DNA of 64,000 nt, from the NCBI GenBank assembly GCA_001897355.1, contig MKST01000011.1, positions 730,103 through 794,102 on the forward strand, in the 5' to 3' direction. This DNA is from Solirubrobacterales bacterium 67-14 (GTDB taxonomy: Bacteria > Actinomycetota > Thermoleophilia > Solirubrobacterales > 70-9). Below the pieces are notes generated by a model that was not told the DNA's origin, searched no databases, and worked only from the letters and a program-made list of their open reading frames with translations. Of the stretch, positions 1-64,000 are shown in pieces; the stretch's first letter is position 1, and the number at the start of each line of letters is the position of its first letter. The position numbers and the translations under genes are program-made.

Positions 1-280
1 CGGCCCCGGTCAGGCCTTCGACGTAATCGACTTCGGAGCCGAAGACGAACTGCATGCTGACCTTGTCGACGATCACGGCGACGCCGCGATGCTCGAAGAC
101 GTGGTCCTCTTCGTCCTTGGTGTCGAAGGCGAGCGCGTACTGGAATCCGGAGCAACCACCGCCACGCACGGCGACGCGCAGAGCCTGGCCTTCTTCCTCC
201 GGCGAGTCCCCGATCAGTTCGGCGATCTTGTCGGCGGCGGCTTCGGTCAGGGTGATTGCGGTTTCAGGCTTCTCGGACAT
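1..280 (-). CDS. erpA: Iron-sulfur cluster insertion protein, HesB/IscA/ErpA family (partial, 3' end outside window)
   Basis: This is an A-type Fe-S carrier that passes clusters to apo-enzymes. About 93 N-terminal residues are visible, from an ATG at 280 (MSEKPETAITLTE). The diagnostic GGCSGFQY segment, which carries the first cluster-ligand cysteine, lies near residues 40-47. The segment VDYVEGLTG near the window edge matches the VDYxEGLxG region of ErpA. The second cysteine motif (CGCG) must lie beyond base 1 and cannot be checked. The gene is divergent from degV, with only 67 bases between the starts. The A-type family is clear; choosing ErpA over IscA or SufA is less certain. Confidence 0.85.
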   Translation of the reverse strand, partial: MSEKPETAITLTEAAADKIAELIGDSPEEEGQALRVAVRGGGCSGFQYALAFDTKDEEDHVFEHRGVAVIVDKVSMQFVFGSEVDYVEGLTGA

Positions 281-347
281 GGTTAAAGAGTAGCGGGTAG
301 GGAACCTGATCCCTGTGATCTGGCGCACCGTCTGATACAACCGTGAG

Positions 348-1235
348 GTGTCAGGAGAGTCCACGATCGCGCTGGTGACCGATTCGACCGCTTCGCTCAC
401 GCAGGAGGACCGTGAGCGGCTCGACATCAGCGTCGTAAACCTCTATGTGATCCTCAACGGCGAGCAGAGGCCGGAGAACGAGATCGACGATTACGCCGCC
501 TTCTACAAGGCGGTGCTGGAATCCCCCCAGCTCACCACGACCTCGCAACCTTCGATCGGCGACTTCATGGAGGTCTACGGACCCCTGCTCGACAACGGCA
601 AGCAGGTGATCTCGCTTCACCTGTCCGGGTCGATTTCCGGCACCTGCGAAGCCGCCCGACAGGCCGCCGCCCAGCTCGAGGCCGACGGCTGCGGCGGCGA
701 GCGGATCACCGTGGTCGATTCCCGCACCACGGCCGGCGGCCTGGCCCTCTGCAGCCTGGCCGCCGCGAACGGGATCAAGTCCGGCAAGGACGTGGCCGGG
801 GTGGTCGAGCAGATCGAGGCCACCCGGGGGGTGCTCGACACCCTGATCATGGTCGACACCCTCGAATACCTCCGCAAGGGCGGCCGGATCGGCGGTGCCC
901 AGGCCTGGATCGGCGGGGCGCTCAAGATCAAGCCGCTGATCACCTTGGAAGAGACCGTGAAGCCGGTCGACAAGGTCCGCACGGTCGGCAGGGCGATGCA
1001 GCGCCTGCGCGACTTCGCCAGCGAGAAGGCCGCTTCCGGCGAGGAGATCACCTGGACGGTCCAGCACATCCAGGCGCCCGACCTCGCTGCCGAGCTGGCC
1101 GCCAACTGCCGTGAGGTCTTCCAGTGCGAGGGAGCCTTCCTCGACGAGATGTCCACCGTGCTCGGCTGCCACGCCGGGCCCGGGCTGGTCGCGATCGGCA
1201 CCGTCCCGACCGCTGCGGTCGGATCGAAGTTCTGA
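348..1235 (+). CDS. DegV family fatty-acid-binding protein
   Basis: DegV/FakB proteins bind a fatty acid in a buried cleft; in Firmicutes they present it to a fatty acid kinase. The 295-residue protein has the family landmarks in order: the N-terminal VTDSTASL, TTSQPSIGDF, the ligand-binding HLSGSISGT, VVDSRTTAGG, LRKGGRIG and the C-terminal HAGPGLVAIG. It has normal family length and starts with GTG at 348. Its TGA overlaps the ATG of the next gene by one base, so the two are probably translationally coupled. No FakA kinase is visible nearby, so a role in fatty acid uptake is inferred from the family only. Confidence 0.92.
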   Translation: MSGESTIALVTDSTASLTQEDRERLDISVVNLYVILNGEQRPENEIDDYAAFYKAVLESPQLTTTSQPSIGDFMEVYGPLLDNGKQVISLHLSGSISGTCEAARQAAAQLEADGCGGERITVVDSRTTAGGLALCSLAAANGIKSGKDVAGVVEQIEATRGVLDTLIMVDTLEYLRKGGRIGGAQAWIGGALKIKPLITLEETVKPVDKVRTVGRAMQRLRDFASEKAASGEEITWTVQHIQAPDLAAELAANCREVFQCEGAFLDEMSTVLGCHAGPGLVAIGTVPTAAVGSKF

Positions 1236-1762
1236 TGAATCTCGCCGTCACCGCGATCGGGCGTGACCGGCCGGGCATCGTCGCCGCGATCACCAGTGCC
1301 CTGCTGGAAGCGGGCGGCAACGTGGACGACTCGCAGATGTCGATCCTGCACGGCCACTTCGCCGTGATGCTGATCTGCTCGGTGCCGGAGGATGCTTCGC
1401 TCCAGTCGCTGGAGGCGCGGCTCGACGAGGTCGGCCGCCAGTTCGAGTTGGGCGGGATCACGGTCAGCCCGGTCGAAGGCCTGGACCGCGGGGCCGGCCC
1501 GACCCATGTGCTGACCGTCTACGGTGCCGATCGCCCCGGCATCGTCCACGACACCGCTTCCACCCTGGCTTCGCTCGGGGTCAACATCACCGACTTGCGG
1601 ACTCGTCGCACCGGCGACCCCGGCTCGCCGCTCTACACCCTGATGGTGGAGGTCGCAGTGCCGGAGGGCGTCGGGCCGGAACTCGACCGGGCGTTGGACG
1701 GGCTGCGGGAGTCGAAGCAGCTCGAGGCGCGGCTGGCCGAGCTCGAGTCCGAGGTCTTCTAG
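1235..1762 (+). CDS. Double ACT domain protein (GcvR-like)
   Basis: The 175-residue protein is two ACT domains in tandem. The first starts MNLAVTAIGRDRPGIVAAI and the second, near residue 91, starts THVLTVYGADRPGIVHDTA. Each contains the DRPGIV turn typical of ligand-binding ACT repeats. This layout matches the glycine cleavage regulator GcvR and other stand-alone amino-acid sensors. No enzyme or DNA-binding domain is present. The start is the ATG within the TGATG overlap with degV; a longer reading from 1124 would run inside degV and is rejected. Partner and ligand are unknown. Confidence 0.82.
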   Translation: MNLAVTAIGRDRPGIVAAITSALLEAGGNVDDSQMSILHGHFAVMLICSVPEDASLQSLEARLDEVGRQFELGGITVSPVEGLDRGAGPTHVLTVYGADRPGIVHDTASTLASLGVNITDLRTRRTGDPGSPLYTLMVEVAVPEGVGPELDRALDGLRESKQLEARLAELESEVF

Positions 1763-1767
1763 CCGCG

Positions 1768-2289
1768 GTGGCCGTTCGCGACGTCCTCACCTATCCCGAC
1801 CCAATCCTGAAGACGGTCTGCGCCCCGGCTCAGTCGGGCAGCGGGGATCGCGAGGGGACCGAGCGGGTGATCGCGGACCTGCTCGACACGATGGGCTCCT
1901 TCGACCATTGCGTCGGCCTGGCGGCGCCCCAGATCGGTGAGACCGTCCGGATCGCGGTGGTCGACATCACCGGCCATCCCAAGGCGAAGGATCCGCACGG
2001 GCTGATGGTGCTGGTCAATCCTCGGGTCGTCCACCGCTCGGAGGGCAGCAAGGTGAGCCGCGAGGGTTGCCTCTCGCTGCCCGACCTGACCGCCAACGTG
2101 CGCCGGCCGCGCAAGGCGACGGTCGAGTTCCTCGACGGACGGAAAGGCTTCGAGATGAACCAGGTCCAGTTGGCCGGCTTCGAGGCCCGCTGCGTCCTCC
2201 ACGAGATCGACCACCTCGACGGGATCCTCTTCCTCGACCGGGTCGCTTCGATAACCGACGACCTCTTCCGCCGACAGAATTACCGCTGA
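1768..2289 (+). CDS. def: Peptide deformylase
   Basis: Removes the formyl group from the N-terminal methionine of new proteins, using a bound divalent metal. All three active-site motifs are intact: GLAAPQIG at residues 50-57, EGCLS at 99-103 with the metal-binding Cys101, and HEIDH at 145-149 with the catalytic Glu146. At 173 residues it is of normal length. It starts with GTG at 1768, five bases after the ACT gene, and its TGA overlaps the ATG of the next gene. This suggests one transcript from degV onward. Confidence 0.96.
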   Translation: MAVRDVLTYPDPILKTVCAPAQSGSGDREGTERVIADLLDTMGSFDHCVGLAAPQIGETVRIAVVDITGHPKAKDPHGLMVLVNPRVVHRSEGSKVSREGCLSLPDLTANVRRPRKATVEFLDGRKGFEMNQVQLAGFEARCVLHEIDHLDGILFLDRVASITDDLFRRQNYR

Positions 2290-2897
2290 TGGAGATCGCC
2301 CAGTTGCTCGGCACCGTCGTCTTCGCCGTTTCCGGCGTGGTCGCGGTGGCCGAACGCCGGCTGGACTGGTTCGGCGTCCTGGTGGTCGCCGCGGTGACGG
2401 CGGTCGGGGGCGGCACGATGCGGGGCCTGATCCTTGGCCACGCCCCGGTCTTCTGGATCGAGGACAACAAGTACATCTTCACCGCGCTGGTCGGCGGGAT
2501 CCTGGCGATCCCCCTGGTCCGTCACTTCGGGCGGGACCACGAGGAGTTCGAGAACAGCCTGGTCCTGCTCGATGCCATGGGCCTCTCCCTCTTCGCGGTG
2601 ACCGGCGCCCAGGTCACTCTCGACCTCGGGTTCGACGCGCCGACCGCGGTCATCTGCGGCATCCTGACCGGAGTCGGCGGTGGCGTGATCCGCGACCTCC
2701 TCGCCGGCCAGCATCCCTTGATCCTGCGCAGCGACATCTACGCGACCGCGGCCCTGGCCGGGACCGGCCTCTACGTGGTCCTGGTCGACACCCTCTCGGT
2801 CGCCCAGGCGCCGGCGATGGCGATCGGGATGATCGTGATCTTCCTGTTCCGCATGGTCGCCTACCGCCGGCACTGGAGACTCCCCTCCCTTAACTAA
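2289..2897 (+). CDS. TRIC-like / UPF0126 (YicG/YadS) membrane protein
   Basis: A 202-residue polytopic protein with about seven hydrophobic segments. It shows the two internally repeated glycine-rich signatures of the family, VGGGTMRGLILG in the first half and VGGGVIRDLLAGQHPLILR in the second. Prokaryotic relatives fold as TRIC-type trimeric cation channels; glycine transport has also been suggested for some members. The start ATG overlaps the def stop (TGATG). Two hairpins follow the stop codon. Substrate is not predictable from the sequence. Confidence 0.85.
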   Translation: MEIAQLLGTVVFAVSGVVAVAERRLDWFGVLVVAAVTAVGGGTMRGLILGHAPVFWIEDNKYIFTALVGGILAIPLVRHFGRDHEEFENSLVLLDAMGLSLFAVTGAQVTLDLGFDAPTAVICGILTGVGGGVIRDLLAGQHPLILRSDIYATAALAGTGLYVVLVDTLSVAQAPAMAIGMIVIFLFRMVAYRRHWRLPSLN

Positions 2898-2900
2898 AGG

Positions 2901-2980
2901 GCGGTTCGGTCTCCGCCGAACCGCAACGGAAACCCGCCGGCCCACAGAAACAAATGACGGATGGGCCGGCTCCGGCGGGT
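2901..2980. terminator. Two hairpins between convergent genes
   Basis: A perfect 9-bp stem (GCGGTTCGG at 2901-2909, CCGAACCGC at 2916-2924) is followed by a longer imperfect structure at about 2932-2980. There CCCGCCGG pairs with CCGGCGGG, and GGCCCA can pair with TGGGCC. It lies between the TRIC-like gene on plus and the DUF3618 gene on minus, so it probably ends transcription from both sides. There is no long T tract. Confidence 0.55.
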
Positions 2981-2982
2981 GG

Positions 2983-3363
2983 CTAACGCTTGCGGAGGGC
3001 GGCTAGACCGCCGACGATGAAGCCGGTGGCCACGGCGCCGATGATGATCTGCTTGCGGTGCTTGCGGAGCTGGCCCTTCCAGTCGGTCAACTCGGTGACC
3101 CGGTCACGGAGCTGGTCGACGGATTTGCCGAGCTCGGCCCGTTGGGCGTCGATGTCGGCCCGGATCTGGGCCGAGTTGCGCTTCGGCGGCGGCGAGCCGT
3201 AGGGCGTGCCGGGGCTGCCGGACGACGGGGCCGGGGCGCCCTGGGGTGGCGTGTACCGGTTCGGGCTGTTCCCGGCCGGCGCCTCGGGGCCGCTGCCCTC
3301 GGGTCGAAACGGCTGTTCGGGACTCTCGGCCGGCTTGTCGGCTTCAGGGGTTTCGTCGCTCAT
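2983..3363 (-). CDS. DUF3618 family protein
   Basis: A 126-residue protein in two parts. Residues 1-60 are a Pro/Gly/Ser-rich disordered tail. Residues 61-105 form a charged helical segment (RNSAQIRADIDAQRAELGKS) with the DUF3618 pattern, and a single membrane helix near 108-123 (IIIGAVATGFIVGGLAAL) ends in LRKR. DUF3618 proteins are actinobacterial envelope proteins of unknown function, often next to holin-X and DUF4235 genes, as here. The ATG overlaps the stop of the upstream holin-X gene by four bases. Confidence 0.85.
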   Translation of the reverse strand: MSDETPEADKPAESPEQPFRPEGSGPEAPAGNSPNRYTPPQGAPAPSSGSPGTPYGSPPPKRNSAQIRADIDAQRAELGKSVDQLRDRVTELTDWKGQLRKHRKQIIIGAVATGFIVGGLAALRKR

Positions 3364-3824
3364 GATGCGTCGTCTCCGGGGGTCAGCAGAGCCTTGGTCT
3401 GTTTGGCTTCCTCGATCGCCTCGGTCGGGATCGGGGCACCGGTCTTCTCGAAGGAGTTATAGGCGAAGTAGCCGGCTCCACCGGCGATCGCGATGAAGAT
3501 CACGCCCTCCAGCAGGTAGCCGGCCCAGGCGCCCCAGCCGAACAGCGAGGCGACGCCGAGCGCGAAGGCATGCATCAGCAGGATCAACGCGAGGAAGGCG
3601 AAGACGCCGGCCGCGATGCCGACCGCCGAACCCCGGGCCAGCGTGGTGACCTTCTCGCTGACTTCGGTCTTGGCGAGTTCGATCTCCTCGCGGATCAGGT
3701 TCGAGGTCCGCTCGGAAACCTCGAAGACCATCTCGCCCACGGTCTTATCGGAGGCGGGTCGGTCCGGGTCCGGGCGGCCGGGGGGCCGCTGGTAGGGCGG
3801 CGGCTGGTAGTCCTCGGGGGCCAC
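3360..3824 (-). CDS. Phage holin family protein (actinobacterial holin-X, superfamily III)
   Basis: A 154-residue membrane protein. It has a Pro-rich N-terminus, an amphipathic region (VGEMVFEVSERTSNLIREEI, residues about 29-48) and two hydrophobic hairpin segments around residues 65-120. This is the Holin-X/DUF1469 architecture. Despite the family name, these are chromosomal housekeeping genes in actinobacteria and no phage genes flank it. It sits in the middle of a three-gene operon, three bases after the small DUF4235-like gene and overlapping DUF3618. An envelope role is likely; function unknown. Confidence 0.82.
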   Translation of the reverse strand: MAPEDYQPPPYQRPPGRPDPDRPASDKTVGEMVFEVSERTSNLIREEIELAKTEVSEKVTTLARGSAVGIAAGVFAFLALILLMHAFALGVASLFGWGAWAGYLLEGVIFIAIAGGAGYFAYNSFEKTGAPIPTEAIEEAKQTKALLTPGDDAS

Positions 3825-3827
3825 GGC

Positions 3828-3962
3828 CTATTCCGGTGGTTCCTCGTTGAAGAACCGGCGGTACGCGACGGCGGCGAGCCGGGAGGCGATCAGACTGGCC
3901 AGAGCGCTGGACGCCGTGAGCATGATGCTCCAGGTGATTCTTCTGACGATGTCGTTATCCAT
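3828..3962 (-). CDS. Small DUF4235-like membrane protein
   Basis: A 44-residue peptide starting MDNDIVRRITWSIM, with one hydrophobic segment and the C-terminus AAVAYRRFFNEEPPE. The Arg-rich end with (F/G)EEPPE resembles the C-terminus of actinobacterial DUF4235 proteins, but this one is shorter than the usual 80-100 residues and lacks the first membrane segment. A longer in-frame reading to 4151 crosses the palindromic repeat at 4032-4073 and has an unlikely composition, so the ATG at 3962 is preferred. It leads the holin-X/DUF3618 operon. Confidence 0.6.
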   Translation of the reverse strand: MDNDIVRRITWSIMLTASSALASLIASRLAAVAYRRFFNEEPPE

Positions 3963-4278
3963 GTGAGATCCACAATACCCAAGCTCCCGAAGAACCAATA
4001 CGAAAGCGCGGTAATGGGCGCCGCACGACCACTGGGTCGGATTTCCGTCCGTGGCACCGGAAATCCGACCCACCCCGTTCGAACAGCGGCAGGTGAGGGT
4101 GGAATGGGTCGGAGCTACCGACTTCGGCGGCTCGGCCAGCCTCGGAGGCAAGTCGGGTCAGTGAGGTTGAAGAAATGGTCCGTATGTGACCAAAAACTCA
4201 ACGTCGCGAAGCAAGCTGACGAGGCTGCTCAGGCTTGGGCGGGTGGATGCCAGGGGCCTCCAGGGCGGGGCTGCCCGG
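3963..4278. other. Non-coding gap of 316 bases
   Basis: The gap between the TetR gene stop and the start of the small DUF4235-like gene. It contains one copy of the 42-nt palindromic repeat (4032-4073) and a smaller GTCGG-AGCTA-CCGAC hairpin near 4106-4120. I see no convincing coding frame or RNA gene in the rest. It must also contain the promoter of the DUF4235-like/holin-X/DUF3618 operon, but I cannot place it firmly. Confidence 0.6.
4032..4073. repeat. 42-nt palindromic repeat, copy 1
   Basis: TGGGTCGGATTTCCG at 4033-4047 is the exact reverse complement of 4058-4072, giving a 15-bp perfect stem with a 10-nt loop. The same outer sequence and the same 42-nt total length occur at 55965-56006 and 56048-56089, so this is an interspersed repeat family and not a one-off terminator. 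Confidence 0.85.
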
Positions 4279-4878
4279 CTATCTGCGTTGTAGGCCTTCG
4301 CAGATTGTTTTGACGAGGAGGTCGCGGGCCTCGTCGAAGTTCCGGTCGCTGCCGGGGATGACGCCGAAGATCCAGCCGGAGAGCAGCTGTTCGATCGCCC
4401 CGTAGAAGACCATTGCGGCGAAGGCGGGGTCGATGTCCTCGCGGAAGATTTTCTGCTTCTGGCCGTCGGCGACGATCCTGGCGATCAGCTCGTAGGCGCG
4501 GTTGATCTCCTCGAGGTGGGTCTGGCCGAACGAGTTGGCGGCACGGGTGACCTCGACGATGATCACCTTCATCAGGTCGGGGTCGTAACGGTAGGAGTCG
4601 ATGATGAACCCGGCCACCGCGCCGAGCTTCTGCTCGTGGTTGAGGGTGCTCTTGTCGGCCTCGTCGATTGCCTCGATCAGCAGCGACCAGCGCTGGACGA
4701 AGAGCTCGTTGAGCACGTTCTCCTTCGAGGAGAAGTAGTGGTAGACCAACCCGTAGGCGACATCGGCCTCGTCGGCGATGTCGGCCACCCGGGTCGAGTG
4801 GAAGCCCTGGCGGGCGAAGACGCGAACCGCCGCGTCGAGGATCTGACGCCGGCGTTCCGGCGCGGCTTCACGAGCCAT
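4279..4878 (-). CDS. TetR/AcrR family transcriptional regulator
   Basis: A 199-residue regulator. The N-terminal helix-turn-helix spans about residues 8-55 (RRRQILDAAVRVFARQGF, then TRVADIADEADVAYGLVYHY). The rest is an all-helical ligand-binding and dimer domain. The start ATG at 4878 has a good AAGGAG Shine-Dalgarno and lies inside the last codons of the upstream nitrilase gene. The pair forms an operon, and a perfect palindrome at 5702-5719 in front of it is the likely autoregulatory operator. The inducer is unknown. An upstream extension to 4989 is rejected because it reads through the nitrilase gene. Confidence 0.9.
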   Translation of the reverse strand: MAREAAPERRRQILDAAVRVFARQGFHSTRVADIADEADVAYGLVYHYFSSKENVLNELFVQRWSLLIEAIDEADKSTLNHEQKLGAVAGFIIDSYRYDPDLMKVIIVEVTRAANSFGQTHLEEINRAYELIARIVADGQKQKIFREDIDPAFAAMVFYGAIEQLLSGWIFGVIPGSDRNFDEARDLLVKTICEGLQRR

Positions 4879-5692
4879 GTGTGACTCCTTCGCTGAAGAT
4901 TTCGGGGCGGCGATGTTCGATCGCGGGCAGTTCGCGGCGGACCTCGGCCTGACGCTCGAGATCGAGGCCGGCAACCGCGTATCCCTCACCCGTCTCGACT
5001 TCGGCCAGTACCTCTCCCCAGGGATCGACGATCATCGAATGGCCCCAGGAGTCGTAGGAAGGTTCGGCGGTACCGACCTGGTTGGCGGCCAGCACGAAAG
5101 CCTGGTTTTCGATCGCCCGGGCCCGCAGCAGGACTTCCCAGTGGTCCCGGCCGGTGGCCGAGGTGAAGGCGGAGGGCACCGTGAAGGCATTCGCACCGCG
5201 ATCGAGCAGGGCGCGGAAGAGTTCGGGGAAGCGCAGGTCATAACAGACGGTGAGGCCGATCCGGAGCCGATCGAGGTCCGCGACGGCGAGCTCCTCGCCC
5301 GCCTGTTCATGTTCGGACTCGCGATACTCGACCCCTCCGGCCTCGACGTCGAACATGTGGAGCTTGCGGTACTCGGCGACCAGCTCGCCGGTGGGCGAGA
5401 TCAGAACCGATGTGTTGGTCGGCAGGCCTTGGGCCGCGGTCTCGGTGAAGCTCCCGGCCAGAAGGTGGATGCCGAGATCGGTCGCCCAATTGCGGGCGGC
5501 GGTGATCGCTTCACCGTCGAGGGATTCGGCTCCCTCCGCCAGCGCCCGGCCGTCACCGAGCAGCGACCATTTTTCCGGCAGCACGACCAGCTGCGCACCA
5601 TCATCGGCGGCGGCCCTGACCAGGTTGCCGGCCGTTTCGATGTTGCGCGCCCGGTCCGAGCCCGAGTTGATCTGTACGACAGCAGCTTTCAT
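4868..5692 (-). CDS. Carbon-nitrogen hydrolase, Nit1/deaminated-glutathione amidase-like nitrilase
   Basis: A 274-residue nitrilase-superfamily amidase with the Glu-Lys-Cys triad: Glu40 in VVLPEKW, Lys110 in EYRKLHMF and Cys150 in TVCYDLRFPELFR. The YDLRFPEL context and the FDVEAGGVEYRESE loop resemble Nit1, which repairs deaminated glutathione, or omega-amidase Nit2. Substrate is therefore an inference. The start chosen is the ATG at 5692; a TTG 24 bases upstream lies inside the operator palindrome. It is the first gene of an operon with the TetR regulator. Confidence 0.85.
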   Translation of the reverse strand: MKAAVVQINSGSDRARNIETAGNLVRAAADDGAQLVVLPEKWSLLGDGRALAEGAESLDGEAITAARNWATDLGIHLLAGSFTETAAQGLPTNTSVLISPTGELVAEYRKLHMFDVEAGGVEYRESEHEQAGEELAVADLDRLRIGLTVCYDLRFPELFRALLDRGANAFTVPSAFTSATGRDHWEVLLRARAIENQAFVLAANQVGTAEPSYDSWGHSMIVDPWGEVLAEVETGEGYAVAGLDLERQAEVRRELPAIEHRRPEIFSEGVTHGS

Positions 5693-5701
5693 CCGGTTCC
5701 C

Positions 5702-5730
5702 TGATTGACGAGTCAATCAACAGGATTATA
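5702..5730 (-). promoter_or_regulatory. Promoter and TetR-type operator of the nitrilase-TetR operon
   Basis: A perfect palindrome TGATTGAC-GA-GTCAATCA occupies 5702-5719. On the minus strand a perfect TATAAT box (complement of 5725-5730) lies just upstream, which puts the expected transcription start inside the palindrome. The ATG at 5692 is ten bases downstream. An 8-2-8 palindrome over the start site of an operon that encodes a TetR protein is the classic autorepression layout. The -35 box is weak. Confidence 0.8.
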
Positions 5731-5750
5731 TGAGTGCTGAACCAGATTGA

Positions 5751-5826
5751 GCCCCTCCCGACCATTATTTCGTGTGATCGGGAGGGGCGGGTTTCAATCG
5801 GAGGTCCGGCGAAGACCGGACCGACT
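5751..5826 (+). repeat. 76-nt two-hairpin element, copy C
   Basis: Stem 1 is GCCCCTCCCG (5751-5760) with CGGGAGGGGC (5779-5788) and an 18-nt loop beginning ACCATT. An 11-nt linker GGGTTTCAATC follows, then GGA and stem 2, GGTCCGG (5803-5809) with CCGGACC (5816-5822) around a 6-nt loop, then GACT. Copies A (38355-38430) and B (62923-62998) share every length and the conserved single-stranded bases, but stem 2 here has different sequence with pairing kept. It lies between nitrilase and acylase genes, antisense to both. Confidence 0.88.
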
Positions 5827-5837
5827 GCAGGTGCTGC

Positions 5838-8381
5838 CTACCAGCCCTTCTTCACTGCCTTGGCGCCACCGTTGAGCTTGGTGGTCTTCAGGCCAGGCGA
5901 CTTCTTCTGCTGTGAAGCACAGAAGCGGTCGGTGACCCAGCCCTGGTTCGAGTAGAGCTTGGTCTGGTCCGCGTAATGCGGGGACTTGGCGTTCGTGGCC
6001 GCCTGCGAGTAGGTCAGGATCGTCTTCACGTCCGGACACTTCTTGCCGGTCAGCGACGCCGTGATGATGAAGCTCGACCCGTGGCGCACATCGTCGTACA
6101 CGCCGCTGTCGTCGTTCCTCACTGCGGTGATCACGTTGAACATGCCCTCGCCACCGAGGCCGCCGGGGATCGGGATCTTCTCGCCGTTCCGGGTCACGTA
6201 CTGGTAGTCGCGCCAGGAGGCGTCGAGCGGGATGCCCTTGCTGTTCATGTAGGACACCGCGGTGGAGAGTGCCTCCGGCACGCCGGGCTTGTCCGTGTCA
6301 ATCCCCGAGGGGGTGTTGACCGGGTCGCTCACCGAGAACGGATTCGCGAACGGGCCGCCATCCACGGACAGCAGGTTGTTCAGCACCTCACGACCGAGAT
6401 AGGCCCCCTTCGCGTCGAGGTTCTCGGTCATGTCCCAGTTCTTCAGGACCGTGCAGGCCGCGCTGACGTCAACACTGTCGATCGTCGGATGCGACTCGCA
6501 GTAGGTCACGAGGCCCGGGATCAGCACTTCAGCGCCGTAGTTCTTGTTGTTCGTCGTGAACTGGCGCACCCGGTCAATCGTGAACTTGTCGCCCGGGGCA
6601 CCGTCGGTCCCGGCCAGCCTGGTCGTGATCTGAAGCAGGCCGTTGCGGGTCCGGAGCGACCGGGCGGTCTTCTCGTTGCCGATGATGCTCGGGTAGCCCT
6701 CGAGCGGTGCCTTCGGGTTCGACAGCCAGTAGCTGTCGTTCATGTTCGACCCGAAATCCTTGCGGATCTGGATCGGCATCGCGCTGGGCGGCAGTACGCC
6801 GGTGACCACGGCACCATCCGCCTTCTGCATGTCGCAGCTGGACTTGGAGCCGTCGAGCACCGCGACCTTGGCGCTGCTCCAGGCGATCGCCCCCGCACCC
6901 GGGGTGTTGCATTCCGCAACCCGGGCGTCGGTCAGGTTCGGTACGACCGAGATGTCGGCGTACATCGCGTTGCCCTTCGAGTCGGCCGCGATCGTGTTGA
7001 CCCACGGCACGCCCTGATCCTTGAACAGAGCCTTCTTCATGTCAGCCACGCTCTGGGCGCGGTTGAAGTCGAAGAACTGGTTGACCACGCGCAGGCTGTT
7101 CGCATTCGCGTCGAACAGCGAGTAGGCGTACTGGGATCCCCAGCCGAAGAGCGGAGTCTTCTGGATCGAGATCGCGATCGGGCCGTGGACCGTCGAGTAC
7201 AGCGTGCGGGTCGTGGGCTTGACCGAGCCGTCGCTCTGCTTGACGTCCACCGTGACCGGGGTCGCCTTCATCGATTTCTCCTGGCCATCGACCATGTACT
7301 TGGTCGGCTGACCCGGCACCAGCGTCTCACGGAAGAACGCGAAACGACGGGCGGTCGAGACGGTGTGGCTCCAGGCCATGTTCTGGGTGTGGCCGATCTG
7401 GATCACCGGACTGCCGAGAAGGCTGGCTCCGGAGACGTTGATCTTGCCCGGGATGGTCAGCTGCGACTCGAAGAACCGCTCCGAACCGGACCACGGGAAG
7501 TGCGGGTTGCCGAACAGCATGCCCTTGCCGGTCGAGGTCGCGTCAGACCCCAGGGAGACCGCATTCGAGCCGATGTCCGGGTTCGACTTCAGGCTGCTGA
7601 GGTCGGCCTTGGACAGGTTGCCGTGCCCGGCGGGCGCGGAAAGGGGGCTGCTGCTCGAGGGCGGTGCCGCGTTGGCGATGCCGTCAACGGCGGCACCCGC
7701 ACCGGCCATGCCAGCCAGCTCGTAGAACCGCAGGTAGGCGTCGAGAGTGGTGATCTTCTTCACCCACGGCTTGCCCGCACAGGTCGTGTCCTGGATCTTC
7801 TTCTTGTTCTTGGTCAGCCAGGCGTTGTAACCCTTGACGTAGCCGTCGATCACTTCCTTGACCTGCGGCAGCGGGCCGTTCGGCGGCTTCATCTTCAGCA
7901 CCTTGGGGATCGTCTTGTTGGCGATCACCAGCTTGTGCGAGAAGTCAGATTCGAGGTTGGTGTACTGGATCCCGTTGCCGGTCAGCATCCAGGTCCCGTC
8001 GGGGCCGAAATACTTCGACCGCTCGCCGCGGACCGTGGTGTAGATGTCCGCCATCGAGCAGATGTTCTCGTTCGCGAGAGCGAAGCCGTAACCGTAACCG
8101 AGGCCACGCCAGCTGTCCGCGACGATGCGCGGGATGCCGTACTCGGTGGTGCGGACCGTGACGCCAGGCCGCTTGAGCTCCTTCTGCCGTTCGCGCTTGG
8201 CCTTCGCCTTGAGACGCTTGGTCTGCTTCTTCACGCAACGCTTCTTGGCTTTGCCCCGCTTCTTCTTGCAGATCTTCTTGGCCTGCTTGGCGATGCTGGG
8301 CTTGGCCTGTGCCTGTCCAGCCGCTGCGCCGAAAGCCAGTGCAACGGCCACGGCAGCAACCAGAATCCTGATGGACTTCAA
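5838..8381 (-). CDS. Secreted penicillin-acylase family Ntn hydrolase (PvdQ / aculeacin A acylase-like)
   Basis: An exported N-terminal-nucleophile amidohydrolase of 847 residues, made as a precursor that self-cleaves into alpha and beta chains. The start is a TTG at 8381 with a GGAGAG site, followed by a signal peptide ending in AQAKP. A Lys/Arg-rich stretch fills residues 27-70. The predicted cleavage site is DIG/SNAVSLG with nucleophile Ser272. The downstream motifs GNPHFPWSGSERFFESQL, PVIQIGHTQNMAWSH, GIPLDASWRDYQY and SPHYADQTKL align with PvdQ-type acyl-homoserine-lactone acylases and aculeacin A acylase. These cleave amides carrying long acyl chains; the actual substrate is unknown. 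Confidence 0.88.
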   Translation of the reverse strand: MKSIRILVAAVAVALAFGAAAGQAQAKPSIAKQAKKICKKKRGKAKKRCVKKQTKRLKAKAKRERQKELKRPGVTVRTTEYGIPRIVADSWRGLGYGYGFALANENICSMADIYTTVRGERSKYFGPDGTWMLTGNGIQYTNLESDFSHKLVIANKTIPKVLKMKPPNGPLPQVKEVIDGYVKGYNAWLTKNKKKIQDTTCAGKPWVKKITTLDAYLRFYELAGMAGAGAAVDGIANAAPPSSSSPLSAPAGHGNLSKADLSSLKSNPDIGSNAVSLGSDATSTGKGMLFGNPHFPWSGSERFFESQLTIPGKINVSGASLLGSPVIQIGHTQNMAWSHTVSTARRFAFFRETLVPGQPTKYMVDGQEKSMKATPVTVDVKQSDGSVKPTTRTLYSTVHGPIAISIQKTPLFGWGSQYAYSLFDANANSLRVVNQFFDFNRAQSVADMKKALFKDQGVPWVNTIAADSKGNAMYADISVVPNLTDARVAECNTPGAGAIAWSSAKVAVLDGSKSSCDMQKADGAVVTGVLPPSAMPIQIRKDFGSNMNDSYWLSNPKAPLEGYPSIIGNEKTARSLRTRNGLLQITTRLAGTDGAPGDKFTIDRVRQFTTNNKNYGAEVLIPGLVTYCESHPTIDSVDVSAACTVLKNWDMTENLDAKGAYLGREVLNNLLSVDGGPFANPFSVSDPVNTPSGIDTDKPGVPEALSTAVSYMNSKGIPLDASWRDYQYVTRNGEKIPIPGGLGGEGMFNVITAVRNDDSGVYDDVRHGSSFIITASLTGKKCPDVKTILTYSQAATNAKSPHYADQTKLYSNQGWVTDRFCASQQKKSPGLKTTKLNGGAKAVKKGW

Positions 8382-8580
8382 GTTCTCTCCAGTCTGTGGT
8401 GACGGGCCCCTGCGACCCCTCATTTATCCAACCCTCTAACCCCGAGCGATGCCGGTCGGAGCGGTGTCAGCATACATACGCGTCTGGTACGTGGTCGTTC
8501 GCGAAAACCGCTTCAGTTCTTCACCAGCCCGTTCTCCAGCGCCTCGATTCGGGCTCCGATCGGCGCTATCTTTTAACGGT

Positions 8581-8596
8581 TGGGCCAATCGGCCCA
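8581..8596. promoter_or_regulatory. Small palindrome in the divergent promoter region
   Basis: TGGGCC-AATC-GGCCCA is a perfect 6-4-6 palindrome 32 bases upstream of the GTG at 8628, within the 246-base divergent gap between the acylase and the secreted hydrolase. It could be an operator or a short RNA hairpin in the leader. I see no clear -10/-35 pair. Confidence 0.3.
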
Positions 8597-8627
8597 CGGG
8601 AGAAACCGAGAGGGATAGGGGAGTGAA

Positions 8628-11261
8628 GTGAAGCGATTTCATTTGTTGTTGACGCTGGCGGGGCTGGCGGCACTGCTGTTCGCGATGCCCGCCACCGCCA
8701 AGCCGGCAAGGGAGAGGAGCCACCTCAAAGACGTCGTGAAGACCCAGGTCAAGGTCGTGAGCTCAGGCCAAAGCGGGGTCAAGTCGAGTGGCAAGCTCAA
8801 GGTGAAGGTCTCCGTGAAGATCTCCCGCAAGGCTTCGAAGAAGATCCGCAAGAAGGTCCGCAAGAAGCCGATCAAGGTCACCCTGCGGGGCAGTTCCTCG
8901 GTGGTCTGGTCCCCCCGCTCCAACACCTCGCTCTACGCGAAGACCGTCAAGGTGCGGCCCGGCAAGTCGAGGACCATCGCGATGAAGCTGAACGCGACCG
9001 GCAAGTCGAAAGCCGGTGACTGCGGTGCCCCCACGTTCAAGGTGAATGCGACCTACCGGTCCGGCAAGCGCAAGAAGGTAGCCAAGTCGAGCCGCAAGCT
9101 TTCCGCACAGAAGTCGCTCTGCGACGTCCCGGCCGACGTCGACCTGACCAACGCCGACAAGTGCGACTTCATCGCCGGGTCGGGCAACGCCTGCCTGGCC
9201 CCCTTCCCGAACGACTTCTACACGAAGGAAGACAGTTCCTCCGACACCGGCCGTCGTCTCAACCTCAATCCCGAGTCGACCCCGGCCAACAAGAACGGCA
9301 CCCACGTCGCGGTGACCGCGCTGAACCAGTCCGACGGCTTCAGCCCCGGCCCGCTCCTCACCGTGCGGATCCCGGGCATGGACAACGAGGCCGCCTTCAC
9401 CCAGTCGGGCATCGTCTCGATCAAGCAGATGAGCCGGGCCTTCGAGCCTTCCCAGCCGGTCGTGCTGATCGACGCCGCCACCGGCGAGCGACAGCTGATC
9501 TGGGCTGAACTGGACTCGAACGCGACCAAGGACGCGAACCGCAACCTGATCATCAGGCCGGGCAAGAACCTCGAGGACGGCCACCGCTACATCGTGGCGC
9601 TGCGCAACCTGAAGGACGCCAGCGGCAACCCGATCCAGGCGCCGCCCGGTTTCCGTCTCTACCGGGACACCGACCGCACCGACAACCCGATCGTCGAGGG
9701 CCGACGCGACCATTTCGAGTCGATCTTCGATGACCTGACCAAGGCCGGCATCGACCGGGGCTCCCTCTACCTGGCCTGGGACTTCACCGTGGCCAGCACC
9801 GAGAACCTGACCGGCCGCATGCTTTCGATCCGCAACCGGGCCTTCGACGAACTCGGGGACAAGAACCTGACCGACGGCGTGGTCGAGGGTCACGCGCCGG
9901 ACTTCACGATCACCTCGGTCGAGGATTTCCCGACCGCGACCGGCAACGGCGTCGAGGACGCCCGGATCGTCAAGGGCACCTACACCGTGCCCTGCTTCCT
10001 CAACCAGGACGCCTGCCCGAGCGGTGCGACCTTCGACCTGGATGACGACCAGAAGCCGATCCGCATCCCGGGCAACACGATGCAGGCGCGGTTCTCCTGC
10101 AACATCCCGAGGTCGGCGGTCGACACCAACTCCGACGACACCGACATCTCGACCTGGACGGTCGACCACAAGGCCCGGCCTTCGCTCTACGGCCACGGCC
10201 TGTTCGGCTCGATCGACGAGGTGACCAGCAAGAACATCCGTCAGCTCGGCACCGAGAACGGGGTGCTGGTCTGCGGCACCGACTGGATCGGCATGTCGGA
10301 GATGGATCTCGCAACCGCGGTCCACGCGTTGGCCGACCTGTCGAAGTTCCCGGCTCTGCCGGACCGGCTGCAGCAGGGCTTCCTCAACTTCCTGTTCCTG
10401 GGGCGCCTGCTGATCCACCCCAACGGCCTGGCCTCCGACCCGGCCTTCCAGTACGGCGGGCAGTCGGTGATCGACACCAGCGATCTCTTCTACTACGGCA
10501 ACAGCCAAGGCGGGATCGCCGGTGGCGCTCTGACCTCGGTCGCGACCGACTTCACCCGGTCGGTGCTTTACGTGCCGGGCATGAACTACTCGACGCTGCT
10601 GACCCGCAGCACCGATTTCACCACCTACGCGTCGATCCTCTACCCGTCGTACAAGCAGGAGATCGAGCGGCCCTCGATCTTCTCGCTGCTGCAGACGATG
10701 TGGGACCGCGGTGAGCCGAACGGCTACGCCAACCACATGACCAGCGACCCGCTGCCGAAGACCCCGCCGCACAAGGTGATGATCGAGATGGCCTACGGCG
10801 ACCATCAGGTGGCCAACGTCGCGACCGAGGTCGAGGCGCGCACGATCGGGGCGCCGCTGCGGGTAGGGACCGGCGGCCTGAATGCCGGCGTGGTCGACCC
10901 GGACCGTCATCCGACCGGCCTGGTCGAACCGTTCTACGGCCATGACACCCTCGGTGACCTGGCCTCCAGCCAAGCGAAGAACGGCAACGCCTTCTTCGTC
11001 TGGGACATCGGCCCGCAGCGGGACGAAGGCGGCGTCCTCTACGGCACCGACCCGGCCCCGCTGACCAACACCCCGCCGACCACCGGCGAGTCCGACAGCC
11101 CGCTCGGCGAGACCAGCGGCATCGACCCGCATGACACGGTGATCCGCAGCTCCCCGCTGATCCGGGCGCAGATCGCCGACTTCATCAAGACCGATGGCGT
11201 GGTGACCAATCCCTGCGGCAACAATCCTTGCTACGCCGCCGGGTATCACGGATTCCCCTGA
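8628..11261 (+). CDS. Large secreted alpha/beta-hydrolase-like protein with basic N-terminal module
   Basis: 877 residues, GTG start with a GGGGAG site and an N-terminal signal peptide ending near ATAKP. Residues about 30-165 form a very Lys-rich beta-sandwich-like module similar in composition to modules in other secreted proteins of the window. The remainder contains PSLYGHGLFGS and GNSQGG (residues 624-629), a serine-hydrolase elbow of GxSxG type with nucleophile Ser626, plus VMIEMAYGDHQVAN. This suggests an esterase or lipase fold, but acid and histidine residues are not certain. I do not recognise a named family. Several Cys pairs fit an extracellular protein. Confidence 0.68.
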   Translation: MKRFHLLLTLAGLAALLFAMPATAKPARERSHLKDVVKTQVKVVSSGQSGVKSSGKLKVKVSVKISRKASKKIRKKVRKKPIKVTLRGSSSVVWSPRSNTSLYAKTVKVRPGKSRTIAMKLNATGKSKAGDCGAPTFKVNATYRSGKRKKVAKSSRKLSAQKSLCDVPADVDLTNADKCDFIAGSGNACLAPFPNDFYTKEDSSSDTGRRLNLNPESTPANKNGTHVAVTALNQSDGFSPGPLLTVRIPGMDNEAAFTQSGIVSIKQMSRAFEPSQPVVLIDAATGERQLIWAELDSNATKDANRNLIIRPGKNLEDGHRYIVALRNLKDASGNPIQAPPGFRLYRDTDRTDNPIVEGRRDHFESIFDDLTKAGIDRGSLYLAWDFTVASTENLTGRMLSIRNRAFDELGDKNLTDGVVEGHAPDFTITSVEDFPTATGNGVEDARIVKGTYTVPCFLNQDACPSGATFDLDDDQKPIRIPGNTMQARFSCNIPRSAVDTNSDDTDISTWTVDHKARPSLYGHGLFGSIDEVTSKNIRQLGTENGVLVCGTDWIGMSEMDLATAVHALADLSKFPALPDRLQQGFLNFLFLGRLLIHPNGLASDPAFQYGGQSVIDTSDLFYYGNSQGGIAGGALTSVATDFTRSVLYVPGMNYSTLLTRSTDFTTYASILYPSYKQEIERPSIFSLLQTMWDRGEPNGYANHMTSDPLPKTPPHKVMIEMAYGDHQVANVATEVEARTIGAPLRVGTGGLNAGVVDPDRHPTGLVEPFYGHDTLGDLASSQAKNGNAFFVWDIGPQRDEGGVLYGTDPAPLTNTPPTTGESDSPLGETSGIDPHDTVIRSSPLIRAQIADFIKTDGVVTNPCGNNPCYAAGYHGFP

Positions 11262-11283
11262 TCGCCGAATCCCCGTAGCGACC

Positions 11284-11332
11284 GCCGAGATTGAAGTTAT
11301 TCGCACATAGAGCGAATAACTTCAATCTCGGC
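11284..11332. terminator. Perfect 21-bp hairpin
   Basis: Bases 11284-11304 are the exact reverse complement of 11312-11332, with a 7-nt loop (ACATAGA). The stem is AT-richer than the surrounding genome and has no T tract after it. It sits 22 bases after the secreted hydrolase stop and 24 bases before the mscS start, both on plus, so it probably ends the first transcript. Confidence 0.7.
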
Positions 11333-11356
11333 CTTTGCTTTGTATGGTGAAGCGTC

Positions 11357-12373
11357 GTGGCTCTACGACGTAAGAAGAAGCGGGCCGAACGGACCAGGGC
11401 CCAGATGCCCCGGTGGATGTTCGAAACCCGGACCGACCAGTGGCATGAAGCCGGGTTGGGGGAACAGGTCGTCGAGCGGCCGCGGGGCCGCACCTGGCCC
11501 AGGTTGCTGCTGTTCGCGATCCTGATCGCCGCCGTCCTCTTCGCCTTCAACCACCGTCACGACATCGCCCCCGGCCACGGCGTCGAGGCCAGGATCGCCA
11601 CTGCGATCCTGCTCTTCGTCCTGGGCTGGGGATTCGCCGCGGCCCTCGGCCGCACCCTTACCCCGTTCATCATGCGCCGGCTCGACCCGGGCACGGCCGG
11701 CACGGTCGGGTTCGCGATCCGGCTGATCACCATCCTGCTGGTCGGCTTGATCGCGCTCGGGATCGCCGGGGTCAAACCGGCCACCCTGGCGGTCGGCGGT
11801 GCCGCGACTGCGATCGTGCTCGGTCTTGCCGCCCAGCAGACCCTCGGCAACATCTTCGCCGGGGTCGTGCTGCAGGGAACCCGGCCTTTCCGGGTCGGGG
11901 AGCGGGTGCGCTTGACCGGCGGCCCGCTGGCCGGGTCGGTCGAGGGCACGGTCAGCTCACTTGGGCTTTTCTACACGACCATCCTCAAGGGCCAAGACCG
12001 GATGATGATCCCCAACAACGTGCTGTTGGTCGTCGCCGTCGAGCCGCTGCGGGAACCCGACTCGATCGACCTGCGGGCCCGTTTCGACAGCCACCTTTCC
12101 CCGTCCACGGTCCAGGACATGCTGCGCCAGGCGATCACCGTGCCGACCCTGCGCCCGCCCCGGATCGAACTCGAGGAGGTCGACCGCGACGAGGTGGTGC
12201 TGCGGATCAGCGCCACCCCGGTCAACCCCGGCGACGGCGCAAAGCTGGCCGAGCAGGTCGTGTCGGTCACCCGCGGCACCTTCGAGTACGAGCAGCCGGA
12301 CCTGAACGGCCCCGGCAAAGAAAAGGGGCCGGACCAAAGGCCCGACCCCAACGTGCCGCACGGGCACTCCTGA
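11357..12373 (+). CDS. Mechanosensitive ion channel, MscS family
   Basis: A 338-residue membrane protein. Three or four hydrophobic segments (about residues 50-150) precede the pore-lining helix VGGAATAIVLGLAAQQTLGN and the beta domain motif GVVLQGTRPFRVGERVRL. A C-terminal alpha/beta domain follows. This is the MscS core, a channel that releases solutes on hypo-osmotic shock. The cytosolic N-terminus is basic and the last 30 residues are charged and disordered. GTG start at 11357. The stop is eight bases from the convergent gene's stop, and a small GTGCC-GGCAC hairpin overlaps the last codons. Confidence 0.9.
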   Translation: MALRRKKKRAERTRAQMPRWMFETRTDQWHEAGLGEQVVERPRGRTWPRLLLFAILIAAVLFAFNHRHDIAPGHGVEARIATAILLFVLGWGFAAALGRTLTPFIMRRLDPGTAGTVGFAIRLITILLVGLIALGIAGVKPATLAVGGAATAIVLGLAAQQTLGNIFAGVVLQGTRPFRVGERVRLTGGPLAGSVEGTVSSLGLFYTTILKGQDRMMIPNNVLLVVAVEPLREPDSIDLRARFDSHLSPSTVQDMLRQAITVPTLRPPRIELEEVDRDEVVLRISATPVNPGDGAKLAEQVVSVTRGTFEYEQPDLNGPGKEKGPDQRPDPNVPHGHS

Positions 12374-12380
12374 TTTTCGG

Positions 12381-14225
12381 TTACTTCTTGCGCCGGATAC
12401 CGATGTTGAAGCCACCGGGCTGACCGCCGGCTACGGTGCCACTCTCGGCCCGCACCGTGTAACCGAGGTTCAGGTGGAGGCGCTTGCCCTTGACGCGCTT
12501 CTTGACCTTGGCCTTGACGGTCACCGTCCGACCCTTTCCGAGCTTGAGCGCGCCGATCTTCTTGCAGGCCTTCTTGGCCAGGCCACGCTTCGAGGTCAGA
12601 CAGAACGTTCCCTTCTGAATCACCAGAGCACCGTTGTTGATGACCCGCAGCTTGAGGCGAACCTGCTTGCCGGGCCGGGCCTTCACCCTCTTGTTCAGGA
12701 GCTTGACCTTGATTCGCGCATGCCCCGACTTGATCGGGCTGGCCGTGGCCGAAGCGATCAGCGGCTTTGAAACCCGCTCGGTGTAGTTCTCGGCCTGGGT
12801 TGCGCCGTCGCTGGGCGGGCCGAAGTAGCGGGTCCGCTTCACGGTCAGGTCGTTGTGGTTGCCGAGCCGTGGATCGGTGTTCGGCGTGACCGGGCCGAGG
12901 ATTCCGAAACCACTGGCCCCGATCGACTGGCCGTCACCGCCACACTGGACCTCGTTCGCACCGGTCGGGGTCGAGTCGTCGAGGTAGTAGGTGCCGAAGT
13001 TCGGGTTCGGGATGTCGGTGTCAGAGCCGACCACGGTCGAAACCGAACCCTGCGGGCCGGAAAGCTGCTGCCAGGCGTAGGCGCCGTTGGCGACGTCCGC
13101 GGTGGTGGCCGGGACGATCGAGTCCGGGTTGCCGTCGACCGGTACGCCACCGGTGTTCTTCAGGTCGCGATAGGTCATGCCGATCGCGGCCGGCGAGTAG
13201 TCGGTCCAGGCGTAGAGGTCGAGCATCGGATGGACCCTCAGGAAGATCGTGTTCTGCTCGTGGTCCTGGTAGTAGATGTGCTCACGCTGGACATAGGGGC
13301 CGGAGTTGGCGCCCATGTAGGAGCGGATCGCGCGGACCGGGCCATCGATCACCGCGATGTAGGTGCCCTCGTTGTCGGTGCTCGAGTCATTGCCCGGGGT
13401 GGAGTCCTGTTTCCAGCGGCCCGAGAAGGTGTATTCGGAGCGTCCGCAACCGGTCTTGGTCGCCTGGGCGACTTCGCGGTCGAGGATGTCGACGCCGGTC
13501 GAGTTCCCCATCGTGATCTTCATCTGGTCTTCCATCCAGCGGTCGATCGAGTGCAGCTCGTAATCGTCCGTCTTCACGGTCGAGTCCTCGGGGTTGAACT
13601 GGCTGAAGTAGCCGTAGTCGTCCTTCAAGGTCTGGCTGCCGGTCAGGTTGGTCAGCTTGAAGTCGTAATCGACGTAATCCTTGCCGGCCGACGGGTCGAG
13701 GTCACCAGCGGCCTTGAACAGATAGACGTAGGCCGAGCCACCGCCGACCGGGTCATCAACGTCTACCTTGACCGCACTGGAGCGATCCGTCCCCGAGGGA
13801 ACGGATCCGACCGAAGGCGCGGTGCCACCCGCGTCGCCGCCCATGAAGGTCAGCTCGTCGTCGGCGTCGAAGGTCGCGTCCTCGTCGGCGCCGGAACGGG
13901 TCTTCGGGTCGGCGTAGACCTCTAGATCGAAGTCCGGGGCGTTGCCACCGACGTACGGTGGGAAGTCACCTTCCGGGTAGAGCTGGCGCACGTCGATCGT
14001 GTGGCGCTCGTCGACCTGGACCGGGATCTGCTCCCAGCGGCCGTTCCAGGCGAAGCCGACGATCTTGCCCGGCTCGGTGCCGACCAGGTCGCCGAGGTCG
14101 CTGCCCTTCAGCACCACCGCGTCCCCGCTGCGATCAGCCGGGGCTGCATTGGCCGTGCCGGCCAGCCCGATCGTGATTGCCGCAGCGAGGCCGAGACCAG
14201 CCAGGGTCCGCGCGAACGTCTTCAT
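12381..14225 (-). CDS. Secreted protein of unknown function with C-terminal basic Ig-like domain
   Basis: 614 residues. The ATG at 14225 (MKTFARTLAGLGLAAAITIG) starts a clear signal peptide ending ANAAP and has a GGGAAGGGA site. The central part (about residues 25-500) is acidic and aromatic and has no motif I recognise; WEQIPVQVDERHTIDVRQLY and DVDDPVGGGSAYVYLFKAAG are landmarks that could be used in a search. The last about 100 residues are Lys-rich with CARDB-like spacing (RVKARPGKQVRLKLRVINNG, two Cys, then RGLAKKACKKIGALKLGKGR). The secreted location is well supported; the activity is not. A carbohydrate-active or surface-binding role is only a guess. Confidence 0.65.
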   Translation of the reverse strand: MKTFARTLAGLGLAAAITIGLAGTANAAPADRSGDAVVLKGSDLGDLVGTEPGKIVGFAWNGRWEQIPVQVDERHTIDVRQLYPEGDFPPYVGGNAPDFDLEVYADPKTRSGADEDATFDADDELTFMGGDAGGTAPSVGSVPSGTDRSSAVKVDVDDPVGGGSAYVYLFKAAGDLDPSAGKDYVDYDFKLTNLTGSQTLKDDYGYFSQFNPEDSTVKTDDYELHSIDRWMEDQMKITMGNSTGVDILDREVAQATKTGCGRSEYTFSGRWKQDSTPGNDSSTDNEGTYIAVIDGPVRAIRSYMGANSGPYVQREHIYYQDHEQNTIFLRVHPMLDLYAWTDYSPAAIGMTYRDLKNTGGVPVDGNPDSIVPATTADVANGAYAWQQLSGPQGSVSTVVGSDTDIPNPNFGTYYLDDSTPTGANEVQCGGDGQSIGASGFGILGPVTPNTDPRLGNHNDLTVKRTRYFGPPSDGATQAENYTERVSKPLIASATASPIKSGHARIKVKLLNKRVKARPGKQVRLKLRVINNGALVIQKGTFCLTSKRGLAKKACKKIGALKLGKGRTVTVKAKVKKRVKGKRLHLNLGYTVRAESGTVAGGQPGGFNIGIRRKK

Positions 14226-14334
14226 ACAGTGTTCCCTTCCCATTCGGTGATCGTATAGATAACCGCGCCGGGCGGTCCCGGTTGCGGCGGGCGGCTTCAG
14301 TATCGGCTCCCCGGCTCGAGCGAGCGACTTCCGG

Positions 14335-15066
14335 CTACTTGCGGCGGTCCACTTCCTCCACCATCAGCTTGGTGTGAAGGGCAGCGATCAGGTCCTTGAG
14401 CGGCTCGGTGCCGGCTTCGATCAGCTCGACCGCCCGTTCCGCCGGCATCTCGCCTTCGAGGCGTTCCATCAGCACGTCGACCTCCTCCTTGACCAGGGTC
14501 TCGAGGGCGCGCTTGTAGCGGAGCGTGTCGTAGACGGTGAAGCCGATCTGCTCGTCGTAGCCGCCGGCCCGGAAGCGGGACATCGCCTCGATGATTTCTA
14601 CGTCCGAGGGCGAGTAGCCGCGCGAGTTCGGGGTCAGGATGCCGATTTCGGCCAGCCGGTCCAGCACCTTCTTCGGCACCCCGTACCGCTTGACCTCGGC
14701 GGCACTGGTCCGGGTGCGCTCCCGGGCCAGGGCCCGCTCGAGGATCCGATCCTCGACCTCCAGCATCGCTTCGGCCTGGTCCGGGTCCTCCTCGAAGAGG
14801 GCCCGGATCGCCTTCAGCGGCATGAACCGCTCCTCCTGCAGCCGCTTGATCAGGCGGATCCGATCGACGGTCTCGGGCCGGTACCAGGCCATGTTGCGGC
14901 TGGTCTTGACCGGTTCCGGCAAGAGCCCCTCACGCAGGTAATGCTTGATGGTCGGGGCCGGAACCCCGGAGGCCTCGACCAGGCCGGACATCTTGAGCAG
15001 CCGGCCGTCCGCCACGGGCGCCTCGCCGACGCCTGCTCGCGCCTCCTCTGTGGCGCTCCGGCTCAC
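14335..15066 (-). CDS. MerR family transcriptional regulator
   Basis: A 243-residue regulator. Residues about 22-90 are the winged helix-turn-helix (LLKMSGLVEASGVPAPTIKH then YLREGLLPEPVKTSRNMAWY), followed by the long MerR dimer helix and a C-terminal domain with no metal-binding Cys cluster. It is the last gene of the catabolic operon and its ATG overlaps the CoA-transferase stop (ATGA). MerR proteins of this organic-ligand type control acyl-CoA catabolism in other bacteria (for example LiuR). It probably controls this operon and the divergent dehydrogenase. Confidence 0.87.
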   Translation of the reverse strand: MSRSATEEARAGVGEAPVADGRLLKMSGLVEASGVPAPTIKHYLREGLLPEPVKTSRNMAWYRPETVDRIRLIKRLQEERFMPLKAIRALFEEDPDQAEAMLEVEDRILERALARERTRTSAAEVKRYGVPKKVLDRLAEIGILTPNSRGYSPSDVEIIEAMSRFRAGGYDEQIGFTVYDTLRYKRALETLVKEEVDVLMERLEGEMPAERAVELIEAGTEPLKDLIAALHTKLMVEEVDRRK

Positions 15067-16313
15067 GCCCGGAACTCCATCTCTCCCCCGGTCCCCGGCC
15101 CGGCGGCGACGCCGGCCTCGAAGAGCTCGTCGATCTCCTTCGGCGCGAAGCCGGCCGCGACGAGCACGTCACGGGTGTCGGCGCCGATCGAGGGGGCCGC
15201 GCTGGCCTCGGCGGCCGGGGTCCGGCTCATCTTGATCGGCGAGCCGATCTGCCGGACCGGGCCGATGCCGGGCTGCTCGAACTCGACGACCATGCCGCGT
15301 TCCCGCATCAACTCCGAATCGATCGCCTCGTCGAGTTCGAGGATCGGTTCGATGCAGCAGTCGTAGCGGTCGTTGAAGGCCTTCCACTCGTCGCGGCTGC
15401 GCTGTTTGAAGACGGCTGCGGCTTTCTCCCAGGCTTCCGAGCCCGGCCGCTCGAACTGCAGCTCGATCAGTTCCTCATGGCCGGTTCCCTCGCAGAAGGC
15501 ACGCCAGAACTTCGGTTCGAGGGCGCCGCAGCTGACCCAGCCGTCGGCCGCCTCGTAGGTGAGGTAGCAGATGATCCCGCCGCCCAGCATCGTTTCCCCG
15601 CGACGCGGGCTCTGGCCGTCGACCAAGGTGGCGCCGGCGGCCATGGCCTGCCAGGCGAAAGCACCGTCGGTCATCGAGATGTCGACCATCTGGCCCTTGC
15701 CGCTCCGCCCTTTCTCGATCAGAGCGGCGAGGATCGCGAAGGCGGCGTTCATCGCCCCGCCCCCGAGGTCGCCGATCTGGCCGGCCGGTTGGATCGGCGG
15801 ACCTCCCGCCTGCCCGGTCATGGCCAGCATGCCGGTCGCGCCGAGGTAGTTGATGTCGTGGCCGGCCCGGTCGCGCGAAGGGCCGTCCTGGCCGTAGCCG
15901 CTGATCGAGCAGTAGACGAGCCCCGGGTTGATGTGACGCAGAGCTTCGTAATCGACCCCGATCCGCTCCGCGACCCCGGGCCGGAAGCCTTCCAGCACCA
16001 CGTCGGCGGTCGGGACCAAGCGGTGGAACGCGTCCTGGCCCGCCTCGCTTTTCAGATCGAGCCGGATCGAGCGCTTGCCGCGGTTCAGCGAGAGGTAGAG
16101 GCCGGAGCGGGTCGCGCCTCGGTCGGCGCCGGCCTCCGGGTCGGTCACGTCATAGAGGGGCGGCGCGTAGCGGATGTAGTCGCCGGGACCGGTGTCTTCG
16201 ACCTTGATCACCTCGGCCCCGAAATCGGCCAGCATCTGCGAGCAGAAGCCGCCCGGCAGGAGCCGGGTCAGGTCGAGTACCCGGACGCCGCTCAGTGGCA
16301 GCTCCTCGCTCAT
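15063..16313 (-). CDS. CoA-transferase family III (CaiB/BaiF; alpha-methylacyl-CoA racemase-like)
   Basis: A 416-residue enzyme starting MSEELPLSGVRVLDLTRLLP. It has the family III signatures: the N-terminal LDLTRLLPGGFCSQMLADFG and AEVIKVEDTGPGD, LNRGKRSIRLDLKS, and GQMVDISMTDGAF, where the Asp of MTD matches the catalytic aspartate that carries the CoA exchange or racemase chemistry. It overlaps the BKACE stop by ATGA. In this operon it may activate a branched acid or a beta-keto acid product, or epimerise a 2-methylacyl-CoA. Its exact substrate cannot be read from sequence. A longer start to 16511 reads inside the BKACE gene and is rejected. Confidence 0.87.
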   Translation of the reverse strand: MSEELPLSGVRVLDLTRLLPGGFCSQMLADFGAEVIKVEDTGPGDYIRYAPPLYDVTDPEAGADRGATRSGLYLSLNRGKRSIRLDLKSEAGQDAFHRLVPTADVVLEGFRPGVAERIGVDYEALRHINPGLVYCSISGYGQDGPSRDRAGHDINYLGATGMLAMTGQAGGPPIQPAGQIGDLGGGAMNAAFAILAALIEKGRSGKGQMVDISMTDGAFAWQAMAAGATLVDGQSPRRGETMLGGGIICYLTYEAADGWVSCGALEPKFWRAFCEGTGHEELIELQFERPGSEAWEKAAAVFKQRSRDEWKAFNDRYDCCIEPILELDEAIDSELMRERGMVVEFEQPGIGPVRQIGSPIKMSRTPAAEASAAPSIGADTRDVLVAAGFAPKEIDELFEAGVAAGPGTGGEMEFRA

Positions 16314-17188
16314 GCCGCCTTCAGGCCGAGCATCTCGCGGGCCTCGGCGATCGTCGCCACCCGGCGGCCGGCGTCCTCGACCATCTGCCGCGCCTTGCCG
16401 ACCAGCTCGCCGTTCGACTTGCACATGCTCCCGTCGGGCAGGTAGAGGTTGTCCTCGACCCCAGCCCGCACGTTGCCGCCGAGCGTGATCGCGGCGGCGA
16501 GCAGCTTCCACTGGGCGCGGGAAATGCCGATCACCTGCCAGTTGTTCGGTCCTTCGGCGCCGCCCGGCACCTGGTCGGCCATCACCTGGACGTTGCGGGG
16601 GGTCGGCCGGATGCCACCGGTCACGCCCATGACCAGCGAGATCTGCGAGGGCGGCTTGATCAGCTCCATGTCATAGAGCGGGTCGAGGTTGGCCACGTGG
16701 CCGGCGTCGAAGCACTCGTGCTCAGGTTTGATCCCGAGCTCGTTCATCGCGGTGATGAACTCGATGATCGTGTCGAAGGAGTTCTCGAAGACCGCCTTGA
16801 AGACGAAGTCCTTGCGGTTCCTCGAGTACTTGGCGTAGTTCATCGAGCTCATGTTGAGGGCGGCGACGTCCGGCCGGCAGGCTTCCAGGTAGGCGATCCG
16901 CTTCTCGATCGGGATCCCGATCGCGCCGGTCGAGTAGTTGATGATCACGTCCGGGCATTCGGACTTGATCGCCTCGGTGATCGCCTGGAAATCCTCGATC
17001 TCGTAGGAGGGTGTGCCGTCCGGCTTGCGCGCGTGGATGTGGATCTGGCTGGCGCCCTCGTCGACCGACCGGCGGGCCTCCGCGCCGTACTCCTCGGGGG
17101 TGTACGGGATGGCGGGGCACTGGTCGCGGTTGGCGATAACCCCGGAGATCGAGTTGCTGATGATCACCGGGTCTTCGAACTTGCTCAT
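16310..17188 (-). CDS. Beta-keto acid cleavage enzyme (BKACE, DUF849)
   Basis: A 292-residue TIM-barrel enzyme of the family founded by 3-keto-5-aminohexanoate cleavage enzyme. These enzymes condense a beta-keto acid with acetyl-CoA and split it to acetoacetate plus a new acyl-CoA. The zinc-binding IHIHARKPDG segment (His50, His52) is present, as are YSTGAIG, ECFDAGHVANL and GGNVRAGVEDNLYL. It overlaps both neighbours by four bases. In this operon it would sit where HMG-CoA lyase stands in a classical leucine pathway, an unusual combination. Confidence 0.88.
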   Translation of the reverse strand: MSKFEDPVIISNSISGVIANRDQCPAIPYTPEEYGAEARRSVDEGASQIHIHARKPDGTPSYEIEDFQAITEAIKSECPDVIINYSTGAIGIPIEKRIAYLEACRPDVAALNMSSMNYAKYSRNRKDFVFKAVFENSFDTIIEFITAMNELGIKPEHECFDAGHVANLDPLYDMELIKPPSQISLVMGVTGGIRPTPRNVQVMADQVPGGAEGPNNWQVIGISRAQWKLLAAAITLGGNVRAGVEDNLYLPDGSMCKSNGELVGKARQMVEDAGRRVATIAEAREMLGLKAA

Positions 17189-17493
17189 GCTTTCTCCTGA
17201 ATTGCTGCGTTGACGGCGGCGACGAAGTTCTCGATCTCCGGCTGCTGCTCCTCCGGTGGCTCGATCGCCCGGTTGTAGCCGAGGGTTCCCTTGCCACCCT
17301 TGAAAGTGAGAGCGGGCTGGGAGAGCAGTCCGCTCTTGAAACTGACGGTCACCTCTGTGAGCAGATCCACCGGCATCCGAATCGAGTGGACGTCGTTGAA
17401 GCCGAAGATCTCGACCACCTTCCCGTCAAAGGTGATCAGCCCATCCATGGGCGGCTGGGCATGCCTCAGTCTCAGTTCGCGCCACTGGCTCAT
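17185..17493 (-). CDS. Small hypothetical protein, possibly PH-like fold
   Basis: 102 residues, no signal or membrane segment. The alternating pattern LITFDGKVVEIFGFNDVHSI, then PVDLLTEVTVSFKSGLLSQP and a final helix (IENFVAAVNAAIQE) fits a short bacterial PH-like beta barrel capped by a helix. It is locked between the carboxyltransferase and BKACE genes by four-base overlaps on each side, so it is almost certainly made with them. No enzymatic residues can be proposed. It may be a regulatory or scaffold subunit, which is inference. Confidence 0.7.
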   Translation of the reverse strand: MSQWRELRLRHAQPPMDGLITFDGKVVEIFGFNDVHSIRMPVDLLTEVTVSFKSGLLSQPALTFKGGKGTLGYNRAIEPPEEQQPEIENFVAAVNAAIQEKA

Positions 17494-19109
17494 ACCGGCA
17501 TCACCCCGTGCTTCTTCCAGGGCCGCTCAACGTGCTTGTCCTTGGCCATCTTCAGGCCGCGGATCACCGTCTGACGGGTCTCGCGCGGGTCGATGATGTC
17601 GTCGATCATCGCGTTGCCGGCGGCGATGTACGGGTCGATCTGCTGGCGGACCGCGTTCAGCATCGCCTCACGGGTCGCCTCGGAGTCGTCGGCCGCCTCG
17701 ATCGCCGAACGGCCGATGATGTTGACCGCGCCCTCTGCCCCCATGACCGAGATCTCCGCCCCGGGCCAGGCGACGATCAGGTCCGGCTCGTAGGCCCGGC
17801 CACACATCACGTAGTAGCCGGCCCCGTAGGCCTTGCGGACCAGGACCGTGATCTTCGGCACCGTGGCGCGGCTGACCGCGTAGAGCATCTTGGCGCCGTG
17901 GCGGATGATCCCCTGCTGTTCGACTTTCGAACCGACCAGGAAGCCGGGCACGTCCTGCAGGAAGAGCAGCGGGATGTTGAAGGCGTCGCAGAGGTTGATG
18001 AACCTCGCCGCCTTGTCGGCCGAGTCGACGTCGAGCACACCTCCCAGCACCTTCGGCTGGTTGGCGACGATCCCGACCGGCATCCCTCCCATCCGGGCCA
18101 GGCAGGTGATCAGCGACTTGGCGAACTTCGGCTTGATGTCGAAGTAGTCGCCGTCGTCGACGATCTCCTCGATCACCTCATACATGTTGTAGGGCGTGCG
18201 AGGCGACTCGGGGATGATCTCGAGCAGCTTCTCGGAGCCGCGGTCCTCCGGGTCGCCGCTGTCGGCGACCGGCGGCTTCTGCTCGCAGTTGCTCGGGAAG
18301 TAGCTCAGGTACTTCTTGATCGAGGCGATGCATTCGGGGTCATCGGCGACCTCGAGGTCGCCGACCCCGGACTTGCGGCAATGCACCTTGGCCCCGCCGA
18401 GATCCTCCATCTCGATCTCCTCGCCGGTCACCGCCTTGACCAGATGCGGCCCGGCCAGGGCCATCGCACCCTGCCCGACCACCATCGGCACGAAGTCCGA
18501 GAGGCCGGGGATGTAGGCGGTCCCGGCGGCGCAGGGCCCCATCATCGCGGCGACCATCGGCACCACGCCGGACATCTGCACCTCCTCGCGGAAGAGGTGG
18601 CCGGAACCCGCGAAGAGCGAACCGGCCGCCTCCTGGATCCGGGCGCCGGCCGAGTCGAGCAGCCAGACCAGCGGCATGCGCTTCGTGAGCGCCATCTCCC
18701 TGATCCGGGTGACCTTGATCTCGCCGGTCTGGCCCATCGAACCGGCCATCACCGTGAAGTCGTAGGCGACGATCGCGACCGGGCGGCCGTCGACGTCGCC
18801 CCAGCCGGTGATCACACCATCGGCCGGGGCATCCTTCTCCTGCATCGCCGGCTGGGAGTAGTGCGGACGGCCGTGGATGCCGATCTCGTTGAAGGTGCCC
18901 TCGTCGACCAGCAGGTCGATCCGCTCGCGGGCAGTCAACTTGCCGCGCTCGTGCTGCTTCTCGATCTTGTCGAGGCCGCCCCCGAGCCGCGCCTTTCCAC
19001 GGCGCTCGTGGAGCTGCTCGGTCAGGGCGGCCAGCGAGGCCGTGCCGGGCAGCAGGTTCTGCGGGGTCTCCTCGGCCGCGGCCCCGTTCTCGTTCTCGTT
19101 CTCGCCCAT
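17490..19109 (-). CDS. Acyl-CoA carboxylase, carboxyltransferase (beta) subunit
   Basis: A 539-residue carboxyltransferase of the PccB/AccD/MccB superfamily. It moves CO2 from carboxybiotin to an acyl-CoA. Two crotonase-like halves are seen: the N-half with KLTARERIDLLVDEGTF, WLLDSAGARIQEAAG and GPCAAGTAYIPGLSDFVPMV, and the C-half with GMPVGIVANQPKVLGGVLDV, FLQDVPGFLVGSKVEQQGII and RKAYGAGYYVMCGRAYEPDL. The start ATG at 19109 shares one base with the upstream stop. No biotin carboxylase lies in the window, and the only biotin carrier is at 40666, so its partners are encoded elsewhere. Confidence 0.9.
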   Translation of the reverse strand: MGENENENGAAAEETPQNLLPGTASLAALTEQLHERRGKARLGGGLDKIEKQHERGKLTARERIDLLVDEGTFNEIGIHGRPHYSQPAMQEKDAPADGVITGWGDVDGRPVAIVAYDFTVMAGSMGQTGEIKVTRIREMALTKRMPLVWLLDSAGARIQEAAGSLFAGSGHLFREEVQMSGVVPMVAAMMGPCAAGTAYIPGLSDFVPMVVGQGAMALAGPHLVKAVTGEEIEMEDLGGAKVHCRKSGVGDLEVADDPECIASIKKYLSYFPSNCEQKPPVADSGDPEDRGSEKLLEIIPESPRTPYNMYEVIEEIVDDGDYFDIKPKFAKSLITCLARMGGMPVGIVANQPKVLGGVLDVDSADKAARFINLCDAFNIPLLFLQDVPGFLVGSKVEQQGIIRHGAKMLYAVSRATVPKITVLVRKAYGAGYYVMCGRAYEPDLIVAWPGAEISVMGAEGAVNIIGRSAIEAADDSEATREAMLNAVRQQIDPYIAAGNAMIDDIIDPRETRQTVIRGLKMAKDKHVERPWKKHGVMPV

Positions 19110-19900
19110 CAGCGTCCCTTCCATTCCGGTTCGCGCTTTTCGAAGAAAGCCTTGACGCCCTCGATCGCATCCTCGCTGGAGAGCTCGATCGCGAGCTGCG
19201 AGCGCAGGTAGTCGAGAGCGGCGGCGAGGTCCATGTCCATCTGCCGCCACATCGCGTCCTTGCCGAGTTTCATGATCAGCGGCGACTTCGAGGCCAGCAT
19301 CTTGGTCCAGTCCTCGAGCACCAGGTCGAACTCCTTCGGCTTGGCGACGTGGTTGACGATCCCGGCCTCCTTCGCTTCTGCCGCCGACATCCGGCCACCG
19401 AGCAGCAGCATCTCGTTGGCCTTCTTGCGGGGCACGTTGCGGTAAATCAGCGCCATGATCATGAAGGGGAAGAGCCCGACGTTGATCTCGGGGGTGCCGA
19501 AGGTCGCCTCGTCGCTGGCGACGATCAGGTCGCAGGCCAGTGCGAGGCCGAGCGAACCGGCCAGCACGTGGCCGCGGGCGGCGACGATCGAGGGCTTGCC
19601 CAACTGGCCGAGCAGCTTGAAGGCTTCGACGAAATTTTCAGCTCCCTCGAACTTCTCGACCGCATTCGCATCGCTGCCGAAGGCGGCCAGGTTGCCGCCG
19701 GCCGAGAAGACCTTCTCGTGTGAGGAGGCGAGCACGACGACCCGGACTGCGTCGTCGACGCGGGCCAGCCTGAGGGCTTCGATCAGCTCGCCCAGCAGCT
19801 GGTCGGAGAGGGCATTGCGGGTGTCGGGGTCGTCCAGGGTGATCGTCGCGACGTAGTCGGCGATCTCGTACCGGATCTTCTCGAAGGTGGGTTGGCTCAT
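19109..19900 (-). CDS. Enoyl-CoA hydratase/isomerase family protein
   Basis: A 263-residue crotonase. The oxyanion-hole segments are present (SAGGNLAAFG and ARGHVLAGSLGLALACDL), followed by FGTPEINVGLFPFMIMALIY. The second catalytic position has the typical PE, but the first usual Glu (GGxxE) is replaced by GSLGL, so hydratase chemistry may rely on Glu in TPEIN alone. It is the first gene of a six-gene coupled operon and is divergent from the dehydrogenase, 51 bases apart. In a liu-type pathway it would hydrate methylglutaconyl-CoA; that is inference. Confidence 0.86.
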   Translation of the reverse strand: MSQPTFEKIRYEIADYVATITLDDPDTRNALSDQLLGELIEALRLARVDDAVRVVVLASSHEKVFSAGGNLAAFGSDANAVEKFEGAENFVEAFKLLGQLGKPSIVAARGHVLAGSLGLALACDLIVASDEATFGTPEINVGLFPFMIMALIYRNVPRKKANEMLLLGGRMSAAEAKEAGIVNHVAKPKEFDLVLEDWTKMLASKSPLIMKLGKDAMWRQMDMDLAAALDYLRSQLAIELSSEDAIEGVKAFFEKREPEWKGR

Positions 19901-19951
19901 GGTGGCAAAGATACCAGTAAGTCGAGAGTAGAAAGTGCTACTGTCCACTTC

Positions 19952-21154
19952 ATGTCTACCGAAACCGTCATCAAGCCCGACCACGAAGCCGGCCGCAAGC
20001 ACTTCATCTTCACCCAGGAGCACGAGGATCTGCGCGAGTCGATGACCGACTGGGTCAAGAAGGAGCTCTACCCGCACCGCAACGAGTGGGAAGAGACCAA
20101 GTGGCCCGACTCCGCCATGCAGCGGGCCGGCGAGCTCGGTTACCTCGGCCTCTGCTTCCCCGAGGAGTACGGCGGACAAGGCGGCGACTACTACTACTCG
20201 CTGGTCCGGGCCGAGGCGCTCAGCCACTCCGCCAACGGCGGCCTCGGCATGGGCTTCGCGGTTCAGACCGACATGGTCCTGCCCCCGGTCCACCTGCTCG
20301 GCACCGAGGAGCAGAAGCAGAAGTACCTCGCCCCCGGCATCCGCGGCGAGAGGATCGGCGCGCTCGGGATCACCGAGCCCGGGGCGGGCTCGGATGTGGC
20401 CGGCATCCGCACCACCGCCATCCTCGACGGCGACGAGTACGTGATCAACGGCTCCAAGACCTTCATCACCAACGCCGCCCGGGCCGACTTCATGGTCCTG
20501 GTCACCAAGACCGACCCCGACGCCGGCCACGACGGCATCACCCTGATGCTGATCGATATCCGCGATGAAAATGGTAACGACCTGCCCGGCTTCTCGGTTG
20601 CCCAGAACCTGGAGAAGATGGGCATGCTCTCCTCGGACACCGGGGAGCTCGCCTTCGAGGACTTCCGAGTCCCGGCCGACTCCGTCCTGGGCCAGGTCGG
20701 CAAGGGCTTCTACCACATCAGCTGGGAGCTCCAGAGCGAACGGCTGGTCGCCGCCGCCGGCTCGAACGCCTCGGCCGAGCGCCTGCTCGAGACCGCGATC
20801 GAGTACGCCAAGGATCGCAACGCCTTCGGCCGCCCGATCGGCAAGTTCCAGGCGATCCGCCACAAGATCGCCGACATGGCGACCAAGATCGAGGCGTCCA
20901 AGCAGTTCACCTACTCGGTCGCCTGGCGGGTCAACAACGGCGAGTATCCGGTCCGCGAGATCTCGATGGCCAAACTGCTCTCCGCCCAGATGGCCTGCGA
21001 GGTCGCCGACCAGGTGATCCAGATCCACGGCGGCTACGGCTACATGAAGGAGTACGAGGTCGAACGGGCCTACCGCGACCTGCGTCTCAACCGGATCGGC
21101 GCCGGCACCGACGAGGTCATGCTCGAGGTGATCGGCCGTTCCTACGGCCTCTAG
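19952..21154 (+). CDS. Acyl-CoA dehydrogenase, isovaleryl-CoA-dehydrogenase-like
   Basis: A 400-residue FAD flavoprotein that makes a 2,3-enoyl-CoA and passes electrons to ETF. It shows GALGITEPGAGSDVAGIRTT, the FAD/CoA loops NGSKTFITNAARADF and AFGRPIGKFQAIRHKIADM, and the C-terminal GGYGYMKEYEVERAYRDLR. The YEGT glutamate of straight-chain enzymes is Ala (IGAGTDEV), while Glu263 in QSERLVAAA occupies the helix-G position used as catalytic base by isovaleryl- and long-chain acyl-CoA dehydrogenases. This, with its neighbours, suggests a branched-chain substrate. The ATG at 19952 is used. Confidence 0.9.
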   Translation: MSTETVIKPDHEAGRKHFIFTQEHEDLRESMTDWVKKELYPHRNEWEETKWPDSAMQRAGELGYLGLCFPEEYGGQGGDYYYSLVRAEALSHSANGGLGMGFAVQTDMVLPPVHLLGTEEQKQKYLAPGIRGERIGALGITEPGAGSDVAGIRTTAILDGDEYVINGSKTFITNAARADFMVLVTKTDPDAGHDGITLMLIDIRDENGNDLPGFSVAQNLEKMGMLSSDTGELAFEDFRVPADSVLGQVGKGFYHISWELQSERLVAAAGSNASAERLLETAIEYAKDRNAFGRPIGKFQAIRHKIADMATKIEASKQFTYSVAWRVNNGEYPVREISMAKLLSAQMACEVADQVIQIHGGYGYMKEYEVERAYRDLRLNRIGAGTDEVMLEVIGRSYGL

Positions 21155-21237
21155 CGGGGCGACCCACCGGGGCGGGTGCTTTGACTTAGTTCAGTTCTCG
21201 CTAATCAAGTCGATGCACCCGGACTAGAGTCCTAGCT

Positions 21238-22701
<1,464 letters not shown>

Positions 22702-22806
22702 ACCCAAGTCGTCGGGAAAATACCTAAATTCCGATTGGATTCGCGGGTAATATCGCTCGGGCAGCAACGGTCAACCACGAGACGGGTCATCGACCCCGGG
22801 AGACCC

Positions 22807-23994
22807 ATGAGCGAACACCACAGAATCGTCATCGTCGGCGGCGGCACGGCCGGAATCACGGTGGCGGCGAGGCTCCATCGCGCACTAGACAATCCCGACC
22901 TGGCGGTCATCGAGCCTTCCGCTACCCACTACTACCAGCCACTCTGGACCCTGGTCGGAGGCGGCGTGGCGAAGCGGGAAGCAAGCGCCCGGCCGATGGC
23001 CGGCCTGATCCCGGCCGGAGCCAGATGGATCCAGGCCGAGGTGACCAGGCTGCGGCCGGAAGAGAACGGGCTCGTGACCGGTGACGGCCGGGAGATCACC
23101 TACGACTACCTGGTCGTCGCCCCGGGCCTGGCCCTGCGCTGGGACCTGGTCGAGGGCTTGGAAGGCCGGGTCGGTGCAGACGGCATCTGCTCCAACTACG
23201 AATACGACCAGTGCCCCAAGACCTGGGAGACGATCCGCTCCTTCGAAGGCGGCACGGCGCTATTCACGATGCCGCCGCCACCGATCAAGTGCGCCGGGGC
23301 GCCCCAGAAGATCATGTACATGGCCGATGACACCTTTCGAAAGAACGGGGTCCGCGACCGCACCGAGGTGATCTACGGCGCGGCCACCCCGGGCATCTTC
23401 TCGGTCAGGAAGTATGCGGAAACCCTGGACGAGGTGATCCGCCGCCGCGGAATCGATGCCCGCTACCAGCAGCGGCTGGCCGCCGTCCGCGCTGACGAGC
23501 GGGAGGCGGTCTTCACCGGCGGCGACGGCAAGGAGTCGGTGGTCGGCTACGAGATGCTTCACCTCGCCCCGCCCCAGGGACCACCCCGGTTCGTCGCCGA
23601 GAGCCCGCTGGCCGGCGAGGGCGGCTGGTGCGAGGCGGACCGGGCGACGCTTCAGCATCCCCGCTTCCCGAACGTCTTCTCGCTCGGCGATGCCTCCGGC
23701 CTGCCGACTTCGAAGACCGGTGCGGCGATCCGCGCTCAGGCACCGGTGCTCAGCCAGAACCTGACCGGGGTCATGGCGGGCGGCCAGCCGACCGCGACCT
23801 ACGACGGCTACACCGCCTGCCCCCTGATCACCGGCTACGGCAAGCTGCTGATGGCCGAGTTCGACTACGACCTGAACCCTGCCCCCTCGCTGCCCCTGAT
23901 CGACTCGGCCAAGGAACGCTGGAGCTGGTACCAGTTCAAGCGGTACGGGCTGCCCTGGTTCTACTGGAACGTGATGCTCCGCGGCCGCGGCTGA
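22807..23994 (+). CDS. sqr: Sulfide:quinone oxidoreductase
   Basis: A 395-residue FAD enzyme that oxidises hydrogen sulfide and feeds electrons to the quinone pool at the membrane. The N-terminal FAD site is IVIVGGGTAGITVAARL. Two redox cysteines match the mitochondrial-type (SQOR) pattern: Cys162 in PPIKCAGAPQKIMY and Cys338 in TACPLITGYGKLLMAEFDY. The C-terminal KERWSWYQFKRYGLPWFYWN is the membrane-association segment of that subgroup. The start is the ATG at 22807 after a GGGAGACC site. The cupin gene follows by 24 bases. An extended frame to 22735 has no support. Confidence 0.93.
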   Translation: MSEHHRIVIVGGGTAGITVAARLHRALDNPDLAVIEPSATHYYQPLWTLVGGGVAKREASARPMAGLIPAGARWIQAEVTRLRPEENGLVTGDGREITYDYLVVAPGLALRWDLVEGLEGRVGADGICSNYEYDQCPKTWETIRSFEGGTALFTMPPPPIKCAGAPQKIMYMADDTFRKNGVRDRTEVIYGAATPGIFSVRKYAETLDEVIRRRGIDARYQQRLAAVRADEREAVFTGGDGKESVVGYEMLHLAPPQGPPRFVAESPLAGEGGWCEADRATLQHPRFPNVFSLGDASGLPTSKTGAAIRAQAPVLSQNLTGVMAGGQPTATYDGYTACPLITGYGKLLMAEFDYDLNPAPSLPLIDSAKERWSWYQFKRYGLPWFYWNVMLRGRG

Positions 23995-24018
23995 GTCCGG
24001 TCGGTCTAGGATGCGGGC

Positions 24019-24558
24019 ATGAAAACCCGCCGCCGTTTCAAGCTTGCCGACCGGATCAACTGGAGCCACCCGACCGCCCGTCGGATCAGGCTGGGACTGG
24101 CCGGCCTCGGCCTCCTCGCGCTCGGCGGCGTCGGGGCCGCGGTCGCGGTCTCGGCCACTTCCGATCCGCCGGCGCCGAAGTACAACTCGCTGGCCCGGGT
24201 GGTCAACCCGATCGGTGCGAAGGGCCGTGCGCTCAACCTCGCCCGGATCGTGATCCAGCCGGGTGCGAAGATCCCGCTGCACTACCACCAGGGCACCCAG
24301 GTCGGCTACATCCAGTCGGGCGTCCTCACCTACCACGTCCAGGCGGGACAGGCGAAGGTGATGACCGGCGCCGGAGACGCCCCGAAGCTGGTGCGTCTGA
24401 TCAAGGCGGGACAGACCGCAAGGGTGAAGCCCGGCCAGTGGCTGATCGAGCAGCCCTCCGACCACCACCGCGCCGCCAACAACGGCAAGAAGCCGGTGGT
24501 GATCCTGCTCTCGAACCTGCTCCTCAAGAACGCCAAGCCCTCGAAACTCCTCCCCTGA
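24019..24558 (+). CDS. Membrane-anchored cupin domain protein
   Basis: A 179-residue protein. A basic N-terminus (MKTRRRFKLADRINW) is followed by one membrane helix at about residues 30-50, then an extracellular cupin barrel. The first cupin motif is present as IPLHYHQGTQVGYIQSGVLTY, with two His and a Gln where metal ligands are expected. The second motif (GQWLIEQPSDHHRAANNG) has histidines too. Metal binding is plausible; the reaction is unknown. It follows sqr by 24 bases and may share its transcript, so a sulfur- or oxidation-related role is possible but unproven. Confidence 0.8.
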   Translation: MKTRRRFKLADRINWSHPTARRIRLGLAGLGLLALGGVGAAVAVSATSDPPAPKYNSLARVVNPIGAKGRALNLARIVIQPGAKIPLHYHQGTQVGYIQSGVLTYHVQAGQAKVMTGAGDAPKLVRLIKAGQTARVKPGQWLIEQPSDHHRAANNGKKPVVILLSNLLLKNAKPSKLLP

Positions 24559-24571
24559 CACTGCTTCACAG

Positions 24572-24622
24572 CCGGAATATTGAATCTGTCAGCGCTATCT
24601 ACTGACAGATTCAACATTCCGG
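24572..24622. terminator. Long hairpin between convergent genes
   Basis: A 21-bp stem with one mismatch: 24572-24592 pairs with 24602-24622 around a 9-nt loop. It starts 14 bases after the cupin stop on plus and lies 11 bases from the mscL stop on minus, as expected of a bidirectional terminator. The stem is AT-rich in its middle and lacks a flanking T tract. Confidence 0.75.
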
Positions 24623-24632
24623 GGGACGAGGC

Positions 24633-25031
24633 TCAGGCGGTCGGGGTCACCTCGGCCGTGCAGTGGGCGCAGCGGGTTGCCTTGTTCGGGATCTCGGAGA
24701 GGCATTCGGGGCACTCCCGGGTGCTCGCTTCCTCGTCCCGCTTGAGGTGGTTGAGCGGCGTCACGACGAAGAAGTAGACGACCGCGGTCACCGAGAGGAA
24801 GGCGATCAGGGCGTTGATGAAGTTGCCGTAGGTGAACTCGGAACCGCGGATCGTGAAGCTGAGCGCCGAGAAGTCCGGTTCGCCGATGATCGCGGCGATG
24901 ATCGGAGTCAGCAGGTCCGCGACCATCGAGTTGACCAGTGCTGTGAACGCGGCGCCGATGACGACCGCGACGGCAAGGTCGATCACGTTGCCGCGGCTGA
25001 TGAACTCCTTGTAGCCCTGAATCAACTTCAT
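24633..25031 (-). CDS. mscL: Large-conductance mechanosensitive channel MscL with C-terminal zinc ribbon
   Basis: A 132-residue protein. MscL core: MKLIQGYKEFISRGNVIDLA and VAVVIGAAFTALVNSMVADL form the first membrane helix with the pore glycine and alanine pattern, and NALIAFLSVTAVVYFFVV is the second. It opens a wide pore under membrane tension. Instead of the usual short helical tail it ends with a treble-clef or ribbon-like CPEC-x10-CAHC motif (Cys107, 110, 121, 124) that probably binds zinc. The ATG at 25031 is used; an extension to 25088 is not conserved with MscL. Confidence 0.93.
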   Translation of the reverse strand: MKLIQGYKEFISRGNVIDLAVAVVIGAAFTALVNSMVADLLTPIIAAIIGEPDFSALSFTIRGSEFTYGNFINALIAFLSVTAVVYFFVVTPLNHLKRDEEASTRECPECLSEIPNKATRCAHCTAEVTPTA

Positions 25032-25084
25032 GGGCCGAAAGCTACCCGGCGACCCTGACACAAAGCAGGGCCGCCGGGCATCTC

Positions 25085-25540
25085 TCACTTGGGCCTGGCG
25101 GTGAAGCTGGTGGAACCGGAGCAGATGTAGATCCGGGCGCCATAGAGGTCGGGGATCAGGAAGGAGAAGTTGAGCTTCAACTTGCCCGAGACGACCCGGC
25201 CGCGCTTCTTCAGGGTGACCTCGTAGTTCTTGGTCGCCTTGGCGCCGACGTTCATCGCGGCCGGCTGCAGCGCCTTGCTCTTGACGGTCTTGCCGATCTT
25301 TCCGGCCGCGACCGGCTGGAAGAGTTCGCTGCCGGCCCGCGACGCGTAGCCACCGGTGGTCTCCAGGCAGAGGGTCGGGACGACCGTGCGGATGCCGGTC
25401 ACCTTCTTGCCCTTGAGGGCGAACGTGACCGAGCTGCCGCCTTTGGTCTTGCCCTTGTAGGGGGTCGCCGCGGCGAAGTCGGCGGCGAACATGAACCAGG
25501 CCAGGAAGAGACAGGTGAACAGCGAGATCGCGCGGCTCAT
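25085..25540 (-). CDS. Small secreted protein of unknown function
   Basis: 151 residues with an N-terminal signal peptide ([20 protein letters not shown]) ending near FAAA. The mature part is a basic beta-rich domain ([20 protein letters not shown] then [18 protein letters not shown]) with two cysteines that could form one disulfide. It overlaps the stop of the upstream beta-propeller gene by four bases, so both are exported from one transcript. I do not recognise the family with certainty. Confidence 0.7.
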
Positions 25541-27006
25541 CGGGTCACCTTGACCTTGCTCTTCGAGTTGACCGTCTTGATGCCAGGGCCCGAGGCCGAG
25601 ACTCGGATCGGGTAGCTGCCCCTCGCCTTACGGACGGTGCGGATCGCCAGGGTCGTCCGGGCCGTCTTGCCGGCGCCGATGCCCGGCAGCGTCTTGCAGC
25701 CGGCCGGCTTGACCATCTTGCGGGCCTTGCCGGTGACCGTCGCGCAGACCTTGATTTTCTCTGCGGCAGCGCCGCTAGCGCTCACCACGGCGGTCAGCTT
25801 GGTCTTCCGCCCCGCCTTGACTTTGGCCGTGGCCGGGTTCACCTTGAGCGCGATCCGGGGCTTGGCCGGCCCGGTCGGCCCGGTGGGACCGGTCGGTCCG
25901 GTCGGGTTGGTCGGGCCCGTAGGCCCGGTGGGGTTGGTCGGACCTGTCGGGCCAGTCGGGTTGGTCGGGCCCGTCGGTCCGGTCGGGTTGGTCGGTCCGG
26001 TGGGCCCGGTCGGCCCGGTGCGCTGCAGGGTCGCCTGGCCGAAGGCCGGCTCCTTGCCGCTGCCGACCTTGACCGGGTTCAGGGTGCAGTTGCCGCCGTT
26101 GTTCTGGGTGGGCACGTTCGCCACGTAGACCGAACCGCGGTCCTGCCAGGTGATCATCGATCCGTCCGGGGAGAAGCGCGGGTAGGCAGGAGACTTGGCG
26201 ACGTTGACCGCCGAGCAGCGGTGGGTCGGGCTGCCGGCCGGCGGGGTGCCGTTCGTGTTCCAGAAGGCGAACTCGGCGGCGTCGGAGCCTTCCGGCGTCA
26301 CCTCGAGCACCGCGATCCCGGTCGTGGAGACGTCGAAGCTCAGCATGTCGCCACCGTTCGGGTCGTTGAAACCGAGCCAGGCGGCGGGCTGAGAGCTGCC
26401 GGCCTTCTGGACCCAGATCCGGTTGAACTGCGTATCCACGAACCCGGCGTAGGGAGTGCCCGGGATCCAGCGCGGCCGGACATAGCCGACGTGGCAGTTG
26501 ATCAGGCAGGGGTTGGTGGTGCCCGGCCCGGCCAGGAACGAGATGCGCTGGTTCAGGGTGCAGGGATAGGTGCCACAGTCGAAGTAATGCCAGTCGTAGA
26601 CGAACACACCTCCGTCCGGCGAGATCGTGCCCCCATTGAAGGGCGCGAACGAGCCGGCCCCGGTCTTGGCCAGGATCCACGTGTCCTTGACCTGGCCGGT
26701 CGCCGGGTTGATGAAGTAGGCGAAAGCGCTCGAGCTCGCCTTCTTGATCGCCACGATCGTGCCGTCGTTCTTCTGGGAAGGAGTGACGTAGGCGGTTTCC
26801 GCGGTCCCGTCGCTGGTCACCTTCTCGGTCAGCGTCCCGTCGGGCGAGGTCCGGTAGACGTTGCCGTCGGTCCCCACGTAGGAGACATTGGCCGCCTGGG
26901 CATGGGGCACATGGGCAAACCAGGTGAACAGCCCGACCAGGAAGGCGAGCGACAAGATGACGCTCGGCCCGGTGCAGGCTTTGCTGATTCGGCGATTGGT
27001 TTTCAT
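25537..27006 (-). CDS. Secreted beta-propeller protein with Gly-Pro-Thr linker and Ig-like tail
   Basis: 489 residues, start ATG at 27006 with a GGAGG site. A signal peptide runs to AQAAN. Residues about 40-320 contain TolB/PD40-like blades ([37 protein letters not shown]). Residues about 333-380 are a tract of GPTGPTNPT units. The C-terminal about 105 residues form a basic Ig-like domain with two Cys. No catalytic motif is visible; a binding or surface-scaffold role is likely. It is divergent from the SDR gene, with 174 bases between them. Confidence 0.78.
25866..26020 (-). repeat. Coding tandem repeat (GPTGPTNPT units, 27 bp)
   Basis: About five and a half tandem 27-bp units inside the beta-propeller gene encode a collagen-like Gly-Pro-Thr / Asn-Pro-Thr linker. 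The units vary mostly at third codon positions, which shows selection for the peptide and not only DNA slippage. Confidence 0.8.
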
Positions 27007-27180
27007 GGGACGGGACCTCCGGAATCGGGATTGCTGATGACGGCAGCTTCCGATCCGTCCCTTGCGATGACTTTGCGGCCATGTTGCGAGGCCCGCAAGA
27101 AGCTCGGGAAGGGGCGGTTCAAGGGCGGTCGTTTGGCTCTATAGTGCGGCTTACAACCAATCCAAGGAGCGTTTCTTTCG

Positions 27181-28014
27181 ATGGGACTACTTGAAGGCAA
27201 GAACGCGATCGTCACCGGGTCCGCCCGGGGCATCGGCCGGGCGACTGCCGAGCTTTTCGCCGCCAACGGCGCCAGGGTTCTGATCAACGACCTCGATGCC
27301 GACGTCGCCGAGCAGACCGCATCCGAGATCGAAGGCGAGACCGCCGTCTTCGGTGGTGACCTGACCAAGGGAGACGCCTGCGACCAGCTCGTCGCGACCG
27401 CTCAGGACGCTTTCGGTTCGATCGACATCGTGGTCAACAACGCCGGCTACACCTGGGACGGCGTCGCCCACAAGATGACCGACGACCAGTTCCAGGCGAT
27501 GCTGGACATCCACACCATCGTCCCCTTTCGAGTCGCCCGGGCGCTCGCCCCGCACTGGCGCGAAGCCGCCAAGGCCGAGGCCGCCGAAGGCAACGAGTAC
27601 TTCCGCAAGCTGATCAACGTCTCGTCGGTCTCCGGCACCATGGGCAACGCCGGCCAGGCGAACTACAGCGCCGCCAAGTCGGCCGTGGTCGGCCTGACCA
27701 AGACCCTGGCCAAGGAGTGGGGCCAGTTCAAGATCAACGTCAACGCGGTCGCTTTCGGCTTCGTCGAGACTCGTCTGACCGCCGCCAAGGAAGGCGACGC
27801 GGAAACGATCAAGGGTCCGGAGGGTGAAGAGATCCAGCTCGGGATCCCCGAGCAGATGCGGGCGATGGCTTCGATGATCATCCCGCTGGGCCGTCCGGCC
27901 TCACCGGAAGAGGCGGCGGGCCCGGTCCTCTTCCTCGGCTCGAACCTCTCCGATTACGTCCACGGCCAGGTGCTCAACGTGACCGGCGGCCAGTTCGGCG
28001 GCATGTACACGTAG
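27181..28014 (+). CDS. Short-chain dehydrogenase/reductase (FabG-like)
   Basis: A 277-residue NAD(P)-dependent oxidoreductase. It contains the cofactor motif VTGSARGIGRA (TGxxxGxG), VVNNAGYTWDG (NNAG), and the catalytic Ser with YSAAK in the segment VSSVSGTMGNAG...NYSAAKSAVVGL. The end LNVTGGQFGG is typical. It has an insertion of about 20 residues after the NNAG helix compared with FabG. It starts 11 bases after an AAGGAG site and is monocistronic, ending at the hairpin at 28032-28063. Substrate not predictable; a 3-hydroxyacyl or 3-oxoacyl thioester is the usual guess. Confidence 0.9.
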   Translation: MGLLEGKNAIVTGSARGIGRATAELFAANGARVLINDLDADVAEQTASEIEGETAVFGGDLTKGDACDQLVATAQDAFGSIDIVVNNAGYTWDGVAHKMTDDQFQAMLDIHTIVPFRVARALAPHWREAAKAEAAEGNEYFRKLINVSSVSGTMGNAGQANYSAAKSAVVGLTKTLAKEWGQFKINVNAVAFGFVETRLTAAKEGDAETIKGPEGEEIQLGIPEQMRAMASMIIPLGRPASPEEAAGPVLFLGSNLSDYVHGQVLNVTGGQFGGMYT

Positions 28015-28031
28015 TCAAATGAAGTCAAATG

Positions 28032-28063
28032 AAAAGGGCCCTCACGCTGGTGAGGGCCCTTTT
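28032..28063. terminator. Bidirectional intrinsic terminator
   Basis: AAAAGGGCCCTCAC (28032-28045) and GTGAGGGCCCTTTT (28050-28063) form a perfect 14-bp stem with a 4-nt loop. T tracts fall at both ends, so it can terminate the SDR transcript on plus and the collagen-like gene on minus (stop at 28081). Confidence 0.88.
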
Positions 28064-28080
28064 CGTTGTCGAGTCTTCAC

Positions 28081-29133
<1,053 letters not shown>

Positions 29134-29193
29134 CTACGGATCCCCCTCGGATCAGCATAGTCGTAGAACCGACCGGAAACAAGACAGCGGCGC

Positions 29194-32100
29194 CTACCCG
29201 GGGCTCCTGACCCGCAGACGGTGGTAGACCACTGCCTTGCGGGGGCCATGGGTGGCGCGGCGGGCCTTGACCCGCATCTTCAGGAAGATCGTCCGCCGTT
29301 TCACCTTTGACAGCTTCTGGAGCCGCTTCAGGAAGGGCCGTCGCACCTTCAATGCGGCGCGCTTCCAGTGGCCGGAACGGACCTTGACCCTCAGGGTCTT
29401 CGTCATCGCCTTGCCCCGGCGTTTCTTGGTGACCACGGTTGCCCTGACCCGGCAGGCGGGCCGGAAACGTTTCGGGCAGTGGACCCGCACGTAGAGCCGG
29501 CCTTTGTAGAGGAAGGCCAAGCCTGGCTTGACGTTCCTGGGCGGCTTGGGCGACGGTTTCGGGTCGGGGTCCGGGTCAGGGCCTGGGCCACCGCTCGGCC
29601 CGAAGTCGACCATCGCGACCGGGCCGGGGTTGCCGGATTCGTCGACCGCCCGGATCGCGGCGTAGCGCTTGTGGCCGGTGAGCGCGAGCGTCTCCTCCGC
29701 ACCGGGTTCCGCCGGGGCTTCCGTGACCCGCAGCCGATCGGCATCGCCGAACCCGTCGGCGGCAATCGGCTTTTCCGAGGACACCGCTTCGTAGTGATCG
29801 GCTTGGCCGCACCGTCCGTCGTCGCCGGTCGCCTCGAAGCTCACGCCGGACGCCCCGGGCTTGGCATCTCTCAGCGGTCCTGGGGCGGTTCCGTCGTGGT
29901 CATAGTTGCCGGACTGCTGCGGATCGTGGCGGAAGCCCGGCCACTCGCTCTGGCAGGCAGGGATATCGGGTCGCGACCATTCGAAGAGGTAGCCCTCCCT
30001 GGTGAAGGCGGCGATCCGGCCATCGTCGGAGATCGCCGCCGGCGAGAAGAGCCAGCCGCCGGTCACCTTCGGGAAGCCGGGTGCGTTTGCCCCGGTCAGT
30101 CCGTCGTAGGCATTGACCAGGCCGAGTCCGGTCCCGGCGATCACCTGGTTCGAGGTCGGGTTGCCGGTCACGTTGGCGATGGTCGAGGAGGAGAGGAACT
30201 GGTAATCCTCGGTGACCCGCGGGAAAGCCGGCTGCGACAGGCCGGTCACCGGGTCATAGGCCCCGATCAGGTGGTTGTAAGGCAGGTTCTGGCCGACCAG
30301 GAGCAGGTTCAGCACGGCCGGCAGCCCGAGCCCGTACTTGACCACGCTGGGGTTCTGGCCGGGCACCAGTTTGCCCAGCGAGGCCGACTCGAAGAGGTTG
30401 ATGCCGCCGACCGGCAGCGCTCCGTCGGCGGTTGAGGCGGCCCCTGGGATCGATTGCTGGATGCCCCGGGACAGCGAGCCGTCGGTGCCATACACGCCGA
30501 TCGTGGCCGAGCCGGTGGCCGAGGCGACCACCCTGGTCTCGCCGTCCACTTTCATGATCGACGGATCCTGGCCGGGGCCGATCATCGGCAGGGTGTCCTG
30601 GATCGCGCCGTTCGGCTTGATCGGCCAGCCCGCCAGGAACGGCTTGCCATCGTTGTCGGGGTAGTCGTTGCCACGGGAATCGACCGCGTAGACGCGGTTG
30701 GACCCGCCGGCTGCGTTGGCGAGGATGTCGGTCAGGGCGCTGCCCAGGAATCCGCTGGCCAGGCTTTCGAAGTCCGGAGCCTGGGCGTCGTAAGTCTCAT
30801 TCGAGGCGACCACGATGTCATCCCGGCCGTCTCCGTTCAGGTCGCCGACCGCGGGCGAGGTGATCGATTCGGCCAGCATCTGCTGGTCGGCCGGGATGTC
30901 CGGGTCCACCAGTCGCACCGGGAAGCCCGGCACCGTCCCGCCCCGCGGCGTGTAGGCGTACAGGTACCCGTCGAGTCCCGGCACGACGATGCTCGGCAGA
31001 CCGTCTGGCCCGTCGAGCCGGGCCAGAGCCGGACTGGCGATGAAGCCACACTTCGGATGCGAGATGTTCGGTTTCTGGAGCTCGGGCCGGCAGTTCGAGA
31101 GCGGCGGGCCGACCGGGAATCCATCTTCGAGCCGGCCGTCGGCGCCCCACGCGTACACGTGGTAGCCCGCCGTGGTCACGACCTCGGTCTCACCGTCGCC
31201 GTCGATGTCGGCGACCACCGGCCCCCGCGGCGGCTCACGGGGCGGTGCCTCGGCGGCGAGAGCCTTGAAGCCGTTCGCACCCTGGTGACCACCCGCCTGA
31301 TGCATCAGGCGGGTCCGCACCGGCCAGCCCGGGAGCTCGGAGCCGTCCTGGCGGTAGGCGTGGATCTCGCCGGCCATGGTCGGCACGACCAGCTCTTCGG
31401 TCCCGTCGCCGTCCAGGTCGGCGTACCGGATCGGCGCCTCCCCTCCGGCTCCCATCCGTTTCGGGAAGCCGTCGCGAAGGTCCTCGTCCCGGGCGGAGGT
31501 GAAGACCCGACGGTCGATGCCGGGCGTGTCGATCCCGTCACCGTTCACGATCAGGCGGACCGTGAACTCGTGGTCGAGCGGGTCGGTGCCGGAGGTGGAG
31601 AAGATCGGGCCGCCGGAGTCCTGGCCGGCGTCATAGCTGGCCAGGGCCTGGCGCACCTGGTCGAGCTGGATCGTGCCGAAGTCGGTCACCGTGCCGGAGG
31701 AAGTCCCGGAGCCGACCTGATGCCAGGTGTCGGGTTCCTGTCCGGTCCCCCACTCCAGCTTCCAGGTGAAGTGGCCGCCGGTCGCAACCCGGGCTCTCGC
31801 CAGGCCGCGGACCTGCAGCGTGTCCCCGGTGAGCGGCGCGTACCAGTCGGGCGACGTGATGGTCGCTTCGGGCGGCAGCTTGCCGGAAGCGGCGACCGAA
31901 ACCGCCGCGCCCAGGTTGACTCGGCCCCAGCCGAAATGCGAGGTCCACTGTGATTCCCGCGGGGCCGCGGGATCTGCCGCCGGATCGGCCACCCCGAGGC
32001 CGGAGGTGTTGGCCAAGGGGTTGGCCGAGTTGCCGGTCACCCGTTCGGCGGTCTGCTCGAGGATCGCCCGGGTCTCGTCCGGGCGCAGCTGGATCCCGTG

Positions 32101-33423
32101 GTCTCGGGCCGCACTGATCACCAGGGCGGCCGCACCGCCGGCCTTGCCGGTGTTCTCGGAGCCGGAAGCCCCTTCCATCGAGATCGAGCTCTTGCCGCCG
32201 AACTGGGTCGTGTTGGCTCCGCGGAAGTAGGTACCGACCGGCAACTGGCTGCCGAGGCAGACGCCGAGGCTGGCCAGCGGCTGGCCGCAGAGCGCCGAGC
32301 GCAGCTCCGGACCGACGTCGGTGCCGAGGCCTTCGGTGTCGGTGACCACCCCCTGGATCAGCATCGCATGGCCGTAGTTGGCCGGGTAGTTGTGATTGGC
32401 GGTGTTGAGGTCGTCACCGGAGTAGGTCTGCACCACGCCGTGGCTCCAGGCGTAGTTCGAGGCCGCTTCGGCGAAGGCCGAGTGATAGATCGATCCGTTG
32501 GCGGCGACGATCACCTCAGCCCCGGAGTCGGTCGCATAGAGCATGCCCATGCCGACCGTGTTGCCGTCGGCGACGAAGGTGTCCCAGATCCGGACCGGGA
32601 TCACCTGGCAGCCGGGACAGACCCCGAGCTCGCCCTGGCCATCGTTGCCGCGTTCGGCGGCTTCCATCATCCGGCCGCTGCCGTGGCCCGAGGCGGCGAA
32701 ATAGCTGGAGGCGTCGAAGGGGTCGTTGTCGTTGTCGAAGAAGTCCCAGCCGGCGATGTCGTCGACGTAGCCGTTGCCGTCGGCGTCGCTGCCGTCGGAG
32801 AAGGTCGCGATCAGGTCTTCACCGTCGATCTCGGCGGAGCCGTGTGGGCCGGCGGCGTGGTCGACCCGCGGGTCGGCGGCATAGTCGGCGACGTTGAAGG
32901 CGCCGTCGCCGTTGCAGTCGTAGGCGGAGCAGCCGGCGCCGCCGGCCTTCTGCGGCAGGGGCAGCTCGTTCCGGTTGAGTGCCACTTGCAGCCGCAGGCC
33001 TTCCCGGTCCCATTTGATGCCGGTGTCGAGCACGGCGATCTGGACGTCGGGACGGCCCCGGGTCACCTTCCAGGCGCCGGCCGCGTTGAACCCGGAGACC
33101 TGTTTCTTCAGGGCGTTCGGACCTTCGCGGTAGAGGGTCAGCGGGGTTTGGGCGGAGGGAAAGCCGAACAGGTCGAACCGCTCGTCGTAGAGGTTGGTCG
33201 CGGCACCGCCATCCTCGTCGTCGGGTTCGGCCGGGTCGTATCCCGGGTCGTTCGGGGTGTCGTCGCGCTGGACGTTGCCGTCGAGCGGGGGCGGCAGCAG
33301 CGGGAACTGCTGCGAGCTGTCGTTCGAGGCCGGGTTCCAGAAATCGCGCGCCGCCGAAGCGGTCGCGACGGTTCCCAGCAGAATGGCCAAAGCCAGCAGG
33401 ACGGTACCGGCGAGTCTGTTCAC
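29194..33423 (-). CDS. Very large secreted subtilisin-like (S8) protein with FG-GAP repeats
   Basis: 1409 residues, GTG start with a GGGAG site, signal peptide to ASAA. The S8 domain spans about residues 105-510: Asp133 in IAVLDTGIKWD, His247 in ASGHGSGRM, and Ser420 in MEGASGSEN. The contexts depart from HGTHVAG and GTSMAxP, and the oxyanion AAGN segment reads QTYSGDD. Residues about 620-1150 hold FG-GAP beta-propeller blades with calcium-like loops (YADLDGDGTEELVV, VADIDGDGETEVV, VGDLNGDGRDDIVVAS). A Pro-rich linker and a Lys/Arg-rich basic module end the protein. It may be an inactive or specialised protease with a binding propeller. Confidence 0.83.
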   Translation of the reverse strand: MNRLAGTVLLALAILLGTVATASAARDFWNPASNDSSQQFPLLPPPLDGNVQRDDTPNDPGYDPAEPDDEDGGAATNLYDERFDLFGFPSAQTPLTLYREGPNALKKQVSGFNAAGAWKVTRGRPDVQIAVLDTGIKWDREGLRLQVALNRNELPLPQKAGGAGCSAYDCNGDGAFNVADYAADPRVDHAAGPHGSAEIDGEDLIATFSDGSDADGNGYVDDIAGWDFFDNDNDPFDASSYFAASGHGSGRMMEAAERGNDGQGELGVCPGCQVIPVRIWDTFVADGNTVGMGMLYATDSGAEVIVAANGSIYHSAFAEAASNYAWSHGVVQTYSGDDLNTANHNYPANYGHAMLIQGVVTDTEGLGTDVGPELRSALCGQPLASLGVCLGSQLPVGTYFRGANTTQFGGKSSISMEGASGSENTGKAGGAAALVISAARDHGIQLRPDETRAILEQTAERVTGNSANPLANTSGLGVADPAADPAAPRESQWTSHFGWGRVNLGAAVSVAASGKLPPEATITSPDWYAPLTGDTLQVRGLARARVATGGHFTWKLEWGTGQEPDTWHQVGSGTSSGTVTDFGTIQLDQVRQALASYDAGQDSGGPIFSTSGTDPLDHEFTVRLIVNGDGIDTPGIDRRVFTSARDEDLRDGFPKRMGAGGEAPIRYADLDGDGTEELVVPTMAGEIHAYRQDGSELPGWPVRTRLMHQAGGHQGANGFKALAAEAPPREPPRGPVVADIDGDGETEVVTTAGYHVYAWGADGRLEDGFPVGPPLSNCRPELQKPNISHPKCGFIASPALARLDGPDGLPSIVVPGLDGYLYAYTPRGGTVPGFPVRLVDPDIPADQQMLAESITSPAVGDLNGDGRDDIVVASNETYDAQAPDFESLASGFLGSALTDILANAAGGSNRVYAVDSRGNDYPDNDGKPFLAGWPIKPNGAIQDTLPMIGPGQDPSIMKVDGETRVVASATGSATIGVYGTDGSLSRGIQQSIPGAASTADGALPVGGINLFESASLGKLVPGQNPSVVKYGLGLPAVLNLLLVGQNLPYNHLIGAYDPVTGLSQPAFPRVTEDYQFLSSSTIANVTGNPTSNQVIAGTGLGLVNAYDGLTGANAPGFPKVTGGWLFSPAAISDDGRIAAFTREGYLFEWSRPDIPACQSEWPGFRHDPQQSGNYDHDGTAPGPLRDAKPGASGVSFEATGDDGRCGQADHYEAVSSEKPIAADGFGDADRLRVTEAPAEPGAEETLALTGHKRYAAIRAVDESGNPGPVAMVDFGPSGGPGPDPDPDPKPSPKPPRNVKPGLAFLYKGRLYVRVHCPKRFRPACRVRATVVTKKRRGKAMTKTLRVKVRSGHWKRAALKVRRPFLKRLQKLSKVKRRTIFLKMRVKARRATHGPRKAVVYHRLRVRSPG

Positions 33424-33519
33424 TTCTCCCTTGCTCCCAGTCTTCGTGGACGGCTACACCTGCCTGTATGTGCAGATTCGTCGATTCCCAAACAGGGAGT
33501 TCCTGAAAGCCGGCGTAAC

Positions 33520-33551
33520 GGAAAGGGCCCCGGTCTCCCGGGGCCCTTTCC
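33520..33551. terminator. Intrinsic terminator after the M1 peptidase gene
   Basis: GGAAAGGGCCCCGG (33520-33533) pairs perfectly with CCGGGGCCCTTTCC (33538-33551) around a 4-nt loop. On minus it follows the M1 stop at 33572 by 20 bases and precedes the S8 gene start at 33423. The T run is only three bases. Confidence 0.75.
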
Positions 33552-33571
33552 TACGGTCGATCCGGCTTCGG

Positions 33572-35722
<2,151 letters not shown>

Positions 35723-35726
35723 TCAG

Positions 35727-36578
35727 CTATTTCTTGCGCTCTTCGGCCCGGATCGTGCCGCCCTCGGCAGCCAGCGCGGGTGGCGGCCAGGGCCCGAACC
35801 AGTTGTCCCGGGCCCCGTCGAGCGTGATCACGGAGCCGGAGTGGAAGGCTCCGGCATCGGAGGCCAGGAAGGCGACCAGCCAGGCCATCTCCTCGGACTC
35901 GCCGGTCCGGCCCATCGGGATCGACATGCCGACCGATTCGACCATCTCCTTCGGGTACTTGTTGACGAAGGTGTCGGTCGCGAACTGGCCGGCGGCGATC
36001 GCGCAGGTGCGGATGTTGAAACGCGACCACTCGATCGAGAGCGTCTTGGTCATGTTCTCGACCGCCGCCCGGGCGGCGCCGGAGTGGACCATGCCGGGCA
36101 TGCCGTTGTGGGGCGAGAGGGTGACGTTGATGACCGCACCCGACTCCTGCGGGATGAAGGCCTTGGTCGCCGCGGCGTGGGTCATCAGCCAGGTGCCGGT
36201 CACGTTCAGCTCGATCACCGTGCGGAAGCCCTTGGGGTTGATCGCTTCGGCCGGGCTGAGGAACTGGCCGCCGGCGTTGTTGACCAGTACGTCGATCCGC
36301 CCGTGCCGTTCGACCACGCCGTCGAAGAAAGCGTCGACCGCGTCCTCGTCACGGATGTCGAGGGTGTCGTGCTCGAAGCTGCCCGGCAGCCCCGCGGCCA
36401 GCCCGGCGGTCTCCTCGAGCGGCTCCGGCCGGCGCCCGCAACCGATCACGGTCGCCCCGAGCCGGACCATCTCCAGGGTCGCTTCCCGGCCCAGTCCGGT
36501 CCCGGCTCCGGAGAGCACCACGACCTTGCCCTCGAGCAGGTCTTCGCGGAAAATCTCTGAGCGTACGTTTTCTCCCAT
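35727..36578 (-). CDS. SDR family protein resembling peroxisomal trans-2-enoyl-CoA reductase
   Basis: A 283-residue Rossmann protein: VVVLSGAGTGLGREATLEM binds cofactor and VLVNNAGGQFLSPAE holds NNAG. The usual YxxxK is replaced in MVHSGAARAAVENMTKTL, where Tyr is His and Lys is Arg. That same HSGAARAxVxNxTK pattern is found in mammalian PECR and 2,4-dienoyl-CoA reductases, and the C-terminal DNWFGPWPP also resembles PECR. It is therefore likely to be an NADPH-dependent enoyl- or dienoyl-CoA reductase. Divergent from the MBL gene, 50 bases apart. Confidence 0.85.
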   Translation of the reverse strand: MGENVRSEIFREDLLEGKVVVLSGAGTGLGREATLEMVRLGATVIGCGRRPEPLEETAGLAAGLPGSFEHDTLDIRDEDAVDAFFDGVVERHGRIDVLVNNAGGQFLSPAEAINPKGFRTVIELNVTGTWLMTHAAATKAFIPQESGAVINVTLSPHNGMPGMVHSGAARAAVENMTKTLSIEWSRFNIRTCAIAAGQFATDTFVNKYPKEMVESVGMSIPMGRTGESEEMAWLVAFLASDAGAFHSGSVITLDGARDNWFGPWPPPALAAEGGTIRAEERKK

Positions 36579-36628
36579 CGGCTGGCGCGAATCCTATCCC
36601 GGAGCGGCACAGCGGTAAGGTCACGCGC

Positions 36629-37534
36629 GTGAGCATCCACGCTGAGTCGAGACCGCTTGAAACCCCGCTCCCGGGCGGGAAGGAAGGCGCCACCGTCACC
36701 GTCGAGCCGATCGTGACGGGAACCTTCAGCAGCCCGCCGATCCTGCATGACAACCCGAAGGGCAAGGCCGGCTCGCTGGCGGTTCTCCGCTCGGCCCGGC
36801 AGCAGCGTGAACCGACCCCGATTCCCTGCTTCCTGATCCGTCATCCCTCGGCCGGGCTGATCCTGGTCGATACCGGCCTCCACCCCTCGGTCGCCTCCGA
36901 CCCGGCCAAGAACCTCGGCCGCTTCACGACCTGGCTGATGCGGCCTGCCCAGGAGCCGGGCCAGGATGTGCTTTCGCAGCTCCGCGCCAAGGGAATAGAC
37001 CATTCGGACATCCGCATGGTGATCTTCACCCATCTCCACTACGACCACGCCTCGGCGATCTCGGAGTTCCCCGAATCGACCCTGATCGTCAACGCGGTCG
37101 AGTGGCAGTACGCGGCAACGGTCAGGAGACCGGACTTCAAGGGCTACCGGCGCCAGCAGTTCGACTACGCCTTCGACTTTCGCACGATCTCCTTCGACTC
37201 GGACAAGGTCAGCTCGTACGCCAGCTTCGGCCGCACCCTCGACCTCTTCGGCGACGGGTCGATCCGGGTCGCCTTCACCCCGGGCCACTCACCCGGCCAC
37301 CAGTCCCTGATCTGCCGGCTGAAGGAACGCGACCTGGTGATCAGCGGCGACGCGATCTACGAGGAAAGCAAACTAGAGGCAGGAGCCAACCTCCCCGGCT
37401 CGATGTACGACGAGCACAACTACAAACGCTCGTTACAAGAACTGAAGCTCTTCCGCCAAACCTACCCTTCGGCAGTGATCACCGCGGGCCACGACAAAGC
37501 CTTCTACGAGAACGCCCCCGACCGCTGGGAGTAG
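36629..37534 (+). CDS. Metallo-beta-lactamase fold hydrolase, N-acyl homoserine lactonase-like
   Basis: A 301-residue protein with the dinuclear zinc motif HLHYDH (residues 135-140), then FTPGHSPGHQSL, VISGDAIY and ITAGHDKAFY. This is the order seen in AiiA-type lactonases. The AHL lactonase assignment is by family only; many members hydrolyse other lactones or esters. The N-terminal about 45 residues are extended relative to AiiA. It starts with GTG at 36629 and is convergent with PlsC, whose stop is the next base. Confidence 0.82.
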   Translation: MSIHAESRPLETPLPGGKEGATVTVEPIVTGTFSSPPILHDNPKGKAGSLAVLRSARQQREPTPIPCFLIRHPSAGLILVDTGLHPSVASDPAKNLGRFTTWLMRPAQEPGQDVLSQLRAKGIDHSDIRMVIFTHLHYDHASAISEFPESTLIVNAVEWQYAATVRRPDFKGYRRQQFDYAFDFRTISFDSDKVSSYASFGRTLDLFGDGSIRVAFTPGHSPGHQSLICRLKERDLVISGDAIYEESKLEAGANLPGSMYDEHNYKRSLQELKLFRQTYPSAVITAGHDKAFYENAPDRWE

Positions 37535-38305
37535 CTACGGCTCGATCGTGCGACCAGGCTCCGGTGAGACCTTTTCGCGCAGCGCCTGCCGGGCTCCACG
37601 CCGACCCTTCTCGTCCAAGGTCGTGTACATCGTCTTGACCTGATCGAAGACCGTCTTCGCGCAGTCGAGCTGCTGCTCGCGGCTCGGCTCGGCGACCACC
37701 GGGAAGCTCATCGGCTCGCCGAACTGGACCGTGACCTTCGGCAGCACCAGCTTCTTCCACTTGCGCACCGAGGCCGATCCGTGAATCGCGACCGGGACCA
37801 CGGGCACCCCGTTCTCCAGCGCGATCCGGCCGATCCCGGGCTTGGCCTCGCCGAGGCCACCGGTCCGGGAGCGCCCACCCTCCGCGTAGACCAGGACGCA
37901 GCCGCCGTTCTCGAGGATGATCCGGGCGGTCTTGAAGGCCTCTTCGTCCTTGTGGCCGCGCCGCACCGGGAACACGCCGCCGTATTTGAAGATCGAGCGG
38001 AGGACCGGCGGCTTGAACAGCTGGGATTTCGCCATGAAGCGGATCTTCCGGCGCAGGTAGACCCCGGCGAAGAAGTGGTCCATGTTCGAGAAGTGATTCG
38101 GGGCCAGCAGGACCGGCCCCTCGGTCGGGACGTTCTCGGTCCCGATCGCGCGGGTCCGGTAGAGGCCGACCGCGATCGGCGTGAGGATCGCCCGGACCGC
38201 TTCGTAGACCCAGTTCGGTTCGTGGTTCCGCGACCGCTCGTGAATGTGGTCGAAGTACTCGGCGGGCTTTTCGTCTCTGTACTTCTGCGGCTTGATCTCA
38301 GACAT
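37535..38305 (-). CDS. 1-acyl-sn-glycerol-3-phosphate acyltransferase (PlsC family)
   Basis: A 256-residue membrane-associated acyltransferase that adds the second acyl chain in phospholipid synthesis. The catalytic block I is APNHFSNMDHFF (H-x4-D) and block III is YAEGGRSRTG; a further Gly-Ile-Gly-Arg-Ile region (PGIGRIALENGVPVVPVAIH) completes the PlsC pattern. Normal length. It ends directly against the MBL gene's stop with no spacer. Upstream lies the 76-nt element copy A and then glpK on the same strand, a plausible glycerolipid grouping. Confidence 0.88.
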   Translation of the reverse strand: MSEIKPQKYRDEKPAEYFDHIHERSRNHEPNWVYEAVRAILTPIAVGLYRTRAIGTENVPTEGPVLLAPNHFSNMDHFFAGVYLRRKIRFMAKSQLFKPPVLRSIFKYGGVFPVRRGHKDEEAFKTARIILENGGCVLVYAEGGRSRTGGLGEAKPGIGRIALENGVPVVPVAIHGSASVRKWKKLVLPKVTVQFGEPMSFPVVAEPSREQQLDCAKTVFDQVKTMYTTLDEKGRRGARQALREKVSPEPGRTIEP

Positions 38306-38354
38306 GGGCTAAACGGTCGTTACCCCAATCCGCCCCGGCGGTTACACGGGCAGA

Positions 38355-38430
38355 GCCCCTCCCAACCATTGGCTATTTCAAGTGGGAGGGGCGGGTGTCA
38401 CATGGAGGGCGGGTCCGACCCCGCCCGACT
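38355..38430 (+). repeat. 76-nt two-hairpin element, copy A
   Basis: Stem 1 is GCCCCTCCCA (38355-38364) with TGGGAGGGGC (38383-38392) around an 18-nt loop beginning ACCATT. The linker is GGGTGTCACAT, then GGA, stem 2 GGGCGGG (38407-38413) with CCCGCCC (38420-38426) around a 6-nt loop, then GACT. It lies between glpK (stop 38435) and plsC (start 38305), both on minus, so it is antisense to them as written. See copies C (5751-5826) and B (62923-62998). Confidence 0.9.
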
Positions 38431-38434
38431 CCTG

Positions 38435-39901
38435 TTAAGTGGCCCAGCTGCGGGATCGCTCAAGGGCGCGGTGCCACTCGCTGAGCAACGACTCAGCCTG
38501 GTCGCGGCTCATCTTCGGTTCGTAGCGGGCGGCCGGCTTGTACATGCCGCGGATCTGGTCGATTGACCAGGTGCCGCTGCCGAGGCCGGCCAGGCAAGCG
38601 GCGCCGAAGGCCGTGGTTTCGCTGATTTCCGGGATCTCGACCGGCACCCCGAGCAGGTCGGCCTGGAACTGCATCAGCCACTTGTTCGCCACTGCGCCAC
38701 CGTCGGCCCGCAGCACCCCGAGCTGCTCGCCAGAGGCCGCCTCCTGGGCCCGGACCGCATCCACCGTCTGGTAGGCGATCGCTTCCAGCGCGGCGCGGGC
38801 GAGGTGGGCCCGGGTGGTGCCGCGGGTCAGCCCGACCATGGTGCCGCGGGCGTAGGGATCCCACCAGGGCGAGCCGAGCCCGGTCAGGGCCGGCACGAAG
38901 TAGACCCCGTCATTCGAGTCGAGCGAAGCGGCCAGCGGCTCGGTCTCCCGGGCGTCCTTGATGATCCCGAGGCCGTCACGCAGCCACTGGACCGCGCTGC
39001 CGGTGACGAAGACAGATGCCTCCAGGGCGTAATCGACCTCGGTCGGCCGGTCGTCACCGCCGCCGACCCCCCAGGCGATCGTGCCGAGCAGCCCTTCTCC
39101 CGGATCGGGCTTTTCCTGGCCGGCGTTGAGCAGGACGAAGCTGCCGGTGCCGTAGGTGTTCTTGGCCATGCCGGGCTGGTGGCACATCTGCCCGAAGAGC
39201 GCGGCTTGCTGGTCGCCGGCGATCCCGGCCACCGGCACCTCGCCGCCGAAACCGGAGGTGGTGCCGAAGAGTCCGGCCGAGGGCCGCACCTCGGGCAGCG
39301 AACCCGGGTCGACCCCGAAGACCGAACAGAGCTCCGGATCCCAGGTCAGTTCGCCCGTGTCGAAGAGCATGGTCCGCGAGGCGTTGGTCAGGTCGGTCAC
39401 GTGCTCCCCGCACATCCGGTGGACCAGCCAGGAATCGATCGTGCCGAAGACCGCCCGCTCCGCCCCCTCGACATTGCGGGTGAGCCACTCGATCTTGGTC
39501 GCCGAGAAGTACGGGTCGAGCACGAGGCCGGTCTTCTCGCGGACCAGCGGTTCGACTCCTTCCGCTCGTAGCTCGTCGCAGCGTGCTGCGCCCCGCCGGT
39601 CCTGCCAGACCAGGGCGCGGTGGAGCGGCTTGCCGGTCTCCGGATCCCAGGCGACCACGGTCTCGCGCTGGTCGGTGATCCCGATCGCATCGAGGTCCGG
39701 GCCGCTGATCCCGGCACCGGCCAGGGCCCGGGCGGCCACGCCCCAGGTGGTTTCCCAGATCTCCTCGGCATCGTGTTCCACCCAGCCGGGCTTGGGGAAG
39801 TGCTGCCGGAACTCGGCGTAGCCGCGGCCGACGACCTTGCCGGAACCGTCGAAGACGAGTGCGGTCGAGCCGGTCGTGCCCTGGTCGATCGCGAGGATCA
39901 T
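38435..39901 (-). CDS. glpK: Glycerol kinase
   Basis: A 488-residue FGGY-family kinase that phosphorylates glycerol with ATP. It starts MILAIDQGTTGSTALVFD and shows ITDQRETVVAWDPETGKPLH, WQDRR, AGIAGDQQAALFGQ, and the C-terminal LRADGGAVANKWLMQFQADL with GTGSFVLLNAG. Length and motif order are normal. The ATG at 39901 overlaps the stop of the upstream glycosyltransferase (ATGA). PlsC downstream uses the glycerol-3-phosphate branch, so the neighbourhood fits glycerolipid metabolism. Confidence 0.95.
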   Translation of the reverse strand: MILAIDQGTTGSTALVFDGSGKVVGRGYAEFRQHFPKPGWVEHDAEEIWETTWGVAARALAGAGISGPDLDAIGITDQRETVVAWDPETGKPLHRALVWQDRRGAARCDELRAEGVEPLVREKTGLVLDPYFSATKIEWLTRNVEGAERAVFGTIDSWLVHRMCGEHVTDLTNASRTMLFDTGELTWDPELCSVFGVDPGSLPEVRPSAGLFGTTSGFGGEVPVAGIAGDQQAALFGQMCHQPGMAKNTYGTGSFVLLNAGQEKPDPGEGLLGTIAWGVGGGDDRPTEVDYALEASVFVTGSAVQWLRDGLGIIKDARETEPLAASLDSNDGVYFVPALTGLGSPWWDPYARGTMVGLTRGTTRAHLARAALEAIAYQTVDAVRAQEAASGEQLGVLRADGGAVANKWLMQFQADLLGVPVEIPEISETTAFGAACLAGLGSGTWSIDQIRGMYKPAARYEPKMSRDQAESLLSEWHRALERSRSWAT

Positions 39902-40620
39902 GCCGGCCGCCTTCCGCCCGGGCCGCGACCACCCCGGCGCGCCCACCAGACCCGCGCGAAGTCGGTCAACTGCCGGAAGCGGTGGATGAAGCCCTTGAGG
40001 CTCTTGCCGGTGGCCTTGTGGGCGAGGTCGATCTCGTACTCGCCGAGCCGGTAGCCGGCCCGGACCGCGTCAATGGTCATTCCGGTCTCCATTCCGTAGG
40101 AAGGGGCGAAGGGCAGAACGGCACGGAGGACTTCGAGGCCCATCGCCCGCTGGCCGGAGATCGGGGCCTGCGGCTCCGCCCCGCTGCGACTCCTGATCGC
40201 CCAGGCGGAGAAGGCGAGCGCGAAGCCGAAGCCGCCTCCCACCCGTTTCGCGAACATCGCCACCGCCAGGTCGCATTCGTCGTTCTCGACCGCGTCGACC
40301 AGCGGCCCGAGCTTCCCCGCCGAGCCGGCCAGGTCGCCGTCGCACAGCAGCACGTACTCGGGCAGTTGCGGCTCGGAGAGCATCGCTTCGGCGCAGGCGG
40401 TCATGTTGCCGCCCTTGCCGTGGGCCTTGCCCCGCCGCACGACCTTCGCCCCGGCCGCCATCGCGGCTTCGGCGGTGCCATCTTCGGAGGCGTCGTCGGC
40501 CACCCAGAGGGCGGCGCCGGGGAAGGCCGCCTTGAGCGAGCCGATCGTGTCGGCGATCACGTCGGCCTCGTTGCGCGCGGCGATCAGGACTGCGAGGGAA
40601 TTGGGGCCGGAGCTCTCCAC
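39898..40620 (-). CDS. Glycosyltransferase family 2
   Basis: A 240-residue GT-A fold enzyme. It begins with AVLIAARNEADVIADTIGSL and has WVADDASEDGTAE for nucleotide-sugar binding, then LLCDGDLAGS, a DxD-like metal site. A later HKATGKSLKGFIHRFRQ is basic. There are no membrane helices, unlike many polyprenyl-sugar synthases. Substrate unknown. It overlaps glpK by four bases and starts 45 bases from the divergent biotin-carrier gene. Confidence 0.83.
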   Translation of the reverse strand: MESSGPNSLAVLIAARNEADVIADTIGSLKAAFPGAALWVADDASEDGTAEAAMAAGAKVVRRGKAHGKGGNMTACAEAMLSEPQLPEYVLLCDGDLAGSAGKLGPLVDAVENDECDLAVAMFAKRVGGGFGFALAFSAWAIRSRSGAEPQAPISGQRAMGLEVLRAVLPFAPSYGMETGMTIDAVRAGYRLGEYEIDLAHKATGKSLKGFIHRFRQLTDFARVWWARRGGRGPGGRRPA

Positions 40621-40665
40621 CAGGGCCGGACTCTATCCCGGTCGGTACAGGTAAAGTCCCGGCCC

Positions 40666-40878
40666 ATGGCGAACATCGAAGCTCACATCACCGGGAACGT
40701 CTGGAAGATCCAGGTCAAGGTCGGGGACGAGGTCTCCGAAGAGGACGAGGTGATCATCCTCGAGTCGATGAAGATGGAGATCCCGGTCGAGTCCGAGGAC
40801 GACGGCGTGGTCAAGGAGATCCTCTGCGAAGAGGGCCAGTCCGTGACCGAAGGCGATGTCCTGATCGTCCTCGAGTAG
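40666..40878 (+). CDS. Stand-alone biotin/lipoyl carrier protein
   Basis: A 70-residue single biotinyl domain with the biotinylation motif ESMKME (Lys36), starting MANIEAHITGNVWKIQV. It resembles the small actinobacterial biotin carriers of the mycobacterial TB7.3 type. Carriers of this kind serve acyl-CoA carboxylases whose biotin carboxylase is encoded separately. The only carboxyltransferase in the window is at 17490-19109, and the next gene is a crotonase 27 bases downstream. The ATG at 40666 begins inside a longer frame that is not coding. Confidence 0.9.
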   Translation: MANIEAHITGNVWKIQVKVGDEVSEEDEVIILESMKMEIPVESEDDGVVKEILCEEGQSVTEGDVLIVLE

Positions 40879-40905
40879 CCTCGGAGCCCTGAGCGGCCGA
40901 GGGCC

Positions 40906-41721
40906 ATGACTGACCTGACTTCAATCGAAACCGGTACCGAGAAGGTCCGGCTCGACTTCCCCGCCGAGGCGGTCGCCCGCCTCACGATCGCGAACCCGCC
41001 CAAGCGGAACGCGCTCGACCACGAGATCCTCGACGCGATCACCGCCACAGTCCCGCAGCTGGACCAGGGCATCGAGGTCCGCTGCCTGATGGTCACCGGC
41101 GAGGACCCCGTCTTTTCGGCCGGCTACGACATCGGCGACATCCCGCCGGAGAGCTTCGAGACCGACGCCGAAGCGCTGGTCGCCCACCCTTTCACCGCCG
41201 CCCTCGACGCGATCGAGGCCTTCCCCTTCCCCACCGTCGCCGCGCTCAACGGGCACTGCCTCGGCGGCGCCCTGGAGATGGCGGTCACCTGTGACCTCCG
41301 CGTTTCCGCGCCGCATGCGAAGCTCGGCATGCCGCCGGCCAAGCTCGGCTTGATCTACGGCCACACCGGCCTGATCCGCTTCATCCGCACGATCGGCCTG
41401 CCCCGCACCAGGGAGCTCTTCTTCACCGGGGACATGCTGCCGGCCGGGCGCGCCGACGAGATCGGCCTGGTCAACCGGGTCATCGAGGGTCCCTTCGAAG
41501 AGGGGTCGGTCGAGTTCGCGGCCAGCATCGCCGCCAACGCCCCGCTCTCGATGAAGGGCAACAAGCAGGCGATGGAGACGATCATCGAGAACCCGGTTCT
41601 CTCCGAGGAGCAGGTGGCGGAGCTGGTCGCCCTGCGCGAATCCTGCTTCACCAGTGCCGACTTCCTCGAAGGCATCACCGCCTTCGGCGAGAAGCGCAAG
41701 CCCCGCTGGACCGGCCGCTGA
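40906..41721 (+). CDS. Crotonase family protein, methylmalonyl-CoA decarboxylase (ScpB)-like
   Basis: A 271-residue crotonase. The oxyanion segments are FSAGYDIGDIP and LNGHCLGGALEMAVTCDLRV. The region KLGMPPAKLGLIYGHTG lacks the second hydratase Glu and has Tyr where E. coli ScpB has its active-site Tyr (LGVPYN). The C-terminus GITAFGEKRKPRWTGR also follows ScpB (AFLEKRKPNFVGH). This favours decarboxylation of a methylmalonyl-type thioester over hydration, though ScpB's AGHDI histidine is Tyr here. Next to a biotin carrier, so probably part of acyl-CoA carboxylation chemistry. Confidence 0.82.
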   Translation: MTDLTSIETGTEKVRLDFPAEAVARLTIANPPKRNALDHEILDAITATVPQLDQGIEVRCLMVTGEDPVFSAGYDIGDIPPESFETDAEALVAHPFTAALDAIEAFPFPTVAALNGHCLGGALEMAVTCDLRVSAPHAKLGMPPAKLGLIYGHTGLIRFIRTIGLPRTRELFFTGDMLPAGRADEIGLVNRVIEGPFEEGSVEFAASIAANAPLSMKGNKQAMETIIENPVLSEEQVAELVALRESCFTSADFLEGITAFGEKRKPRWTGR

Positions 41722-41739
41722 GCCGGAACCGCCCGACGT

Positions 41740-42942
41740 TCAGCCGCCCAGGCTGGCGCGGAGTTGGAGGGTGCGGTTCGTCGCCCGGGTGAACTGGGCG
41801 CGAGGTAGCTTGCCGGTGCGGAGACGGGCTGCGATCGCCTGCTCGCCCTGGCCGGCTGACTGCCAGTCTCCGTAGAGCAGGATGTCCATGCCGGCGTGGG
41901 CGGCGGCGATCGCCGAGCGCTTGGTGCCGCCGAAGTCGCTGACCGCGACGCTGCCCATCGCGTCGGTGATGGTCACGCCCTTGAAGCCGAGGCGCAAGCG
42001 CAATTCACCGCGGACGACCTTCGGTTCGAAGGCAGCCGGCTTCGGGCCGAGCGCCGGGTAGATCGCGGTGCCGACCATGACCAGCTTGCCGCCCCCGGCG
42101 ATGTACGGCAGGTAGGGGGCCATGTCCACCTTGCGGAGCGCCGCCCTCGAGAGACGGATCCGCTGCACCGCGAAATCGGTGTTCTCGCCGGCCGCGCCCA
42201 GGCCCGGGAAGTGCTTGGCGGTGGCGGCGACCCCGGTTCGCTGCAAGGCCCGGGCGAACGGGATCGCGGTGGCGTTCACCGCCTTGACGGTCGAGCCGAA
42301 GCCACGGTCGGTGTCGGCGATCACGCCGCCCGGCCGTGCCACGTCGAGCACCGGCGCCAGGTCGACGTTGAAGCCGGCGTTCTTCAAGTTGCGCCCGGCC
42401 AAGGTGCCCTGGCGGCGAGAGAAGGCGGTGCCGCGCGCGCCCATCTGCGCCGCGGAGGCGTTGGGGGCACCGGAAAGCCGTTTGACCAGGCCGCCCTCCT
42501 GATCGACCATGATCAACAGTGGGTAGCGGCGCAGCCCGTCGGGCCGCGGGATCCGCTGAAGTGAAGAGGTCAGTCGCTGGACCTGCTTGCGGGAACCGAG
42601 GTTGTCGGCGAAGAGGATCACGCCACCGAGCAGGCCGGCCCTGACCCTTCGCCGGATCACCATCGGCACCGTCTTGCCCTCGAAGCCGGCGACGATCCGC
42701 TGGCCGGCCAGCTGATGGACGGTCAGCCCGGCCGAGAGGTTCCGCGTCAAGGGCGGGAAGGGCGAGCTCGCCGCCTCGGCCTTCACGAAAGGCCCGGCCC
42801 CGGCGCTGCCGTCGCCTCCGCCCGTCGTAGAACCTGAATCGCCACCCGGCGAGGAAAGCAGCAGGAGCGCAGCCAAGGCGGCCAGCACCAGGATGAGGCC
42901 GATCGCAGTTCCGGCGGGTGATTTCCTCAGGACAGAGGCCAC
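41740..42942 (-). CDS. Glycoside hydrolase family 3 (beta-N-acetylhexosaminidase, NagZ-like), membrane-anchored
   Basis: A 400-residue enzyme with an N-terminal membrane helix (residues about 12-31) and a Gly/Ser linker, so the catalytic domain is outside the cell. It has the NagZ-type core: IMVDQEGGLVKRL, GFNVDLAPVLDVARPG, ATAKHFPGLGAAGENTD with the His-containing loop of NagZ enzymes, and TITDAMGSVAV with the probable nucleophile Asp. It would release N-acetylglucosamine residues from wall fragments. The sequence NLSAGLTVHQLAGQRIVAGF starts the barrel. Confidence 0.87.
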   Translation of the reverse strand: MASVLRKSPAGTAIGLILVLAALAALLLLSSPGGDSGSTTGGGDGSAGAGPFVKAEAASSPFPPLTRNLSAGLTVHQLAGQRIVAGFEGKTVPMVIRRRVRAGLLGGVILFADNLGSRKQVQRLTSSLQRIPRPDGLRRYPLLIMVDQEGGLVKRLSGAPNASAAQMGARGTAFSRRQGTLAGRNLKNAGFNVDLAPVLDVARPGGVIADTDRGFGSTVKAVNATAIPFARALQRTGVAATAKHFPGLGAAGENTDFAVQRIRLSRAALRKVDMAPYLPYIAGGGKLVMVGTAIYPALGPKPAAFEPKVVRGELRLRLGFKGVTITDAMGSVAVSDFGGTKRSAIAAAHAGMDILLYGDWQSAGQGEQAIAARLRTGKLPRAQFTRATNRTLQLRASLGG

Positions 42943-42976
42943 GCTTCGATCATACGCAGGCCATTCGACCGAGCTA

Positions 42977-43015
42977 GGTTCGATTTGCAGGTGCTATGGC
43001 CTAGCAAGTCGAACC
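42977..43015. terminator. Hairpin after yaaA
   Basis: 42977-42991 pairs with 43000-43015 (15 bp with one G-T pair and a single bulged A) around an 8-nt loop. It follows the yaaA stop (43028, minus strand) and precedes the GH3 start at 42942. There is no T tract, as with several other stems here. Confidence 0.65.
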
Positions 43016-43027
43016 AAGCCCCGTCTC

Positions 43028-43792
43028 TCAGCCTGGTTCGATGACGTCGAGGGTCTTTTCGGTCAGCTCGACGTTCATGCCTTCGGCCTCCAGCAGGCCG
43101 GCCAGGGTTTCGAGATCCTTCGGCATCGAGCGGGCCGAGAGGGCCACCCGGGCCACGTCGCCACGGACTGCCTTGGCCATGTGGGAGATCGCCTTGCGCT
43201 GGCCGCCGGTCTCGGTGAAGCCGCGGACGGTGACCAGGCGGGCCCGCTTCGGCTTCCAGGCAGCCGAGTAGGCGCCGGAGCGCATGTCCAGCACCAGCCC
43301 ACCGTCCTCGTCGTGGCCGGCCGCCTCCATCGCCGCCGCCAGTGACTCACGCCAGAAGGCCGGCAGGCCGCCGACCTTGGGCAGCTTCGCCTTCATCGAG
43401 AAGCGGTAGTAGGGGATCCGGTCGCCCGGGGCGAGGAAGCCCCAGAGGGCCGAGGCGATGAGCAAGTTCTTCGAAGCCCGCTTCTTGCCGGTGGCCGTGA
43501 GCGAACCGAAGTCGAGCCGGTCGTAGAGAACCCCGGTATAGACCTCGGAAGCCGGGGCGGCCGGCGCCGAGGCCAGTTCGGCGTCGCGGGCGATCTCACC
43601 CGCCTGGCCGGCCGAGATGCCGAGCGCTTCGATCGCCTTCTTCTGCGGTCCCCTGCCCAGCTTCTCCAAGGCGGCGAGCAGCGCAGACCGTTTCGCACCG
43701 AGGTGGTCGGCGAAGGCAAGGGAGTCGAGGTCGAGACGGGCCTTGCCCGAAGGCGAAGCCTTGCCCTCGGACGGCGGAAGCAGGATGAGCAC
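43028..43792 (-). CDS. yaaA: Peroxide stress protein YaaA (DUF328/UPF0246)
   Basis: A 254-residue cytosolic protein of the YaaA family, which lowers free iron and damage during peroxide stress in E. coli. It begins MLILLPPSEGKASPSGKARL, the most conserved family motif (PxxK/PSEGK), followed by YTGVLYDRLDFGSL, IASALWGFLAPGDRIPYYRF and DMRSGAYSAAWKP. Size is normal. Separated by 12 bases from the response-regulator stop upstream. Confidence 0.92.
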   Translation of the reverse strand: MLILLPPSEGKASPSGKARLDLDSLAFADHLGAKRSALLAALEKLGRGPQKKAIEALGISAGQAGEIARDAELASAPAAPASEVYTGVLYDRLDFGSLTATGKKRASKNLLIASALWGFLAPGDRIPYYRFSMKAKLPKVGGLPAFWRESLAAAMEAAGHDEDGGLVLDMRSGAYSAAWKPKRARLVTVRGFTETGGQRKAISHMAKAVRGDVARVALSARSMPKDLETLAGLLEAEGMNVELTEKTLDVIEPG

Positions 43793-43804
43793 GGGGGAAA
43801 TCTA

Positions 43805-44452
43805 TTACGCGCTGATCAGCCCTTGATCCAGCGCGTAGCGCACCAGTTCGGCGCGACTGCCGAGATCCAGCTTCTTCTGGATGCTGGCCCGGTGGCTTTC
43901 GACCGTGCGGACGCTGAGGAAGAGCTGGTCGGCGATCTCGGCGTTGGTGTGGCCCAGGGCGATCAGCCTCATCACCTCGACCTCGCGGTCGCTGAGCGTG
44001 CGCCCGGTGCGGCCCTCGGCCCGGTCCTTGTCGGCGAGGTGCTGGTAAAGCGAAGGCTGCAGGTAGGTGTCGCCCGCGGCGGCCCGACGGACCGCCAGCA
44101 CCAGTTCGGTGTCCGCCGCTTCCTTGAGCACATAGCCGGTCACCCCGGCCCGCAGAGCCTGCCGGGCGAAGGCAGGTTCGTTCCGCATGGTCAGGATCAC
44201 GATCTTGGTCTCTGGAGAGGCGGCCTGGATGTCAGGGATCGCTTCCAGGCTGGGCCGGCCGGGCATGTTCAGGTCGAGCACGAGCACGTCGGGCTTGTGG
44301 CCCCCGACGTAACGGATCGCGTCGTCGGCCGTGCCCGCTTCCGCCACCACCTCGAGGTCGGGCTCGGACTCGAGCAGCACTTTCAGGGCCGACCGGACGA
44401 CGGCGTGGTCGTCAACCAGGACAAGGGTCAGCTTCTCAACAGGGCTTTCCAC
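43805..44452 (-). CDS. Response regulator, NarL/FixJ (LuxR HTH) family
   Basis: A 215-residue two-domain regulator. The receiver has acidic pocket residues Asp14-Asp15 and phospho-acceptor Asp60 in VLVLDLNMPG, with a Lys in GYVLKEAA. The C-terminal LuxR-type helix-turn-helix is TLSDREVEVMRLIALGHTNA, then EIADQLFLSVRTVESHRASI. The start chosen is a GTG at 44452, which has a GGAG site six bases upstream; a GTG 15 bases earlier lacks one. It is divergent from the histidine kinase, 73 bases apart, and is its likely partner. Confidence 0.88.
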   Translation of the reverse strand: MESPVEKLTLVLVDDHAVVRSALKVLLESEPDLEVVAEAGTADDAIRYVGGHKPDVLVLDLNMPGRPSLEAIPDIQAASPETKIVILTMRNEPAFARQALRAGVTGYVLKEAADTELVLAVRRAAAGDTYLQPSLYQHLADKDRAEGRTGRTLSDREVEVMRLIALGHTNAEIADQLFLSVRTVESHRASIQKKLDLGSRAELVRYALDQGLISA

Positions 44453-44525
44453 CTCTGACTCCACCAAGGAAAGGCTACTTGCCGCGGCACCCGGTGGTTT
44501 CCGTACCTTTCCGCAGACTTCTAGA

Positions 44526-45692
44526 ATGGCCCCCGTGGACGAGACGAGCGTCAGCCTCGACGAGGCCAGGCTGGGAAGGTTGATCGAGGTGGGCCGCAGC
44601 CTGGTGGTCGAGTCCGACCCGGAAGCGGTCATCCACGATGCGCTGGAGGTCGCGCGGGAATTGACCGGCGCCCGCTACGCCGCCCTCGGCGTGCTCGACA
44701 GCCGACGGGCAGAGCTCGAGCAGTTCGTCACCCGGGGGATCGAGGATCGGCTGCGCGACAAGATCGGCCACCCGCCCCACGGCGGCGGAGTACTCGGACT
44801 GTTGATCGAAGAACCCGAGCCACTGATCCTCGACGACGTCAGCCTCCACCCCCGCTCCCAGGGGTTCCCGCCCAACCACCCGCCGATGAAGTCCTTCCTC
44901 GGCGTGCCGGTGAAGATCCGCGGCGAGGCCTGGGGCAACCTCTACCTGACCGAAAAGGACTCCGGGCCGTTCGACGAAGCCGACATCCAGTCGGTGATCA
45001 TCCTCGCCGAGTGGGTCGCGATCGCGATCGACAACGCCCGCTCGGCCGCTGCCGAACGCGTGCGGTTGACGATCGAGGCGGCCGAACAGGAGCGTGGCCG
45101 CTGGGCCCGCGAGCTCCACGACGAGACTCTGCAGAACCTGGCCGGCCTGAGGGTGCTGCTTTCCGGCACCCGGCGCCGCACCGCGATGAGCCCGGTCTCC
45201 CCCATCCTCGACCAGGCGATCGAGCGGATCGACGAGACGATCGTCGAGCTGCGCCGCCTGATCGCCGACCTGCGCCCGGCCGCCCTCGACGAGCTCGGGG
45301 TCGCGCCGGCACTCGCCTCGCTGGTCGAAAGGCTCTCCGCGACCGGGGTCGAGATCGACCTCTACGTCGAACTGGGATCCGAGGACGACGCGGCCGGACG
45401 TTACGAAGCGCTGCTCGAGGACACGGTCTACCGGCTGGTCCAGGAATCGCTGAACAACGCGATCCGGCACGGCCATGCCCTGAGGGCGATCGTCGAGGTG
45501 ATCGAGGAAGACGGCGAGATCCGGATCCGGGTGTCGGACGACGGGTCCGGGTTCGACCCGAACCGCACCGGCGGCGGTTTCGGCCTGCTGGGCATGAGGG
45601 AAAGGGTCAAGCTGACCGGAGGCAACCTCGACATCCGTTCCAGCGAGGACGGGACGACGATTACCGCCGCCCTCCCGGCCCGCCGTCCCTGA
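44526..45692 (+). CDS. GAF-domain sensor histidine kinase (NarL-partner type)
   Basis: A 388-residue cytosolic kinase. A GAF domain at about residues 25-170 (GVPVKIRGEAWGNLYLTEKD, a DevS/DosS-like GAF ending) is followed by a HisKA_3 dimer helix with phospho-His198 in RELHDETLQNLAGL. The HATPase domain comes next (VQESLNNAIRHGHA, VSDDGSGFDPN, GFGLLGMRERVKLTGG). There is no transmembrane segment, so it senses an internal signal such as a gas or redox state. It is convergent with cydC and overlaps it by 32 bases. The cytochrome bd genes are a plausible target, by inference. Confidence 0.88.
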   Translation: MAPVDETSVSLDEARLGRLIEVGRSLVVESDPEAVIHDALEVARELTGARYAALGVLDSRRAELEQFVTRGIEDRLRDKIGHPPHGGGVLGLLIEEPEPLILDDVSLHPRSQGFPPNHPPMKSFLGVPVKIRGEAWGNLYLTEKDSGPFDEADIQSVIILAEWVAIAIDNARSAAAERVRLTIEAAEQERGRWARELHDETLQNLAGLRVLLSGTRRRTAMSPVSPILDQAIERIDETIVELRRLIADLRPAALDELGVAPALASLVERLSATGVEIDLYVELGSEDDAAGRYEALLEDTVYRLVQESLNNAIRHGHALRAIVEVIEEDGEIRIRVSDDGSGFDPNRTGGGFGLLGMRERVKLTGGNLDIRSSEDGTTITAALPARRP

Positions 45693-47367
45693 TCTCGCGA
45701 AAGGTTCCGTCACGGAGTTCGAGCACCCGGTCGAAGGCATCCGGGTCGGCCAGGGTGTGGGTGATCACCAGAATGCCGCAGCCCTGGTTGCGTCGGTCGA
45801 CCAGGCGGCGTTCCAATGCCGCCGCGCCGACCGGGTCGAGGTGCGCGGTCGGTTCGTCGAAGATCAGGAAGCGGGCCCGCGAGAGGAAGGCGCGGGCCGC
45901 GGCGATGCGCTGGCGCTGGCCGCCGGAGACCTTCGCCCCGTCCTCGCCCACAGTCGCGTCGATCCCGTCCGGCAGCGAGTTGATCCAATCCTCCAGCCCG
46001 GCCTCGGCCAGGGCTTCGGTGATCCGTTCACGGTCGGCCTCGGGCCGGCCCAGCTTCACGTTCTCGGCGATGGTGGTGTTGAACAGATAGGCGTCCTGCG
46101 GCGCCAGCCGGACCGCCTCGCGCAGCTCCTCCTGGTCGAGATCCCGCAGGTCGGTGCCGCCGAAGGTGATCCGGCCCTCGTCCGGATCGCGAAAGCGGAC
46201 CAGAAGTTCGGCCAGGGTGCTCTTGCCGATCCCGCTGGGACCGGTCAGGGCGACCGCCTCGCCGGGGGCGAGCTCCAGCTCGGCCCGGTCCAGCAGCAAC
46301 CCGTCACCGCCCGGGTAGGCGAACCCGACCTTTTCGAGCCGGATCGGGCCGCCGGCCGGGATCGGCCGCGGGTGGTCGAGGTCGATCACCGGCACCGGCC
46401 GTTCGGTGACTTCTTCGATCCGACCGGCCGCCGCGTCGGTCGCGTCGATCACCGCCGCGGCCTGGCTGAGCGGGGTGATCGCCTCGAACGAAGCCATGGC
46501 CAAGAGGGCCAAGGCGGCGAGCATGACCCCGTTCAGCTCGCCGGAATGGACGGCCGGGATCGCCGCCGCGGTGACCGCGACCGCGGCCCCCACCGCCAGC
46601 AGGGTCCCGAGGCCTTCGGCGAGGCCGCCGCTCATCGCGTCGCGGAGCTGCAGCGAAAGCAGTTCCGCATCATCGTCCGTGGCGCGCCTGAGCCAGTCCT
46701 CTTCGCGGCCGGCCACCGCGATCTCGGCCCCGCCGAAGGCGATCTCGTGCAGGTCGCCGGCCAGGTGGCCGCGGGCCCGGGCCTGCCGACGACCGGCGTG
46801 GCGGGCCGCCCAGCGGGTCAGCGCGGGGGCGGCAATGCCGCCGAGCAGCAGCATGACGGCGAGGACCAGGCCGGCCATCGGCAGGATGACCGAGGCCAGC
46901 GCGACGCAGAAGACGGAACAGAAGATCGCGACCAGCGGCGGCGAGAGCGCCCGCAGGTAGACGTCCTGGAGCCGGTCGACGTCGCCGACGAAGCGGCTCA
47001 TCAGGTCGGCCCGGCGCGAACCGTCGATGCCGGCCGGGACCAGCGGGATCAAGCGGTCGAAGAAACGGCCACGGAGGTCGGTCAAGGTCCGGAAGGCGAG
47101 GTCGTGGGAGCTCAGCCTCTCGCCGTATCGCAGCAGGGCGCGGGAGATCCCGAAGAAGCGGACGCTGACGATCGCCACGGTCAGGGAGAGGATCTCGGGT
47201 CGCTGGGCGGCACGGCTGATCAGGTACCCCGAGGCGGTGAGCAGGCCGACCGCGGCGAGCACGGTGCCGGTCGCGAGCAACACCGAAAGCGCGAAGAAGC
47301 GCCAGCGGTTCCGGGTCGCCAGGGCGGCGCGGCCGAGCGGGGTCCGCTGAAGGCGGGCGGTGATCAT
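45661..47367 (-). CDS. cydC: Thiol-reductant ABC exporter subunit CydC
   Basis: 568 residues: an N-terminal six-helix membrane domain and a C-terminal ATPase with Walker A GPSGIGKST, signature VSGGQRQRIA and Walker B LIFDEPTAHLD. With CydD it exports glutathione or cysteine-type thiols and is needed for cytochrome bd assembly. The ATG at 47367 overlaps the cydD stop by four bases. An open frame extending to 48030 lies in the wrong frame of cydD and is not part of the protein. Its 3' end overlaps the histidine kinase gene tail-to-tail. Confidence 0.93.
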   Translation of the reverse strand: MITARLQRTPLGRAALATRNRWRFFALSVLLATGTVLAAVGLLTASGYLISRAAQRPEILSLTVAIVSVRFFGISRALLRYGERLSSHDLAFRTLTDLRGRFFDRLIPLVPAGIDGSRRADLMSRFVGDVDRLQDVYLRALSPPLVAIFCSVFCVALASVILPMAGLVLAVMLLLGGIAAPALTRWAARHAGRRQARARGHLAGDLHEIAFGGAEIAVAGREEDWLRRATDDDAELLSLQLRDAMSGGLAEGLGTLLAVGAAVAVTAAAIPAVHSGELNGVMLAALALLAMASFEAITPLSQAAAVIDATDAAAGRIEEVTERPVPVIDLDHPRPIPAGGPIRLEKVGFAYPGGDGLLLDRAELELAPGEAVALTGPSGIGKSTLAELLVRFRDPDEGRITFGGTDLRDLDQEELREAVRLAPQDAYLFNTTIAENVKLGRPEADRERITEALAEAGLEDWINSLPDGIDATVGEDGAKVSGGQRQRIAAARAFLSRARFLIFDEPTAHLDPVGAAALERRLVDRRNQGCGILVITHTLADPDAFDRVLELRDGTFREIRDGGPGGRR

Positions 47368-49076
47368 GCCGCCACCCTTTCGCTCAGGCCGTGGCCGTCG
47401 AGGACCAGGGTCCGGTCGGCTCGGGCGATCGGTTCCTCCCGGTGGGAGATGATCAGCGCGGTGCGGTCCCTGGCCGCCTCGTTGATCGCCTCGGAGAGCT
47501 CGCTTTCGGTCTGGTGGTCGAGGTGCGCGGTCGGCTCGTCGAGGATCAGCAGGGGCGCCTCGGAAAGCAGTGCGCGGGCGAGGGCGATGCGCTGGGCCTG
47601 GCCGGCCGAGAGGCGCCGGCCACCTTCGCCGACCATCGTCTCGAGACCGTCCGGCAAGCCGGCGACGAGGTCGCCGAGCACGGCGACCCCGATCGCCTCG
47701 GCCAGCCGCTGGTCGCTCGCCCGCGGATTGAAGAGGCGCAGGTTGTCGGCCAGGGTGGCGGCGAAGATGGTCGGCCGCTGGGGCACCCAGGCGATCCGGC
47801 TCCGCCAATCTCGCGGTTCGACCGCGGCCAAGTCCACCCCGCCGCAGACGATCCGGCCCGCGGCCGGTTCGGCCAGCCGCAGGAGCAGCGAGGCCAGCGT
47901 GCTCTTGCCGCCCCCGCTGGGGCCGACCAGGGCGACCTTCTCGCCGGGCGCAAGCTCGAGGTCGACCGACTCCAGCACCCGCTCCCGACCCGGCCACGCA
48001 TATGAAATGCCCTCCATGGCAACCGACCAACGGGCCGGGTCGGGAGCGGGTACTGGTTCGGCCGGCGCGGTCACCGCCGCCGGCTGGTCGATCACCTCGA
48101 AAATCCGTTCGGCCGCCGCCATGCCGTCGGCGCTGGCGTGGAACTGCGCGCCGAGCTGCCGCAGCGGCAGGTAGAGCTCCGGTGCGAGAAGCAGCACGGT
48201 CAGGCCCGCCACCAGCTCGAGGTGACCATCCGCGAGTTGGATCCCGATCGCCGTGGCGACCATCGCCACCCCGATCATCGCCAGCAACTCCAGCACCAGC
48301 GAAGAGAGGAATCCGATCCGCAGCGCCCCCATGGTCTCGCGCCGGTACTCCTCGCCGACCGCCTCGATCGACCCGGCCTGGGAGTAGGCCTGGCTGTTGG
48401 CCCTCAGGGTGGCCAGGCCACCGACCAGATCCAGGAAATGGGAAGAAAGGCGGGACATGCGCTCCCAGCGCTTGCGGGTCCGCTGCTCGGTCAGCAGGCC
48501 GATCAGCACCATGAAGAGGATGATCAAGGGTGCCGTGACCGCGAGGATGATCGCCGATTCCCAGTTGTAGCGGACCACCCAGGCCAGCACAGCGATCGGC
48601 ACGATGCCGGCCAGCACCGCCTGCGGCAGGTAGCGGGCGAAGTAGTTCTCCAGCGCAGCCACCCCGTCGATCGCGGAACTGACCAGGTCGCCGCTCTGCT
48701 GGTCCTGCAGGGCGCCGGGCCGGTTCAGCAGCAGGTGGCGGGAGAGTCTTTGCCGCAGTTCCGACATCACCCGGGCGGCGCCGAAACGGCCGGCGCTCTC
48801 GAAGCCGGCCGAGGCCAGCCCCCGGCCGGCTGAGATCACGGCCAGCCAGGCCAGCAGCGGGGCGACCTCGGCGAAGGACTCGCCATCCATGAAGACGCCG
48901 GCGATCACCCGCGCCAGCAGGGTTGCCTGAGCGATGACCAGGACGGCCTGGATGAAACCCAGGCCGACCGTGACGATCAGATGGTTGCGGGCGACGCGGC
49001 TGGAGCGAACCAGGCGCCGCTGGGTTTCACGAGCCTGCCGGCTCGCCCCCGGTGCCCTGGTCTGAGCCTGAGCCAC
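47364..49076 (-). CDS. cydD: Thiol-reductant ABC exporter subunit CydD
   Basis: 570 residues. The membrane domain (about residues 30-320) is followed by the ATPase with GPSGGGKST, LSAGQAQRIALARALL and LILDEPTAHLD. The first 25 residues are a basic cytosolic tail. It overlaps cydB by 50 bases at its start and cydC by four at its end, which ties the four genes into one unit with the order A-B-D-C that is common in actinobacteria. Confidence 0.93.
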   Translation of the reverse strand: MAQAQTRAPGASRQARETQRRLVRSSRVARNHLIVTVGLGFIQAVLVIAQATLLARVIAGVFMDGESFAEVAPLLAWLAVISAGRGLASAGFESAGRFGAARVMSELRQRLSRHLLLNRPGALQDQQSGDLVSSAIDGVAALENYFARYLPQAVLAGIVPIAVLAWVVRYNWESAIILAVTAPLIILFMVLIGLLTEQRTRKRWERMSRLSSHFLDLVGGLATLRANSQAYSQAGSIEAVGEEYRRETMGALRIGFLSSLVLELLAMIGVAMVATAIGIQLADGHLELVAGLTVLLLAPELYLPLRQLGAQFHASADGMAAAERIFEVIDQPAAVTAPAEPVPAPDPARWSVAMEGISYAWPGRERVLESVDLELAPGEKVALVGPSGGGKSTLASLLLRLAEPAAGRIVCGGVDLAAVEPRDWRSRIAWVPQRPTIFAATLADNLRLFNPRASDQRLAEAIGVAVLGDLVAGLPDGLETMVGEGGRRLSAGQAQRIALARALLSEAPLLILDEPTAHLDHQTESELSEAINEAARDRTALIISHREEPIARADRTLVLDGHGLSERVAA

Positions 49077-50151
49077 CCGCGGCCTCCTTCTTCTTGTCGA
49101 GCAGGTCCAGCGGCGTCTTCACGTCGCCCACGCCCTCGGCCGAGAGCCGGTGACGGAACACCCAGTAGGTCCAGGCCTGGTAGAGCAGGACCACCGGCAC
49201 CAACAGCACCGCGACCACGGTCATCACGGTCAGCGTGTAGTTGGTCGAACTGGCCACGTTCAGGCTCATGTCGTAGGCCGAACTGACGCTGGAGACCATG
49301 GCGTTCGGGAACAGGTCGATGAACTGGGCGATGAAGTAGAAGGCGATGCCGACCGCCGTGCCGGCAAAGGCCTTTTGCGGCTGGGTCTTCGCCTTGAGCG
49401 CGGCGAAGACGAAGGCGGCCACCGCGATCGCCGCGGCGATCAGGGAAAGGATCTCCAGCGAGTCCTGCCGAATCAGGGTCCAGGCCATGAACAGGGTGGC
49501 CAGGCCGGCCGCGACCGGGGTCGCCTTGACCGCCATCGCCTGGGCCTTCCGGCGCACCTCCCCTTCGGTTCGCGCTTCGAGGAAGAGCGCCCCGTGAGCG
49601 AAGAAGATCGCCAGCGAGGCGACGCCGCCGAGCAGTGCGTAGATCGAGAGCAGGTCGAAGAAGTTGCCGACGTACTCGAGCGAGTCGACCCCGTTGGTGG
49701 CGACCGGTTCGATCGGCGTCCCGCCGATGATGTTGGCCCAGGCCACGCCCCAGAGCAGGGCGGGCACGAGGCTGCCGAGTGCGATGCACCATTCCCAGCC
49801 ATTCCGCCAGGCGGCGGAGTCGCGCTTGCCCCACATCTCGAAGCCGACGTTGCGGACGATCAGGGCGACCAGGATCCCGAACAGGGCGATGTAGAAGCCG
49901 GAGAAGAGGGTCGCGTACCACTCGGGGAAGGCGGCGAAGGTGGCGCCGCCGGCGACGATCAGCCAGACCTCGTTGCCGTCCCAGACCGGCCCGATCGTGT
50001 GCAGGATGGTCCGCTTCTCGTCGTTGCCGCGGCCGATCAGCTTCATCAACATGCCGACGCCGAAGTCGAAGCCTTCGAGGATCAGGTAGCCGATCCAGAG
50101 GATCGAGATCAGCAGGAACCAGACGAACTGGAGTGTTGTTGTGTCTTCCAT
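49027..50151 (-). CDS. cydB: Cytochrome bd ubiquinol/menaquinol oxidase subunit II
   Basis: A 374-residue membrane protein with about eight or nine helices. It begins with the conserved TLQFVWFLLISILWIGYLIL and EGFDFGVGMLMKL, followed by GPVWDGNEVWLIVAGGATFA and AFPEWYATLFSGFYIAL, all hallmarks of CydB. The C-terminal 35 residues are polar. It starts 18 bases after cydA. It supports the oxidase heme centre held by CydA. Confidence 0.95.
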   Translation of the reverse strand: MEDTTTLQFVWFLLISILWIGYLILEGFDFGVGMLMKLIGRGNDEKRTILHTIGPVWDGNEVWLIVAGGATFAAFPEWYATLFSGFYIALFGILVALIVRNVGFEMWGKRDSAAWRNGWEWCIALGSLVPALLWGVAWANIIGGTPIEPVATNGVDSLEYVGNFFDLLSIYALLGGVASLAIFFAHGALFLEARTEGEVRRKAQAMAVKATPVAAGLATLFMAWTLIRQDSLEILSLIAAAIAVAAFVFAALKAKTQPQKAFAGTAVGIAFYFIAQFIDLFPNAMVSSVSSAYDMSLNVASSTNYTLTVMTVVAVLLVPVVLLYQAWTYWVFRHRLSAEGVGDVKTPLDLLDKKKEAAGGSGSDQGTGGEPAGS

Positions 50152-50169
50152 CAGTCTTCCTCCGGGCTC

Positions 50170-51612
50170 CTAGTAGGCCATTCCCAGGTAGGGCTTGTCT
50201 TCGTCGCCTTCCTCGATTTCGGCCGGGCCCTTGCTGGCCGTCTTGAAGAAGAGCTTCCCGGCGAACACCGCCAGCACCCCGTAGAGCAGCGTGAACCCGA
50301 CCAGGGTCAGCCAGACCTCACCGGAGCTCACGGTCGGCGAGTTGGCGTCCTGGGTTCTGAGCAGGCCGAACACCACCCAGGGTTGACGGCCCATCTCGGT
50401 GAAGATCCAGCCGGCCGCGGCGGCGATGAAGGGCAGCGAGGCGGCGGGCAGCGCGACCTTCAGGAAACGGCGCGAGTCGGCCAGTTTGCCCCTGCGATTC
50501 AACCACCAGCCGACCAGGCCGAACAGGGCCAGGGCGAAGCCGCAGCCGAGCATCACGCGCCAGGACCAGTAGGCGACCCAGACGATCGGGGCGTAGTCCA
50601 TGTCCTTGAACTCGGACCCGAGGTAGTCGGGGCTGTCCGGGTCACCGAAGCGTTGGCGGTACTCGTCGTTCAGGTTGTTGACGCCCTTGACCTCGGAATC
50701 GGGCTTGCCGGTCATGATGAAGGAGAGGGCGTTGGGCAGCTTGACGTTGCGGTTGGTTTCTTCCGGGTTGCCCTTGAACTCACCGGTCGCGAAGAGCGAG
50801 AGCCCGACCCCGCTCTCGGTCTTGAAGACCGCGTCGGCGGCAGCCATCTTCATCGGCTGCTGCTCGCTCATCAGGATCCCGTTGAAGTGCCCGACGGCCA
50901 GGGTCGCCAGGCCGGCGACCGCGAGGCTCGGCAGGGCGATCTTCATCGAACCACTGAAGACCTCGACCTCGTTCTTCTTCAGCAGGTGCCAGGCGGAGAT
51001 GCCGGCGATCACCATGCCGCCGGTCAGGGCCGCGGCCAGCATCGTGTGGGTCATCGCGTAGAGCGCGGTGCTGTTGGTGAGGACGTCCCAGATCGAGGTC
51101 AGCTCGACCTTGCCGGTCGCCTTGTTCAGCTCGTAGCCGACCGGGTGCTGCATCCAGGAGTTGGCGGCCAGGATGAAGAAGGCGGAGAGCATGGTCGAGA
51201 GCGACACCGCCCACATGCAGGCCAGGTGGACCTTCTCCGAGAGCCGGCCCCAGCCGAAGATCCAGAGGCCGAGGAAGGTCGACTCGACGAAGAAGGCAGC
51301 CAGCCCTTCCATCGCCAGCGGCGCCCCGAAGATGTCACCGACGAAACGGGAGTACTGCGACCAGTTCATGCCGAACTGGAATTCCTGGACCAGGCCGGTC
51401 GCGACACCGAGGGCGAAGGAGATCAGCATCAGCTTGCCCCAGAAACGGGTCGCCCGCAGCCACTTCTCTTCCTTCGTCCGGTACCAGCGGGTCTGGTACC
51501 AGGCGGTGAAGAAGGCCAGCCCGATCGTGAGCGGCACGAAGATGAAGTGGTAGAGGGTCGTGATCCCGAACTGCCACCGGGCCAGTTCGAGGCTGGTCAT
51601 CGCAATAGTCAT
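50170..51612 (-). CDS. cydA: Cytochrome bd oxidase subunit I
   Basis: 480 residues, nine helices expected. LARWQFGITTLYHFIFVPLT carries the heme b595 histidine near the N-terminus. SRFVGDIFGAPLAMEGLAAF precedes the FFVESTFLGLW region. GRQPWVVFGLLRT is the GRxPW signature at the quinone side, and the Q-loop is of the shorter, non-E. coli type. The ATG at 51612 has an AAGG site seven bases upstream. The bd oxidase reduces oxygen to water at high affinity. It is first in cydABDC. Confidence 0.95.
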   Translation of the reverse strand: MTIAMTSLELARWQFGITTLYHFIFVPLTIGLAFFTAWYQTRWYRTKEEKWLRATRFWGKLMLISFALGVATGLVQEFQFGMNWSQYSRFVGDIFGAPLAMEGLAAFFVESTFLGLWIFGWGRLSEKVHLACMWAVSLSTMLSAFFILAANSWMQHPVGYELNKATGKVELTSIWDVLTNSTALYAMTHTMLAAALTGGMVIAGISAWHLLKKNEVEVFSGSMKIALPSLAVAGLATLAVGHFNGILMSEQQPMKMAAADAVFKTESGVGLSLFATGEFKGNPEETNRNVKLPNALSFIMTGKPDSEVKGVNNLNDEYRQRFGDPDSPDYLGSEFKDMDYAPIVWVAYWSWRVMLGCGFALALFGLVGWWLNRRGKLADSRRFLKVALPAASLPFIAAAAGWIFTEMGRQPWVVFGLLRTQDANSPTVSSGEVWLTLVGFTLLYGVLAVFAGKLFFKTASKGPAEIEEGDEDKPYLGMAY

Positions 51613-51725
51613 CGGCACACCTTCATGGGACCAGATTAGCCCGGCGAGACGACAAAATCATGCGGAAAATCACTTCAGTACTTGCGGGCAATTACTGAGG
51701 CCCGAGCAGCCCGAGCGGACCCCGC

Positions 51726-52421
51726 TCAGCGAGGGCAGCGACCGGCGTCGTGAAGTGCCTTGCGATAGCGGCGCATCGAGGCGTGGCGGAAGTCGCCGTG
51801 GGTCTGGTTCTTCATCGACGGGACCAGTTCCCGGTGGAAGCGCGAGCTGAGGCTCTCGTTGTGGCCGATCACGTCGCCGATCGCGATTCCGTAACGGCAA
51901 CGCAACCACTTGGTCAGCCGGACGGAGGCCCGCATTTGGTGGTGGTTCCCGAGCACGTCCCCGTCCCGGTAACCGGTGTGTTCGATCCCGATCGCCACGT
52001 GGTTGAGGCCGACCGTGTGGCGGCAGCGGATCCCCAGGGGCACCAGCTGCACCACCCTGCCCTGTCCCGAAACCACGAAATGGGAGCAGGTGTTGGGCAG
52101 CTCGTGGAACTCGGGGTCGGGCCGGTCCGGCGCGAAGGAGTGGATCACCTGGGCAACGGTGGAGGCCACGGCGACGTGTTCGACGATCTGGCGGGGGTGC
52201 TTCAGCCGCCAGGCCCGCACCCCGTAGTGACGGAGCGAGTAGCTGGCCATCTGGTGCTTGCGCTTCGCCCCGAAGGGAATGAAGCGCTGGTGGATCCAGG
52301 ATGGGATCTTCTGTGGCGACGCCGCGCTGCCCGCCGGCTCGGAGGCCGTGCCGACGCCAGGCTGAGCGGCCAGCCCGACGGCCAGGGCTGCTGCGACCGC
52401 GGCCGTGACCAGTCGCCTCAT
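51726..52421 (-). CDS. Secreted N-acetylmuramoyl-L-alanine amidase (Amidase_2 / PGRP fold)
   Basis: 231 residues with a signal peptide (MRRLVTAAVAAALAVGLAAQ). The amidase fold is marked by QIVEHVAVASTVAQVIHSF, NTCSHFVVSGQGRVVQLVPL, HVAIGIEHTGYRDGD and VIGHNESLSS, and by KNQTHGDFRHASM with the last metal-ligand region. It cuts the link between the sugar strand and the peptide of peptidoglycan. It begins 20 bases after the L,D-transpeptidase stop, so the two wall enzymes are probably made together. Start ATG at 52421. Confidence 0.83.
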   Translation of the reverse strand: MRRLVTAAVAAALAVGLAAQPGVGTASEPAGSAASPQKIPSWIHQRFIPFGAKRKHQMASYSLRHYGVRAWRLKHPRQIVEHVAVASTVAQVIHSFAPDRPDPEFHELPNTCSHFVVSGQGRVVQLVPLGIRCRHTVGLNHVAIGIEHTGYRDGDVLGNHHQMRASVRLTKWLRCRYGIAIGDVIGHNESLSSRFHRELVPSMKNQTHGDFRHASMRRYRKALHDAGRCPR

Positions 52422-52440
52422 GCCGATCCCGCCTTCGGGA

Positions 52441-53568
52441 TCAGTCGGCCGATGCCGGCGCGGCCGGGTCCAAGCCACCGGTCGGGCCGAGGTCCGGGCC
52501 GAGATCGCCGCCCGCCTGCTTCACCTTGTAGCCGGCGACCTTCCCGCGGAAGGCGTTGCCGAAGGTGTAGACGGGCATCCCGATCTCGGTGATGTTGTAG
52601 ATCCGCGGCTGGTCCGAGATGAAGGTCCGGAGGCAGCCGTGGCTGGCCGGGTAGTCCGGCACCGAGGCATAGCCGTGGGTCGCGTACCCGCGGATGAAGT
52701 AGGACGAGTAGTACATCCCGTGCGAATTCATCCCCGGTTCTTTCCAGTAGAAGCTGTAGGTACCGAGGATGGTCGGCGTCGACGCCTTTCCGGAGGCGAT
52801 CGGGAAGATCGCGTAGGGACGCTTGCCCTTGGAGAAGACGATGACCTGCTTCGAAAGCGGCGCTTCCATGTGGTCGCCGAGGCTGGGGCGCCGGACGTGG
52901 TAGCCGCCGTTGCCGTTGAAGACCCGCTGGACGATCGTCTTCGAGGCGCGGGCGTTCCGCGACATGTCGTTCAGCTTGCGGTAGGCGAGCACGGCCCGCT
53001 CCATCTTGCCGTTGAAGCAGCGGCCCTGAGCCGGGACCAGGGCGAGTCGGTTCAGCGCCTTGCGGAAGCCGGCGACCACGCGGCCGCACTGGTCGTGGGC
53101 CAGCCCGACGTAGCGGACCCGCCATGACTTGTGGTCGGTCGTGTCCTTGCCGACCGCCTTCTTGCCGGCCTTGCCCCAGTACTTGGCGCGCACCCCGTAG
53201 CGGTTGCCTCCGCGCATGCGGATCGCCGCGGTGAAGGTCCCGTAGTTCTTGCCCGCCTTGTGGACCTTGACCGTGCGGGTCGAGAACCGCTTGCCGTCCT
53301 TGTAGAAGTAGACCTTGACCTTCTGCAGGTTCCGGAATGGCTTGAGCGAACCCTTGACCGTCACCTTGTTCATGACGGTGGCCTGATGGTTCTTGAGCCC
53401 GAGCACCCTGATCTTGACCGTGGCCTTGGCCGGCCCGTCGTCCGGGGCGGCGCCGCCGTTGGCGGCCTGGGCATTGGTGGCGATCAGGAAGAAGCCGGCG
53501 AGAGCGCAGGCCAGGGCCAATGCGATGCCAGTGCGGTTGGTCATTTCAGTCAGCTTTCGGACGTGCAA
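52441..53568 (-). CDS. Secreted L,D-transpeptidase (YkuD family) with basic N-terminal module
   Basis: 375 residues. The TTG at 53568 has an AGGAG site six bases upstream and gives an export signal (TNRTGIALALACALAGFFLI). Residues about 45-150 are a Lys-rich beta module. Residues about 155-215 resemble a peptidoglycan-binding helical domain. The YkuD domain ends with the catalytic ASHGCLRTF motif (His310, Cys312). It makes 3-3 crosslinks in peptidoglycan or attaches proteins. An alternative ATG at 53544 would shorten the signal peptide and lacks a good ribosome site. Confidence 0.87.
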   Translation of the reverse strand: MHVRKLTEMTNRTGIALALACALAGFFLIATNAQAANGGAAPDDGPAKATVKIRVLGLKNHQATVMNKVTVKGSLKPFRNLQKVKVYFYKDGKRFSTRTVKVHKAGKNYGTFTAAIRMRGGNRYGVRAKYWGKAGKKAVGKDTTDHKSWRVRYVGLAHDQCGRVVAGFRKALNRLALVPAQGRCFNGKMERAVLAYRKLNDMSRNARASKTIVQRVFNGNGGYHVRRPSLGDHMEAPLSKQVIVFSKGKRPYAIFPIASGKASTPTILGTYSFYWKEPGMNSHGMYYSSYFIRGYATHGYASVPDYPASHGCLRTFISDQPRIYNITEIGMPVYTFGNAFRGKVAGYKVKQAGGDLGPDLGPTGGLDPAAPASAD

Positions 53569-53622
53569 GGAATGCTCCTGCGATTCGGCGACAAGTCCCG
53601 GAATTGTAGAGATGCAGCCGGT

Positions 53623-55206
53623 TCAAGCCACCGGCGAGGCGGCTTCGGCAATTTCGGCTGCCTCCTGGGTCTGCTCGTCGATCGATTCGGCCTTGTCGCC
53701 GATCATCAGGAAGGCGACCAGCACGCCGACCACCGCGACCCCGACCGAAAGGGTCATGGCATGGGTCAGGCCGTAGATGAAGGCATCGTGGCCGATCGGG
53801 ATCAGTTGCTTGGCCTGGGCGGCCGAGACCCCGTCGATGTGGGGCGCCCCACCGGTCAGCTGGTGGGCGAAATCGGAACGATCGCTGGCGCTGAGCAGGG
53901 CCGCGTCGGGGTTCGAGGCCAGCCGGTCCTTCGCCTCGCTCTGGAAGAGCGCACCCAGCGCGGCGACGCCGAAGGTGCCGCCGACCATGCGGAACATCGA
54001 GAGCACGCCCGAGGCGACCCCGGCCTTGGTCTTCGGCACGGCGTTCATCGCCGCGGTCGACATCGGCGACATGGTCAGGCCGATGCCGGCCCCGAGGATG
54101 ATGAAGCTGGGCAGCACGTCGCTGAAGGTGGTGCCGTCGGTGATCTGCGAAAACAGATACAGCGAGAGGGCGATCAGGGCCATCCCCACCACGATCGGCC
54201 AGCGCGGGCCGATCCGGTCGGCGAGTCGGCCGGAGATCGGCGCCGCGACCATGATCACCAGGGTCGTCGGCAGGAACCTGACCCCGGCTTCGAGGGCGCT
54301 GTAACCCAGGATGTTCTGCATGTACAAGGCGAGGAAGAAGAAGACGCCCATCATCGCGAAGGAGATGATGAAGGCGACCACCACCGAGCCGATGAAGTTC
54401 CGGCTCTTGAAGAGCGAGAACTCGATGATCGGCGCGCTGACCCGGTTCTCGGTGACGATGAAGGCGACCAGGCTGACGATCGAGACCGCGATCAGGCTGA
54501 TCACCGCGGTCGAGTCCCAGCCCCAGCTGTTGCCTTCGATCAGGGCGAGCACCAGGGAGGTGAGGCTGATCGTGGCGATCCCGACGCCGGCGTAGTCCAC
54601 CTTGCGGCCGACCGTGGTGTCGCGCGACTCGCGGACCACGAAGAGGGCGGCCATCACGGCGAGGATGCCGACCGGCAGGTTGATGTAGAAGATCGAGCGC
54701 CAGGAGACGTGCTCGGTCAGGAAGCCGCCGAGCACCGGGCCGACCGCGAGGGCGAGGGCCGAGACCCCGGCCCAGGTGCCGATCGCCTTGCCCCGCTCCG
54801 AGGGCGGGAAGGCGTCGGTGATGATCGAGAGGGTGCCGGGCATCATGAAGGCGGCACCGATCCCCTGGAGCACGCGGCTGGCGACCAGGGCGAAGTTGCT
54901 GGGGGCGAAGCCGGCCGTGGTCGAGGCGGCGGTGAAGATGATCACGCCGAAGACGAAGGCCTTGCGCCGGCCGAAGATGTCACCGATCCGGCCGCCGACC
55001 GCGAGCAGCACCGCGAAGGAGAGCGTGTAGCCGTTGACGATCCATTCCAGCCCGGAGATCGAGGTGTCGAGGTCGCGCTGGATCGAGGGCAGGGCGACGT
55101 TCACGACGGTGTTGTCGAGCATCACCATGAACAGCGCCAGGCACATCGCGCCCAGCGTCCACCACTTGCGGTTCTCGTCGGTAATCAGGTGCTGGTATCG
55201 GCTCAC
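53623..55206 (-). CDS. MFS multidrug exporter, DHA2 family (EmrB/QacA type)
   Basis: 527 residues with 14 membrane helices expected. It shows the family motif in LALFMVMLDNTVVNVALPSI, motif A GGRIGDIFGRRKAFVFGV, and motif C in GVSALALAVGPVLGGFLTEH. The Asp in MLDNTVVNVALP is a conserved membrane-embedded residue of QacA-type antiporters. It would export lipophilic drugs against protons. The ATG overlaps the marR stop by four bases, so it is controlled by the operator at 55813-55841. Confidence 0.93.
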   Translation of the reverse strand: MSRYQHLITDENRKWWTLGAMCLALFMVMLDNTVVNVALPSIQRDLDTSISGLEWIVNGYTLSFAVLLAVGGRIGDIFGRRKAFVFGVIIFTAASTTAGFAPSNFALVASRVLQGIGAAFMMPGTLSIITDAFPPSERGKAIGTWAGVSALALAVGPVLGGFLTEHVSWRSIFYINLPVGILAVMAALFVVRESRDTTVGRKVDYAGVGIATISLTSLVLALIEGNSWGWDSTAVISLIAVSIVSLVAFIVTENRVSAPIIEFSLFKSRNFIGSVVVAFIISFAMMGVFFFLALYMQNILGYSALEAGVRFLPTTLVIMVAAPISGRLADRIGPRWPIVVGMALIALSLYLFSQITDGTTFSDVLPSFIILGAGIGLTMSPMSTAAMNAVPKTKAGVASGVLSMFRMVGGTFGVAALGALFQSEAKDRLASNPDAALLSASDRSDFAHQLTGGAPHIDGVSAAQAKQLIPIGHDAFIYGLTHAMTLSVGVAVVGVLVAFLMIGDKAESIDEQTQEAAEIAEAASPVA

Positions 55207-55805
55207 TGGGGTACTGCTCCTTCCAACTGCTGGTGAATTGAGGCAAGGTCTTCCCGCTCGATCAGGCGCGAGAGCAGGGAGTCCAGTTCTTGAAGGTCTT
55301 CTTCCGAGAAGCTGCTGGCCAACTTCACGGCGCCGACGGCGCGGCCCATCAGGGCGGCGTTGGTCACCTGATGGCCCTGGTCGGTCAGGCTGACCAGCCG
55401 GCGGCGGCGATCTTCCGGATCCTCGACCCGGGAGACGAGGCCCTTGCGGACCAGGCCGTCGATCGCCCGGCTCATGGCCGGCATCGAGGCCCCGGTCGAC
55501 TGGCTGATGTCGGCGAGGCAGAAGCTGTCTCGCGACTCGAATACGCCGAGGCTCATCAACGCCTTGAACTCGAGGAAGGAAAGCCCGTGGGCATCCGCTT
55601 CGAGCAGAGCGGTCGGCGCGGCGCCGAAGGAGAGCATGCGACGGAAGAGGGTTCCGAACTGGAGCGCCACCCGAAGCGCCTCGGGCGAGGCTTCGTCGAT
55701 CACGTCCTGGCTAGCCGCCCGGGCCGCTTCGACGCTGTTGCCGGCACTGCTGTCCGGCTGGTCGGCGCCTTCGTCTGCGGCTTTCACGGCCTCGGTATCG
55801 GTCAT
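55203..55805 (-). CDS. MarR family transcriptional regulator
   Basis: A 200-residue winged-helix regulator. The wHTH core is LSFLEFKALMSLGVFESRDS, DISQSTGASMPAMSRAIDGL and VSRVEDPEDRRRRLVSLTDQ (the DxRxxR wing). An acidic disordered N-terminus of about 45 residues precedes it. The start ATG is at 55805. It leads an operon with the drug exporter and probably represses it; the operator lies right upstream. Phenolic or drug ligands are typical of the family. Confidence 0.9.
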   Translation of the reverse strand: MTDTEAVKAADEGADQPDSSAGNSVEAARAASQDVIDEASPEALRVALQFGTLFRRMLSFGAAPTALLEADAHGLSFLEFKALMSLGVFESRDSFCLADISQSTGASMPAMSRAIDGLVRKGLVSRVEDPEDRRRRLVSLTDQGHQVTNAALMGRAVGAVKLASSFSEEDLQELDSLLSRLIEREDLASIHQQLEGAVPQ

Positions 55806-55812
55806 GACGAAG

Positions 55813-55841
55813 ATATTTGCGCTTTCGCAACTATTTGTCAA
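55813..55841 (-). promoter_or_regulatory. Promoter of marR-exporter operon with MarR-type palindrome in the spacer
   Basis: On minus, TTGACA (complement of 55836-55841) and AAATAT (complement of 55813-55818) are separated by exactly 17 bases. Within the spacer lies TTGCG-CTTT-CGCAA (55817-55830, plus-strand reading), a perfect 5-4-5 palindrome. The -10 ends eight bases from the ATG at 55805, so the mRNA may be leaderless. A second TTGTCAAT copy at 55851-55858 repeats 55835-55842 and may be a second site. Confidence 0.8.
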
Positions 55842-55888
55842 TTGGAAATGTTGTCAATGTGATGAATATCACAGCTCCTACCCCTGCT

Positions 55889-55937
55889 GTTCCGGGGGCG
55901 TTTACCCACGGATTCCTTGGGTAAACGCCCCCGGAAC
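55889..55937. terminator. Perfect 20-bp hairpin between marR and the MMPL gene
   Basis: GTTCCGGGGGCGTTTACCCA (55889-55908) is the exact reverse complement of 55918-55937, with a 9-nt loop. It follows the 42-nt repeats downstream of the MMPL gene stop and precedes the marR promoter. It may end MMPL transcription before the marR promoter. Confidence 0.7.
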
Positions 55938-55964
55938 ACGGCGCGAACCGGCTTCCCGGGCGTG

Positions 55965-56006
55965 GTGGGTCGGTTTTCCGGTGTATCGACCGGTTTTCCG
56001 ACCCAC
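55965..56006. repeat. 42-nt palindromic repeat, copy 2
   Basis: GTGGGTCGG (55965-55973) pairs with CCGACCCAC (55998-56006), and the pairing extends outward to 55961-56010 (13 bp). The inner arm TTTTCCGG is not self-complementary at the TTTT, so this copy is a degraded hairpin, unlike copies 1 and 3. It lies 19 bases beyond the MMPL stop. Confidence 0.8.
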
Positions 56007-56024
56007 CACGTCATCCGCGCCGCC

Positions 56025-58346
56025 TCATGCCTGGTTGCCGGCAGGCAGTGGGTCGGATTTCCGGCGGTCTGGCCGGAAATCCGACCCACCTGGTTCGTCG
56101 TCTCCTTCGGTCGTCGCGACCGGGGCGGGGACTCCTTCCAGGTTGATCTTCGGGAGCCACTCCAGCCAGGCCGGCAGGTACCAGTTCCACTTGCCGAGCA
56201 GCTTCATCGTCGCCGGGACCAGGATCCCGCGGACGATCGTCGCGTCGATCAGCACCGCCGCCGCCAACCCGACGCCCATCTGCTTGAACTCGAGCATCGA
56301 GAGGGTGGCGAAGATCGAGAACACGGCGACCATCACGATCGCGGCCGAGGTGACCGGGCCGGCGGTCCGCCGCAACCCGTACTCGATCGACTCCGAGGTG
56401 CTGCGGCCCTGGTCATGCGCCTCGCGGATCCGGCTGAGGATGAACACGTGGTAGTCCATCGAGAGCCCGAAGAGGATCACGAAGAGGAACATCGGCAGCC
56501 AGGCGGTGATCCCGCCGATCGAATCGAACCCGAGCAGCCCCTCGAGGTGCCCTTCCTGGAAGACCCAGACGAGCAGCCCGTAGGCCGCCCCGACCGAGAG
56601 CAGGTTGAGCAGGATCGAGGTGGCCGGGATCACGACCGAGCGGAAGGCGACCATCAGCAGGATGAAGGCGGCCATCAGCACGAAGGCGAAGACCAGCGGG
56701 CCCCGTTCCTTCATCAGGTCGTTGAAGTCCTTCGACCCGGCGGTCATGCCGTTGACGTTGGTCTCGGTGCCGGCGACCTGGCCGATCGTCTGAGGGATCA
56801 CCTCTTCCCGCAGCTCGACCAGCGCGTCGTCGGAAGCGTCGTCGGTCCCGCTCCCGGCGAGGGGCACGTTGACCACTTCGACCTTGCCGTTCGGGCTGAC
56901 GACCGAAGTCACCGGCGTACCGAATTCCTTCGGGCCGTCGACCGCCTGTTTCAACGCGGCGATGCCCTGCTGGACTTCGGGAGAGCGGACGTCATCGGCC
57001 TCGATCACCACGTTGGCCGGCTCGGGGCCACCGGGGAAGGCCTCGTCGACCTGGTTGTAGGCCTTGATCACCGGCAGGTCTTGAGGCAGTGCCTCTGCCC
57101 CGGGCACCACGGTGTGGAGCTTGAAGGCCGGCAGCGCCAGCAGTACGAGCAGCCCACCGGCCAGGAGGGCCGAGAGTGCCGGGCGACGCAACACGGTCCG
57201 CACGAAGCGGGCCCAGAAGCCGCCATCCCTGGTGGCCAGCACGCTCTCCTGGCCACCGACGCGCCGGATCCTTCGCCGCCGACGCAGGCGGTCGATCAGC
57301 GGGATCCGGCCCTTGTCGACCCGGTCGCCCAGCCAGGCGAGGATCGCCGGCAGCACGGTCAGCGAGCCGACCACCGCGACCGCGACGACCAGGATGGTGC
57401 CGGTCGCGAACGAACTGAAGGTGGCGTCGCCGGTGATGTACATGCCGGCCATCGCGATCATCACCGTGATGCCGGAAACGATCACCGCCCGGCCCGAGGT
57501 CGCCGCGGCCGCTTCCAAGGACGCGGACTCGGACCGGCCGGCAGCCCGCTCCTCTCGTTCGCGGCGCAGGTAGAACAGCGAGTAGTCGACTCCGACCGCG
57601 AGGCCGATCAACAGGATCACCGAGTTGGCCGCATCCGACATCGGGGTGATGTGACTGACCAGTGCGGTCAGTCCGATCGCCGCCGCTACCGCGGTCAGGC
57701 CGAGCAGCAGCGGTACGCCGGCGGCGATGAAGGCGCCGAAGGCGAGCACCAGGATCAGCAGCGTGACCGGCAGCGAGGTGAACTCGGCCTTCTGGAAGTC
57801 GTCCTCGAAGGCCTGGCCGATCTGCTCGTTCGCCGAGGCATCGCCGAACTGCGCGAAGCTGTACCCGGGTGCCCGGGCGCGAGCCTCGTTGACCGCGTCC
57901 TGGGTCGCGCCGAGCCGGTCGCCCAGTTCGTCGTCGTCACCGGCCAGGTCGAAGGTGACCAGCCCGGACTTGCCGTCCGAAGAAAGCTGGGCCTGGTTGC
58001 CCGGGGCGAACGGGCTCTCGACCCGCGAGACATACGGCGTGTCCTTGAGCTCCCGGCTGAGGTGGGCAGCGGCGGCGCGGAAGCCGGAGCTCGTGTTCGA
58101 GCTGTCGGCCGGAGCCTTGATCAGGATCTGCTCGGTCGCCTTCTCGGGGAAGTTCTCCGAGGTCGCCACCTCGGCGCGGCCGGATTCCCCGACCCCGCTT
58201 TCGGCGTCGGTCTGGGTCCTGGTCCCGACCATTCCTCCGAGGACGACGGCCAATATGACGAAGAGGAGCCAACCCCAGATCGCGGTCTTGCGATGGGTCG
58301 CGCTCCACCTCCCGGCCCGGGCAGCGATGTTGTGACTGGTATCCAT
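56025..58346 (-). CDS. MMPL/RND family transporter
   Basis: 773 residues with the duplicated RND plan: one helix, an extracellular loop of about 150 residues, five helices, and the same again. Marks include GVDYSLFYLRREREERAAGR after helix 4 and, in the second half, GLSMDYHVFILSRIREAHDQ. The Asp-Tyr pair in these helices is the proton relay of MmpL proteins, which move lipids or drugs across the membrane. The C-terminal tail (about 21 residues, GGSDFRPDRRKSDPLPAGNQ) is encoded by the palindromic repeat copy 3 and adjacent bases. Confidence 0.92.
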   Translation of the reverse strand: MDTSHNIAARAGRWSATHRKTAIWGWLLFVILAVVLGGMVGTRTQTDAESGVGESGRAEVATSENFPEKATEQILIKAPADSSNTSSGFRAAAAHLSRELKDTPYVSRVESPFAPGNQAQLSSDGKSGLVTFDLAGDDDELGDRLGATQDAVNEARARAPGYSFAQFGDASANEQIGQAFEDDFQKAEFTSLPVTLLILVLAFGAFIAAGVPLLLGLTAVAAAIGLTALVSHITPMSDAANSVILLIGLAVGVDYSLFYLRREREERAAGRSESASLEAAAATSGRAVIVSGITVMIAMAGMYITGDATFSSFATGTILVVAVAVVGSLTVLPAILAWLGDRVDKGRIPLIDRLRRRRRIRRVGGQESVLATRDGGFWARFVRTVLRRPALSALLAGGLLVLLALPAFKLHTVVPGAEALPQDLPVIKAYNQVDEAFPGGPEPANVVIEADDVRSPEVQQGIAALKQAVDGPKEFGTPVTSVVSPNGKVEVVNVPLAGSGTDDASDDALVELREEVIPQTIGQVAGTETNVNGMTAGSKDFNDLMKERGPLVFAFVLMAAFILLMVAFRSVVIPATSILLNLLSVGAAYGLLVWVFQEGHLEGLLGFDSIGGITAWLPMFLFVILFGLSMDYHVFILSRIREAHDQGRSTSESIEYGLRRTAGPVTSAAIVMVAVFSIFATLSMLEFKQMGVGLAAAVLIDATIVRGILVPATMKLLGKWNWYLPAWLEWLPKINLEGVPAPVATTEGDDEPGGSDFRPDRRKSDPLPAGNQA
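56048..56089. repeat. 42-nt palindromic repeat, copy 3 (inside the MMPL reading frame)
   Basis: GTGGGTCGGATTTCCGG (56048-56064) is the exact reverse complement of 56073-56089, with an 8-nt loop. It lies 23 bases before the MMPL stop on minus, so the transporter's last residues are translated from the repeat. It is 41 bases from copy 2. The outer 16 bases of each arm match copy 1 at 4032-4073 except the outermost pair. Confidence 0.85.
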
Positions 58347-58426
58347 GCCAGTAAGACTGCCTTTGGCATGGCCGCCGGGAAATGGGGATGTCTCCTCTTT
58401 TTGCCGTGTGCTGACTGCCCCTTAGG

Positions 58427-58444
58427 GGTGCGGAAAACCGCACC
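58427..58444. promoter_or_regulatory. Palindrome in the divergent promoter region
   Basis: GGTGCGG-AAAA-CCGCACC is a perfect 7-4-7 palindrome 66 bases before the kinase start and 81 bases before the MMPL start. Its position between two divergent genes suits an operator for the response regulator or another repressor. It could also be a small hairpin. Confidence 0.4.
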
Positions 58445-58509
58445 GTGAACGGATCGAATCGGGTGCTGTCTACACCAACGATTCCCTTGCCATCGGTCAG
58501 AATCAAGCT

Positions 58510-60267
58510 ATGAGCAGCGTCTCGAACCTGCGCCAGAAACTGAACTTGCTGATGGTGCTCGGAATCCTCGCCGGGGCCGGCGGGGCGGTCATGATCGCGC
58601 TCGCCCATCAGGAAGTCGACCATCCGGTGGTCGAGATCACCCTGCGGGTGCTCACCGGCTGGACCTGGCTGGCGGTAGGAATCTTCGCCTGGTGGCGCCG
58701 CCCGGACAACCCCTTCGGCAAGTGGATGGTCTTCACCAGCTTCGCCTGGATGGCCCAGTTCCTGACCTATGCCAACTCTTCGCTGGTCTTCACCTTCGGC
58801 CTGGTAATCGCGTATGTCTTCCCATTCGCGCTGATCCAAACCCTGGTCCGGTTTCCGACCGGCCGGATCGAGTCCCGTACCGACCGCTGGGTCCTGCGCC
58901 TGGTCGTGGTCGCCCTGCTGCTGGTCCTGCTGGCGATCTTCTTCACCACGACGGACAACTTCGGCATCGAGGACGGGCCGCGGAACCTCCTGCTCCTGAC
59001 CGACTCGCCGACGGTCTCGGCAGTGCTGTTCATCATCGCGAACGCCTGCGCGATCGTTCTCGTACTCGCCCTGATCCACAGCTTCACGACCAAGTACTCG
59101 GCCGCCTCGCCTCCGGTCAGACGACTGATCGGGCCCGTCCTCTGGACCTCCACGGCACTCCTGGCTCTGCTCGGCGTCTCCTCGATCTTCTCGATCGCCG
59201 AGCTCGACGCCGCCGAGGTGATCACCGGGATCGTCAGTGCCGTGACCGCCATGCTGCTGCCGCTCGCGTTCCTGGTCGGCCTGGCCCGCAGCAAGCTGGT
59301 CCGGGGCCAGGCGCTCGGACGGATGCTCGAACGGGTCGCCCACGAAACCGATCCGGTGAAGATGCAGGAAGCGGTGGCGGAGGCACTCGGCGACCCTTCG
59401 GTCGAGCTGGCTTTCTGGTTGCCTGACACCAGGCAGTACGTCGACGCCCGGGGCTTGCCGACCTCCGAACCGGAGCCCAATTCCGGCCGGGCCGCCAGCG
59501 TCGTCTCGATGGACGGCCGCAAGGTGGCGCTGATCGTGCACGAAGGGGCGTTGCTGGAGGAGCCGGAGAAGATCGAAGCGGTCAGCCGCGGCGCCGCGCT
59601 CGCCTTCGAGAACGCCCGGCTCGAGGCGGAGGTCCGGGCCAACGTGGCCGAGCTGCGGGCCTCCCGGGTGCGGATCGTCGAGGCCGGCGACGCCGCCCGC
59701 CGGGAGATCGAGCGAAACCTCCACGACGGCGCCCAGCAGAACTTGATCTCGCTCGCCCTGAAGCTGCAGATGGCCCGCTCCCGGGTCGAGTCGGACCCGC
59801 GCGGCGCGATCGAGATCCTCGACGGGGCCGGCGCCGAGCTCGAACAGACCATGGCCGAGCTGCGAGAACTGGCCCGCGGCATCCACCCCGCGGTGCTGTC
59901 GGACCGCGGACTCGACGCCGCCCTGCTGGCCCTCGCCCACCGGGCGCCGCTGCCGGTCGAGGTCGGCGAGATGCCCGACGGCCGCCTGCCGGAACCGGTC
60001 GAGGCCGCCGCCTACTACGTGGTCGCCGAGTCGCTCACCAATGTTGTCCGCTACGCCGAGGCGAGCCGGGCCAAGGTCGACATCTCCCGGGCCGGCGGGA
60101 TCGTCCGGATCCGGATCGCCGACGACGGGGTCGGTGGTGCCGACCCCAGCCAGGGCTCCGGCCTGAACGGCCTGGCCGACCGGATCGCCGCGCTCGACGG
60201 CAGCCTCGCGCTCGACAGCCCGATCGGTGAAGGCACCGTCGTGGAGGTGGTGATCCCGTGCGGGTAG
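58510..60267 (+). CDS. Membrane sensor histidine kinase (HisKA_3)
   Basis: 585 residues. About seven membrane segments fill residues 12-265 (for example VFTFGLVIAYVFPFALIQTL and VLFIIANACAIVLVLALIHS), with no large extracellular sensor loop. A degenerate GAF-like region (about 275-375) precedes the dimer helix with phospho-His405 in IERNLHDGAQQNLISLAL. The HATPase domain follows (VVAESLTNVVRYAEAS, IADDGVGGADPSQGSGLNGL). This is the DesK/LiaS-like cell-envelope sensing type. It overlaps its response regulator by ten bases. Confidence 0.9.
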   Translation: MSSVSNLRQKLNLLMVLGILAGAGGAVMIALAHQEVDHPVVEITLRVLTGWTWLAVGIFAWWRRPDNPFGKWMVFTSFAWMAQFLTYANSSLVFTFGLVIAYVFPFALIQTLVRFPTGRIESRTDRWVLRLVVVALLLVLLAIFFTTTDNFGIEDGPRNLLLLTDSPTVSAVLFIIANACAIVLVLALIHSFTTKYSAASPPVRRLIGPVLWTSTALLALLGVSSIFSIAELDAAEVITGIVSAVTAMLLPLAFLVGLARSKLVRGQALGRMLERVAHETDPVKMQEAVAEALGDPSVELAFWLPDTRQYVDARGLPTSEPEPNSGRAASVVSMDGRKVALIVHEGALLEEPEKIEAVSRGAALAFENARLEAEVRANVAELRASRVRIVEAGDAARREIERNLHDGAQQNLISLALKLQMARSRVESDPRGAIEILDGAGAELEQTMAELRELARGIHPAVLSDRGLDAALLALAHRAPLPVEVGEMPDGRLPEPVEAAAYYVVAESLTNVVRYAEASRAKVDISRAGGIVRIRIADDGVGGADPSQGSGLNGLADRIAALDGSLALDSPIGEGTVVEVVIPCG

Positions 60268-60911
60268 TGGTCGCCGACGATTCGATCCTGCTCCGTGAGG
60301 GAGTGGTCCGGGTGCTGGAGGACGACGGCTTCGAGGTCGTCGGCCAGGCCGGCGATGCCGAAGACCTGCTGCGCAAGGTCGGCGCCCACCAGCCGGACGT
60401 AGCGGTGGTGGACATCCGCATGCCCCCGAACCTGACCGACGACGGCCTCCAGGCCGCGAAGAAGATCCGGGCCGAATATCCGGGCACCGGGGTGCTGGTG
60501 CTCTCGCAGTACCTCGAGGAGAGCTACGCCCTCGACCTGGTCGCCGACTCGGCCGAAGGCGTCGGCTACCTGCTGAAGGACCGCGTCGCCGAGATCGACC
60601 GCTTCACCGAATCGGTGCGGAGGGTCGGAAGCGGCGGCTCGGCCCTCGACCCGGAGGTCGTCTCGCACCTGCTCGGCCGTCGCCGCCGTGAGGATCCGCT
60701 CGAGGTCTTGACCGCCCGCGAGCGCGAGGTCCTCGGGCTGATGGCCGAGGGACGCTCGAACATCGCGATCGCCGAATCCCTCGTGGTCACCGAGCGGGCG
60801 GTCGAAAAGCACGTCACCTCGATCTTCAGCAAGCTCGACCTCGCCCCGACCGCCGAGGACCACCGCCGCGTCCTCGCGGTCCTCACCTACGTCAAGGCGA
60901 TCGGCGAGTAA
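60258..60911 (+). CDS. Response regulator, NarL/LuxR family
   Basis: A 217-residue regulator. The receiver domain has Asp7-Asp8 in VVVADDSILLREG and phospho-acceptor Asp52 in VAVVDIRMPP, with Lys in GYLLKDRVAE. The LuxR helix-turn-helix is VLTAREREVLGLMAEGRSNI, then AIAESLVVTERAVEKHVTSI. GTG start at 60258, ten bases inside the kinase gene. With the kinase it forms a two-gene operon divergent from the MMPL transporter, which is a natural candidate target. Confidence 0.92.
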   Translation: MRVVVADDSILLREGVVRVLEDDGFEVVGQAGDAEDLLRKVGAHQPDVAVVDIRMPPNLTDDGLQAAKKIRAEYPGTGVLVLSQYLEESYALDLVADSAEGVGYLLKDRVAEIDRFTESVRRVGSGGSALDPEVVSHLLGRRRREDPLEVLTAREREVLGLMAEGRSNIAIAESLVVTERAVEKHVTSIFSKLDLAPTAEDHRRVLAVLTYVKAIGE

Positions 60912-60927
60912 GGCCCGGGCCGCCGGC

Positions 60928-60972
60928 CGAAGTAAGGAAAGTTGGCAATAGTTGCCAACTTTCCTTACTTCG
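60928..60972. terminator. Perfect 21-bp hairpin between convergent genes
   Basis: 60928-60948 is the exact reverse complement of 60952-60972 with a 3-nt loop (TAG). The response-regulator stop is 16 bases upstream on plus and the DUF4349 stop is six bases away on minus, so it serves both transcripts. The inner arms are AT-rich and there is no T tract. Confidence 0.78.
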
Positions 60973-60978
60973 CCGGTC

Positions 60979-62280
60979 TCATTCGTCTTCGAGGACGCGG
61001 CGGCGGGAGCGGCGGACCCAGGCCCGGTTGAGAGCGAGGGCGATCAGGACGACGATGCCGATCGGGATCGCCACGGCCAGGGCCAGCACGGTGACCCCGG
61101 CGGCGACACCGAGCAGATTGCCGGCGTCATCGATCGCGTCGCCGAGGCCCCAGCTGGATGACCCATCGTCGGACGCACTGTCGCCACCGGTTTCCACCTT
61201 GAGCGAGACCGGGGTGTAATCGGCCCGGCGCTGAAGCCGGTTGAGCCGGGTCTCGTAGTAGCTCAGGTCGTTGCGCGCCCAGCGGATCTTCTGTTCGATC
61301 TGGGCCCGCTCGCCCTCGTCGTAGGTCTCTTCGAGCTGGCCGAGCAGGCTCTTGATCTTCGCCTTCGAGTCGGCGACCTTGTCCTCGGTCTTGGTTGTAG
61401 GAGCGGTGATGTCGGTCAGCTCCTGGCTGCGGGACTTCAGGTCGGCGATCTCGGAAAGATCGGCCACCGCCGACTCGATCTGGGCCGAGGGGATCAGCAG
61501 GCTGAAGCTCGCCCCGGCCGTGCCCTCCTTCCCATCGGTCACCTTCGAGTCCATGACGATCCCGTTGTGGTCATCGGTCACCTCGACCACCTTGTTCGCC
61601 GCATCCTGAACCCCATCGGAATCCGTACCAAGGGTGATCTCGGCCTCGCGGGCGACATCACGGTTCCGTCGGGGGAACTTGGCAGCCATTTCGGTTTGCT
61701 CATCAAGCTGAATGCCGCCGGCCGACAGCTGCGCCGAAGGCCGCGTGGGTCCCTTCAGGTCGGGCTTCGACTGGATCGACTTGATCTCGGGGGGCATCGC
61801 AGTATCGGCGCTACTCTGGTCGCCGAAGGAACGGCTCTCGGTAGCAGCGTCTGCCGCTGTATTCCCGGCCCCTTCGCCGGCCGCGTTTTGGGAAGCCATC
61901 TTCGGGGTGTTCGTGGTGGACGCGGAGTCGCTGCCGGCACCGCCGAAGTCCGGGCCGGAGTTGGCGTTGACAACGACCACGGCGACGATGAAGAGCACTC
62001 CGACCGTTCCGGCGAAGGCCGGGATCATCGTCCGGTTGCCGGCCAGCCAGCGGCGGAAGCGTTCGCCGAGGGTCCCGATCCCTCCCTTGCCCTGCTTTCC
62101 CAGGGCAGTCTCGTCCGCCCACTCCGGCGGAAAGTGGTCGGCGACCGCCTGGTCAAGGCGCTCCGTGAACTCCGGTTCCGGAGTCGGCCGGTTCTCGCGG
62201 AGGGCCTGGGCCAGGCCGGCGAACTCACGCTCGTTGAAATCCTCGTTCATCTCGAAATCCTTTTCGTCTTCGCGGCTCAT
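60979..62280 (-). CDS. DUF4349 protein, probable membrane anti-sigma factor
   Basis: 433 residues. A cytosolic N-terminus of about 80 residues (ENRPTPEPEFTERLDQAVAD, as in zinc-free anti-sigma domains) is followed by a helix at about 85-105. The extracellular part is low-complexity and then has a DUF4349 domain with a long coiled coil (DKVADSKAKIKSLLGQLEET, QIEQKIRWARNDLSYYETRL). A second helix (about 390-415) and a basic tail end it. The ATG overlaps the sigma gene stop by four bases. DUF4349 proteins are of unknown role; the pairing with an ECF sigma factor implies signal-controlled release. Confidence 0.82.
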   Translation of the reverse strand: MSREDEKDFEMNEDFNEREFAGLAQALRENRPTPEPEFTERLDQAVADHFPPEWADETALGKQGKGGIGTLGERFRRWLAGNRTMIPAFAGTVGVLFIVAVVVVNANSGPDFGGAGSDSASTTNTPKMASQNAAGEGAGNTAADAATESRSFGDQSSADTAMPPEIKSIQSKPDLKGPTRPSAQLSAGGIQLDEQTEMAAKFPRRNRDVAREAEITLGTDSDGVQDAANKVVEVTDDHNGIVMDSKVTDGKEGTAGASFSLLIPSAQIESAVADLSEIADLKSRSQELTDITAPTTKTEDKVADSKAKIKSLLGQLEETYDEGERAQIEQKIRWARNDLSYYETRLNRLQRRADYTPVSLKVETGGDSASDDGSSSWGLGDAIDDAGNLLGVAAGVTVLALAVAIPIGIVVLIALALNRAWVRRSRRRVLEDE

Positions 62281-62882
62281 TTGGCCACCTCCTCGCTGGA
62301 TGCGGTGCCGTCCGTTTCGAGGGCACTCCGCAGTCGGGTCATCGCCCGGCTCAGCCGGGTTCCCACATTGGTCGGTGAATAGCCGGTCGCCTCGGCGACC
62401 TCGACGTTGTTCAGGCCGGCGAAGAACTTCAGCGCGACCATCTCGCGATCGGCCGGTGAAAGCGTGCCGAGGGCCGCGAACAGGTCGGCCCGCTGTTCCC
62501 GGGCGACCACGCTCTCCTCGACCGGGATCGAGGTGCCGGCCACCGAGCCCCGGGCCTCCAGCCCGTCAGGCTCGATCGCCGGCACCTCGCGCTTCCGCTT
62601 CCTCAGCTCATCCAGGGCGGCATTCCGGGCGATCCCGAAAAGCCAGCCGCGGGCGCTGCCCCGTTTGGGGTCGAAGCGGTCCCACTTGCGAAAGGCCCGC
62701 TCGAAGGCGAGCGCGGTCACATCCTCGGCTGCGATCCGGTCGCGAAGCAACCCGGCCACATAGGCGTAGAGGTCGTCGCGACTGCCGCGGTAGAGATCCT
62801 CGAAGAGGGGCCGCGGCCCGGTCCGGGGAGCATCACGAAGGGACGAGTCAGGTTCAGGGACAGCTTCCAGCATGCCGTTCAT
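62277..62882 (-). CDS. RNA polymerase ECF sigma-70 factor
   Basis: 201 residues. Sigma region 2 is in LYRGSRDDLYAYVAGLLRDR, EDVTALAFERAFRKWDRFDP and ARGWLFGIARNAALDELRKR; region 4 is LSPADREMVALKFFAGLNNV and EVAEATGYSPTNVGTRLSRA. The start at 62882 (MNGMLEAVP) is chosen; a second ATG nine bases on is possible. It is the first gene of a coupled pair with the DUF4349 protein. Its upstream region holds copy B of the 76-nt element, 40 bases from the ATG. Confidence 0.92.
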   Translation of the reverse strand: MNGMLEAVPEPDSSLRDAPRTGPRPLFEDLYRGSRDDLYAYVAGLLRDRIAAEDVTALAFERAFRKWDRFDPKRGSARGWLFGIARNAALDELRKRKREVPAIEPDGLEARGSVAGTSIPVEESVVAREQRADLFAALGTLSPADREMVALKFFAGLNNVEVAEATGYSPTNVGTRLSRAMTRLRSALETDGTASSEEVAK

Positions 62883-62922
62883 ACCCAATCTACGGATGGC
62901 TTCGCCATGTGTCACATAAGTA

Positions 62923-62998
62923 AGTCGGGCGGGGTCCGACCCGCCCTCCACGAGACACCCACCCCACCCACTGGAACAAAGGAATGGTTGGGTAGGGC
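62923..62998 (-). repeat. 76-nt two-hairpin element, copy B
   Basis: Read on minus: stem 1 GCCCTACCCA (62989-62998) with TGGGTGGGGT (62961-62970), including two G-T pairs, around an 18-nt ACCATT loop. The linker is GGGTGTCTCGT, then GGA, stem 2 GGGCGGG with CCCGCCC around a 6-nt loop, then GACT. A T-A pair of copy A is an A-T pair here. It lies in the gap between the rubredoxin stop and the sigma-factor start, on the same strand as both. Confidence 0.9.
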
Positions 62999-63026
62999 TC
63001 CGGTGGGCGGCGCTTCGGGGTTAGCC

Positions 63027-63206
63027 CTAGCCCTCGTAGGGCTCGAAGTCCTGCTTGCGGGCTCCGCAGACGGGGCAGAACCAGTCTTCGGGGATCTCCT
63101 CGAACGCGGTACCGGCGGGGATGCCGCCGTCGGGGTCGCCCTCGGCGGGGTCGTAGATCCAGCCGCAGGACTCGCAGATCCAGAGGCTGGTGGTCATGGT
63201 GCTCAT
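63027..63206 (-). CDS. Rubredoxin
   Basis: A 59-residue electron carrier with the two rubredoxin knuckles: CESCGW near residues 11-16 and CPVCGARK near 44-51, which bind one iron. The linking sequence [20 protein letters not shown] is typical. It is short and easily missed. The ATG at 63206 is preferred; MSTMTTS precedes the first knuckle. It is divergent from the Nudix gene, with 31 bases between starts. In actinobacteria rubredoxins feed alkane hydroxylases or oxidative-stress enzymes; none is next to it here. Confidence 0.95.
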
Positions 63207-63237
63207 GGCCGGTCAGATTACCGGTACCGTTCAAGAC

Positions 63238-63897
63238 GTGAATTCGTTTCCGGAAGCGGGCCCTGGGGAGGCGATCAACCTCGGCAAGCCTTCCGAGCCC
63301 CGGCCAGCCGCCACAATCCTGCTGCTTCGCGACCGCGAGGAAGGCGGACCCCGTGAGGAAGGGGTGTTGGAGGTGCTGATGCTGAAACGCTCGGCCGAAT
63401 CACATTTCATGCCGAGCGTCTGGGTCTTCCCCGGAGGTTCGCTTGATCCCGAAGACGGCGAGGGCCTCGACGGGCTCCGCACCTGCGCCGTGCGGGAACT
63501 CCACGAGGAGGCGGGGATCCACCTCGACCTCTCGACCGAGCTGATCCCGCTGGCCCGCTGGGTCACGCCGGAGGTGGTGAAGACCCGCTTTGACACTTGG
63601 TTCTTCATCGCCCGGGCGCCGCTTGGGATCGAGGCCGAGCCGGACAACTTCGAGATGACCGAGGCACTCTGGGTCAATCCGGCTGACGCTCTGGCTGCCG
63701 CCGAGGGAGGCGACATGGCAATCGTCTTCCCCACGCTCAAGCAGCTGGAGGCCCTGGTGCCCTCCGCCCATACCGATCAGGCGCTGGAACGCGCGGCGGC
63801 TGACCCGAACGCTTCCCGGATCGTCCTGCCGAAGGTGATCGGCAACGAACGGAACGCCCGGGTCGTCCTCCCGCACGAAGACGACTACCCGGACTGA
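63238..63897 (+). CDS. Nudix hydrolase, NUDT19/CoA-diphosphatase-like
   Basis: A 219-residue enzyme that cleaves a nucleoside diphosphate linked to another group. The Nudix box is FPGGSLDPEDGEG followed by CAVRELHEEAGI, with a longer gap than the standard G-x5-E-x7-REUxEE, as in the NUDT7/NUDT19 group that hydrolyses CoA and acyl-CoA. WVTPEVVKTRFDTWFFIARA lies in the next part, matching the large NUDT19-like subfamily. The GTG at 63238 is chosen; an ATG at 63205 overlaps the rubredoxin start codon. Substrate is inferred. Confidence 0.85.
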   Translation: MNSFPEAGPGEAINLGKPSEPRPAATILLLRDREEGGPREEGVLEVLMLKRSAESHFMPSVWVFPGGSLDPEDGEGLDGLRTCAVRELHEEAGIHLDLSTELIPLARWVTPEVVKTRFDTWFFIARAPLGIEAEPDNFEMTEALWVNPADALAAAEGGDMAIVFPTLKQLEALVPSAHTDQALERAAADPNASRIVLPKVIGNERNARVVLPHEDDYPD

Positions 63898-64000
63898 GTC
63901 CTCACCCTGAAGAGGTCGCGTGCCCGCTGGTTGAACCGCACGCTCAGTTCGGTCAGGTACGCGAGGTTCTCGAACAGCCAGATCCGGGCGATGCCGGCGC
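63885..64000 (-). CDS. C-terminal fragment of an unidentified protein (partial)
   Basis: The minus strand has an open frame entering from the window edge and ending with TAG at 63885-63887. It reads about 38 residues with a plausible helix (ARIWLFENLAYLTELSVRFN) and a short basic tail. Its end overlaps the Nudix gene by 13 bases. Too little is visible to name a family. Confidence 0.4.
   Translation of the reverse strand, partial: AGIARIWLFENLAYLTELSVRFNQRARDLFRVRTQSG

What the first reader, a model, noticed from the sequence alone, without database searches (positions are those of the whole stretch)
38355..38430. A 76-nt two-hairpin element recurs three times with fixed geometry
Copies at 38355-38430 (+), 62923-62998 (-) and 5751-5826 (+) all have a 10-bp stem, 18-nt loop, 11-nt linker, GGA, a 7-bp stem, 6-nt loop and GACT, exactly 76 nt each. 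Conserved bases fall in the loop start (ACCATT), the linker (GGGTnTC), GGA and GACT; the stems vary. Three copies in 64 kb in gaps between unrelated genes suggests many per genome. The orientation relative to genes differs (antisense to its neighbours twice, sense once), so it is not simply a cis-regulator of one gene class. It could be a REP-like element (GGA(G) at the foot of a hairpin resembles the REP GTAG/GGAG foot), a small RNA, or a two-part terminator. I know of no named family with this layout.
Basis: seen in the sequence. Interest (0 to 1): 0.88.

Follow-up and report, generated by a model that had tools for sequence, protein, structure and literature searches.

The report
Mobile two-hairpin repeat at gene ends
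A roughly 100-base DNA repeat that folds into two hairpins is scattered in about ninety places through this actinobacterial genome, mostly beside the ends of genes, and it is present at a given place in one species and missing in the next, so it behaves like a tiny jumping element rather than a gene switch.

Summary
The three 76-nt copies are as described, and a fourth lies at 2896-2973 (-). A covariance model finds 88 matches at E<=0.001 in the 3.2-Mb genome, a few of them truncated. Both stems covary strongly: 15 of 17 pairs change on both sides and 99.4% of cells pair. The family occurs in 9 of 18 genomes of one genus, own genome included, and in 0 of 43 other relatives; in a class sample, 7 of 399 genomes and 1 of 128 genera. 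No Rfam family matches it. Of 88 elements, 37 lie between convergent genes and 8 between divergent ones, against 9 and 36 of 103 background spacers. At all 28 loci compared, some sister species lacks a recognisable element (81 of 100 stretches). The best reading is a non-autonomous mobile DNA hairpin element, REP-like in behaviour. It is not a REP by definition: no GTAG/CGTC tag as a rule, and no Y1 (RAYT-type) transposase in the 9 element-bearing genomes. The mobilising enzyme is unknown, and no target-site duplication is detectable overall.

The parts
38352..38433 (+). Copy 1 (the finding): whole modelled element
   Evidence: R1 101.2 bits; between the stop of an FGGY-family kinase gene (glpK by eye) and the start of an acyltransferase gene, antisense to both
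38355..38364 (+). Copy 1, stem 1, 5' arm (10 bp)
   Evidence: sequence; family covariation
38365..38382 (+). Copy 1, 18-nt loop beginning ACCATT (family: aCCATY)
38383..38392 (+). Copy 1, stem 1, 3' arm
38393..38406 (+). Copy 1, linker GGGTGTCACAT plus GGA foot (family: GGGTTnnncTTGGA)
38407..38426 (+). Copy 1, stem-loop 2 (7 bp, 6-nt loop)
38427..38437 (+). Copy 1, GACT tail running into GTTA; on the other strand the TTA at 38435-38437 is the TAA stop codon of the FGGY-family kinase gene
62920..63001 (-). Copy 2, between a rubredoxin gene's stop and a sigma-70-family gene's start, sense to both
   Evidence: R1 96.7 bits
5748..5829 (+). Copy 3, between a penicillin-amidase-family gene and a carbon-nitrogen-hydrolase-family gene, antisense to both
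   Evidence: R1 96.7 bits
2896..2973 (-). Copy 4, not in the finding: 9-bp stem 1, another stem-2 type without GGA/GACT, between convergent genes
   Evidence: 40.4 bits with R1, 66.6 bits with R2 (locus L109); folding

Best explanation
The repeat is a non-autonomous mobile DNA element of about 100 bp, spread inside one genus of Solirubrobacterales (the name is inferred from named contigs that match the same genomes). Shown here: a two-hairpin unit; hairpins kept by compensatory changes; 88 matches at E<=0.001 in this genome; a strong preference for, or tolerance at, gene 3' ends; presence/absence differences between sister species; elements in the same spacer of different species sometimes in opposite orientation and not each other's closest relatives. 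Inferred: the folded single strand is what an enzyme recognises, and the element is copied or moved in trans by an unidentified or lost transposase acting on single-stranded DNA hairpins, as is known for REPs and IS200/IS605 ends. In half of the copies the 3' end carries TTA (82 of 164), which reads TAA on the other strand, so an insertion into the last codons of a convergent gene can supply a new stop codon; that would make gene 3' ends safe landing places. Any effect on transcript ends is taken as secondary.
For: Copy number. Covariation in 15 of 17 pairs in the own genome and 11 of 17 in elements from other genomes; both alignments were fitted to the model, so they lean towards the structure. 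Across 167 unique elements G-T pairs outnumber A-C pairs 35 to 7 on the element strand (p 1.5e-5), pointing to that strand as the folded one (model scoring may favour this). Genus-restricted. 81 of 100 orthologous stretches at 28 loci without a recognised element, 19 with one; 69 and 19 within the element-bearing species; all 28 loci have an empty-looking allele there. Opposite orientation in the same spacer at three loci: L033 (+ in four relatives, - in one), L060 and L026. In 20 comparisons of same-spacer elements none was the closest relative: 1 to 81 of 88 own paralogues were closer (the L010 and L002 pairs fell out through de-duplication). 80 of 88 elements have a gene's 3' end on at least one side; convergent 37 of 88 against 9 of 103 background. 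TAA stop in 30 of 43 abutting convergent genes against 33 of the remaining 250. Four head-to-head pairs with 40-45 nt between them. No target-duplication register among 140 single elements, as single-strand chemistry would predict.
Against: No transposase was tied to the element: none of four Pfam transposase families matches in the own genome, and no autonomous copy was seen (150 of 1047 candidates scored). The closest paralogues are at most 96% alike, median 88%, so no very recent move is shown. Some loci hint at a 6-13 bp duplication (9 bp at the UbiA-family gene of L029; overlaps of +8 to +13 in 7 comparisons at 4 loci), which would speak for another chemistry; most other comparisons are negative. 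Empty-looking sites in diverged relatives can be deletions or decayed copies; a few hold remnants. Folding of copy 2 is not better than chance (24 of 200 shuffles as good).
Confidence: 0.72

Rival explanations
1. A host-selected 3'-end device: a bidirectional terminator or transcript-end stabiliser that serves convergent genes, kept by the host's benefit.
For: 37 of 88 copies between convergent genes against 9 of 103 background spacers, 8 divergent against 36; copies 1 and 3 fold on both strands.
Against: No T-tract in the flank consensus on either side; terminator scan 0 at the lead copy (one copy only); no recognised element at the same gene ends in 81 of 100 stretches from related genomes; conserved loop and linker sequence that a terminator does not need.
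Confidence: 0.15
2. A MITE of a classical DDE transposon that makes a target-site duplication and has terminal inverted repeats.
For: A 9-bp direct repeat flanks the L029 copy while G010 holds one copy of that stretch; overlaps of +8 to +13 in 7 comparisons at 4 loci; 11 of 164 elements with a repeat score of 6 or more and the left end at -6 to -10 against 4.4 expected, two of the 11 caused by neighbouring element pieces; four of seven tests on all or part of the elements reached a register that at most 1 of 60-100 shuffles matched, at differing registers.
Against: No clear excess of direct repeats over shuffled flanks among 89 own copies (3 of 7 bp or more against 1.4 expected, but 6 of 5 bp against 12); none at any register in 140 single copies (39 to 48 of 60 shuffles as high); the one subset signal that I read by eye was driven by a few loci; no end-to-end complementarity beyond shuffles; no Transposase_mut, DDE_Tnp_1 or Transposase_20 match in the own genome.
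Confidence: 0.13
3. A true REP family mobilised by a RAYT that was lost or is missing from these draft assemblies.
For: Same kind of genomic behaviour; a purine-rich foot ending AG and a CT after hairpin 2, which could be read in the REP cleavage model (passages of PMC8266576); the element-bearing drafts are 73-96% complete; GTAG foot at hairpin 1 in 2 of 167.
Against: 0 of 9 element-bearing genomes has a Y1_Tnp match; the one of 18 genus genomes with a match carries no element; no GTAG or CGTC tag as a rule; two hairpins per unit.
Confidence: 0.1
4. A trans-acting small RNA or cis-regulatory RNA family.
For: Strong covariation and conserved unpaired bases.
Against: No consistent orientation: tandem copies 27 antisense and 16 sense (p 0.13); no promoter-like site at the lead copy (one copy only); no Rfam match; mostly not retained at orthologous loci; few G-T pairs (35 of 2686 cells).
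Confidence: 0.05

Closest known systems
REP elements / BIMEs / REPINs with RAYT transposases
   Same: High copy number, extragenic, hairpins, some inverted pairs with short spacers, preference for gene 3' ends (recalled for REPs), no evident target duplication.
   Different: Two different hairpins per unit joined by a conserved 14-nt linker; 17-18 nt loop; no GTAG tag as a rule; no RAYT found; stem types mix (89 stem combinations among 167 elements).
CGTC-tagged REPs (passages of PMC3733652)
   Same: Palindromic repeats that, according to that paper, apparently lack a dedicated transposase.
   Different: No CGTC tag; length and two-hairpin layout differ.
Non-autonomous IS200/IS605 derivatives with a hairpin near each end (layout recalled)
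   Same: One hairpin near each end, single-strand recognition plausible, no overall target duplication.
   Different: No Y1 transposase in the element-bearing genomes; no fixed target tetranucleotide seen outside the 5' boundary.
Small intergenic repeats such as MIRU, ERIC, BOX, RUP (recalled)
   Same: About 100 bp, intergenic; MIRU can overlap neighbouring stop and start codons (recalled).
   Different: Not compared by sequence here; recalled only.

Membership tests
REP (GTAG or CGTC super-families) | Palindrome of 20-40 bp with a terminal GTAG or CGTC tag | tested here: not met
   Hairpin-1 foot AGAG 73, GGAG 67, TGAG 16, GTAG 2 of 167; hairpin-2 foot TGGA 79, GGGA 39 of 167 and tail GACT 131 of 167, no GTAG or CGTC among the 12 commonest of either; the definition is from the abstract and passages of PMC3733652
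REP (GTAG or CGTC super-families) | RAYT (Y1_Tnp) gene in the genome | tested here: not met
   PF01797: 0 of 9 element-bearing genomes, 1 of 18 in the genus; the control rang in 6 of 14 genomes. The paper says CGTC repeats lack a dedicated enzyme, so this bears on GTAG REPs
REP (GTAG or CGTC super-families) | High copy number, extragenic | tested here: met
   88 matches at E<=0.001; 84 of 89 overlap a called gene by no more than 10 nt
MITE | Terminal inverted repeats | tested here: not met
   5' flank against 3' tail no more complementary than shuffles: 5 of 30 shuffles as good, z -0.2
MITE | Target-site duplication | tested here: inconclusive
   Single loci and subsets suggest one; no overall signal
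IS200/IS605-derived element | Y1 transposase in the genome | tested here: not met
IS200/IS605-derived element | Fixed target tetra- or pentanucleotide beside the left end (recalled) | tested here: not met
   Information content at most 0.07 bit at -18 to -30 (10-bp type) and at most 0.15 bit at -20 to -30 (9-bp type); assumes that the boundary is where conservation stops
Intrinsic terminator | GC hairpin followed by a T-tract | tested here: not met
   0 in 38250-38500 (one copy); flank consensus without T-run
Any Rfam family | Score above the gathering threshold | tested here: not met
   0 matches in the window; in 7 further loci one match, not on an element; in 5 loci at E<=1 two weak matches, neither on an element
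Small RNA | Discrete transcript | not testable with these tools
   No RNA-seq available; promoter scan 0 at one copy

The most novel reading that the evidence does not exclude
A new kind of miniature mobile element whose unit is two unlike hairpins with a fixed linker, spread by an enzyme outside the known REP/RAYT and common IS families, that uses the 3' ends of genes as landing sites and often carries its own stop codon, which makes such landings harmless.
Probability: 0.3. Interest if true: 0.72.

Novelty: new variant of a known kind. Interest (0 to 1): 0.52.

Why it matters
It would be a REP-like repeat population without the enzyme that defines REPs, in a bacterial class for which my six library searches listed no such repeat. 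Its natural presence/absence contrast among sister species makes it a good test case for how hairpin repeats spread without a visible transposase and whether they alter transcript ends. It also warns that covariation with many scattered copies need not mean a regulatory RNA.

Tried and rejected
Rejected: (a) a pseudoknot between the ACC of loop 1 and the GGGT linker, or an outer stem between flank, linker and tail: duplex energies no better than shuffled partners. (b) Integron attC-like ends (GTTAAG resembles a GTTRRRY core, recalled): 5' ends do not complement 3' ends beyond shuffles. (c) Solo hairpins or a long copy holding a transposase: a hairpin-1-only model gives no new place in the own genome; its hits are R2 hits, three of them truncated copies, plus three weak echoes on the opposite strand of known copies (150 of 1047 candidates scored). 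Exact-stem hairpin-2 units with GACT outside elements, in 82 own loci and the window: three printed, of which two are double-counted elements and one belongs to a split copy. (d) Insertion bias to one replication strand: the element strand has positive local GC skew in 50 of 89, no clear bias. (e) Plasmid, phage and viral sources: 0 matches (one pattern or one copy as query). (f) A target duplication as a general feature: not supported overall. Apparent signals on the way: 11 of 164 against 4.4 expected at -6 to -10, 9 after two artefacts are taken out; the subset with GGTG/GATG ends reached a register matched by 1 of 100 shuffles, the subset 'other' 0 of 100 (its register lies at the element's own ends), motif-aligned ends 0 of 60 and 1 of 60, while all elements together and the TTAT and GTTAA subsets did not stand out; reading the first subset showed a few loci driving it.

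Limits: gene calls come from a simple codon-usage caller of mine, not a standard tool; the background spacers are from the same loci and the window; own-genome counts are lower bounds because only 150 candidates were scored per search, 75 per genome and 11 per genome; some loci overlap, so the 293 stop codons may count a few genes twice, and '33 of 250' is got by subtraction. Gene names beyond the Pfam families (glpK, CtaB, thioredoxin reductase, DPM synthase, superoxide dismutase) are by eye.

Full report
What is there. The three stretches are 76 nt each and fit the stated layout without gaps. Within the window the 48 invariant positions occur together only there. A covariance model from these three copies (R1) gives 101, 97 and 97 bits and a fourth copy at 2896-2973 (-) at 40 bits. 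In the whole genome (12 contigs, 3.23 Mb, 95% complete) R1 finds 78 matches at E<=10 (150 of 438 candidates scored); a second model from 80 aligned hits (R2) finds 92 at E<=1, 88 of them at E<=0.001 (150 of 4573 candidates scored). After removing overlaps I worked with 89 own-genome elements and 167 unique ones across the genus.

Anatomy. Conservation begins at about -17 (10-bp type) or -19 (9-bp type) before the modelled start and ends about 12 nt after stem 2. The order is: a weakly conserved 5' part ending C..C.RRC; RGAG; stem 1 (10 or 9 bp) with a loop that is 17 or 18 nt in 159 of 167, beginning aCCATY; linker GGGTTnnncTTGGA; stem 2 (7 bp); GACT (131 of 167); a short end that contains TTAA or TTAT in 82 of 164. 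Stem sequences vary: 50 distinct stem-1 and 30 distinct stem-2 readings, among them 4 and 7 elements with shortened or missing arms, in 89 combinations. Covariation is strong: own-genome alignment A3 has 15 of 17 pairs with changes on both sides, 186 such cells against 50 in shuffles, 99.4% paired. Elements from other genomes give 11 of 17 pairs and 99.0%. These alignments were fitted to the model, which favours the structure; with partners slid by 1-3 columns only 38-60% of cells pair. G-T pairs are rare (35 of 2686 cells) yet outnumber A-C pairs (7), so the element strand is probably the one that folds. As DNA, copy 1 (5 of 200 shuffles as good on the element strand) and copy 3 (0 of 200) fold better than most shuffles; copy 2 does not (24 of 200), and its minimum fold, as DNA and as RNA, uses another pairing for hairpin 1. 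No pairing between flank, loop, linker and tail was supported.

Where it sits. With my own gene caller, of 88 elements with genes on both sides 37 lie between convergent genes, 43 between tandem genes (27 antisense, 16 sense) and 8 between divergent genes; 80 of 88 have a gene's 3' end on at least one side. Background spacers of 20 nt or more in the same loci and the window: 9 convergent, 58 tandem, 36 divergent; chi-square p about 1e-8. Where the 3'-side gene is convergent (64 elements), its stop codon is on median 2 nt from the modelled 3' end. Among 43 such genes that end within -6 to +9 nt, 30 stop with TAA, against 33 of the remaining 250. At the lead copy the TTA of the element end is the stop codon of the FGGY-family kinase gene (glpK by eye): this genome reads ACT TAA where G001, G007 and G012, which have no element there, read GTG TAA.

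Who has it. Nine of 18 genomes of the genus, own genome included; none of 43 other relatives (75 candidates scored per genome). Hit numbers differ widely: 75 in G000 and G012 (the ceiling of that search), 59 in G001 and G015, 38, 22, 20 and 9 in four others, a single one in G014. Seven of 399 genomes and 1 of 128 genera sampled across the class (11 candidates per genome). In the named collection an exact pattern hits 29 stretches: 26 in Solirubrobacterales MAGs, 2 in one Actinomycetota MAG, 1 at the end of a contig binned as Hyphomicrobiales. Viral contigs, phages and plasmids: none.

Mobility. For 28 own loci I compared 100 orthologous stretches: 19 hold an element and 81 hold none that the models recognise; within the element-bearing group (G014 not counted) 19 and 69; each of the 28 loci has such an empty-looking allele there. 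Clear empty sites are those at the FGGY kinase, the UbiA-family gene, the thioredoxin-reductase-like gene and many others. Some 'empty' stretches hold remnants (for example G010 at L038). In three spacers (L033, L060, L026) the element has opposite orientation in different species. In 20 printed comparisons, elements in the same spacer of another species were never the closest: 1 to 81 of 88 own paralogues were closer. This looks like repeated insertion into the same kind of place. Nearest own paralogues are 61-96% alike, median 88%, so the spread is not very recent. A target duplication is unresolved: the L029 copy is flanked by a 9-bp direct repeat and 7 comparisons at 4 loci give overlaps of +8 to +13, but there is no clear excess over shuffled flanks in 89 copies and none at any register in 140 single copies; subset signals are told under Tried and rejected.

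Mechanism. No mobilising enzyme was found. The own genome lacks matches to Y1_Tnp, Transposase_mut, DDE_Tnp_1 and Transposase_20; all four profiles rang in control genomes. Among the other element-bearing genomes only G007 (Transposase_mut, DDE_Tnp_1) and G010 (DDE_Tnp_1) have matches; element-free G003 and G004 have some too. Other transposase families were not searched. I therefore infer, but have not shown, that folded single-stranded DNA is the substrate of an unidentified enzyme, as with REPs, where the E. coli enzyme needs the GTAG foot and cuts at CT (passages of PMC8266576). The AG foot and the CT after hairpin 2 could be read in that model; this is only an analogy.

Comparison with print. 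Searches of the held library listed no description of this repeat or of such repeats in Thermoleophilia. Passages seen: PMC3733652 (REPs tagged GTAG or CGTC; no hit for GGAG, Actinobacter, Conexibacter or Solirubro), PMC12306157 (three Actinomycetota genomes in the passage shown; no hit for Thermoleophil or Solirubro), PMC2267715 (high-GC entries Corynebacterium and Mycobacterium in the passage shown; no hit for Solirubro or Rubrobacter), PMC6006769 (no hit for four actinobacterial terms). Other titles were seen only in listings. The library lacks most subscription papers, so absence there is weak evidence.

Verdict. A real, strongly structured, genus-restricted and probably mobile repeat; a new variant of the known kind 'miniature hairpin elements'. 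It is more than a chance repeat and less than a new regulatory RNA.

Noticed in passing
L005, L021, L024, L033 (about 1380-1700 in each): Four head-to-head inverted pairs, each of a 10-bp-type and a 9-bp-type element, with 40-45 nt between them; by eye the spacer halves resemble the 5' parts of single elements, as in BIME/REPIN pairs.
   Followed up: partly
L072:1690-1849 (+): A c-di-AMP riboswitch (RF00379, 76.9 bits) directly beside an inverted pair of elements in G015.
   Followed up: no
L115 (G015, FGGY-kinase locus): The kinase reading frame appears to run into the element and stop inside it, so that element sequence would code for the protein's last residues.
   Followed up: no
L186 (G015, superoxide-dismutase-like locus, name by eye): Hairpin 1 is followed by a different GC hairpin with a T-rich tail (terminator-like), and a hairpin-2-like piece lies further downstream.
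   Followed up: no
L159:1-69 (contig JAFKJW010000054.1): An element at the very end of a contig binned as Hyphomicrobiales; mis-binning or mis-assembly seems likelier than transfer.
   Followed up: no
L078:1501-1581 (-), genome G014: A single diverged element in a genus member whose proteins stand further from the own genome than those of the element-rich species; possibly an old or transferred copy.
   Followed up: partly
own genome G000: No match to four common transposase families in a 95%-complete genome that carries some ninety repeats.
   Followed up: yes
L026 (G000) and its G015 orthologue L202: The same spacer holds the element in opposite orientation in the two species; the G015 copy follows directly on a changed gene end.
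   Followed up: no
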